From positions 1 to 26,665 of the IMG/VR virus record IMGVR_UViG_3300048672_001522: a DNA stretch of 26,665 bases; one strand, 5' to 3'. The translations under genes and the position numbers were made by a program. Of the stretch, positions 1 through 26,665 are shown piece by piece. This stretch comes from a virus. The number at the start of each line of letters is the position of its first letter. Position 1 is the first letter of the stretch. The notes beneath the pieces are model-generated. The model made no database searches. It worked only from the letters and a program-made list of their open reading frames with translations, and was not told the DNA's origin.

Positions 1-22
1 ATTTTTATTTGGATTTGTCATT

Positions 23-1933
23 TTAGTCAGGGATCAAGGGATGTTTGGCTAAGACCTTGTTGGTCCGATCGTCCATTTCTTGTAGAGCACGGCGCAAATC
101 CCTGAGTGTTCGCTTGGCTTCCATCTCAAGCTCAATGCCCTCGTTCTTGGCAATTCTGATAGCTGCGGCTAAATCTTTTGATTCCAGGGCTTTATTTACC
201 GCTCTTATTCTAGCCCTTCGCTCATTGAGCATTGCAACATCTTCTTTTGTGATACCCATTGCAAGAATTTCCGCACTACCTCCGTTTGATTTTAAATCCC
301 TGTTTCGTTCGGTCGGTAGCGTAGTTGGGGGAACTACTGGGGGTCTATTTAGTCCCCCAGGCAATACTTTTAGCTTGGACTTAATTCGCTCTAAATTGCT
401 TTTTTGAGGTATAGATAGTTCCTTCTTGCACTTTTTCGTCGGGGATATACAACTAGCCCCGCAACTCAAACCTTTCTGGCATTGCTTGCGTTTTGGCGGC
501 AGAGAGGCACCAGGAAAAGCCAAAACCTTAGCGGCTGCAAACTCAGCCGCTATAGTATCCAGAGATTGGGAGTTAGGATATTGAGCATCCCCACCTGTTG
601 AATCTCCCAAATTACTAGTAATTGCTGCCACCGCAGTATCTGACCAATTTGGGAAGGCAGCATTTATTAGTCCTGTTACCAGTTCAGGACTCCAACCACC
701 AGATTTAGCATTAGAGACAATCGATACCAACACGTTAACTTGCTCGACGTTAAGTTGTGGCGTGGAATCCTTGTTCTCAGGAATGAGATACTCCTCTCCG
801 TACCGACTTGCAATCGCTTCAGGTTTGAGCGAAATCCCCAATCCTTGCAACTTGGTATCGGTATCCGCTAATACTCCTAAATCGGGGTCACTTTCGAGTT
901 TGCGCCATACTTTGGGATAGGCTGCGCCTGGAAAATTCCAATCAGTGAGCCATTTTACGACGCTATTATTAAAACTGTCGCAAATCAAATCAGCATCCGA
1001 TTCAATGACCGAATCAGCTACATCCTGATGCACCTCAGCTTGTGACCGACTACTACCATTATCGGTAGTCATGGTCTGAGATAGGATGATTTTGGCAATT
1101 GCCGCATCCATTTGGTCGCACAGCGATTTATAATCGACTGTCCCGTTGCGTGAGGATTCAAGGAATTCAATAGCCAGACCTTCTGGAATCATCATCCGGT
1201 CATCAAACCCAAAACTAGCTAGCGCATCCCAGAGAATATCTTTTTCCTGCTTGCTACTTCCTGCTGGATAAGTACCCTTACGGGCAGGCGAGGCAAATAA
1301 CTCCAGAAATCTCATCCACCACTTGACCCCGTTCCTTTTAAAGAATGTCGGCCAGTACAGCCAGTGAGCCAAACCTCTCCCATGCGGTTCGTCGTCGTGG
1401 TCAGCACCGACGCTAAAGTGCCAAAATTTCTTATCTGGTAATGCCTCACCTAGCGGATTACCATAAGTTTTGAGAGTAAGATTCTGGTCGATATCGAACT
1501 CAAAGCGACGGCGATCGCGCACTCTGATATCAGCAATACAGACATTATCCCCATCCCGTCCCCACAGTATTTCGGCTGCGCTAAATCCGTAGTGAACCCC
1601 ATACAACATTTTCTCGTTGCAGTCGTCCCACTTAATCGCCTTCAACTGCTGCTCTAAATGCGTGGCTGCCTGCTTATCAATCCGTTTTTCGCCACCTGGG
1701 AGCACTTCCCATTCATGAGATGTGACTGCTCTAAATCTTTGCTGAAGGCAAGATTTAACCTGGTCGTCCTGAAGAACGGCTTCGTATAATTTTAAATCCC
1801 CACCACCTTTAGTCAGCAGAATCTCATCAGTGGTGGGGAGATAGTTGCCAATCGCATTCACCCAGCCGCGTGTAATATCGCGACCATCCTTTATGCTGGC
1901 AAATTCGATTAGGCTAGGGCGATTGGCTACCAT
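23..1933 (-). CDS. Mu gp29-like portal protein (DUF935) with Cys-rich C-terminal extension
   Basis: Portal protein of 636 residues, expected to form the ring at the capsid vertex through which DNA is packaged. Residues about 1-430 have the DUF935/Mu gp29 character: an N-terminal stretch around DEILLTKGGGDLKLYEAVLQ, a Trp-rich centre (KKFWHFSV, HWLYWPTFFKRNGVKWWMRF) and an MTTDNGSSRSQAEVHQDV segment. After about residue 470 there is an extra tail with four cysteines (C485, C491, C495, C502) in a CxxxxxCGxxCIxxxxxxC pattern, then a Pro-rich linker and a charged helical end. The ATG at 1931-1933 lies 8 bases after the stop of the upstream DinD-like gene, so the two are probably co-transcribed. 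It is unusual that the portal is on the opposite strand from the capsid and terminase genes. The portal call is firm; the tail's role is unknown. Confidence 0.88.
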   Translation of the reverse strand: MVANRPSLIEFASIKDGRDITRGWVNAIGNYLPTTDEILLTKGGGDLKLYEAVLQDDQVKSCLQQRFRAVTSHEWEVLPGGEKRIDKQAATHLEQQLKAIKWDDCNEKMLYGVHYGFSAAEILWGRDGDNVCIADIRVRDRRRFEFDIDQNLTLKTYGNPLGEALPDKKFWHFSVGADHDDEPHGRGLAHWLYWPTFFKRNGVKWWMRFLELFASPARKGTYPAGSSKQEKDILWDALASFGFDDRMMIPEGLAIEFLESSRNGTVDYKSLCDQMDAAIAKIILSQTMTTDNGSSRSQAEVHQDVADSVIESDADLICDSFNNSVVKWLTDWNFPGAAYPKVWRKLESDPDLGVLADTDTKLQGLGISLKPEAIASRYGEEYLIPENKDSTPQLNVEQVNVLVSIVSNAKSGGWSPELVTGLINAAFPNWSDTAVAAITSNLGDSTGGDAQYPNSQSLDTIAAEFAAAKVLAFPGASLPPKRKQCQKGLSCGASCISPTKKCKKELSIPQKSNLERIKSKLKVLPGGLNRPPVVPPTTLPTERNRDLKSNGGSAEILAMGITKEDVAMLNERRARIRAVNKALESKDLAAAIRIAKNEGIELEMEAKRTLRDLRRALQEMDDRTNKVLAKHPLIPD

Positions 1934-1941
1934 TGTTTAAA

Positions 1942-2748
1942 TTATTCTCCGATTAGTTTCTGACGTTGACGACCATAGACGATACTGATCGCTTCATCTA
2001 ATCGATCGGGTGCTATATATTCGCTGGTTTGGGGACGGGTGACAGCAATCAATAGATCGTCGCGTCCAGCTTTGCGAATTTCATCCGTGAAGGCTTTGTG
2101 CGATTTCACCTTCTGACCTGTCCGACGCTGTACCTCTAGTTTTAACTGGTCAGCACTCAAGAATACATCAGTACTGCCAGTATTGAGGTTAATTACCTCA
2201 GTCACTTTGACCTGTTCACGCACGATCGCATCGGCACAACCAGATAAAGCAAGCACTACCTCGCGACCATGTATGGTGAGCATCGAATCTTGACGATCGA
2301 TCCGCTTGTTTCTTTCCCGCTCTAGCTGCAATTCTAGTTCTAACTCTCGTAGTCGATCGTTTTGAGCGGGGATGATTACCTCAGCCTCACGAGTTTTGGT
2401 AGCGAAATAATGCTTTGCTGCTTTTACGTTCGGTTTTCCACGACTATCACAAGCTAATGCGATATGGTAGCAAGCGATTCGAGATAGGCTGTAATCTTTT
2501 GCCTTCTGATGCTTCAGGGTTATTTCTAGAATTAAGGCATGAGATGAGATGTCTCCTACTGCCGATTCTAAGTTTTCTAACCCTAGCTGAATTGAGTTGT
2601 CAAACATCTGCCAAGCTTTGTAGCCAAGCATTTTTTGGAGATCTCGCGCAGACCACCACTCATTCCCTTTCTTGTCGTAGCGGCGAATTGAATCAAAAGG
2701 AGAACCGCTGTTCTCTTGCGATTTGCCCGAAACAGTAATACTATTCAT
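1942..2748 (-). CDS. DinD/BRO-like protein, copy A
   Basis: Protein of 268 residues when started at the ATG at 2746-2748. The frame stays open to 2892, but that extension would run through a structured leader, and the second copy at 15015 starts at the same MNSI position. The N-terminal half has the DinD/BRO-N pattern: FDSIRRYDKKGNEWWSARDL, an LGYKAWQMF segment and an LSRIACYHIALACDSRGKP segment. The C-terminal half differs from copy B: a Glu/Arg-rich coiled coil (RELELELQLERERNKR) and then an unrecognised domain. E. coli DinD inhibits RecA and phage BRO proteins often act as antirepressors; which applies here cannot be told. An SD-like AAGG lies about 11 bases upstream. It sits between the L,D-transpeptidase-like gene and the portal. 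Confidence 0.75.
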   Translation of the reverse strand: MNSITVSGKSQENSGSPFDSIRRYDKKGNEWWSARDLQKMLGYKAWQMFDNSIQLGLENLESAVGDISSHALILEITLKHQKAKDYSLSRIACYHIALACDSRGKPNVKAAKHYFATKTREAEVIIPAQNDRLRELELELQLERERNKRIDRQDSMLTIHGREVVLALSGCADAIVREQVKVTEVINLNTGSTDVFLSADQLKLEVQRRTGQKVKSHKAFTDEIRKAGRDDLLIAVTRPQTSEYIAPDRLDEAISIVYGRQRQKLIGE

Positions 2749-2779
2749 GTTGTGTTGACCTTCGTCAGAGGTTGATACC

Positions 2780-2822
2780 GCCCCTGGGGATTCGAGTGTG
2801 CCAACACTCTCCCGCGAGGGGC
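2780..2822 (-). ncRNA. Structured 5' leader RNA of DinD-like gene A
   Basis: Read on the minus strand, the leader folds as an outer helix GCCCCT/AGGGGC (2817-2822 with 2780-2785), an internal loop CGC/C, a helix GGGA/TCCC, a 3'-side bulge GAA and a terminal helix GAGTGT/ACACTC closed by TGGC. The same architecture precedes the second DinD-like gene. The outer helix there is GCCGAT/ATCGGC, a paired change that keeps pairing. Homology continues to the start codon. An ACCT (2769-2772) could pair with the AGGT of the SD (2758-2761). A -10-like TACAAT lies 7 bases upstream, so the RNA would begin at or near the motif. I do not recognise it as a named riboswitch. Confidence 0.6.
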
Positions 2823-2829
2823 TAATATT

Positions 2830-2856
2830 ATTGTAACACCAGCGATTAGATTTCAA
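2830..2856 (-). promoter_or_regulatory. Candidate promoter for leader A and DinD-like gene A
   Basis: On the minus strand there is TACAAT at 2835-2830 preceded by a TGn extended -10 element, with TTGAAA at 2856-2851 as a -35 candidate after a short 15-base spacer. Transcription would start next to the structured leader. No experimental support is available. Confidence 0.4.
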
Positions 2857-2885
2857 TATCCGTAAATCCTGCATTTCGCCTCCTG

Positions 2886-2916
2886 AAATCAAAAGCTCAA
2901 ATTGAGCTTTTGATTT
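2886..2916. terminator. Perfect 15-bp inverted repeat, terminator-like
   Basis: AAATCAAAAGCTCAA (2886-2900) is the exact reverse complement of TTGAGCTTTTGATTT (2902-2916) with a single A between. It lies between the L,D-transpeptidase-like gene, which ends at 2949, and the promoter of DinD-like gene A. The plus strand continues into TTT; the minus strand has no good T-tract. The central 17 bases recur exactly in the hairpin at 12246-12278, whose outer stem is different. Confidence 0.55.
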
Positions 2917-2948
2917 TTGCTCGATTTGTCTAGCATCAGTACTTGTCG

Positions 2949-3626
2949 TTACCCATACTCAACAATCAATTCAACCGATCGAATCCCAAGCCCAGCGAGA
3001 ATCTTGAATTCTCGTTGTGTTGCCGCCCACCCTTTGTCCGTAACTGCAACGATACAACCCATTGAACCTGGGACGTTTGCATCAAAATGGATGCCCCAAT
3101 CACCACGAACATCACCGTCTGTCTCCATTTCAAACGGGAATATCTGATAAAAGTTACCGGACACCCCTGTGACGTTGGGCATATATATCGGAGTGGTCTT
3201 AACTGTTAATCCCGCCTTTGTTTTGGCAACAACCATCGAGGTTGGGGGGATTAGTCCCCCTCGACGATTCCATGCGCCTTTATACTGTCGCCCTGGCAGT
3301 GATGATGTGGCGGTGATGGTGTTGTAAGCGATTCCATCCTTGACAAATTCCATCGTCCCCAGAATCAAATCCCCTGAGATGGCAGGGACAAGCTTAAACC
3401 GAACTTGGTATTTGCTCTCCTTCACCAACACTAGTGGCGAATACTCGCCCCAAAATTTCTCTAGAATTCCCTCTGGAATATTCGACTGCAACCAGTTCAG
3501 AGCATCTTTTTGCTGCTCCAACCCTTTATAATTCGCCGCTACATCCACTAAGAAATGGTCTCGCATTTTTACATCTAGGTTACTAACGTCACTGATGCCT
3601 GCTGATTCGCTCTGTTTGCTTACCAC
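2949..3626 (-). CDS. Putative L,D-transpeptidase-fold (YkuD-like) cell-wall protein
   Basis: Protein of 225 residues with a GTG start (3624-3626), the first gene of the left minus-strand operon. The C-terminal half carries GIHFDANVPGSMGCIV, resembling the His...Ser-x-Gly-Cys active site of YkuD/L,D-transpeptidase-fold enzymes (H180, S188, C191 here). The preceding segment RRGGLIPPTSM and beta-rich pattern suit a catalytic domain that acts on peptidoglycan. The N-terminal 80 residues are not recognised. In a phage such a protein could be an endolysin or a virion-associated wall-degrading enzyme; no other endolysin is visible in the window. No signal peptide is evident. The assignment rests on one motif, so it is tentative. 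Confidence 0.42.
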   Translation of the reverse strand: MVSKQSESAGISDVSNLDVKMRDHFLVDVAANYKGLEQQKDALNWLQSNIPEGILEKFWGEYSPLVLVKESKYQVRFKLVPAISGDLILGTMEFVKDGIAYNTITATSSLPGRQYKGAWNRRGGLIPPTSMVVAKTKAGLTVKTTPIYMPNVTGVSGNFYQIFPFEMETDGDVRGDWGIHFDANVPGSMGCIVAVTDKGWAATQREFKILAGLGIRSVELIVEYG

Positions 3627-3700
3627 TTTTGGGATATTATTCCTGCTCTATATCTAGCGCATTAATACTATAATTATCATATCATCACACTAGATATAGC
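3627..3700. promoter_or_regulatory. Divergent promoter region with inverted repeat
   Basis: This 74-bp AT-rich gap separates the left minus-strand operon from the rightward capsid operon. CTATATCTAG (3648-3657) and CTAGATATAG (3690-3699) are exact reverse complements 32 bases apart, centred on the gap. A perfect TATAAT (3669-3674) reads rightward, and a TATAGT-like box reads leftward across the same centre. The repeat is a plausible operator for coordinate control of both late transcripts. The rightward gene starts with GTG one base after the repeat and has no clear SD. Confidence 0.5.
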
Positions 3701-4630
3701 GTGGCAGCAGAAGTTTTACAGAAACCGATTGAGATTTTTTACTCTGGCAATCATGTTGATAGCCAGGGGAAAAAAGTTAAAGTCACCCCCGAAGAATTAG
3801 CAGCATCGGTTGCTGATTTCAATGCTAGTGGGGAGCGATTGCCGATGGTGCCAGGACATCCAGGTGATGACCAGCCCGTTGGTGGGTATGCCACTAAACT
3901 TGCTATTGTCAATGGTCGAGCAGCGGTAGTTGAAGCCGACGAAGTTAATTCGCTGTTTCGGTCAATCGTAAATAGCGGTGAACTCAATCGAGTATCGGTC
4001 AAGTTTCAACTCCCAGGTCATCCAAGCAACCCCACTAATAACTACCGATTCAAACATATCGGCTTTTTGGGACGCTCTAGACCAGCTTTAGACCAACTCA
4101 AATCGGCACAATTTAGCACTAATGATGGAGAAATAATTCTGATGGCAGACGATGAAGATAAGAGTGCTGAATTTGCCGAACGTGAGGCGGAATTCGCACG
4201 TAGAGAAGCAGAACTGGCAGCTAAAGAGGCACGGTTTGCGGCTCAGGCTAAATATGAGCCATTAGTAGAAAACTGGGTGCGAGACGGAAAGATTACACCC
4301 GCACAGAAAGCAGCTTTCATCGCATTATTCTGCACACTTCCAGACGGAGATGACGCAACATTCGCCGCAGCAGATGGCAGCAAACAATCTTTGGTCGAGT
4401 TTACGAAATCTTTCGTTGATGGCTTGCCCAAGCAGATTGAATATGGCGAAGTCTCCAAAGCGGAAAGCCAGAAGCCGCAAGAGGCGGCGTTTAAGGCGGT
4501 GGATTGCAAAGAACCCGATGGTGATGAATTGGCTATGCACAATGCCATCATTGCTTCTGGTGTCGATCCTAAAGACTCAAATGCCTATCAAGCGGCAGTC
4601 AAAAAAGCATACGCACGGGGGAAGAAATAA
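3701..4630 (+). CDS. Mu gpI-like head maturation protease with scaffold domain
   Basis: Protein of 309 residues. The N-terminal half matches the Mu-like prophage I protein pattern: IEIFYSGNHVDSQGKKV, PMVPGHPGDDQPVGGY with a conserved His-Pro, LNRVSVKF with a candidate Ser, and FLGRSRPALDQLK. These proteases cleave scaffold during head assembly. From about residue 150 the protein becomes an Ala/Glu/Arg-rich coiled coil (AEFAEREAEFARREAELAAK) typical of scaffold. An internal ATG at 4142-4144 with GGAG 11 bases upstream could start a separate scaffold product, as Mu gene Z does inside I. It starts with GTG and is the first gene of the plus-strand operon. Confidence 0.85.
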   Translation: MAAEVLQKPIEIFYSGNHVDSQGKKVKVTPEELAASVADFNASGERLPMVPGHPGDDQPVGGYATKLAIVNGRAAVVEADEVNSLFRSIVNSGELNRVSVKFQLPGHPSNPTNNYRFKHIGFLGRSRPALDQLKSAQFSTNDGEIILMADDEDKSAEFAEREAEFARREAELAAKEARFAAQAKYEPLVENWVRDGKITPAQKAAFIALFCTLPDGDDATFAAADGSKQSLVEFTKSFVDGLPKQIEYGEVSKAESQKPQEAAFKAVDCKEPDGDELAMHNAIIASGVDPKDSNAYQAAVKKAYARGKK

Positions 4631-5008
4631 ATGGCAGCACCACTAGACACCGGATTACCGACTAATATCCTTCAAAGTCTCTCGATTACCTACACCTCGG
4701 CGACAGCGGCGGCTCCTGGGCAACTAGTCGGCTATAACGGCGCGTTGGCTGTCCTCCCTGCCACTCCTGTTTATGGCGTACTGAGGAGTGATGTTGTCCA
4801 GAATGGCATAGCTTCCGTTGCCGTCGCTGGTATGTGCGAAATCACATCAGGCGCGGCTGTAACTGTGGGTGCCCCGATCAGCGCCGACTCCACAGGTCGA
4901 GGTATTGTCGCAGTCACGGGAGCATACTGTTTTGCGCGTGCCCTAACCGCCACATCCGCCGCTGGTCAAAAATTTCAAGCTATTTTTAGTCGTGAGGGTG
5001 TAATCTAG
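4631..5008 (+). CDS. Capsid decoration protein (DUF2190-like)
   Basis: Small 125-residue protein rich in Ala, Gly, Val and Thr, with the DUF2190 capsid-cement pattern: AAAPGQLVGYNGALAVLPA, VAVAGMCEITSGAAVTVGAP and GRGIVAVTGAYCFARALTAT. Such proteins bind the outer surface of the capsid and stabilise it. The ATG follows the protease stop codon directly, and the next gene starts directly after its own stop. That is the usual protease-decoration-capsid order. Confidence 0.75.
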   Translation: MAAPLDTGLPTNILQSLSITYTSATAAAPGQLVGYNGALAVLPATPVYGVLRSDVVQNGIASVAVAGMCEITSGAAVTVGAPISADSTGRGIVAVTGAYCFARALTATSAAGQKFQAIFSREGVI

Positions 5009-6025
5009 ATGGCAATTCTATCGCTACAACAGGCGCGGGTTAATAGCCCGCTTCTTACCTCAATGTCTATAGGCATCGAGATCCAGGGACCAATCGGACT
5101 GACTATTATGCCCATGGTGCCAGTCCAGAAACGCGCTACCAAAATCATCACCTTTGGCAACACTCAGCAGCAGTATTTATATGCTACTCGCCGCGCTCCT
5201 GGCGACAATATCACTCGGATTCAAACCAGTTATGGAGACACCGAAGTACAGCTTTATCAAGATGCTATTGAAGGAGAGTTGCCGATCGAACTGAATGAAG
5301 AAGCCGAGGGGATTGTTGATTTACAAGTTGAGGCAATCACCAATGTCAAAACTGCGCTAGCTCTCCGTTTAGAAGCCGATATCTTCGCACTGGTAAATAA
5401 CTTTTCTGGCTACCCAACTACCAACCGAATTGCTCTCAGCAGTGGCAGTTATTTTAGTGACCCCACTGTCAACCCAATTCTAGCCTTTGACATTGCTAAT
5501 CAAGCGGTATTAAATGGCATTTCTAGACTCCCCAACACCATCATCTATGGTGGATTGAAAACATTTAATGCTGTCCGAAATAATCCATTTATCCGCGACC
5601 AAATCAAGTACACGGATGGCAACACAATCAACTTAAATATGCTCAACAGCATCTTAGGTTATCCCACTGGTCGCATCAGCTTGGCTACTTACGTCAATCC
5701 CAATGCACCTACAGTTAAAGTGCCATTCTTCGATAACAGCATCTGGATTGGCTATGTACCTGGCAATGGTGAAATGGTTAGCAATCCTTACGATGTGACT
5801 ACCACTCTCCAGCCATTGACTGGAGCCAACAAGCGGGTACCAAGCTGGGGCTATACCTATACTCGGATGGCTGGCAGTGTCGCTGGCATGGATACCGGAC
5901 TAATGATGGATATGCCCTATTACGGCAATAACAACCGCACTTGGTATTTTCCCGGCTGTATCGACAGACTGCCTACTGTTACGGGTATGGCGGCTGGCTA
6001 CTTAATCACCAACGTTACACCATAG
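5009..6025 (+). CDS. Major capsid protein
   Basis: Protein of 338 residues, the expected shell subunit. The N-terminal part has the pattern of HK97-fold capsid proteins of Mu-like and related phages: a PMVPVQKRATKIITFG segment, RRAPGDNITRIQTSYG, and a helix rich in Glu (ELPIELNEEAEGIVDLQVEA) followed by ALALRLEADIFALV. The middle holds an FNAVRNNPFIRDQIKYT segment typical of the A-domain region. There is no N-terminal delta-domain-like coiled coil; the separate scaffold in the upstream protease gene fits this. It lies between the decoration gene and small neck genes. Confidence 0.8.
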   Translation: MAILSLQQARVNSPLLTSMSIGIEIQGPIGLTIMPMVPVQKRATKIITFGNTQQQYLYATRRAPGDNITRIQTSYGDTEVQLYQDAIEGELPIELNEEAEGIVDLQVEAITNVKTALALRLEADIFALVNNFSGYPTTNRIALSSGSYFSDPTVNPILAFDIANQAVLNGISRLPNTIIYGGLKTFNAVRNNPFIRDQIKYTDGNTINLNMLNSILGYPTGRISLATYVNPNAPTVKVPFFDNSIWIGYVPGNGEMVSNPYDVTTTLQPLTGANKRVPSWGYTYTRMAGSVAGMDTGLMMDMPYYGNNNRTWYFPGCIDRLPTVTGMAAGYLITNVTP

Positions 6026-6033
6026 GAATTACT

Positions 6034-6291
6034 ATGTCTCAAATTCTTTCGGGATTCGGGATAGGTGGCTACAAACCTCGTACAGGAGCAAATTTAATGA
6101 CAAAAGCGAAAGTACTTCTCGAACCAGTATCAGCCGATCGCATCTATCTCGCGGGTGAAGAACTCGACCTCCCTGAGCATGACGCGAAAATGTTGGAGAG
6201 GTTCGGAATTGTCTCAATCCAAGAAGATGAGCCGCCAAAGGCTAAATCTAAAGCGAAAACCAAAGATGCTGACCCTGACCCTGAGGCTTAG
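6034..6291 (+). CDS. Small Mu FluMu-like head protein, hypothetical
   Basis: Protein of 85 residues from the ATG at 6034, which has AGGA 6 bases upstream. It has a short globular part (KVLLEPVSADRIYLAGEELD, then MLERFGIVSI) and a Lys/Asp/Glu-rich tail. Small proteins of this kind sit between the major capsid gene and gp36 in Mu-like clusters. A second ATG at 6097 has its own AGGAG, so a 64-residue form is equally possible. The first nine residues (MSQILSGFG) are identical to those of the unrelated gene at 7246. Confidence 0.6.
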   Translation: MSQILSGFGIGGYKPRTGANLMTKAKVLLEPVSADRIYLAGEELDLPEHDAKMLERFGIVSIQEDEPPKAKSKAKTKDADPDPEA

Positions 6292-6294
6292 ATT

Positions 6295-6744
6295 ATGTCC
6301 TACGCGACCGCACAAGACTTTATCGACGCTTTTGGTGAGCCGGAAGCCATCATGCTCACCAACCTTGACGATGCGGCGGCGACTACTCCCAATCTAGTTC
6401 CGCTAGAGAAGGCGTTAGAGGATGCCACGGCACTAATCAATGCTTACGTCGGTGGTCGGTATGTTTTGCCGCTCTCTGTCGTCTCCACAGTGGTGCATAG
6501 GTACTGCTTGGACATTGCTAGGTATATGCTTGATCGCATCCGCTCTCGTGAGGACGTGCGGGTCAGGTACGAGGATGCGCTCAAGTTCTTTGAGCAAGTG
6601 GTCAAGGGTCTAATCTCGCTTGGGGCAGATGAGATTACAGGGCAAAATGTCGAAGGGTTGACAACTGGACTAGGTGCTGATGGTGCGCGGTCTTATGCCG
6701 GACCATCTATCAACATGACTGGATATGGGGGGATGTATGGCTAA
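6295..6744 (+). CDS. Mu gp36-like neck protein (DUF1320)
   Basis: Protein of 149 residues matching the gp36/DUF1320 pattern: SYATAQDFIDAFGEPEAI at the N-terminus, a helix with DATALINAYVGGRYVLPLS, then CLDIARYMLDRIRSREDVRVRYEDALKF (quoted in two parts: CLDIARYMLDRI and RVRYEDALKFFEQV). Family members are head-tail connector proteins. It begins 4 bases after the previous stop and overlaps the next gene by 8 bases if that one starts at 6737. Confidence 0.85.
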   Translation: MSYATAQDFIDAFGEPEAIMLTNLDDAAATTPNLVPLEKALEDATALINAYVGGRYVLPLSVVSTVVHRYCLDIARYMLDRIRSREDVRVRYEDALKFFEQVVKGLISLGADEITGQNVEGLTTGLGADGARSYAGPSINMTGYGGMYG

Positions 6745-7234
6745 TATCCTCGAACTCGAACAGGCAATCATCGAGCGGATTCCAGCCTATTTCGAGCAGC
6801 TTAATGTTAATTTGCCTGCCGATCGACAAATTAAAGCGAACGTCTCCGAACTTCCCCTCGATCCTGCTGAAATCGGGGTGGCAGTATCAGCTACTCAGGT
6901 CTGGGTAGCCTTTCGAGAGGAGAGCTTCGATCCAGTGGTATCGGTGATGTCCAATCCCCGCAAGCCACCAACACAGGGCAGAAAGATTGTCTATGAACTG
7001 ATTATTCGAGCGCAAGAGATACGAGTCAAAGGTCATCAGCGGGTCTACCCAATTTTGGATGCCATTCGGGATGCTCTCACTGGATGGATGCCAGAAGCCA
7101 TTCACCGCAATCGGGATGTGACCCGTCCTTTCTATCCCGTTCGGAGCGGATTTACCAACATGGGCGCAGGTTTGTGGGTTTATAGCATGACCTTTGCGAT
7201 TGATTCCAGCTACACCGCACCTTACCAACAATAG
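6737..7234 (+). CDS. Mu gp37-like protein (DUF1834)
   Basis: Protein of 165 residues from the ATG at 6737. The frame is open from 6725, but the GGGGGGATG just upstream makes a good ribosome site for 6737. It fits DUF1834: ILELEQAIIERIPAYFEQL at the N-terminus, YELIIRAQEIRVKG in the centre, YPILDAIRDALTGW, and a final LWVYSMTFAIDSSY. Mu gp37 is a head-tail or tail-terminator-like protein. It overlaps the gp36-like gene and is followed 11 bases later by a tail gene. Confidence 0.8.
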   Translation: MANILELEQAIIERIPAYFEQLNVNLPADRQIKANVSELPLDPAEIGVAVSATQVWVAFREESFDPVVSVMSNPRKPPTQGRKIVYELIIRAQEIRVKGHQRVYPILDAIRDALTGWMPEAIHRNRDVTRPFYPVRSGFTNMGAGLWVYSMTFAIDSSYTAPYQQ

Positions 7235-7245
7235 GAGATATTAAA

Positions 7246-8028
7246 GTGAGTCAAATCTTATCAGGGTTCGGTCGTCCTGACTTTACCGCACTATTCCCAG
7301 GGGCAACACTGCCAAAGTTTTTGCAGGTCGAGCCACTAGAATTTTCCCTTGAAGCTACGTCTAGCAAGCTTCAGGCTAAAAAATATGTGGAAGGTGTCAA
7401 AACTATCGCAGCTTCTAAGGTTGGAGAGTATCTGTATACCCTCAAATTAGGAATCGAAGCAGCTAGCTGGACCTCGATTCAGTTCGCCCTTGGTGAACTA
7501 GCGGGCACTACTGCATCAATCGGATTGCCAGAAGTACGATATGCAACTATACCACTAACCTCGCCATATGAGATAAGTGATACCGATTTGACTACCGCTA
7601 CAGGTGCCCAGGTATTTGTTACTGATTCGGGTACGTGGGGAGAGGAGAAATCGCTGACACTAACAGTGGCTGTTGGTGCTCCATCCGCTGGGGAATTCAA
7701 GGTGGATAGCGGAACGGGTAAATTTACCTTTAACGTTGCTCAAGCTGGTGCTCCCATTGCCTATCGGATCATCAAAACTTACACTTCACTTGCTTCGATC
7801 GGGCAAGAGCAAGTAGCTACTCTACTCAACTCGATGTCCTTTTCGGGCATTGCTTACTCGGACAAGGAATATTACAAAATCATTATCCCCAAGATGCAAC
7901 GGGTATCTGTTCCGTCACTCAACCTGTCGGATGTTACCAAGCTGGAGGTGGAATTTGACCTCCAGACTCCCCAAGGGATGCGAAAACCATTCCAAATTTT
8001 CAAGATGCCTAGTACATACACACCTTAA
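7246..8028 (+). CDS. Putative major tail (tube) protein
   Basis: Protein of 260 residues with a GTG start preceded by AGGAG at good spacing. It is rich in beta-prone sequence with Thr, Ser and Val, and ends in a VEFDLQTPQGMRKPFQIFKM segment. Position right after the gp37-like terminator gene is the classical place for a tail tube protein, and the size fits. No specific family was recognised. Residues 1-9 (MSQILSGFG) repeat those of the gene at 6034. The inference is mainly positional. Confidence 0.4.
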   Translation: MSQILSGFGRPDFTALFPGATLPKFLQVEPLEFSLEATSSKLQAKKYVEGVKTIAASKVGEYLYTLKLGIEAASWTSIQFALGELAGTTASIGLPEVRYATIPLTSPYEISDTDLTTATGAQVFVTDSGTWGEEKSLTLTVAVGAPSAGEFKVDSGTGKFTFNVAQAGAPIAYRIIKTYTSLASIGQEQVATLLNSMSFSGIAYSDKEYYKIIIPKMQRVSVPSLNLSDVTKLEVEFDLQTPQGMRKPFQIFKMPSTYTP

Positions 8029-8031
8029 TCT

Positions 8032-8619
8032 GTGATGCTTTGGATTGATTTTCCCCCGTTGGCAGAATTTGCTGACCGCAACAATATTGTCCGCGCCATT
8101 CGTGGCACGACGATTTTCGGTCGGTTGGAATTTGCCGAACGAATGGAGCAAATCCAAAAGTTACTCGACGAAGCTGCTCCCTCGTTGACTTGGGAAAGTT
8201 TATATCTCTCCCAGACTCAATTTAGACACGCAGTTGATAGAGCATTAGCCTGTTGGGGGATAGATGTCGATTGGCTCGTTCCCAGTCAAATCGAACAGTT
8301 GCTGTTCTTTCGTGGTGAAGAAGTTGGATGGTTGATCCAGCTATCCGCACCCAAATATCCCGCACCAGCAGGAGAAGAAGGTCACACTCTAGCTGAAGCA
8401 ATTGCCGCTATTTCTAGCCACTGCCAGTCACTATCCGAAGCGTTGGAGTTGGCGAATAATATGCCAGCCGAATTGCTCCAAGATGTGCTTAAAGCTAAGG
8501 CTGATGTGTTGGAGCCGGAAACTAAGCAGCAACGTAAGCGAAAAGAACAGGTCAGACAGAATTTTGACAAGTTGATGAATATGGATATGCCCACTGGGGA
8601 GGAGGTTGAAATTATATGA
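8032..8619 (+). CDS. Hypothetical tail-region protein, possible tail assembly chaperone
   Basis: Protein of 195 residues, mostly helical, with several Trp residues (WESLYLSQTQFRHAV, WGIDVDWLVPSQIEQLLF) and a charged C-terminus (ETKQQRKRKEQVRQNFDKLM). The position after a tail-tube candidate suggests a tail assembly chaperone, but no family motif was recognised. GTG at 8032 is followed at once by ATG at 8035, so either may be the start; no SD is seen. The stop overlaps the next ATG (ATGA). Confidence 0.45.
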   Translation: MMLWIDFPPLAEFADRNNIVRAIRGTTIFGRLEFAERMEQIQKLLDEAAPSLTWESLYLSQTQFRHAVDRALACWGIDVDWLVPSQIEQLLFFRGEEVGWLIQLSAPKYPAPAGEEGHTLAEAIAAISSHCQSLSEALELANNMPAELLQDVLKAKADVLEPETKQQRKRKEQVRQNFDKLMNMDMPTGEEVEII

Positions 8620-8834
8620 AAATACTTGACTACATTAAAGGGTTTAATCCTAAAGATTTTCTGTCAAATATTGGAGCGGCAATGGGTCTAGTTGGCTCAA
8701 TTCTGCTTGTTAACATCGAGGCTGGTGTGTTGCCAGCTAAATACGAGAAGCCAGGCCAAGGACTAATTGGGACTAGTATCGTGTTAATCGGGTTTGCGAC
8801 TGGAAAGAATAAAAATCTGACAGGAGGGCAGTAG
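8616..8834 (+). CDS. Small membrane protein
   Basis: Protein of 72 residues with two hydrophobic stretches: about residues 17-35 (NIGAAMGLVGSILLV) and 50-62 (GLIGTSIVLIGFATG). It is coupled to both neighbours by overlap: ATGA with the gene before and TAGTG with the gene after. A small two-segment membrane protein in a phage tail operon could be a holin, but no family was recognised. Confidence 0.5.
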   Translation: MKILDYIKGFNPKDFLSNIGAAMGLVGSILLVNIEAGVLPAKYEKPGQGLIGTSIVLIGFATGKNKNLTGGQ

Positions 8835-10906
8835 TGACCAATTTAATTACTGGAATTTATTCGGATGGTACCACATCACTCGAAAAGCCGATCGCGGTGG
8901 ATGTAGATGGCAAAATTAAAACGCTAGCCACATCACTCGATCAATCTGAGGCGTGGACGACTATCAGGACGTTTAATGCAAATACAAATCCAGACGGATT
9001 AAATGCTGCACCAACCAACCCAACCGCAACCAGCCCCAATGTAACCAATGAAAATGCCGATTATCAAGCATTACTGGGATTTTCCCCCACTAATTCTAAT
9101 AAGCTCCAGGTTTTGCCTAGACTAAAAACTACTCCGGGCTACACAGCTAGGGTTTATCCTTGGATCTGGGACGGCTTCAACGATGTAGCTTTACCAGGAA
9201 TCGCAGTATTACCAAAAGATAATGGGATCTCATTCAGCGATTCAAATGGCTTTTTATCCGGCAATCCCAAGCAAATTTACACCCTCAGCCAGTACAATGC
9301 TGGCTTGAGGGTGGGTGCGCGGGTAACGCTCTTGCCTTTGTCTAGCGTTTTCAGCCTGCCAGTATCAAATACTGTGCCCAATGTCACTCAAGCTGCGATT
9401 ACCAATCCTGGGTACCAAGGTGGGGAGTTAGTAACTTTCAACACCACGGGAACATTGCCGTTTGGATTAGCGGCATTTGTATCATCCTTTAACTCAAGCA
9501 ACAATACATTAACTTTAGATGGTGCAAGTTTTTCTGATGCTGAGCCAGTCCGATTTAATTTTGTTTCGCTGGGTGCGAACGCGATTCCACCGCTAGGCAT
9601 AGCTGCACGCATTCAACCATCTGGTGTTAGCACCAAAACTGGTACCTTAACCTTAGATGGTTCGCAAACCGATTTAGTTTTATCGGCTGGAGATTCAATT
9701 AGATTTAGAAATGCTCCAGGAAGTACATTGCCGGGCGGAATCACTAACGCGACGACCTATGTAATTCGTTCGGTTAGTGGTTCTCCTGGTAGTCAAACTT
9801 TCATCTTGACCAACGCGGATGGGATAACGCCATTAATTCCTACCAGTATCGGCGCGGGATATTTTTATATATTCAGATATCCATACCAACCATTATTTTT
9901 CAAAGGCACCAATCAACTCAGCTACAACAGTGGCGAATCGGCAATTTCATTTCCTTCCGATTACAATAGCATTCCTGTTTGGTTGACTGGAAATACAATC
10001 GCGACATTTACTTCGACCGCACATGGATTTACAGCCAATCAAGCCGTCACTCTAACTGGCACGACCGCCCCAGGCGGAATGACACTAGGGGCTACCTATT
10101 ATATTTATGGGCCATCACTAGCAGCCAATACCTTCCAACTCTCATTCACTCCAGGCGGACTGCCATTCCCTGCAACGAGTATTGGTTCATCTGTAGTGGT
10201 TGGCGGCAAAGCTTGTACAGTGTCTGCAACTACTCCCGTTGCTAGTGTGTTTACATTCAGTGCTCACGGCTTCACCAATGGTCAAGCGTTAATACTAGGA
10301 GGAACAACCGCACCGGGTGGTGGAGTACTAGGTAATACTTATTACGTCAGAAATGCCACTGCCAACACATTTGAGTTAGCTCAAATTAGCGGCGGCTTAT
10401 CTTGCGCATTTACCTCGACTGGTTCTAACGTCACGGTCAAAGCTTCGGGCGGTAGTCCAATTGTTGTCGCTGTCACTGCTGCGGTTCAGCAACAAATCAC
10501 GCTAGTCAATCATTATTTTGGCGCAACGCAACAATTCAACCTGCCTGCGGCAACAGGTACTAGTGATTACACATTAGGAAATTCATTATTTGTAGTTAGC
10601 AACAGCTTAACTGCCACAACCTTCCAGTTTAGCGATTTTGTCGGTGGTGCTCCAGTAATTATCCCTGGTACGGCGATTACAGGGGTTGCCCTCTCTGCGG
10701 CTTTCTCAAATACGTACTATCCCTTTACCCTTGAAAAAACTCAGGCTTATATCAAATCTCCAGCAGATAGCACGGTTGGATTTTCTAATACAAGTGGTGG
10801 GGCTGCGATCGTGTTGTATGGTGGTAGTGGCACCCACACAATTACACCTGCCAACGCTGGACAAATTTTGTCAGGTTCGCAGATCTTAGCGAGAGTAAGT
10901 AGCTGA
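8834..10906 (+). CDS. Repeat-containing tail fibre or virion surface protein
   Basis: Protein of 690 residues starting with GTG after a strong AGGAGG. It is rich in Gly, Ser, Thr and Asn, with very few charged residues, typical of extracellular beta-structured phage fibres. The C-terminal half holds three diverged repeats of about 81 residues, anchored at H397, H478 and H560. Their pattern is HGFxxxQxxxLxGTTAPGG, then LGxTYYxxxxxxNTFxL. Similar HGF...PGG...YYV...F repeats are common in phage tail proteins. It is followed by a TGATG overlap with a second beta-rich protein. A receptor-binding or decorative role is likely; the specific target cannot be read. Confidence 0.6.
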   Translation: MTNLITGIYSDGTTSLEKPIAVDVDGKIKTLATSLDQSEAWTTIRTFNANTNPDGLNAAPTNPTATSPNVTNENADYQALLGFSPTNSNKLQVLPRLKTTPGYTARVYPWIWDGFNDVALPGIAVLPKDNGISFSDSNGFLSGNPKQIYTLSQYNAGLRVGARVTLLPLSSVFSLPVSNTVPNVTQAAITNPGYQGGELVTFNTTGTLPFGLAAFVSSFNSSNNTLTLDGASFSDAEPVRFNFVSLGANAIPPLGIAARIQPSGVSTKTGTLTLDGSQTDLVLSAGDSIRFRNAPGSTLPGGITNATTYVIRSVSGSPGSQTFILTNADGITPLIPTSIGAGYFYIFRYPYQPLFFKGTNQLSYNSGESAISFPSDYNSIPVWLTGNTIATFTSTAHGFTANQAVTLTGTTAPGGMTLGATYYIYGPSLAANTFQLSFTPGGLPFPATSIGSSVVVGGKACTVSATTPVASVFTFSAHGFTNGQALILGGTTAPGGGVLGNTYYVRNATANTFELAQISGGLSCAFTSTGSNVTVKASGGSPIVVAVTAAVQQQITLVNHYFGATQQFNLPAATGTSDYTLGNSLFVVSNSLTATTFQFSDFVGGAPVIIPGTAITGVALSAAFSNTYYPFTLEKTQAYIKSPADSTVGFSNTSGGAAIVLYGGSGTHTITPANAGQILSGSQILARVSS

Positions 10907-11748
10907 TGTTAATCTTGCCTAATACTTTTTGTATCTTAACGCCAGACAGCGTAGTTACTGATGTTTGCTCGGATGGTAGCCCCTGTGTAGCAGCGTGGAA
11001 TGATGTCAGTGGGACCGGAACTCACTACCTTCCATTTGCGGGGAGGGGACCAATACAAGGCATGGCAGATATTGCGTGTGTTGGTACGAAATCAGTTTTT
11101 CCGCTCGTCACTAAAACGTCTGGCGGGATTCAAATTAACTTATCAAATGCTAACTCCAGCTTTTCGCTAATGAATGGCTATTTTGCCGATTCCACAGGGG
11201 GAAATTGGGTGGGGAATCTCCCACGGAAAGACTGCAACGGAGTCAGGTGTCGGTTCGATGAACTGCCTTTGACTGTGTTAGTTCAAGCAACTATCAAAGG
11301 TGTGTTTGGAGGATCGCTTGGATCTCGTGTAACAGGCTTGTTTAATATAGATGGGTTTGGTGCTGAGGTAGGATTATTTTCACATCCACGACAAAATTTT
11401 ATGATTTATCCATTTAGCAGTGGCAGTATATGCGGATCGACTGATTTTAGATCTTTTGTAAAAGATCTCACTTTTTCAGGATATAAAGACAAAAAGCTTA
11501 TTTACGGAGTCAGTACTGATGGAACTGTGATTAGGATGAGTATCAACGGAAAAACGATAGGAGAGGTGCCATCTAGATGGGCGTTTAATGGAAGTAACTT
11601 TCTAAACGCTCGTTTAGGCGGTTGGTTTCCAGGAGGTTTTGACGGCTCACACACAGCTTATGGTACAATATTTCATCATGTCGTTGCGGCTAATTGGTTC
11701 CCCAATGAGCAGGAATTAATTGATGTTTGTGATTCGATCGGTTATTAA
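10906..11748 (+). CDS. Putative receptor-binding or LamG-like virion protein
   Basis: Protein of 280 residues translated from an ATG overlapping the preceding stop. It is beta-rich, with five Cys in the first 115 residues and two more near the middle and end. The C-terminal part ends in YGTIFHHVVAANWFPNEQEL, resembling the final strand and helix of concanavalin/LamG-like jelly-roll domains (a 'grid of strands, then a short helix for counting position' pattern). With the preceding fibre-like protein it probably forms the host-recognition part of the tail. No family was firmly identified. Confidence 0.45.
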   Translation: MLILPNTFCILTPDSVVTDVCSDGSPCVAAWNDVSGTGTHYLPFAGRGPIQGMADIACVGTKSVFPLVTKTSGGIQINLSNANSSFSLMNGYFADSTGGNWVGNLPRKDCNGVRCRFDELPLTVLVQATIKGVFGGSLGSRVTGLFNIDGFGAEVGLFSHPRQNFMIYPFSSGSICGSTDFRSFVKDLTFSGYKDKKLIYGVSTDGTVIRMSINGKTIGEVPSRWAFNGSNFLNARLGGWFPGGFDGSHTAYGTIFHHVVAANWFPNEQELIDVCDSIGY

Positions 11749-11764
11749 CAAATAAATTAAAAAT

Positions 11765-11896
11765 ATGACTATCTCAAAATTAGACTGGATTAAATCTCAA
11801 TTAATCGCTGGAGAGACAGCAGGGCAAACTGCCACCCGTTTGAATACTCCTGTTGATACCCCGAATCCCGTTCCCCCAGCCCAAGTTCCCGAATAG
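11765..11896 (+). CDS. Short ORF, probable N-terminal part of an interrupted gene
   Basis: A 43-residue reading frame that starts MTISKLDWIKSQLIAGETA and ends in a Pro-rich stretch (NTPVDTPNPVPPAQVPE) before TAG at 11894-11896. The frame continues open beyond that TAG into the protein at 11912-12202, which has no good start of its own. I read the two as halves of one protein of about 145 residues, broken by a nonsense change or joined by readthrough. The product would belong to the fibre end of the tail module; function unknown. Confidence 0.5.
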   Translation: MTISKLDWIKSQLIAGETAGQTATRLNTPVDTPNPVPPAQVPE

Positions 11897-11911
11897 ATAG
11901 ATTTTCGGGAA

Positions 11912-12202
11912 TTGAGAAATCTGATTCCCGATCTAGAAGCTTTTAATATCTTAAGCAATATAATCTGGGATAGAATTGTGCTTGCAAATAGCCAAGGAGA
12001 TCAGGCAACAGTTATATCTCATTTTAAAGCTTTTTTGGCGGGTGGATTAATTAGCGAAGGGACGATGGGAAATATAACTCCTGTATTGACAACTACAGTC
12101 TCCGACCCAAATTGGCAGGCGATCATGTCGATATCTCCCGCTGCCTTGGCTGGATATGATACTGTGCTTACTGATGAGGTTGAAGAAGCGTTACAGAATT
12201 AA
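11912..12202 (+). CDS. Hypothetical protein, probable C-terminal part of the interrupted gene
   Basis: A 96-residue frame from TTG at 11912, in the same frame as the 43-residue ORF upstream and separated from it only by the TAG at 11894-11896. No ATG or GTG lies in the first part and the TTG lacks a proper SD. The open frame in fact begins right after the TAG with IDFRELRNLIPDLEAF. The rest is helical (AFNILSNIIWDRIVLANSQG, TTTVSDPNWQAIMSISPAAL). If translated separately it would need reinitiation. Function not recognised. Confidence 0.55.
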   Translation: MRNLIPDLEAFNILSNIIWDRIVLANSQGDQATVISHFKAFLAGGLISEGTMGNITPVLTTTVSDPNWQAIMSISPAALAGYDTVLTDEVEEALQN

Positions 12203-12245
12203 TCAAAAACTCAATTAACCAAATCTAAAAAGGTCAGCTAAACAT

Positions 12246-12278
12246 TTTGGCAGAAGCTCAAATTGAGCTTCTGCCAAA
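12246..12278. terminator. Perfect 16-bp inverted repeat, terminator-like
   Basis: TTTGGCAGAAGCTCAA (12246-12261) and TTGAGCTTCTGCCAAA (12263-12278) are exact reverse complements around one A. It lies in the gap between the tail-module end and the terminase small-subunit gene. The core 12254-12270 is identical to 2893-2909 in the other hairpin, while the outer arms are unrelated. No long T-tract follows, so it could also be a processing or protein-binding site. Confidence 0.55.
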
Positions 12279-12316
12279 TCAGCCAGATAGTGAATAGTAG
12301 TAACCAGTAGTCAATA

Positions 12317-12880
12317 GTGGCCAAGAAAGTTACCAAAATCAATTTACTCCCCGCTCACTTACGAGCAGAACTAGATAGACGGATTATCGAGTCTGGATAC
12401 GGTGACTATCGAGGACATTCTGAATGGTTGAAATCCGAGGGTCATGAGATCAGTAACACGACCATCTGCGATCATGGAACTAAAATCCGCGATCGCATCC
12501 AAGAATTAGCAGATGCAAAGAACTTTGCCATCGCCTATGGCATATCGGTGGGTGAGGGTGAGCAAGCCGTACCTCGGATGATCAACGGTATGGTGCAGGA
12601 TGCGTTGTTCAAGGTTGCTAGCAGAATCCATAAAACCGCTAGCAACCTACCCGATGACGACGACGGTGCGATTTGGAGTCTGCTCAAACAATTGAATATG
12701 CTGACTAAATCGCTAGCCGATACCAGTCGATCGGATGTGATGGTAGCCAAATATTCGGCTGAGGTCAGAGCCAAACAAGAGGCTAAATTTGCCGAACTTG
12801 AAGCTGAAGGTCAACTGCGCGGAATCGATGGAGAGTTTATGCGACGGATGCGGACAGAGGTACTTGGAATGGGTGATTAG
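12317..12880 (+). CDS. Mu gp27-like terminase small subunit (DUF3486)
   Basis: Protein of 187 residues starting with GTG. The N-terminus has the DUF3486 helix-turn-helix pattern (KINLLPAHLRAELDRRIIES, then YRGHSEWLKSEGHEISNTTI), the DNA-recognition part of Mu gp27-type small terminases. The rest is a long helical region ending in a charged tail. It sits 30 bases upstream of the large subunit, as in Mu (27-28). Unlike Mu, both lie far downstream of the capsid genes, and the portal is on the other strand. No clear SD precedes the GTG. Confidence 0.82.
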   Translation: MAKKVTKINLLPAHLRAELDRRIIESGYGDYRGHSEWLKSEGHEISNTTICDHGTKIRDRIQELADAKNFAIAYGISVGEGEQAVPRMINGMVQDALFKVASRIHKTASNLPDDDDGAIWSLLKQLNMLTKSLADTSRSDVMVAKYSAEVRAKQEAKFAELEAEGQLRGIDGEFMRRMRTEVLGMGD

Positions 12881-12910
12881 CCAATCAAAAGAACTAGATT
12901 GAATAAATAA

Positions 12911-14353
12911 GTGAGTATTGCCCAGCAGACAAAGCTACCAAGTTTAGGCGTGAAATTTTGGAAGTTCCAAAAGGACTTTCTAAGTGACACGTCTAGATTT
13001 ATAGCTGTCTGTTGGGCGCGTGGCAATGGTAAGTCACGCATTACTGCTCTCAAAATCGCCCTCGAAGTATTTGAAGCCGAAGCCAAAGGGAAACCCTCTA
13101 ACTGGTTAATCGTCTCCGCTACCGCACAGCAAGCCCAAGAAGCACTTAGGTTGGTTGAAGGTTGGAGTCGAGTTATCTATGGTACTGCCATCGCCCTCAA
13201 TATTATTGAGGAAGAGATTGAATTCAGGACTGAGGACGGGCTAGAACGATACACACGCTTTCGATTGCGATTAGGTCGCAGTACTCAGGTATTTGCCTTA
13301 TCAGCATCTCCTGAAGCAATTAGAGGATATAGCGCATCTGTCTTCTGGGATGAAGCCGCATTTTTCGCCGACTCCGAGAAGATGTGGGCGGCTCTGCAAC
13401 ACGTCACACGCGGCAAATATAAGATGATTGTAGCGTCCACCCCTATTGGCGGTGCTGAAAATAAGTTTTATCAAATCATGCACAATACGGCAGTCGTCAG
13501 GGGCAAGCCACTTTGGTCTCATCACTGGGCTGACATTCACCGAGCAATTGCCGACGGTCGAGTCTATGACTTAGAGTCTGAAAAAGCCGCCGCCGATCCA
13601 TACAGTTGGCAGTCCGAAATGCTGTTGTCCTGGTCGGACTCTCCTAACACTTGGTTTTCCTCCGAATTAATCGCCGCTTGCGAAGATCCAAGAGCATCGA
13701 CTATGGGGCACGGTCACACGCCCCATAGTCGATGCTTTATTGGAAATGACATAGGACTCAGGGGTGATAAGTGGGTAAGTTGGGTTTTGGAAGCTACCGA
13801 AGATTTCGGTTTGCATACTGTAGATCGCCCCAATGGTCAAAAAGCGAGTTATTACACTGGGGAACTAATCACCCGTGAGGTGGTGGTATTAGATCGATCA
13901 ACCTTTGCCGAACACGATCGACAGATTGCCAGACTAATGCACAAATATAATGTGATTCGCCTTTGTATCGACCAGGGAGGGATGGGAGAGCGGTCAACAG
14001 AGGAATATCAGAATTTGTACGGTTCGCGCGTTGAAGGCATCTTATTTAATGTTGAGAATAAGGGTTCAATGGCGATGCTCGGACTGGAGATGATGACCGA
14101 TCGGCGAGTATTACTACCTCAAGACCATCCAGAAATCGGGCAAGACTTCCGCAAACTTCAACGGGTCGTCAGTGCTGGTGGTGCTGTGAGATTCAATGCT
14201 CAAAGGGATTCCAGTGGACACGCTGATATATGCTGGGCATTCTTGATGGCACTGAATGCAGCAACTATCCCTGCAATAAAGGTTGAGGTCTACTCTAGTC
14301 GCTCCAGCTTATCTGCCCTGGCAGAGATGGCTGGATACCAATTCAACAGATAA
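12911..14353 (+). CDS. Terminase large subunit, Mu gp28-like
   Basis: Packaging motor and nuclease of 480 residues with a GTG start. ATPase: Walker A variant CWARGNGKS (R37, G38, K41, S42), Walker B SVFWDE (D147, E148) and motif III ASTPIG (175-180). RNase H-like nuclease: candidate metal ligands D280 in FIGNDIGLRGD, D354 in LCIDQGGMGE and D439 in SSGHADICWAF. All key residues are present, so it should be functional. A 17-bp perfect inverted repeat (13693-13736) lies exactly at the joint between the two domains, encoding residues 261-276. It follows the gp27-like gene by 30 bases. Confidence 0.9.
   Translation: MSIAQQTKLPSLGVKFWKFQKDFLSDTSRFIAVCWARGNGKSRITALKIALEVFEAEAKGKPSNWLIVSATAQQAQEALRLVEGWSRVIYGTAIALNIIEEEIEFRTEDGLERYTRFRLRLGRSTQVFALSASPEAIRGYSASVFWDEAAFFADSEKMWAALQHVTRGKYKMIVASTPIGGAENKFYQIMHNTAVVRGKPLWSHHWADIHRAIADGRVYDLESEKAAADPYSWQSEMLLSWSDSPNTWFSSELIAACEDPRASTMGHGHTPHSRCFIGNDIGLRGDKWVSWVLEATEDFGLHTVDRPNGQKASYYTGELITREVVVLDRSTFAEHDRQIARLMHKYNVIRLCIDQGGMGERSTEEYQNLYGSRVEGILFNVENKGSMAMLGLEMMTDRRVLLPQDHPEIGQDFRKLQRVVSAGGAVRFNAQRDSSGHADICWAFLMALNAATIPAIKVEVYSSRSSLSALAEMAGYQFNR
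13693..13736. repeat. 17-bp inverted repeat inside the terminase gene
   Basis: AGCATCGACTATGGGGC (13693-13709) is the exact reverse complement of GCCCCATAGTCGATGCT (13720-13736), with a 10-base loop. In mRNA this would be a very stable hairpin. It encodes the linker RASTMGHGHTPHSR between the ATPase and nuclease domains and is followed by TTTATT. Confidence 0.9.
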
Positions 14354-14422
14354 AATCATCCTTAAGAAGACAACAATAGTTGCTATACCGAATAGGATTG
14401 AAATATCTATATTGGTCTTAGT

Positions 14423-14596
14423 ATGTCCCTACCTATTAGAATTGAGTCATTATTGGAACTATCCCAGCAGCAATGCGAACGGGCTATCCAAGCAATCGAC
14501 CGATTAATATCAGATGCAGCACTACCCCGACGACATAGCTACCAGCCCGTTACCCGAAATTCGAGCACTACTCATCACGAACGAGCAATTAATTAG
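14423..14596 (+). CDS. Small hypothetical protein overlapping the XhlA-like gene
   Basis: A 57-residue frame starting MSLPIRIESLLELSQQQCER and continuing AIQAIDRLISDA before a Pro/Arg/Thr-rich end. The first 32 residues look like a real amphipathic helical protein, while the final part overlaps the next gene in another frame. Without it there would be a 160-base hole after the terminase. No strong SD is seen. It may be real, but support is only compositional and positional. Confidence 0.4.
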   Translation: MSLPIRIESLLELSQQQCERAIQAIDRLISDAALPRRHSYQPVTRNSSTTHHERAIN

Positions 14597-14882
14597 AAGT
14601 CTTGCCGAAGCCCAAAAAGAGAACGCATCAGAAAGCAAAAAGCTAGCACAGTCGATTGGCAATCTCGAAGGTCAACTGATGGTGATTTGCAGTAGGTTAG
14701 ACCGAATCGATAAAGACTCAGAACTAAGCAGGGACGAAAGTGCTGCACAACGAGCGCGTTCTCATTCACAAACCTGGATAATTTGGGGTGCATTACTGAC
14801 TGCTATTCTGGCTGTGGTTGTGCCACTGATAATCCGCCCTGGCGCAATTTATCAGCCGTCTAGCGTTTCTACCCCTAAGTAA
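14514..14882 (+). CDS. XhlA-like coiled-coil and membrane protein, lysis candidate
   Basis: Protein of 122 residues: a helical, charged N-terminal 85 residues (EQLIRSLAEAQKENASESKK, then LEGQLMVICSRLDRIDKD) forming a likely coiled coil, and one C-terminal membrane segment WIIWGALLTAILAVVVPLII at about residues 88-107. The plan matches XhlA-type hemolysin-family proteins that assist holins, but it is longer than the usual 70-90 residues. It is the last gene before the promoter and leader of DinD-like gene B. The lysis role is inferred. Confidence 0.5.
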   Translation: MQHYPDDIATSPLPEIRALLITNEQLIRSLAEAQKENASESKKLAQSIGNLEGQLMVICSRLDRIDKDSELSRDESAAQRARSHSQTWIIWGALLTAILAVVVPLIIRPGAIYQPSSVSTPK

Positions 14883-14924
14883 TATATACGTTGTTTAACG
14901 GAGTTTGCTTTCGCCCGCGTAGCG

Positions 14925-14930
14925 TATAAT
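14925..14930 (+). promoter_or_regulatory. -10 box for leader B and DinD-like gene B
   Basis: A perfect TATAAT lies 10 bases upstream of the structured leader, so transcription would begin at or just before its first helix. The -35 is weak; TTGCTT at 14905-14910 has only a 14-base spacer. Confidence 0.45.
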
Positions 14931-14940
14931 CAAACATCAA

Positions 14941-14984
14941 GCCGATCGCGGGAGAGTGTTGAAGCACTCAGAATCCCCATCGGC
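14941..14984 (+). ncRNA. Structured 5' leader RNA of DinD-like gene B
   Basis: Folds as an outer helix GCCGAT/ATCGGC, internal loop CGC/C, helix GGGA/TCCC, bulge AGAA and terminal helix GAGTGT/GCACTC closed by TGAA. Compared with the minus-strand copy at 2780-2822, the outer helix changes at paired positions and the top helix has a U-A to U-G change. The bulge, the GGGA/TCCC helix and the CGCGGGAGAGTGTTG string are conserved. Downstream ACCT (14991-14994) could pair with AGG of the SD (15003-15005). It resembles a riboswitch or a phage regulatory RNA, but no known class was recognised. Confidence 0.6.
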
Positions 14985-15014
14985 GGTACCACCTACTCAC
15001 ATAGGACAGCACAA

Positions 15015-15821
15015 ATGAATAGTATCAAGGTTTTGAGCAATTCGCAACAGGACAACAGTACCCTTTTTGATTCGATTCGGCATCTAGACGAGAATGGGAA
15101 AGAGTTTTGGTATGCACGAGAATTAATGCCAATTCTTGGTTATAAACAGTGGAGACAATTTGAGGATGCAATCGATCGAGCGCAAGCAGCTTGCAAGAAT
15201 GCCGGAAACCCAGTCGTAGAGCATTTTTTGCGGAACGACGCAAAATCTACAACACGTAGTGGTAAGGACTATCGACTATCTCGCTACGCTTGTTATCTCA
15301 CAGCGATGAATGGTGATTCACGCAAAACAGAGATAGCAGCAGCTCAGTCTTATTTTGCCGCCCAAGCCCGCAAAGCGGAAACAGCAGAAGCAGAAGCACG
15401 AACTATCGTCGCTGACAGCTTCGACTCGCTCACCAGTGGGAAATTGATGGGGATTCGGAACGCTTTGATGAATCCTGGCAGCGTGTCTCCTGATGAATTT
15501 GCGGTTCTAACCGAAGGTATCAGCCAGACGTTAGTTGCAAAAATCGGCGCATTGACCAACGACCAATATGTCAAATTGTTCTTGAAACTTCGGACGGCTC
15601 GTGTACCTCAAGACATCCAAGACCAGATAGAGGCTGGCGAGTTCAACGATAAGGAGTTGAAAATTGCCGAAAAGACGATCGAGCGATTCGATAACCTGCA
15701 AAAGGTTGCGGATCGAAAGTGGCAACAGTCGATCGGTGACGGTGCAAATCAGAAGGTACTAAAAGACAATGTTATCCAAATGCCACTAATTGATGCTTCC
15801 GAGCAATCGCAGGCAGGATAG
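15015..15821 (+). CDS. DinD-like protein, copy B
   Basis: Protein of 268 residues, exactly the length of copy A. The N-terminal domain closely follows E. coli DinD: LFDSIRHLDENGKEFWYARE, LGYKQWRQFEDAIDRAQAAC, DYRLSRYACYLTAMNGDSRK and AAAQSYFAAQARKAE. DinD is an SOS-induced inhibitor of RecA filaments; phage relatives may regulate lysogeny or recombination. The C-terminal half is unlike copy A. AGGA lies 8 bases before the ATG. It is the sole gene behind its own promoter and structured leader, and its stop codon directly abuts that of the convergent integrase. Confidence 0.75.
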   Translation: MNSIKVLSNSQQDNSTLFDSIRHLDENGKEFWYARELMPILGYKQWRQFEDAIDRAQAACKNAGNPVVEHFLRNDAKSTTRSGKDYRLSRYACYLTAMNGDSRKTEIAAAQSYFAAQARKAETAEAEARTIVADSFDSLTSGKLMGIRNALMNPGSVSPDEFAVLTEGISQTLVAKIGALTNDQYVKLFLKLRTARVPQDIQDQIEAGEFNDKELKIAEKTIERFDNLQKVADRKWQQSIGDGANQKVLKDNVIQMPLIDASEQSQAG

Positions 15822-16934
15822 TTAGAAGTCTGGAGTGGTCAACCCCTCTTTTATGCCAGCATACTTTTTGTAGATAACATCTGCACTATTACCCACGAGA
15901 GCCGCGACATCCTTAGCATCAAGGGTGTCCAGCGCGTGGGTAATTGCTGTGTGGCGGACTTTATAGAAGCTGCGATATTTGAGATTGAGTTGCTTGAGGG
16001 CTGGTTTCCAGTGTCTATCGGTAAAGTTATGCAAATTAATATATGTGCCCCTGGGACTGGGAAATAACAAGTCCTGGGCTTCTCTATCTTCTGGAGCAAT
16101 CAACAGCAGGAAAGCGGTCAATGTCTTGCCACAAGCAATCGTGCGCTGTTCTTGAGTTTTTAGCCCGTCTTTAACCGAAATTAGACTACCGTACTCATTG
16201 GCAGTGAGCGATCGACTAAACACGATGCGATCGCATTCATCTGAGATATCACCCCATTGCAATGCCAGAGCCTCAGACGGACGACAGCCAGTGCGAAACA
16301 TGAACTCAACGAATGGTGCATAATGTGAATCGTAAAGCTTAAAATACTCGATAATGCGCGAACGTTCCGTTTCGGTGAAATATTCAATCCCAGACTTATC
16401 TTTGACGATTAATCCTTTAGCCAAACCGGCGAAAGGATTGCGGTCTAACAGCTTAGATTTTATTGCCCATTGACAGCAACCATTTAATTGGTTGATGATG
16501 CGACGGGTTGAATATGGAGTGCTTTGTTTGAGTAAATAATCTCTAATTTTGACCGCATCATCGACCGATGTATATGGAAATTTTTTGAGCCATCGTTCAA
16601 CTTGTCGATAGGTATGTGCGATAGTGTTTTGCGATACTTGTGGACGTTTATAATCCACATATTTATCCCATAAATCTATCAATTCTATTTGTTTGATTCT
16701 CTCTGTTTTAGGCTCGGACTGAAACTCCTTATACTTACTCTGAGTGGTGTCATAACTGCCACTGAGTATATCCATTTGGATTTTAGAGGCAATCGACTGA
16801 GCATAAGTGCGATTGGCTCTACTGTCCGGTAGTCCGAGCGAAAGGTAAATTCGCTCGCCCAGATATCTGTAAACCAGTTGCAGCCTGTCATTACTAACTC
16901 TAATCGCTACATTACCCTTTGGAGTTTTGGGCAT
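15822..16934 (-). CDS. int: Tyrosine site-specific integrase
   Basis: Phage integrase of 370 residues from the ATG at 16932-16934, which has GGGGG 6 bases upstream; a GTG at 16946 would add four residues. Counting from that GTG: an N-terminal arm-binding-like region, a core-binding helical domain (about 85-185), then the catalytic domain with Arg in TGCRPSEAL (R222), YKVRHTAITH (R331, H334 region, H337) and nucleophile Tyr in YKKYAGI (Y362). The usual first His of HxxR is Tyr, as in a number of integrases. It lies beside a tRNA 3' fragment, its likely attachment site. Confidence 0.92.
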   Translation of the reverse strand: MPKTPKGNVAIRVSNDRLQLVYRYLGERIYLSLGLPDSRANRTYAQSIASKIQMDILSGSYDTTQSKYKEFQSEPKTERIKQIELIDLWDKYVDYKRPQVSQNTIAHTYRQVERWLKKFPYTSVDDAVKIRDYLLKQSTPYSTRRIINQLNGCCQWAIKSKLLDRNPFAGLAKGLIVKDKSGIEYFTETERSRIIEYFKLYDSHYAPFVEFMFRTGCRPSEALALQWGDISDECDRIVFSRSLTANEYGSLISVKDGLKTQEQRTIACGKTLTAFLLLIAPEDREAQDLLFPSPRGTYINLHNFTDRHWKPALKQLNLKYRSFYKVRHTAITHALDTLDAKDVAALVGNSADVIYKKYAGIKEGLTTPDF

Positions 16935-16935
16935 T

Positions 16936-16968
16936 TTTACCCCCACCGTTTACCCCAACTTTACCACT
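16936..16968. repeat. TTTACC direct repeats, candidate integrase arm sites
   Basis: Three short direct repeats, TTTACCCCC at 16936, TTTACCCC at 16949 and TTTACCAC at 16960, are spaced 13 and 11 bases apart between the integrase start and the tRNA fragment. Spacing near one helical turn suits integrase arm-type or excisionase sites. The motif is short, so the call is weak. The first copy also supplies the integrase SD on the minus strand. Confidence 0.3.
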
Positions 16969-17033
16969 AAACCCTACCGTTTTGGATTGATTTATCCCAG
17001 TCCAGTGATAAGACTCGTTAGGATTAAAACACA

Positions 17034-17057
17034 AAACCCAGTTCTATGAATGGGTTT
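17034..17057 (-). terminator. Hairpin downstream of the tRNA-Thr fragment
   Basis: AAACCCA (17034-17040) pairs with TGGGTTT (17051-17057), with an inner TTC/GAA pair. On the minus strand it lies directly after the tRNA 3' end and is followed by TGTGTTTT. It may be a tRNA terminator or part of the attachment site. Its origin (host or phage) cannot be told. Confidence 0.4.
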
Positions 17058-17064
17058 GAGGGTA

Positions 17065-17111
17065 AGCCTGTGATGAGGATTGAACTCATGACCTCTTCAT
17101 TACCAATGAAA
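17065..17111 (-). other. 3' fragment of tRNA-Thr(GGT), probable attP core
   Basis: On the minus strand the fragment has an anticodon stem TTTCA/TGAAG around loop TTGGTAA (anticodon GGT), variable loop AGGTC, T-arm ATGAG-TTCAATC-CTCAT, acceptor strand CACAGGC and discriminator T. No CCA is encoded. The 5' half (acceptor GCCTGTG and D-arm) is absent: the bases upstream do not resemble it. The integrase lies just past its 3' end. Tyrosine integrases commonly use the 3' half of a tRNA as a crossover site, so this is an attachment core. Confidence 0.78.
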
Positions 17112-17167
17112 ATCGAAATATTGGCTAGAGCAGATTTAAGGTACAGAAAATTAGGTTTACCCCATGT

Positions 17168-17542
17168 TTATCTCAATTTCTCGTAAAAATCAGCTATCTC
17201 ATCCCGACATTTGAGATCGTCTGCACTTGCTTCGATCCTGGCTAACTCTTTGCTTTTTAGAGAATTGGGATTATCCAACCCATCACTTTCTGTATAGATT
17301 AAATGACTTGATCGACATCTAGAAATCATGTCGTCAATGGCAGTCCTGATGGCCACCCATTCATCAGGGTTGAAACAGATAAATTTAGCTAAATCTGTCT
17401 GACCGCCCTCTTGGGATACCTTCACAAATTCGCCAGCCGCTTCATCATCGATTTCGATTATTGTCGCTTGTTCGCTGAAAATTGGTCCCCCTTTTGGGGC
17501 AACAATCACCTTAACAATTCTAGTCTCGTATTCAATATTCAT
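17168..17542 (-). CDS. Hypothetical protein
   Basis: Protein of 124 residues from the ATG at 17540-17542, with GAGG well placed upstream; a GTG directly before it is also in frame. The N-terminal half is beta-prone (TRIVKVIVAPKGGPIFSEQA, IIEIDDEAAGEFVKVSQEGG), the C-terminal half helical and acidic. No domain was recognised. It is the last gene of the right-hand minus-strand block, next to the attachment site, and three tandem 11-bp repeats precede it. Confidence 0.6.
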   Translation of the reverse strand: MNIEYETRIVKVIVAPKGGPIFSEQATIIEIDDEAAGEFVKVSQEGGQTDLAKFICFNPDEWVAIRTAIDDMISRCRSSHLIYTESDGLDNPNSLKSKELARIEASADDLKCRDEIADFYEKLR

Positions 17543-17553
17543 CACTTTTCCTC

Positions 17554-17584
17554 ATTATTCACTAATTATTCACTAATTATTCAC
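17554..17584. repeat. Tandem 11-bp repeat, three copies
   Basis: ATTATTCACTA occurs at 17554-17564 and 17565-17575, followed by ATTATTCAC at 17576-17584. It lies directly upstream of the ribosome site of the gene ending at 17168. An iteron or operator role is possible; replication slippage is equally possible. Confidence 0.6.
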
Positions 17585-17645
17585 CAGTAAATTTACCTCG
17601 CAGCCGAACACCCTCAAAGCCTTGTGCATTGAGCAATGCAGCCAT
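17577..17645 (-). CDS. Possible 22-residue micro-ORF
   Basis: ATG at 17643-17645 opens a frame MAALLNAQGFEGVRLRGKF to a TAA inside the tandem repeat. The bases encoding GVRLR (17601-17614) recur at 17658-17672, 57 bases away and in the same frame. So this may be a decayed or repeated coding segment rather than a working gene. The SD is weak. Listed because the gap holds nothing else. Confidence 0.2.
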   Translation of the reverse strand: MAALLNAQGFEGVRLRGKFTGE

Positions 17646-17684
17646 TTTACTACTTCTCAGCCGAACACCCCTAATATTAAATTA

Positions 17685-18314
17685 TTAATAAACCTTAACC
17701 CGTTTACATTCAGGAAACTTACTACAAATAAATTTAACAGTTTCAGGTTTGATTTCATTATTCTTGAGTAATCTGATGAGTGAAGCTGTTCTGATGGAGT
17801 AGTCAGAGTCTACGGGGTAATCGATATCTTGTTGACTAGATGGGACTTCTAAAGAGATGATTTCATCCTTCGGAGGTAAACCATTTTTATCAGTCCTCTT
17901 ACACTCTTTTTGCCAATCAGAACGATACCTATTCAATTGATTATCATCAGCACGAGATAATGCGAGTAATGCTGACCGCATTCCATTGCTAGACGTGATT
18001 TTGATTAGAGCAGTCAATGAGATACCAGAGATGGTGGCTTCCTTTGTAGATTGTCTTGCTACTCCAACAATTTTGTACCAGTCGGTATCAATCGGTTCGA
18101 CCTGCCCCAAAAACTCTAATATTTCTTGAGGTTTGGGAAAAATTCCTTGGTTGTAAAAGTGTTCGATTGCTCGACTGAAGTCAGCGCGAGCGAGGTGGGA
18201 TAGCTGGCGAAAGTACATTTCAATCATCAAATCAGTAATGTCAATCTTGCGGAAACTAATGCTTGCTAATAGATTCAGGCAGTCAATCAGATCGGATTTA
18301 GCTAGATATTCCAT
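17685..18314 (-). CDS. Putative helicase loader-like replication protein
   Basis: Protein of 209 residues directly downstream of the initiator gene, overlapping its stop by one base. The N-terminal segment (IEMYFRQLSHLARADFSRAI, then FPKPQEILEFLG) resembles the phage loader proteins of the G39P type: a helical bundle that feeds helicase onto the origin. The initiator-then-loader order matches lambda O-P and other theta-replicating phages. The middle (ISLTALIKITSSNGMRSALL) is helical; the end is basic (KFPECKRVKVY). No P-loop is seen, so it is not a DnaC-type ATPase. Confidence 0.5.
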   Translation of the reverse strand: MEYLAKSDLIDCLNLLASISFRKIDITDLMIEMYFRQLSHLARADFSRAIEHFYNQGIFPKPQEILEFLGQVEPIDTDWYKIVGVARQSTKEATISGISLTALIKITSSNGMRSALLALSRADDNQLNRYRSDWQKECKRTDKNGLPPKDEIISLEVPSSQQDIDYPVDSDYSIRTASLIRLLKNNEIKPETVKFICSKFPECKRVKVY

Positions 18315-19570
18315 TAATTAAAAACCTCTGGGTAATTGATTTGAATCCATTCAATCGGTGGACAATCTGGGTGTCCTGGTAACGTCACTAACTTCTTCAG
18401 CAAATCGATATATCTACCGATGTTCGCTCCAGTTCGGAGGCGATCGCTCCTCCACTCCGGTCTGCCATTCGATTGCTCGACAATCTTCTGCGCCAACTTT
18501 TCTTTGACACTTTCTCCACTCCCTTCCCATTTCGCCGCTGCCACTTCTACCCGTTCGCTCTCACACAGCCAGTAAATATCCCCGCTCCCAAATTCTTTTT
18601 TCGTGTGAAAGTCGCTTCCCCTATACCACAGCAGCGCGTTCTTCCAATCCTCTGTTAGCTTCTCGATTGATTCCCCGTTGGATTGGTATCGATCCACTAA
18701 ATACTTAATCTTCTTTCTAAGGGTGCTATTTGCCTTCTTAACCCCTGTCCAGTTATCTGGACGACCATTGTTATACAACCTCACCAACTCGTCTGTTATA
18801 GGGGTAATATTGCCTGAGTAATTCCAGCTATCATTAAATTTCTGTGTGGTCTGGTGTCTTGTTTTGTCGCACCCGCCGGAAAATTCCCCTTCTCCAGAAA
18901 CCGGACTTACTTCTAGGGATTGAGTTATTGGTTCCGTGCTTGCTAGAGGTTCACGAATGGTTTCCTCAATTTCCGTGCTTGCAAGAACCTCAGTGCTTGC
19001 TAGAGATTCTTGAATGGTTGGTTCGGGTTCAAATTTTTCACCAAAACTTTCCCCCGCGCGCGCGTCCGGATCTGTGTGTGTATTCTTTGTGAGTATTTTT
19101 TGATTAGTATTCTCTGTATATATAGATCTAGCGTCAGATATTACGCTTGCTAACGTCACATCTGACGCTTGCTGACGTAAGATGTGACTCTTGCTAACGT
19201 CACATCTTACGTTAGGGATATTGCTGGATTTGAGGGCTGTATCCGCAATTGTTTGGTACAAAAGTTCTATGTCGAGTTTGTACCAAAGTTGTCGATCGAG
19301 ACCCCTTTGTTCTTCAGTTAGTAGTCCCAATTTCTTGAGAGATTTTCTAGCTACTTCCCATTCGCGCCGAGAGATAAAAGTCTCCTGATGCCAATCGTCA
19401 AAGGTTTTATAGATGAAGCCGTTCGGGTCACGACCTTTGTTGCCATTGCTCCAATAATAAAGTTGGGACAGAAATATACCACCAGAGACACTGCCAACAA
19501 TCTCGGCAAAAATTGATTGATAAGCGATCGGACGACTTAGTAATTTCTGAACAATTTGTAAGTTATTCAA
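18314..19570 (-). CDS. Replication initiator with embedded origin
   Basis: Protein of 418 residues with a TTG start supported by GGAG 7 bases upstream. The N-terminal 110 residues form a winged-helix replisome-organiser domain (FLSQLYYWSNGNKG, FIYKTFDDWHQETFISRREW, ARKSLKKLGLLTEEQRG). A low-complexity linker follows (about 120-240), with repeated LASTE units, and then a C-terminal helical domain with several Trp residues that may contact the loader encoded next. The iterons at 19124-19211 lie inside the gene, encoding residues about 120-149. This is the lambda O arrangement: N-terminal domain binds iterons in its own gene. The linker's odd composition reflects DNA-level constraint. Confidence 0.68.
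   Translation of the reverse strand: MNNLQIVQKLLSRPIAYQSIFAEIVGSVSGGIFLSQLYYWSNGNKGRDPNGFIYKTFDDWHQETFISRREWEVARKSLKKLGLLTEEQRGLDRQLWYKLDIELLYQTIADTALKSSNIPNVRCDVSKSHILRQQASDVTLASVISDARSIYTENTNQKILTKNTHTDPDARAGESFGEKFEPEPTIQESLASTEVLASTEIEETIREPLASTEPITQSLEVSPVSGEGEFSGGCDKTRHQTTQKFNDSWNYSGNITPITDELVRLYNNGRPDNWTGVKKANSTLRKKIKYLVDRYQSNGESIEKLTEDWKNALLWYRGSDFHTKKEFGSGDIYWLCESERVEVAAAKWEGSGESVKEKLAQKIVEQSNGRPEWRSDRLRTGANIGRYIDLLKKLVTLPGHPDCPPIEWIQINYPEVFN
18936..19019. repeat. 27-bp direct repeat in the initiator linker
   Basis: GTGCTTGCTAGAG begins both 18936-18962 and 18993-19019, and both end with GAATGGTT. A third shorter GTGCTTGC is at 18975. They encode the LASTE units. The GCTTGCTA core is shared with the iterons, so they could be remote, degenerate origin sites. 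Confidence 0.5.
19085..19211. other. Putative replication origin: iterons and AT-rich DUE
   Basis: Three 22-bp tandem iterons run 19146-19167, 19168-19189 and 19190-19211, each starting CTTGCT. A degenerate fourth is at 19124-19145. The core GTCACATCTTACG is direct in copies 1, 3 and (degenerate) 0, and inverted in copy 2, so copies 2 and 3 make a 14-bp inverted repeat (19175-19188 with 19199-19212). The period is two helical turns. An AT-rich tract at about 19085-19127 abuts them, as a DNA-unwinding element would. The whole lies inside the initiator gene, as in lambda ori. Confidence 0.72.
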
Positions 19571-19649
19571 AATTCAACTCCAATAGTTTTTGGATGGGGG
19601 AGGGGAGGGGATAAGCACCCCCTTTCTTCCCCCTAAATTTCCACTTTCC

Positions 19650-19925
19650 TCACTTCCTCCCTGATATCTGGAGCGACTTAATCAGTTCACCCCGCGCCCA
19701 TGCTTCCTCTTTCTGCCGTTCCACTTCATCCCCACCCACTGCCTGCCATCTCAGTAACAGGGTGAGACAATAGCGGATTCGGAGTTGGGCTGGTGGGCCA
19801 AATCTCCGATAGAGATAATCTGGAAGGGTGCCATTATTCCGCCAGTTGCGAATGGTGTCGATAACGATACCGAGGGTGTCGGCTGCTTCTTTCTCGTCTA
19901 AGTTAAAAATAAATTGGGTTTTCAA
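19650..19925 (-). CDS. Helix-turn-helix protein, excisionase-like
   Basis: Protein of 91 residues. Residues about 8-60 form a MerR/excisionase-type helix-turn-helix (FNLDEKEAADTLGIVIDTIR, then NWRNNGTLPDYLYRRFGPPA). This is the pattern of small proteins that bend DNA at attachment sites or regulate early genes. The rest is basic and helical. It overlaps the next gene upstream by 4 bases. As no other excisionase is visible, it is the best Xis candidate, though it lies 2.7 kb from the integrase. A regulator of the replication operon is the alternative. Confidence 0.55.
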   Translation of the reverse strand: MKTQFIFNLDEKEAADTLGIVIDTIRNWRNNGTLPDYLYRRFGPPAQLRIRYCLTLLLRWQAVGGDEVERQKEEAWARGELIKSLQISGRK

Positions 19926-20125
19926 TTTGGTTCCTCAACTAATTCAAGTTCGATAATTTCAGACTTTTTCTCTATAGCTTCAACAGATTCAACGATGGCA
20001 TTTGGAAACCATTTCAATACTTCGATTCGATAATCTTCTAAGCTGTGGTAAACTCCTGTCCCAATCGGGTTAACAATATAATCACGTTCTCGCCCATCAA
20101 ACTGATAGAAGACCCTGATTTTCAT
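19922..20125 (-). CDS. Small hypothetical protein
   Basis: Protein of 67 residues, MKIRVFYQFDGRERDYIVNP at the start and an acidic end (IEKKSEIIELELVEEPN). Overlaps its neighbours by 1 to 4 bases in a co-transcribed run, which supports it as a real gene. No family recognised. Confidence 0.6.
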   Translation of the reverse strand: MKIRVFYQFDGRERDYIVNPIGTGVYHSLEDYRIEVLKWFPNAIVESVEAIEKKSEIIELELVEEPN

Positions 20126-20484
20126 TAGTAGTTAAGCTCCAGAGATAATTGCTGTTCTACCTTGATATAATCAACTGCTTCAAGCTTGTGGATTGCGTCA
20201 CGAATCTGTTTGGGTTTGAGAATTTTCGCCGATATTCCATTTTCATCACCAGCGAAAAGCCAGCGTTCGGCAAATGCGGCAATATCTAGAGATTTCATGG
20301 ATTTGTACATCCGTTTGTCCACTTGCAGAGCTAGGGCAATATAGGCAACGTCATTAAGGATTCCAATTGCCCAAAAATATTTAATCTCATCTGGTTCGAG
20401 CGTAATTCTGTCAATGCTGACTGTGCCTAATTGTGTGATTTCAAGCTTGTTTTTGTCGATATTGATTGAGTTAGTTGATTGCAT
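20125..20484 (-). CDS. Hypothetical protein
   Basis: Protein of 119 residues from the ATG at 20482-20484; a TTG at 20493 is the alternative start and neither has a clear SD. It has one compact hydrophobic region (KYFWAIGILNDVAYIALALQ) and a basic helical end (ILKPKQIRDAIHKLEAVDYI) that could bind DNA. It begins the block downstream of the perfect hairpin at 20543-20573. A TTGACA overlaps its start and might belong to a promoter. No family recognised. Confidence 0.55.
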   Translation of the reverse strand: MQSTNSINIDKNKLEITQLGTVSIDRITLEPDEIKYFWAIGILNDVAYIALALQVDKRMYKSMKSLDIAAFAERWLFAGDENGISAKILKPKQIRDAIHKLEAVDYIKVEQQLSLELNY

Positions 20485-20542
20485 GGTTGTCAAGTATTGG
20501 TAATAGTTTGTTGGTGGTAGATGTCAAGCAGAGCAAGCGTTT

Positions 20543-20573
20543 AGAATTCTCCGATTTCAAATCGGAGAATTCT
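20543..20573. terminator. Perfect 15-bp inverted repeat after ERF
   Basis: AGAATTCTCCGATTT (20543-20557) and AAATCGGAGAATTCT (20559-20573) are exact reverse complements around one C. It lies 10 bases past the ERF stop, where it could terminate or attenuate the ERF transcript. Only a short T-run follows on the plus strand and none on the minus strand. Confidence 0.6.
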
Positions 20574-20582
20574 TTGACTACG

Positions 20583-21308
20583 TTACGCTTCCAGTTCAAA
20601 GCCTTCGGCGCGATGCGAGTCTTTGTGAAAATTGGCAGATTCCTTGTCAATCTGAGCTTGTAGGTCTACTATCGCTAAATTCCATAATTTCAAGTCCCAC
20701 TCCCTAGATGGTTTATTCGTGATTGTCTGCGCCCAATTTATTTGTTGCTGCGTGTCCCATCCCAACGCTTCAAATAAGTCACGAACAGCTTCTTTCTTCT
20801 GAGTAAATTTTTCGAGTACTGGATTTGGCAATGACTTTTTTTGATTCTCAACTTGAATGTTCTCGTTTTCCACATCCTTCGATTCTTCCGTGGGGATAAG
20901 AAATGTCTGCATCAGGCAATATTTAAGCGCGCTTGACTGAGCTTTGTTAGTTGCCTTGTCTGATTGGTCTAGAGCGTGACCTATACCAATGGCTGATATT
21001 GAGGAGCCATCCTCAGAAACAAACGTAAACTCAACTTTGAGAACTGCCGAATAGGTATAAGTTTTGGTGGTGCTGCCGTTGTAGGTTTTCTCCTTTTCTT
21101 GAATCTCCAATTTGCTGTCGAGAATTTTGGGAATGATGAAAACTTTGTATTTGGCAAAAGAGGAGTGCAGAGCATTGTAAATATCATCAATGCCTCGAAA
21201 GTTATATCGCCCTGCATTGCCCATGTCAGCCTTCCTGTCTTTGCCGATAAAATCGATGTCAGCCAGGATTTTAGCCATAGCTTGATAGATAGTTAGTGAT
21301 TCACTCAT
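20583..21308 (-). CDS. erf: ERF-family single-strand annealing protein
   Basis: Protein of 241 residues. The N-terminal 150 residues match the ERF superfamily: RYNFRGIDDIYNALHSSFAK (about 34-53), a KTYTYSAVLKVEFTF strand region, and GHALDQSDKATNKAQSSALK with a conserved Gly and Lys. ERF proteins anneal complementary single strands during phage recombination and circularisation. The C-terminal 90 residues form a variable helical tail. It is followed by a hairpin and preceded 3 bases upstream by another early gene. No exonuclease partner was seen. Confidence 0.85.
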   Translation of the reverse strand: MSESLTIYQAMAKILADIDFIGKDRKADMGNAGRYNFRGIDDIYNALHSSFAKYKVFIIPKILDSKLEIQEKEKTYNGSTTKTYTYSAVLKVEFTFVSEDGSSISAIGIGHALDQSDKATNKAQSSALKYCLMQTFLIPTEESKDVENENIQVENQKKSLPNPVLEKFTQKKEAVRDLFEALGWDTQQQINWAQTITNKPSREWDLKLWNLAIVDLQAQIDKESANFHKDSHRAEGFELEA

Positions 21309-21311
21309 GGT

Positions 21312-21797
21312 TTATGCTCGTAAATATATTTGGGGAATTTCAATTAGCGGGGTTTTTGTATTAAGGTGCAATGTTCCGTCTCCTTCGTCCCAACATTCAT
21401 CTTTTTCCCACACGGATGAAGGGATGAAGCTATCTGTCGAGTACCATGAATGGTGTATAGATGAACCGGCGTAATTAGTGTAATGAAACTCACAGAAGCA
21501 ATATTTGGTTAGCTCCCCTCGATAATGTGTTAGGAAATGGCATTTATAGTTCTGCTTCTGGCTTTTGTTGAGAACAGATCCCTGGGGGTAAAGGACTTTC
21601 CCCAAAAGAATTTCACAATCGTGAAATTCTCTATCGTCCTGTTGGAAAAAATAATATTTATTTTTTCCTATTCTTTCAAAATTATCTAAGAAATGTAAAA
21701 TATCGCCTTCTGGTATTTGCTTAAATACGCTCTTGTTTAATTCTTTGTCGTTAACCAATAGCGTTTTAATCTCAAAAACTTGCTCTATGCTTTCCAT
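21312..21797 (-). CDS. Hypothetical early protein
   Basis: Protein of 161 residues immediately upstream of ERF (3-base gap), rich in aromatic residues, with several Cys and His (NYKCHFLTHYRGELTKYCFC, then FHYTNYAGSSIHHSWYSTDS). These could bind metal, but no known motif was recognised. It overlaps the next gene upstream by 13 bases. Confidence 0.55.
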   Translation of the reverse strand: MESIEQVFEIKTLLVNDKELNKSVFKQIPEGDILHFLDNFERIGKNKYYFFQQDDREFHDCEILLGKVLYPQGSVLNKSQKQNYKCHFLTHYRGELTKYCFCEFHYTNYAGSSIHHSWYSTDSFIPSSVWEKDECWDEGDGTLHLNTKTPLIEIPQIYLRA

Positions 21798-21988
21798 AAT
21801 TTCAACTCGTATGCTTCATAAGTTCTAAAAGCTGGTGTAATTTGCTCATCCCCATCCTCCTCCCACCAGACCCGATACCAACCTTGTTCGGTGATGGCTT
21901 CGATTGCTCCAGTAGATGCCCCGCGTACATGGAACGGATTTTCGTGTGTGACGATATCGCCAATGCTAAACAAGCGCGACGACCTCAC
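21785..21988 (-). CDS. Small hypothetical protein, SH3-like
   Basis: Protein of 67 residues with alternating beta pattern (FSIGDIVTHENPFHVRGAST, WYRVWWEEDGDEQITPAF) that looks like a small SH3/KOW barrel. It overlaps both neighbours (23 bases with the antirepressor gene and 13 with the downstream gene). The function is unknown. Confidence 0.5.
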   Translation of the reverse strand: MRSSRLFSIGDIVTHENPFHVRGASTGAIEAITEQGWYRVWWEEDGDEQITPAFRTYEAYELKLWKA

Positions 21989-22739
21989 ATTCGATCGCGT
22001 CTCGCACAGTCTCGCGGCTGATAAATTTGCTGTGACGTTTGGCTAGGTAGGCTTGACCTTTGGGTGTGATTAGTGCCACTGGGTATGTTTTGCCGTTGCC
22101 ACTAATTACCTGAGTCACTACGAAATATTTAGCGTCTAAAAACCGTTGGTAAGGCAGGGTGCTGGTTTGTTGGATGATGCCGTCTTCCCGCAGCTCGTCA
22201 AAGTACCGATTTTGTCCCATGCTGATCGCTTTGGCGAAGTCACCAATGCGAATATTATTAGGAGCCTTGACGATCGCTTTGCCTAATGTTGTAGCTGGCT
22301 CATCTGCTTCGATTTGAGCTTGGAGAGCGAGAACTCGATCTTCGGCTTCGAGTGCAAGCTGTAAAATTTCACGGCGGGATAGCTCCTTGGGTTGGTTGAC
22401 ACTATAGCTGCCAGTTTTGCGAATCGATGGGAGAACGTCGGTGTGGAGCCATCGATTTAACTTTTTGCCAGTCTCGGTACGAGAATTTGCAATTAGATAG
22501 GTTGCGCCGAATTCAAAGGTAAATAGAGCATCTTGTGTTCGACCCAAGCTGTCTACGATGGGGAGAACGATAACTACCCCATCTCCAAAGACCTCTTCAA
22601 CAGCGGCTTTTGCATCAGATGGACGAGTGGTAGACCTGTAGGCGTTTAGTAAGTCTGCTAAACAGAATGCTGGTTGTCCATCAATGTCGATAGTACGAAT
22701 AGACTGTTGCTCAAACTGGAAAATTGTAAGTGTAGACAT
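21966..22739 (-). CDS. Phage antirepressor, BRO-N and KilAC domains
   Basis: Protein of 257 residues from the ATG at 22737-22739, the start that fits BRO-N; the frame is open to 22832. BRO-N (about 1-110): IDIDGQPAFCLADLLNAYRS, then FEFGATYLIANSRTETGKKL and the signature VLPSIRKTGSY (103-112). KilAC/ANT (about 145-250): KAPNNIRIGDFAKAISMGQN, RYFDELREDGII, LPYQRFLDAKYFVVTQ, LITPKGQAYLAKRHS. Such proteins relieve repression by binding the repressor. A different architecture from the DinD-like pair in this window. It overlaps the gene downstream by 23 bases. No SD is seen. Confidence 0.85.
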   Translation of the reverse strand: MSTLTIFQFEQQSIRTIDIDGQPAFCLADLLNAYRSTTRPSDAKAAVEEVFGDGVVIVLPIVDSLGRTQDALFTFEFGATYLIANSRTETGKKLNRWLHTDVLPSIRKTGSYSVNQPKELSRREILQLALEAEDRVLALQAQIEADEPATTLGKAIVKAPNNIRIGDFAKAISMGQNRYFDELREDGIIQQTSTLPYQRFLDAKYFVVTQVISGNGKTYPVALITPKGQAYLAKRHSKFISRETVRDAIECEVVALV

Positions 22740-22770
22740 AATGTTAAGGTTGTGATGTGTTCTTTGTTTT

Positions 22771-22815
22771 GGCTCCGATGTGGTCACTGAGCTTGTCGAA
22801 GTGTGAGTCGGAGTC
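22771..22815. repeat. REP-like palindrome upstream of the antirepressor
   Basis: CACTGAGCTTGTCGAAGTG (22785-22803) is an imperfect palindrome, flanked by CTCCGA (22773-22778) and TCGGAG (22808-22813) that would extend the stem. The CTTCGACAAGCTCAG core is like palindromes scattered between genes in many bacterial genomes. It lies in the short gap before the antirepressor start. Confidence 0.5.
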
Positions 22816-22828
22816 CTTTCTTTGGTGG

Positions 22829-23041
22829 TCAAACGGCACTTTGTATGACAATGCGACCGAGCATGATTTCGCGGATACGCCCGTCATCGAAAAGTACCAG
22901 GCATCGATAGTTGCCGCGATTGTCTTTAAATGGGGGTTCTGCGGTGGTGGAGCCATTACGGAGTTCGCGCTGAGTGCTGGCGTTAACCACCATGTCCCGC
23001 AAGTAAACTCGTCGGTTTGGTTTCCAGTCTTTTTTTCGCAT
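22829..23041 (-). CDS. Small hypothetical protein
   Basis: Protein of 70 residues, basic at the start (MRKKDWKPNRRVYLRDMVVN) with a beta-prone end (NYRCLVLFDDGRIREIMLGR). It joins the next gene upstream by a one-base overlap. No family recognised. Confidence 0.5.
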   Translation of the reverse strand: MRKKDWKPNRRVYLRDMVVNASTQRELRNGSTTAEPPFKDNRGNYRCLVLFDDGRIREIMLGRIVIQSAV

Positions 23042-23307
23042 TAGTTGTTTTCCTCCTCGCTATATCCAGTCTGGGGTTTGGGATTTTGAAGTGCGTAGCT
23101 GATGAGATTGCCTGCGGCGTTGAGTTCGTTCATGGCATCATCGAGGAGTCCTGAGAAGAGTAAATCGAACAGTTCGGTTTGCTCTTGGTCTGCGTTATCT
23201 TGCTTCACACAGTTAATATTGAAGATGGCAACACCAATTAGTTGGAGGATGGCTTCTAGCTGGTGGTCGAGTCTTTCACGTTTGTTGAGGTCGAAAGTTT
23301 CAGCCAT
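23041..23307 (-). CDS. Small hypothetical helical protein
   Basis: Protein of 88 residues, acidic and helical (LNKRERLDHQLEAILQLIGV, then LFDLLFSGLLDDAMNELNAA). It is similar in character to small regulatory or host-takeover proteins of phages. No family recognised. Its upstream region has a 13-bp direct repeat and a palindrome that may form its control region. Confidence 0.55.
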   Translation of the reverse strand: MAETFDLNKRERLDHQLEAILQLIGVAIFNINCVKQDNADQEQTELFDLLFSGLLDDAMNELNAAGNLISYALQNPKPQTGYSEEENN

Positions 23308-23319
23308 ATTTGTTGATAG

Positions 23320-23396
23320 GTGAGTAGTGATAAGTGAGTAGTGATAGATAACACACCTCTCATCGAGTGGGGAATATTTACTCCTCGATGAGGAGT
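23320..23396. repeat. 13-bp direct repeats and palindrome upstream of the gene at 23041
   Basis: GTGAGTAGTGATA occurs at 23320-23332 and 23334-23346. The palindrome ACTCCTC-GAT-GAGGAGT lies at 23380-23396; part of it, CTCGATGAG (23384-23392), also pairs with CTCATCGAG (23359-23367). It lies between two minus-strand genes and could hold an operator or promoter. No clear promoter boxes are seen. Confidence 0.45.
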
Positions 23397-23410
23397 AGTG
23401 TTAGGGAATG

Positions 23411-23590
23411 TCACGGAAGTACAACCGCAATATCAGGATTTCGAGAACGATCGTCAGCATAAAGATTGCTCCGTGGAAGAATGGGGGGTAAGCCCACTGC
23501 TGTGCCAACAACGTAGGCAACAAATGGTAATGCGAGTGATATTGCTAGGGGTAGCAGTATGCAGATGAAAAAGTAAAACAATGTTTCCAT
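23411..23590 (-). CDS. Small membrane protein
   Basis: A 59-residue frame from the ATG at 23588-23590. It opens with a long hydrophobic stretch, LFYFFICILLPLAISLALPF and VAYVVGTAVGLPP, which could cross the membrane once or twice, followed by a short polar tail. It fills an otherwise empty stretch of 386 bases between 23307 and 23694. No SD is visible. Similar very small membrane proteins recur in this cluster. Confidence 0.45.
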   Translation of the reverse strand: METLFYFFICILLPLAISLALPFVAYVVGTAVGLPPILPRSNLYADDRSRNPDIAVVLP

Positions 23591-23693
23591 CGTGATGGTT
23601 GAGAGGTGTTAGTAAAGGCAGATGCAGAGCCTGAAGTAGTAAGCATTCGAGAGCCTTTTAACGTCTTGCTCAGGACGAACAGAATCAAGAAAC

Positions 23694-23999
23694 TTAGCGA
23701 ACTAACAGATTGCAAATATGCTCCGAGCCAGGGGCTAATAGTCCAAATCCAACTGTTTGTGTTGGCGGATATTCTTTGGCGGATATGATTAGCCGATTGA
23801 CGTGGTAGCTAACTTGGCTTTTAAAGTCTGCTGTACGTATATATTCCAGCAAAATAATTTCTGGCTTTTCTTCGACAGGCATTAACCATGCGATTGTTTT
23901 TCCCCGCCTGGTCAAGCAATATTGGAAATACTTGAGATTGTCGCAAGAGCCATGCTTGGATAGCTTTTGTTTGAATTGTTTTAGGGTGATGTATTCCAT
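23694..23999 (-). CDS. Hypothetical protein with Phd-like start
   Basis: Protein of 101 residues. The N-terminal 45 residues (YITLKQFKQKLSKH, then YCLTRRGKTIAWLMPVEEKP) resemble the Phd/YefM antitoxin fold, where the TRRGKxxAxLxP strand is typical. No toxin gene lies next to it and the C-terminal half is not Phd-like, so an orphan DNA-binding or anti-toxin role is only a possibility. It is separated by 7 bases from the gene upstream. Confidence 0.5.
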   Translation of the reverse strand: MEYITLKQFKQKLSKHGSCDNLKYFQYCLTRRGKTIAWLMPVEEKPEIILLEYIRTADFKSQVSYHVNRLIISAKEYPPTQTVGFGLLAPGSEHICNLLVR

Positions 24000-24006
24000 T
24001 GTTAAT

Positions 24007-24357
24007 TTAAAAATAATCTGGCATTGTTGACCGAGTAGCGGTTAAGTTCTCGATGACATTCCGCTCTATTTGTTGGAGAATATAGGGATTGACCCAACAG
24101 GTTGCGGCTTCGTATAGACTGGCATATCCATCGAGATTATGGACTATTCGTGCGTGGAACCTTTCGCCACAAGTAGAGATTGTGGCAAAAAATCTTCCGC
24201 CTCTGTCTACTTGATAACGGGGGTAATTATCTGGAATGCAGTCGTCCGTATAATCCTCTAAATCGATTATTTCTAAGCCAAGATAGTCGAGTACAGCAGC
24301 CTCAATTAAATGCGTTAAATCAGTCAGATTATCCGTATTTTCGATAATTTCTAGCAT
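24007..24357 (-). CDS. Hypothetical protein
   Basis: Protein of 116 residues with an acidic start (IIENTDNLTDLTHLIEAAVL, DLEDYTDDCIPDNYPRYQ) and a beta-rich middle (GGRFFATISTCGERFHARIV). It shows no known motif. It lies between nblA (41 bases upstream) and the Phd-like gene. Confidence 0.5.
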   Translation of the reverse strand: MLEIIENTDNLTDLTHLIEAAVLDYLGLEIIDLEDYTDDCIPDNYPRYQVDRGGRFFATISTCGERFHARIVHNLDGYASLYEAATCWVNPYILQQIERNVIENLTATRSTMPDYF

Positions 24358-24398
24358 GGCTGAGCATAGTGAGTGTGGTGGGTAGACGCAGCCCTTGA

Positions 24399-24593
24399 TT
24401 ATTGATTGATGTCAGGAATTTCGATGCCCCACTTGTGCTTGATAGCGTCCAGGTAGGTATTCTGACTGACTAGTATCTGGCGGTAGATATCAACGATTTT
24501 TCGTTTGAGGATGGCAGTGTCTTCGATTTTTTCTACTTCAAGCTGGAAGGCTCGGATGGCTAGCTCTTGCTCTAGGGTGAGATTGTCTGGCAT
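24399..24593 (-). CDS. nblA: NblA-like phycobilisome degradation protein
   Basis: Protein of 64 residues, the usual NblA length. It starts LTLEQELAIRAFQLEVEKI, matching the family's LSLEQQFxIRxFxxQV helix. It ends in YLDAIKHKWGI, matching the YxxLLKHxWGL end. NblA tags phycobilisomes for proteolysis by ClpC, freeing amino acids during starvation. Phage copies are known (for example in Microcystis phage Ma-LMM01 and Planktothrix phage PaV-LD) and are thought to reduce light capture during infection. The central helix is more diverged than in host NblA. The ATG follows the upstream stop by 3 bases without an SD, so expression is probably by coupling. Confidence 0.82.
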   Translation of the reverse strand: MPDNLTLEQELAIRAFQLEVEKIEDTAILKRKIVDIYRQILVSQNTYLDAIKHKWGIEIPDINQ

Positions 24594-24596
24594 AGG

Positions 24597-24824
24597 TTAG
24601 AATGGGCAGGTCTTGAAGGTGGATGCTTTCTCGTACCAAGCAATCGGGCAGTTACTGGTGGCAAAGAAAAATAGTGGGGTGCTGGTATCATGAGCTTCGC
24701 AGCTTTCAAGAAAATTTTCGAGTTCGGTGTCATCGAGAATCAGTCCGGCTTTGGCATCGCTGGGGAAAGTGAGGTACCAGCCAGCGTGTGTTTTTTCTAG
24801 GAAGCATGGGATTTTTGTTGGCAT
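24597..24824 (-). CDS. Small hypothetical protein
   Basis: Protein of 75 residues from the ATG at 24822-24824, which has a near-perfect AGGAGG before it. The frame extends further upstream but that part overlaps the winged-helix gene and is Cys/Arg/Pro-rich noise. The text KTHAGWYLTFPSDAKAGLIL and TPLFFFATSNCPIAWYEK suggests a compact alpha/beta protein. No family recognised. It is directly upstream of nblA. Confidence 0.65.
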   Translation of the reverse strand: MPTKIPCFLEKTHAGWYLTFPSDAKAGLILDDTELENFLESCEAHDTSTPLFFFATSNCPIAWYEKASTFKTCPF

Positions 24825-25048
24825 AATTCCTCCTGAGTTAATCGGTAAATGTAACGGGGCTTGCCACGGTGTTCGCCGTCCTGAACGCGAAGAACAACTC
24901 CTTCGGCAATGAGGTTGGCTAGGATATTGCGGACATATGATTCTGAGTAGCCAAGGGAACTGGCAAATTGGTAGACACAGGCAGTTGGTTCCCACTCGTA
25001 CGTCCCCAGGGCTTCGATGATTCGGGCTTCAGCAGTCGGTCTGAGCAT
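24797..25048 (-). CDS. Winged-helix DNA-binding protein
   Basis: Protein of 83 residues from the ATG at 25046-25048, preceded by GGAGG. It has the winged-helix layout: helix EARIIEALGTYEWEPT, recognition helices VYQFASSLGYSESYVRNILA, then a wing EGVVLRVQDGEHRGKPRYIY. Probably a small transcription regulator of the early cluster. Its start overlaps the stop of a 28-residue membrane peptide (TAATG), and its end overlaps the next gene. Confidence 0.7.
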   Translation of the reverse strand: MLRPTAEARIIEALGTYEWEPTACVYQFASSLGYSESYVRNILANLIAEGVVLRVQDGEHRGKPRYIYRLTQEELCQQKSHAS

Positions 25049-25134
25049 TAGTCCTCCGGTAGGAAAAATTCGGCGAATAGTAATGCAATGACTAGGGATA
25101 TTAGGAGAGCGATCGCAAATTCTTGGTCTGTCAT
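25048..25134 (-). CDS. 28-residue single-pass membrane peptide
   Basis: ATG at 25132-25134 opens MTDQEFAIALLISLVIALLF and then AEFFLPED to the stop at 25048. One membrane segment, acidic at both ends. It overlaps the gene before it by ATGA and the winged-helix gene by TAATG. Such coupling with both neighbours supports it as a real gene although it is tiny. Function unknown; a holin-like or regulatory peptide is possible. Confidence 0.5.
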   Translation of the reverse strand: MTDQEFAIALLISLVIALLFAEFFLPED

Positions 25135-25469
25135 TTGGTGTGGTTGGTAAAATTTTGAACTGTGCCCCAGGGGTCGCTAGGTTCACGGGTGAGTTGCATT
25201 TCACTCTCTATCAAAGAGGCTAGAGACTTTGATACTTTTCCGTTGCTGGGGACGTGAATAGCAAAGGGAGTTGGCTCTTCGTAATTGATTGCGGAAACAT
25301 CGGCTGAGGGAGATTCTGGAGCAGGTTTGATGTACTCGCGACCGACTGACTCATGGCGAACCCAAAGGGCGATTGCGCCATAGACGATAAACAGGAGGTA
25401 GGGGAGTAGGATATCTTCTAAGGCAGAAAGGTGGAGCGGATAAAGGGCGTTGTAAATAGCGTCTTGCAT
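25131..25469 (-). CDS. Membrane protein
   Basis: Protein of 112 residues. One membrane segment at about residues 20-37 (ILLPYLLFIVYGAIALWV), preceded by a short N-terminal helix and followed by a polar, Pro/Ser/Glu-rich tail that would lie in the cytoplasm. The ATG has GAGGA upstream at good spacing. It overlaps the 28-residue peptide gene. No family recognised. Confidence 0.6.
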   Translation of the reverse strand: MQDAIYNALYPLHLSALEDILLPYLLFIVYGAIALWVRHESVGREYIKPAPESPSADVSAINYEEPTPFAIHVPSNGKVSKSLASLIESEMQLTREPSDPWGTVQNFTNHTK

Positions 25470-25472
25470 GGT

Positions 25473-25553
25473 TTATTCCTCTTCAAAACTAGATGGCAGA
25501 TTGGTGAAAAGGCAGATGCAGATTAGTAGTAGAAATTTCAGATTAGTTATCAT
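25473..25553 (-). CDS. 26-residue hydrophobic peptide
   Basis: ATG at 25551-25553 opens MITNLKFLLLICICLF followed by TNLPSSFEEE and stops 3 bases before the next gene's start. It looks like a single hydrophobic segment or a lipoprotein-like leader. There is no SD, only a C-rich stretch upstream. Possibly real, as the gap is otherwise empty. Confidence 0.28.
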   Translation of the reverse strand: MITNLKFLLLICICLFTNLPSSFEEE

Positions 25554-25569
25554 GGGGGAGGGGGGAGGG

Positions 25570-26121
25570 CTACCGCTTTGCAGCACCTAATTCAAAGTAC
25601 TTTTCAGGAATCTCAACAATCCCCTCAAGGGTGTCGGTGCCACAGTCTCGAAGAAAAGTCTGTTTTTCTGGGGGCGTGCGGAGGATGACCACTCTGGATT
25701 CGCAGAGTGGGAACTCAATCAAATACCAGCCATTTACTGTCACCCTGACCGATGCGTTTTCTGACCGCCACCTGTGTCGGTTGGCGATTGCCTTCCGTGA
25801 GTATTGGCTGTCATACCGTCCGTCTTTCCAGTTGCCTTCGACTCGGATACCCTCCCCAGGAACGTAATCCCCTTCGGCAATCAAGGCTTGGGTAAATGTA
25901 TGTCCTAGTTTTGAACGAGTTTTTTTGCAGTACTGTCGGAGTCGTAAATCGGATTCGGGGGAGGGGCTGAGGTATATGCGGCTAGTCTCCCCGTCCGGTC
26001 TGCGAATGGGAGTTGAGAGTGTCTCCCAGTCGAAATTTTCCATGACGTGAATGATTCTTCCTGTTGGGATGTTTAATATTTCGCTGGGCACTAATATGCA
26101 AAGTTGTTTGGTACGAGCCAT
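25570..26121 (-). CDS. Hypothetical protein
   Basis: Protein of 183 residues with an ATG preceded by GGAGG at 8 bases. It is rich in Arg and Glu (KKTRSKLGHTFTQALIAEGD, RKAIANRHRWRSENASVRVT) with a C-terminal EGIVEIPEKYFELGAAKR. There are no recognised motifs. It is the largest gene of the small-gene cluster. Confidence 0.6.
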   Translation of the reverse strand: MARTKQLCILVPSEILNIPTGRIIHVMENFDWETLSTPIRRPDGETSRIYLSPSPESDLRLRQYCKKTRSKLGHTFTQALIAEGDYVPGEGIRVEGNWKDGRYDSQYSRKAIANRHRWRSENASVRVTVNGWYLIEFPLCESRVVILRTPPEKQTFLRDCGTDTLEGIVEIPEKYFELGAAKR

Positions 26122-26235
26122 CTAAACCCCCTCCGCAGCTAGCCACTCATTTACAAGGGCTTGGAAGGCTTCGTACTTTTCGGTGGTGCCATCTAACTCT
26201 TTACGGGCGTTCTCAATTGCTGTGTGATAGTTCAT
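26122..26235 (-). CDS. 37-residue hypothetical peptide
   Basis: ATG at 26233-26235 with AAGGA 6 bases upstream opens MNYHTAIENARKELDGTTEK, then YEAFQALVNEWLAAEGV, a single amphipathic helix. Its stop codon is directly followed by the next gene's start. The good SD and tight coupling support it. Confidence 0.5.
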   Translation of the reverse strand: MNYHTAIENARKELDGTTEKYEAFQALVNEWLAAEGV

Positions 26236-26258
26236 TTGTTTTCCTTGGTAAGGTTGGG

Positions 26259-26279
26259 TTTATTGGGTGGTGGTGGTTA
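26259..26279. repeat. Repeated intergenic spacer, copy 1
   Basis: TTTATTGGGTGGTGGTGGTTA runs from the spacer into the stop codon of the gene at 26277-26474. A second copy, with a 4-base insertion, is at 26486-26510 and likewise ends in the stop codon of the gene beyond it. Confidence 0.6.
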
Positions 26280-26474
26280 CAGGGTTTTGGCTTTCAAAGT
26301 GGCTAACAATTTTTCGGCTAGTTTGTTTTCGAGGTAGAAGTTGTCGCGATCCACCATTGAAACGAAGCAGTGATTCGGAGCCTGTCTTGTGGATGGGGCA
26401 ATTGAAACAATATGGTCTGTCTCGATCGCAATCCAGGGTATTTCCCTGTTCGGGTTTTCGATTTTGATGATCAT
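26277..26474 (-). CDS. Small hypothetical protein
   Basis: Protein of 65 residues, beta-rich at the start (IIKIENPNREIPWIAIETDH) with a helical end (YLENKLAEKLLATLKA). No family recognised. It is bounded on both sides by the repeated G-rich spacer. Confidence 0.55.
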   Translation of the reverse strand: MIIKIENPNREIPWIAIETDHIVSIAPSTRQAPNHCFVSMVDRDNFYLENKLAEKLLATLKAKTL

Positions 26475-26485
26475 TTCCTGGTGGA

Positions 26486-26510
26486 TTTATTGGTTGGGTG
26501 GTGGTGGTTA
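26486..26510. repeat. Repeated intergenic spacer, copy 2
   Basis: Same unit as at 26259-26279 with TTGG inserted after TTTATTGG; it again ends in the TTA stop triplet of the following minus-strand gene. Confidence 0.6.
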
Positions 26511-26665
26511 GGGGTTCTGGTGCTGGAAGGTCATTTCCCCATGTACTTCCATCAAGCCTTGGTACTCGCCGAAGTAGAGGTCAAATTCTGCTTCGTCAGC
26601 GGCTGCGTTCAACAATCGCTCTAGTTCTTTCAAGCGGCTGTTGACTTGTTCGAGTTCGGTTGCGT
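26508..26665 (-). CDS. Partial hypothetical coiled-coil protein
   Basis: The start lies beyond the right edge; the last 51 residues are visible. They are acidic and helical (ELEQVNSRLKELERLLNAAA, then DLYFGEYQGLMEVHGEM). It looks like a short coiled-coil early protein. Not recognised. Confidence 0.5.
   Translation of the reverse strand, partial: ATELEQVNSRLKELERLLNAAADEAEFDLYFGEYQGLMEVHGEMTFQHQNP

Follow-up and report, generated by a model that had tools for sequence, protein, structure and literature searches.

Ahead of one gene in a viral DNA of 26,665 bases (the window, the entire stretch that was analysed) stand what look like a promoter, a folded RNA leader and a small hairpin at the ribosome site: is this a genuine control device, and if it is, what does it control and what might, in turn, control it? 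The window is a virus record with genes for portal, head protease, major head protein, large terminase and integrase, and the closest relatives of its Bro-N proteins are found in cyanobacteria. The original prediction likened the arrangement to a translational riboswitch in front of a single DinD-like gene. We argue that the leader is a member of an apparently undescribed family of 5'-terminal structured mRNA leaders of cyanobacterial phages and related elements and that it is probably (we would put it at about 60%) a portable promoter–leader cassette, with a 5' hairpin and an SD hairpin, restraining translation of one accessory gene.

The locus that raised the question, which we refer to as “copy B,” reads much as first described (Table 1). 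TATAAT does end ten bases ahead of the outer helix of the structured motif, and the promoter lies directly ahead of the leader both in the sequence of copy B itself and in the placement of the -10 box across the family; a -35 box was looked for in copy B, and none was found. Hairpin 1 is the predicted minimum-energy fold (RNAfold). Its 53-nt piece has z = -4.2, with none of 200 dinucleotide shuffles equally stable, and the entire 77-nt leader has z = -3.2. A reading of the hairpin as an intrinsic terminator was ruled out, there being no T-run after it. The 3' arm of hairpin 2 overlaps the SD (AGGA, 15003-15006), with the AUG at 15015 lying 8 nt downstream, and the proposal that an ACCT/AGG pair could hide the SD stands insofar as hairpin 2 covers AGGA, but the masking is weak in copy B taken alone, where mean SD pairing is 0.62. 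That the DinD-like gene would be the only gene controlled has held up: it is the only same-orientation gene downstream, and copy B can serve only this Bro-N gene because the next gene is the convergent integrase (15822-16946). The encoded protein matches phrog_8036 (2e-38) and, among anti-repressors, phrog_130, Ant (4e-5). An upstream ORF at 14514-14882 was considered and is not part of the cassette.

Table 1. Positions of the leaders, their parts and the genes behind them in the window, and of the leaders in phage PaV-LD
Feature	Position	Strand	Basis or remark
Copy B (promoter + leader)	14925-15014	+	ahead of monocistronic Bro-N gene
Copy B -10 box TATAAT	14925-14930	+	sequence
Copy B hairpin 1	14941-14984	+	RNAfold; compensatory changes at all 11 P1/P2 pairs
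Copy B P1	14941-14946 with 14979-14984	+	RNAfold
Copy B G-C pair	G14948-C14978, flanked by bulged C14947 and C14949	+	RNAfold
Copy B P2	14950-14953 with 14974-14977	+	RNAfold
Copy B P3 (apical), plus AGAA bulge in hairpin 1	14954-14959 with 14964-14969	+	RNAfold
Copy B hairpin 2	14992-15006	+	CCUA 14992-14995 / UAGG 15002-15005; RNAfold
Bro-N gene (DinD-like, antirepressor-type), 268 aa	15015-15821	+	PF02498 E=1.6e-11
Copy A (promoter + leader)	2838-2749	-	second cassette, ahead of another Bro-N gene
Copy A extended -10 promoter TGTTACAAT	2830-2838, reading 2838 to 2830	-	sequence
Copy A hairpin 1	2780-2822	-	RNAfold; matched by models R1/R2
Copy A hairpin 2, ACCU/AGGU over SD	2758-2772	-	sequence + family alignment
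Copy A Bro-N gene, 268 aa	1942-2748	-	PF02498 E=1.6e-5; phrog_8036 1e-18; phrog_130 3e-8
PaV-LD leaders	67729-67805, 45799-45866, 16668-16738, 72108-72174, 75127-75197	-, +, -, +, -	R2

Copy B is not alone. The window holds a second leader, copy A, 79% identical to the first (2738-2823, minus strand, E = 3e-15), in which two P1 pairs are altered on both sides. When copy A is folded alone (RNAfold), a competing GGU/ACC fold is preferred over hairpin 2, and SD pairing falls to 0.34. The start of the copy A Bro-N gene, 2748, was set by the leader; the domain scan used a longer, TTG-start frame (1942-2892). In copy A, the apical stem could also pair with the SD spacer over 8 bp, but a third copy, L029, by inspection lacks this complementarity, and hence such pairing is not claimed.

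That third copy came from a pattern scan of IMG/VR and belongs to a related phage, in which it occupies the same slot as copy B (terminase, small ORF, leader and Bro-N, integrase). With R1, a covariance model built from these three leaders, matching stretches turned up immediately ahead of Bro-N genes of other phages and also ahead of a KilA-N/ParB gene belonging to a cyanobacterial genome, and when whole virus records were searched, second leader copies appeared ahead of other genes. We also scanned with a pattern for the tail only (GTCAACCT..AGGTCAAC..ATG), from which the 5' hairpin was absent; it picked out 33 contigs, about fourteen of which have a matching 5' hairpin too. A second model, R2, built from 21 members, brought the family to at least 40 distinct members after six doubtful matches had been dropped, mostly from cyanophages and cyanobacterial elements on the inferred hosts of the metagenomic contigs. 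Good examples are found on the GC-rich contigs L199, L215 and L201. Weak matches set aside as due to chance or doubtful are L062, inside a clpC-like frame; L216/L217, a terminator-like hairpin before an unrelated gene; and L218, L228, L229, L259, L036, L123, L146 and PaV-LD 92253-92332.

A virus record may carry up to four or five leaders, and PaV-LD, an isolated Planktothrix phage (NC_016564.1), has five confident copies, four of which end exactly at annotated start codons. In PaV-LD, the annotated start of ORF105L (74659-75186) falls within a leader, which indicates an AUG about 17 codons downstream, giving a KilA-N protein. In another phage (L253, record G410), two leaders (541-607 and 1062-1127, plus strand) sit about 520 bases apart, each before its own antirepressor-like gene and with almost identical promoters, which suggests a tandem duplication of the whole cassette. 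The search gave no convincing copy in the isolated cyanophages CL131, 2AV2, PA-SR01, LMM01 and A-1 and one match in a Nodularia phage at E = 0.015, where E-values from home-made models such as ours are rough. Cyanobacterial genomes rarely carry the leader: at E <= 0.1, matches came from 5 of 386, and three of these were strong. Comparison of the leader by blastn with phage and plasmid collections gave no match, the leaders being too diverged. Rfam 15 at its gathering cut-off matched neither the whole window nor 21 loci holding relatives, copy B had no Rfam match even at E <= 5, and no description of the family was found in the literature searched, whose scope left most subscription journals outside. 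Nor is the leader a general feature of Bro-N genes, a notion ruled out when the model was run over 89 further loci, most of them Bro-N, and gave only three weak matches (E >= 0.03). Other cyanophage Bro-N genes (L077 and L079-L084, at about 2415-2500; L065 and L078, at about 2425-2500) have leaders of similar layout, with an A/T-rich -10-like box, a long 5' hairpin and a small hairpin over GGAGG; they are unrelated in sequence, are unmatched by the model and are possibly convergent leader families.

Is the structure itself what has been kept? In the alignment of 21 members, all 11 pairs of hairpin 1 (P1, the G-C pair and P2) have double changes, 95% of cells are paired, and the covariation score is 0.308, against 0.106 when shuffled and at most 0.053 with the partners slid; in 46 distinct rows, 17 of 17 modelled pairs have double changes, and the score is 0.503 against 0.156, these covariation alignments having been fitted to the model. 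Folded singly and without alignment, 43 of 44 sequences form the 5' hairpin (mean z = -2.1). P2 alone is met as GGGA/UCCC, GGUA/UACC, GGUG/CACC, GUUG/CAAC, GACA/UGUC and AGUG/CACU. The structured 5' leader that had been proposed is, then, conserved by compensatory change, and as a matter of sequence comparison, covariation across 21 and 46 distinct relatives is enough to exclude a chance origin. Hairpin 1 contains few G-U pairs (16 of 514 when sequences are folded singly; 3 cells in alignment A7). We had also entertained a likeness between GAATCCCC and the ends of TnpB/IscB guide RNAs, and dropped it: the relatives precede unrelated genes, and there are compensatory changes in that very segment.

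Not only pairs are conserved. Hairpin 1 runs from P1 through a bulged C to P2 and a loop ending in AA, where the AA is conserved on the 3' side of the loop, before the 3' strand of P2; the bulged C (C11) is kept in 35 of 37 and an optional second C (C9) in 26 of 27. In the window's copies, an insertion in the apical loop forms the long P3; in most members, this loop is 6-7 nt. Hairpin 2 takes the form GU-CA-ACCU...AGGU-CA-AC in most members, with a conserved CA/CA internal loop (A84 in 35 of 38, A117 in 36 of 38); because some members were gathered by way of the tail pattern, there is a bias in hairpin 2, one that does not extend to hairpin 1.

The place of the leader within its transcript is equally regular. 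Of 41 leaders, 31 have a -10 box (at least 5 of 6) located 4-15 nt ahead of P1, where shuffles give 7.9 (maximum 15), and the promoter is mostly 5-14 nt ahead; in 23 of the 41, the box is TGn-extended, for which chance gives 0.4 and at most 3 in 1000 shuffles. The usual distance from a -10 box to the start site is 6-8 nt, and with this spacing, the 5' end of most of the RNAs would coincide with the start of the hairpin or fall slightly ahead of it. At the other end of the leader, the SD has a pairing probability of 0.75, compared with 0.54 in controls in which the segment between hairpin 1 and the SD was shuffled (Wilcoxon p = 8e-6), and CCU occurs in 36 of 43 leaders, compared with 20% expected. 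Masking is uneven, all the same, dropping to 0.0 in L061; several members have a weak SD hairpin, and in copy A, L061, L255 and two PaV-LD copies, another fold is favoured over it.

What, then, is put under the leader's control? Most of the downstream genes are of antirepressor type. The regulators include Bro-N proteins, KilA-N proteins (once fused to ParB), a weak Rha match, HTH/P63C-related proteins and relatives of “putative phage antirepressor” proteins of Nodularia and Anabaena/Nostoc phages; the others comprise phrog_32599, HNH, DUF723/T5orf172-like, PAPS reductase and DUF932 proteins as well as one that resembles a PD-(D/E)XK nuclease when inspected by eye. Regulators and endonucleases of the types that make up most of this list are known for domain shuffling in DNA viruses. 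Four related phages provide a telling comparison in the slot between protease and portal (slot A), where the leader is followed by three different genes: one Bro-N common to window A and L050, another Bro-N in L188, and in L181 a protein without Bro-N. Between L181 and L188, the DNA is 98% identical upstream and 100% identical in the leader, whereas the coding DNA is at the random level. Between window A and L050, it is the coding DNA that is alike (80%), whereas the leaders, which both fit the model, are 62% identical. The gene is therefore exchangeable, and the structure is kept while the sequence of the leader drifts. The Bro-N gene of L029 (4254-5008, minus strand) looks mosaic, its N-terminal half nearest to the window A protein and its C-terminal half nearest to B, so that the A and B genes appear to have exchanged domains.

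Alongside the directly observed conservation of structure, promoter position, SD-pairing bias, multi-copy distribution and gene swap, we set the following model. Each leader would have a -10 promoter of its own, extended in most cases, from which transcription starts with hairpin 1 at the head of the message; hairpin 2 would then fold over the SD. A compact cassette of 55-80 nt could in this way cap and protect the 5' end of the message, which hairpin 1 probably stabilises, and hold the translation of a single accessory gene downstream at a low level, or prevent it until some factor opens the leader; SD masking would be expected to lower translation. Because unpaired bases are conserved, a recognised surface is suggested, and because many unrelated genes carry the leader, so is a common trans-acting factor, which would recognise those bases. 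Recombination in the leader and the first codons would exchange the gene behind the cassette. One may go further, and more tentatively, since we hold this extension to be rather less than an even bet, to imagine a dispersed post-transcriptional regulon of temperate cyanophages, in which one phage or host factor, recognising the hairpin with the bulged C, the SD hairpin with its CA/CA loop, or both, jointly switches on all leader-bearing antirepressor-type and nuclease genes, and which genes would enter by recombining in behind a leader.

Might the leader need no partner at all? Hairpin 1 could simply stabilise the 5' end of the mRNA while hairpin 2 sets a constant low translation of potentially harmful regulators and nucleases, an account that sits well with an mRNA expected to start at the hairpin base and with SD masking that is biased yet modest. 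A plain stabiliser or dampener, however, needs no conserved unpaired bases (the bulged C, the loop AA, the CA/CA loop), and we regard such a purely cis-acting role as rather unlikely. If there is a partner, it could be a trans-acting phage RNA, like P1 c4 or P22 sar, complementary to GUCAACCU/AGGUCAAC. Phage small RNAs are known to act on antirepressor genes (PMC12197685), and the leader often has a repeated GGUCAAC around the SD; against this, the leader does not match the Rfam C4 family, and the hairpin loops are too variable for one common antisense RNA, although the tail is not, which leaves the idea unlikely in our estimation. Of the riboswitch first envisaged, the translational layout survives, with its promoter, folded 5' domain, SD-masking hairpin, single gene and compensatory changes, but not the metabolite. 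A hairpin 1 aptamer that binds a small molecule and so alters the SD hairpin would account for the two domains and for the unpaired bases conserved in both hairpins, yet the conserved core is very small, the genes behind the leader are unrelated accessory genes that form no metabolic pathway and point to no ligand, no Rfam riboswitch matches, and a search for a conserved, mutually exclusive pairing joining hairpins 1 and 2 found none, the two folding separately in most members (pseudoknot-free folding). A ligand-binding switch is, to our minds, quite improbable.

The exchange of genes counts against autoregulation, in which each leader would be the target of the Bro-N or KilA-N protein encoded behind it. 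Most of the downstream genes do encode antirepressor-type DNA-binding proteins, but the same leader stands before HNH and PAPS reductase genes and a gene without a detectable Bro-N or KilA-N domain, and in slot A, unrelated proteins follow identical leaders; we think this very unlikely. The swap taking place exactly at the leader might instead speak for a role in DNA, the hairpin acting single-stranded or as a cruciform (for example, as a recombination joint for gene swap) with RNA being secondary, and the scarcity of G-U pairs would fit a single-stranded-DNA hairpin too. A fixed place between the -10 box and the SD/AUG and a bias in SD pairing are features of a transcript, however, and we consider a DNA-level role very unlikely. 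A restraining promoter–leader cassette stays our preferred reading.

How does such a cassette compare with what is already known? The T4-type homing endonucleases I-TevI, segB and mobE have RBS-sequestering hairpins (PMC2988022), and the likeness is one of accessory DNA-cutting phage genes whose SD, about 8 nt from the AUG, is masked by RNA structure. For I-TevI, only transcription from early and middle promoters further upstream yields the masking structure (PMC2988022), whereas the leader has its own promoter just upstream of the structure, so its own transcript (from predicted start sites) would retain both hairpins; unlike the T4-type hairpins, moreover, the leader family adds a 5' hairpin with conservation of sequence that is common to many gene families. 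The c4 (P1/P7, Rfam RF01695) and sar (P22) RNAs also exert post-transcriptional control over phage antirepressor genes near the ribosome site, as we propose for the leader, but they are separate RNAs acting in trans on ant mRNA (PMC12197685), whereas the leader, which has no Rfam C4 match, is the mRNA's own 5' end, in cis. The manA and wcaG motifs of Rfam are likewise conserved structured RNAs tied to cyanophage genes, with metabolism, exopolysaccharide and light-induced genes downstream (PMC2864571), in contrast to the regulators and nucleases behind the leader, which matches neither. The STAXI motif, too, is structured and occurs in repeated copies near genes whose products manipulate DNA, and a single-stranded DNA role has been considered for the motif (PMC2864571); the leader differs in occurring once per gene, at a fixed place relative to promoter, SD and AUG, and in having no Rfam match.

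The decision between lysogeny and lysis in temperate cyanophages is poorly known, and control at the RNA level there is little known. An RNA leader family tied to antirepressor-type genes and present five times in an isolated phage makes the idea of a shared switch directly testable, and the exchange of phage genes behind an unchanged promoter and leader offers a way in which accessory “moron” genes could acquire ready-made regulation.

The window has other repeated sequences as well. Near-identical 23-bp palindromes (CAAAAGCTCAAATTGAGCTTTTG) at 2890-2912 and 12251-12273, one of which precedes the copy A promoter by about 55 bp, are possible operator or terminator sites. Two clusters of imperfect repeats, at 19132-19211 with a spacing of 22 bases and at 18933-19019 with spacings of 18 and 39 bases, both lie inside a long minus-strand ORF (18314-19570) and may be iteron-like or may encode a repeat protein.

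Follow-up and report, generated by a model that had tools for sequence, protein, structure and literature searches.

Background

Phage lambda is the textbook case of a replication origin placed within a gene, SPP1 (G38P/oriL) has another, and the lambdoid origins were reportedly compared in older work by Moore, Blattner and colleagues and by Backhaus and Petri. The lambda origin lies in the initiator gene O, and those of P22 and phage L lie in gene 18. Lambda iterons are 19 bp long, with start spacings of 20, 24 and 23, and each is an inverted repeat to which O binds as a dimer (PMC7466680, PMC5043065). Once bound, the dimers melt an AT-rich tract of 40 bp, both O and P touch the opened DNA, and transcription is required for the origin to fire (PMC5043065). 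Iteron sequences vary among relatives (PMC8022706). In Pfam, lambda O and P22 gp18 both match Phage_rep_O (PF04492).

The RepA_N initiators include RepA of pSK41, in which four Rep boxes lie centrally in rep and the ori-encoded central domain is a linker; the RepA_N N-domain binds ori, and both the N- and C-domains are DnaD-like (PMC5703833). Two further systems have strand-specific elements in or beside the DNA to be opened. At RK2 oriV, iteron-bound TrfA specifically binds one strand of tandem 13-mers in the melting tract (PMC4081077). At Bacillus subtilis oriC, the DnaA-trios lie opposite an element that DnaD recognises in a strand-specific way, and these short strand-specific single-stranded repeats beside the initiator sites direct opening and helicase loading (PMC10201434).

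The predicted origin described here is of a known kind, an in-gene iteron origin, and a variant of it with respect to its initiator family and a conserved polar motif in its melting tract.

Phage context and initiator gene

The window, meaning the whole stretch of 26,665 nucleotides that was analysed, is the 26.7-kb virus contig IMGVR_UViG_3300048672_001522. Its head genes are Mu-type, as originally predicted, with matches to Portal_Mu (3.7e-100), Mu Gp36 (2.2e-31) and Mu Gp27 (1.3e-21); the Mu-type portal gene (positions 23-1933), on the minus strand, runs against the remaining head genes and the terminase genes. A tyrosine integrase serves as the recombinase. HIP1 sites (GCGATCGC) occur five times against 0.28 expected, which points to a cyanobacterial host, and the phage is temperate and probably cyanobacterial.

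The initiator gene occupies positions 18314-19570 of the minus strand, starts with TTG and encodes 418 aa comprising an N-terminal winged helix, a disordered linker that holds the putative origin and a helical C-terminal part. The N-terminus matches phrog_9773 (replication initiation O-like, E 1.8e-30), phrog_1347 (2.1e-21) and the DnaD-like phrog_6493 (1.8e-15), in line with the predicted initiator function. In an AlphaFold2 model built from 46 sequences, the winged-helix DNA-binding domain (residues 1-116, 19223-19570, minus strand), the presumed reader of the iterons, is confident (pLDDT about 96 over most of the domain), and the helical C-terminal part is of low confidence. Residues 121-240 (18851-19210, minus strand) are predicted to be disordered, with a pLDDT of 33-55 in blocks, and this stretch covers all residues encoded by the repeats and the melting tract. 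The repeats therefore do encode the initiator linker, as had been proposed.

The original prediction likened the layout to that of lambda ori within O. Support was obtained for the in-gene arrangement, with a correction as to the Pfam family of the initiator: lambda O and P22 gp18 belong to PF04492, whereas neither the window protein nor its 45 aligned relatives matched this family in Pfam. The nearest solved folds of the N-domain are those of RepA_N initiators (4pql, 4pt7 and 5kbj; Z 8.8-9.3), one of the nearest being a Rep-DNA complex, with scores just slightly higher than those of unrelated winged helices; the comparison list contained no lambda O structure and says nothing on the lambda O family. 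A central in-gene origin encoding a linker is found in both RepA_N genes and the window, but the window gene is a phage gene and its protein has no RepA_N match in Pfam. Searching the PDB with the initiator alignment gave no match, and NCBIfam gave nothing useful for the initiator.

The next gene (17685-18314, minus strand, 209 aa) is, from its position, a candidate helicase loader or partner. It has no Pfam match, and its N-terminal part has a weak similarity (hhalign E 5.6e-4, probability 30%) to the DUF6475 protein encoded after the initiator gene on a Marinobacter plasmid.

Iteron array

The top tandem array in the window was located by Tandem Repeats Finder (TRF) at 19128-19211 (period 22, 3.8 copies, score 98), and a repeat search of the window gave three 36-nt copies at spacings of 22 and 22, which reproduces the three 22-bp tandem repeats and degenerate fourth copy first reported. 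The array lies about 360 bp downstream of the initiator start codon, just past the winged-helix domain, and reads CGTAAGATGTGACGTTAGCAAG / AGTCACATCTTACGTCAGCAAG / CGTCAGATGTGACGTTAGCAAG / CGTAATATCTGACGCTAG on the coding strand. The four iteron cores, delimited by the repeat search and TRF on the minus strand, are CGTAAGATGTGACG (iteron 1, 19198-19211), AGTCACATCTTACG (iteron 2, 19176-19189, with its asymmetric centre inverted), CGTCAGATGTGACG (iteron 3, 19154-19167, with perfect 5-bp arms) and CGTAATATCTGACG (iteron 4, 19132-19145, a degenerate copy).

An inverted pair at 19172-19188 / 19199-19215 (17 nt, 94%; whole element 19172-19215) arises from the flipped core and contains an exact 14-bp core, ACGTAAGATGTGAC / GTCACATCTTACGT. 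The 14-bp inverted repeat of the original prediction is thus exact, and the description of one core as inverted needs amending: each repeat is a near-palindrome, CGTMA-N4-TGACG, so that copy 2 is for the most part an unchanged site whose asymmetric centre is reversed. The dyad score of the array has p=0.033. Lambda iterons are likewise inverted repeats, and in lambda-type origins, as in the window, the iterons lie past the N-terminal winged helix with an AT-rich tract adjoining.

The autocorrelation score at lag 22 is 33, compared with a maximum of 15 in 200 synonymous-codon shuffles and 16 in 200 codon-order shuffles. A 22-bp unit shifts the reading frame with every copy, so a peptide repeat is impossible; since 22 is not a multiple of 3 and the synonymous-codon shuffles never reach the score, the repeats are a feature of the DNA. 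A second linker repeat is present at 18933-19019, as three copies of about 30 nt at in-frame spacings of 39 and 18 that encode LASTE, and it has TAGCAAGC in common with the iteron spacers. Two short arrays lie between listed genes elsewhere in the window, at 17554-17584 (11 bp x 2.8, ATTATTCACTA) and at 23314-23346 (14 bp x 2.4, TGATAAGTGAGTAG).

Melting tract and polar motif

The AT-rich tract said to adjoin the repeats is the least stable DNA of the gene, a putative DNA unwinding element at 19080-19130 (minus strand). In the nearest-neighbour profile, no other 50-mer of the gene is less stable than 19081-19130, which ranks third for instability in the window (top 0.1%). The original prediction missed the repetition within this tract, a TRF array at 19071-19117 of period 13 and 3.5 copies, as well as a conserved polar repeat, CAGAGANTAC. 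A motif scan located one perfect and two degenerate copies on the coding (minus) strand at 14- and 13-bp steps: CAGAGAATAC at 19107-19116 (perfect), CAAAAAATAC at 19093-19102 (two mismatches) and CAAAGAATAC at 19080-19089 (one mismatch). GC skew, which had been put forward as a check on the origin, has no turning point at 19.1 kb and its minimum is at 10,761; in a 26.7-kb linear fragment where skew follows gene direction, this is uninformative.

Lambda and P22 lack an array of CAGAGANTAC (lambda has one copy with one mismatch, and P22 has no good copy), and their tracts have instead ACAAAAGACA-type repeats common to both. Repeats of the ACACAAAAGACA type occur in both AT-rich tracts (loci L155 and L164 for lambda and P22, respectively) despite differing iterons. 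The tract repeats of these two phages suggest a second, putative tract motif for the PF04492 group.

RK2 oriV and the window both have tandem short repeats in the melting tract, and differ in initiator family and repeat sequence; an in-gene position of the origin is, to our knowledge, not part of the RK2 system. Conserved, one-strand polar repeats in the melting tract, as found here, are a feature of strand-specific origin elements. TnnT, which forms the core of the DnaD element and is a very weak pattern, occurs in GTANTCTCTG, the motif's complement; the initiator and the sequence of B. subtilis oriC both differ from those of the window.

Relatives chosen by protein similarity

Homologs of the initiator, encoded by phages and plasmids, were fetched by protein similarity from cyanobacteria and from several genera of proteobacteria, and 23 distinct homologs were counted after three duplicates and an IS-truncated Nostoc gene were left out. 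The best tandem repeat was at lag 22 or 23, directly past the winged-helix domain, in 18 of the 23, and several homologs (L009-L012, L032) had no significant iterons. Dyads were commoner than chance in the iteron arrays (Fisher p 4.5e-5, 14 arrays, with column-shuffled arrays as the null), and 59% of 39 further arrays had dyad symmetry at p<0.05. The 7-mer GCGGAAA is present in about half of the arrays of relatives (10/19) and absent from the window iterons. The homologous initiator genes are followed by DnaB or DnaC-like genes, DnaB helicase being the next gene in plasmids p2 and p3 of Calothrix PCC 7716 and in plasmid A of Trichormus variabilis. Two of these three plasmids (L007, L017 and L018 for Calothrix p3, Calothrix p2 and Trichormus plasmid A) are without a typed replicon, and an O-like initiator with in-gene iterons and DnaB may be their unrecognised replication module. 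In a plasmid of Nostoc sp. MS1 (L019:3974-7077), a transposase gene interrupts the O-like initiator and separates its winged helix from the iterons, and 23-bp repeats of the Trichormus type persist on its far side.

Protein-pattern scans for close relatives of the initiator or integrase gave one related virus record only, and two scans of genome contigs gave none. In this nearest relative (IMGVR_UViG_3300046778_000250), the C-terminal half of the initiator is 54% identical; the record opens part-way through the linker, and its positions 1-60 carry a GGTCAAATTTTG / CAAAATTTGACC dyad (GGTCAAAATTTGACC), as if the assembly broke within its own iteron array. CAGAGANTAC is absent from the portion of the tract kept in this record, and a search of the rest of the record did not recover the N-terminal half of the initiator.

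A winged helix, iterons of 22 or 23 bp and a low-stability tract recur in most homologs, including some on plasmids with DnaB next. We consider the window array very probably an in-gene iteron origin, for which initiator binding and origin activity are predicted from the sequence. The array might instead be an operator for autoregulation, with the initiator regulating transcription by binding within its own gene while the origin lies elsewhere; palindromes are sites that winged-helix proteins do recognise, and not every array of binding sites is an origin. We judge an operator highly unlikely, given the distance of the repeats from the start codon, the low-stability tract and conserved polar motif that follow each array and for which an operator has no need, and the identity of the layout with that of the annotated origin in lambda and P22.

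Polar motif across relatives and in blind scans

In the relatives, the motif follows most of the arrays; two to four copies of CAGAGANTAC with fixed polarity directly adjoin the iterons and sit in the melting tract at 10-14-bp steps. With up to one mismatch allowed, the motif occurs at 17.9 per kb on the coding strand in the 110 bp downstream of the iterons. Outside this zone, on either side, the density on that strand is 0.13 per kb, and the opposite strand of the zone has none. Exact copies number 37, against a mean of 2.5 (maximum 8) in synonymous shuffles. A de novo count of 7-mers, which did not presuppose the motif, found ACAGAGA in 12 of 19 tracts, whereas the null never exceeded 6.

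A blind scan of IMG/VR with a 12-bp-spaced pair (CAGAGANTACNNCAGAGANTAC) gave at least 120 loci. Among the 120 matches listed, the winged helix of the window initiator lay upstream in 99, and in 111 a significant tandem repeat did (lag 23 in 94, lag 22 in 7 and lag 24 in 6). Four initiators sampled from the remainder (L041, L064, L076 and L121) belong to phrog_270 or phrog_678, which are other families of replication initiators. The motif is present in several initiator families and in settings with different helicase genes. A scrambled pattern of equal composition gave eight loci, none of them with this winged-helix domain. Dereplication kept 66 of the 120 loci among the matches listed, and of the 168 exact copies in their 629 kb, 165 fall on the coding strand within the origin; because the motif itself defined this set, the informative part of the figure is the scarcity elsewhere. 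Pairs spaced by 11 bp gave 42 dereplicated loci among the matches listed, 38 of them with the domain, and pairs spaced by 13 bp gave 63 loci (8 dereplicated, 7 with the domain). Nearly all of the genes marked by the spaced pairs, among the matches listed, encode O-type initiators.

These counts bear on whether the DNA has any function of its own. Both the repeats and the T-E-x-T stretch could be variation in linker length or peptide repeats under selection at the level of the protein; slippage repeats are frequent in linkers, most copies of the downstream motif share one frame, in which they encode TE[NIT]T every 12 bp, and the window linker has its separate in-frame LASTE repeat further along. 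Against this, neither 22 nor 23 is divisible by 3, relatives have the period in common, both signals are lost in synonymous shuffles, and copies of CAGAGANTAC are found in all three reading frames. The 11- and 13-bp pairs shift the frame and yet mark the same genes, which places the constraint on the DNA. Selection on the peptide was rejected on the basis of the shuffles and the frame-shifted copies, and a linker without DNA function is an extremely improbable account of the locus.

The letters of the motif were searched for in the literature, and among the papers listed, from a corpus with few older papers, none was on replication origins by title, so that an earlier description is possible; in one phage paper they are part of a cloning primer.

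Proposed mechanism and significance

From these features we infer initiator binding, melting, strand choice and helicase loading at a theta origin that the temperate phage would carry within the gene for its own initiator. Dimers of the N-terminal winged helix would bind the four near-palindromic 22-bp iterons, and the complex would bend the DNA and melt the adjoining tract at 19081-19130. One melted strand, marked by CAGAGANTAC at 10-14-bp steps, would then be held sequence-specifically by the initiator or the helicase loader, and the replicative helicase would be loaded last. The initiator protein would tolerate the embedded origin because the origin DNA encodes a disordered linker, and the in-gene placement would keep origin and initiator together during module exchange.

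By analogy with the single-strand elements above, CAGAGANTAC or its complement may be read as single-stranded DNA by the initiator or loader. In a genuine origin the motif could also act at the level of RNA or duplex DNA, as a site for transcription, priming or a nucleoid protein, given that it is on the coding strand and hence also in the mRNA, and that lambda depends on transcription as noted above. We regard such a role as rather unlikely, since the position beside the iterons, the fixed polarity and the two to four copies at 10-14 bp resemble single-strand elements elsewhere, namely the RK2 13-mers (PMC4081077) and the DnaD recognition element (PMC10201434). As for single-strand loading, the considerations for and against a broader proposal seem to us evenly balanced: in-gene origins of phages and plasmids would widely use CAGAGANTAC as a single-stranded loading signal that has so far had no name. 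It would be common to the initiator families phrog_9773, phrog_270 and phrog_678 with varying iterons, be strictly polar away from the iterons, and correspond in phages to the DnaA-trio and the DnaD recognition element.

Which sequence, if any, is read in the melted tract of in-gene origins is not settled in the literature searched, and the motif offers a concrete test. It is conserved, polar and independent of the reading frame across cyanobacteria and several genera of proteobacteria, in their phages as well as their plasmids. As a nearly specific DNA signature, CAGAGANTAC can guide the search for replication origins and initiators where phages and plasmids lack annotation, among them cyanobacterial plasmids without a typed replicon.
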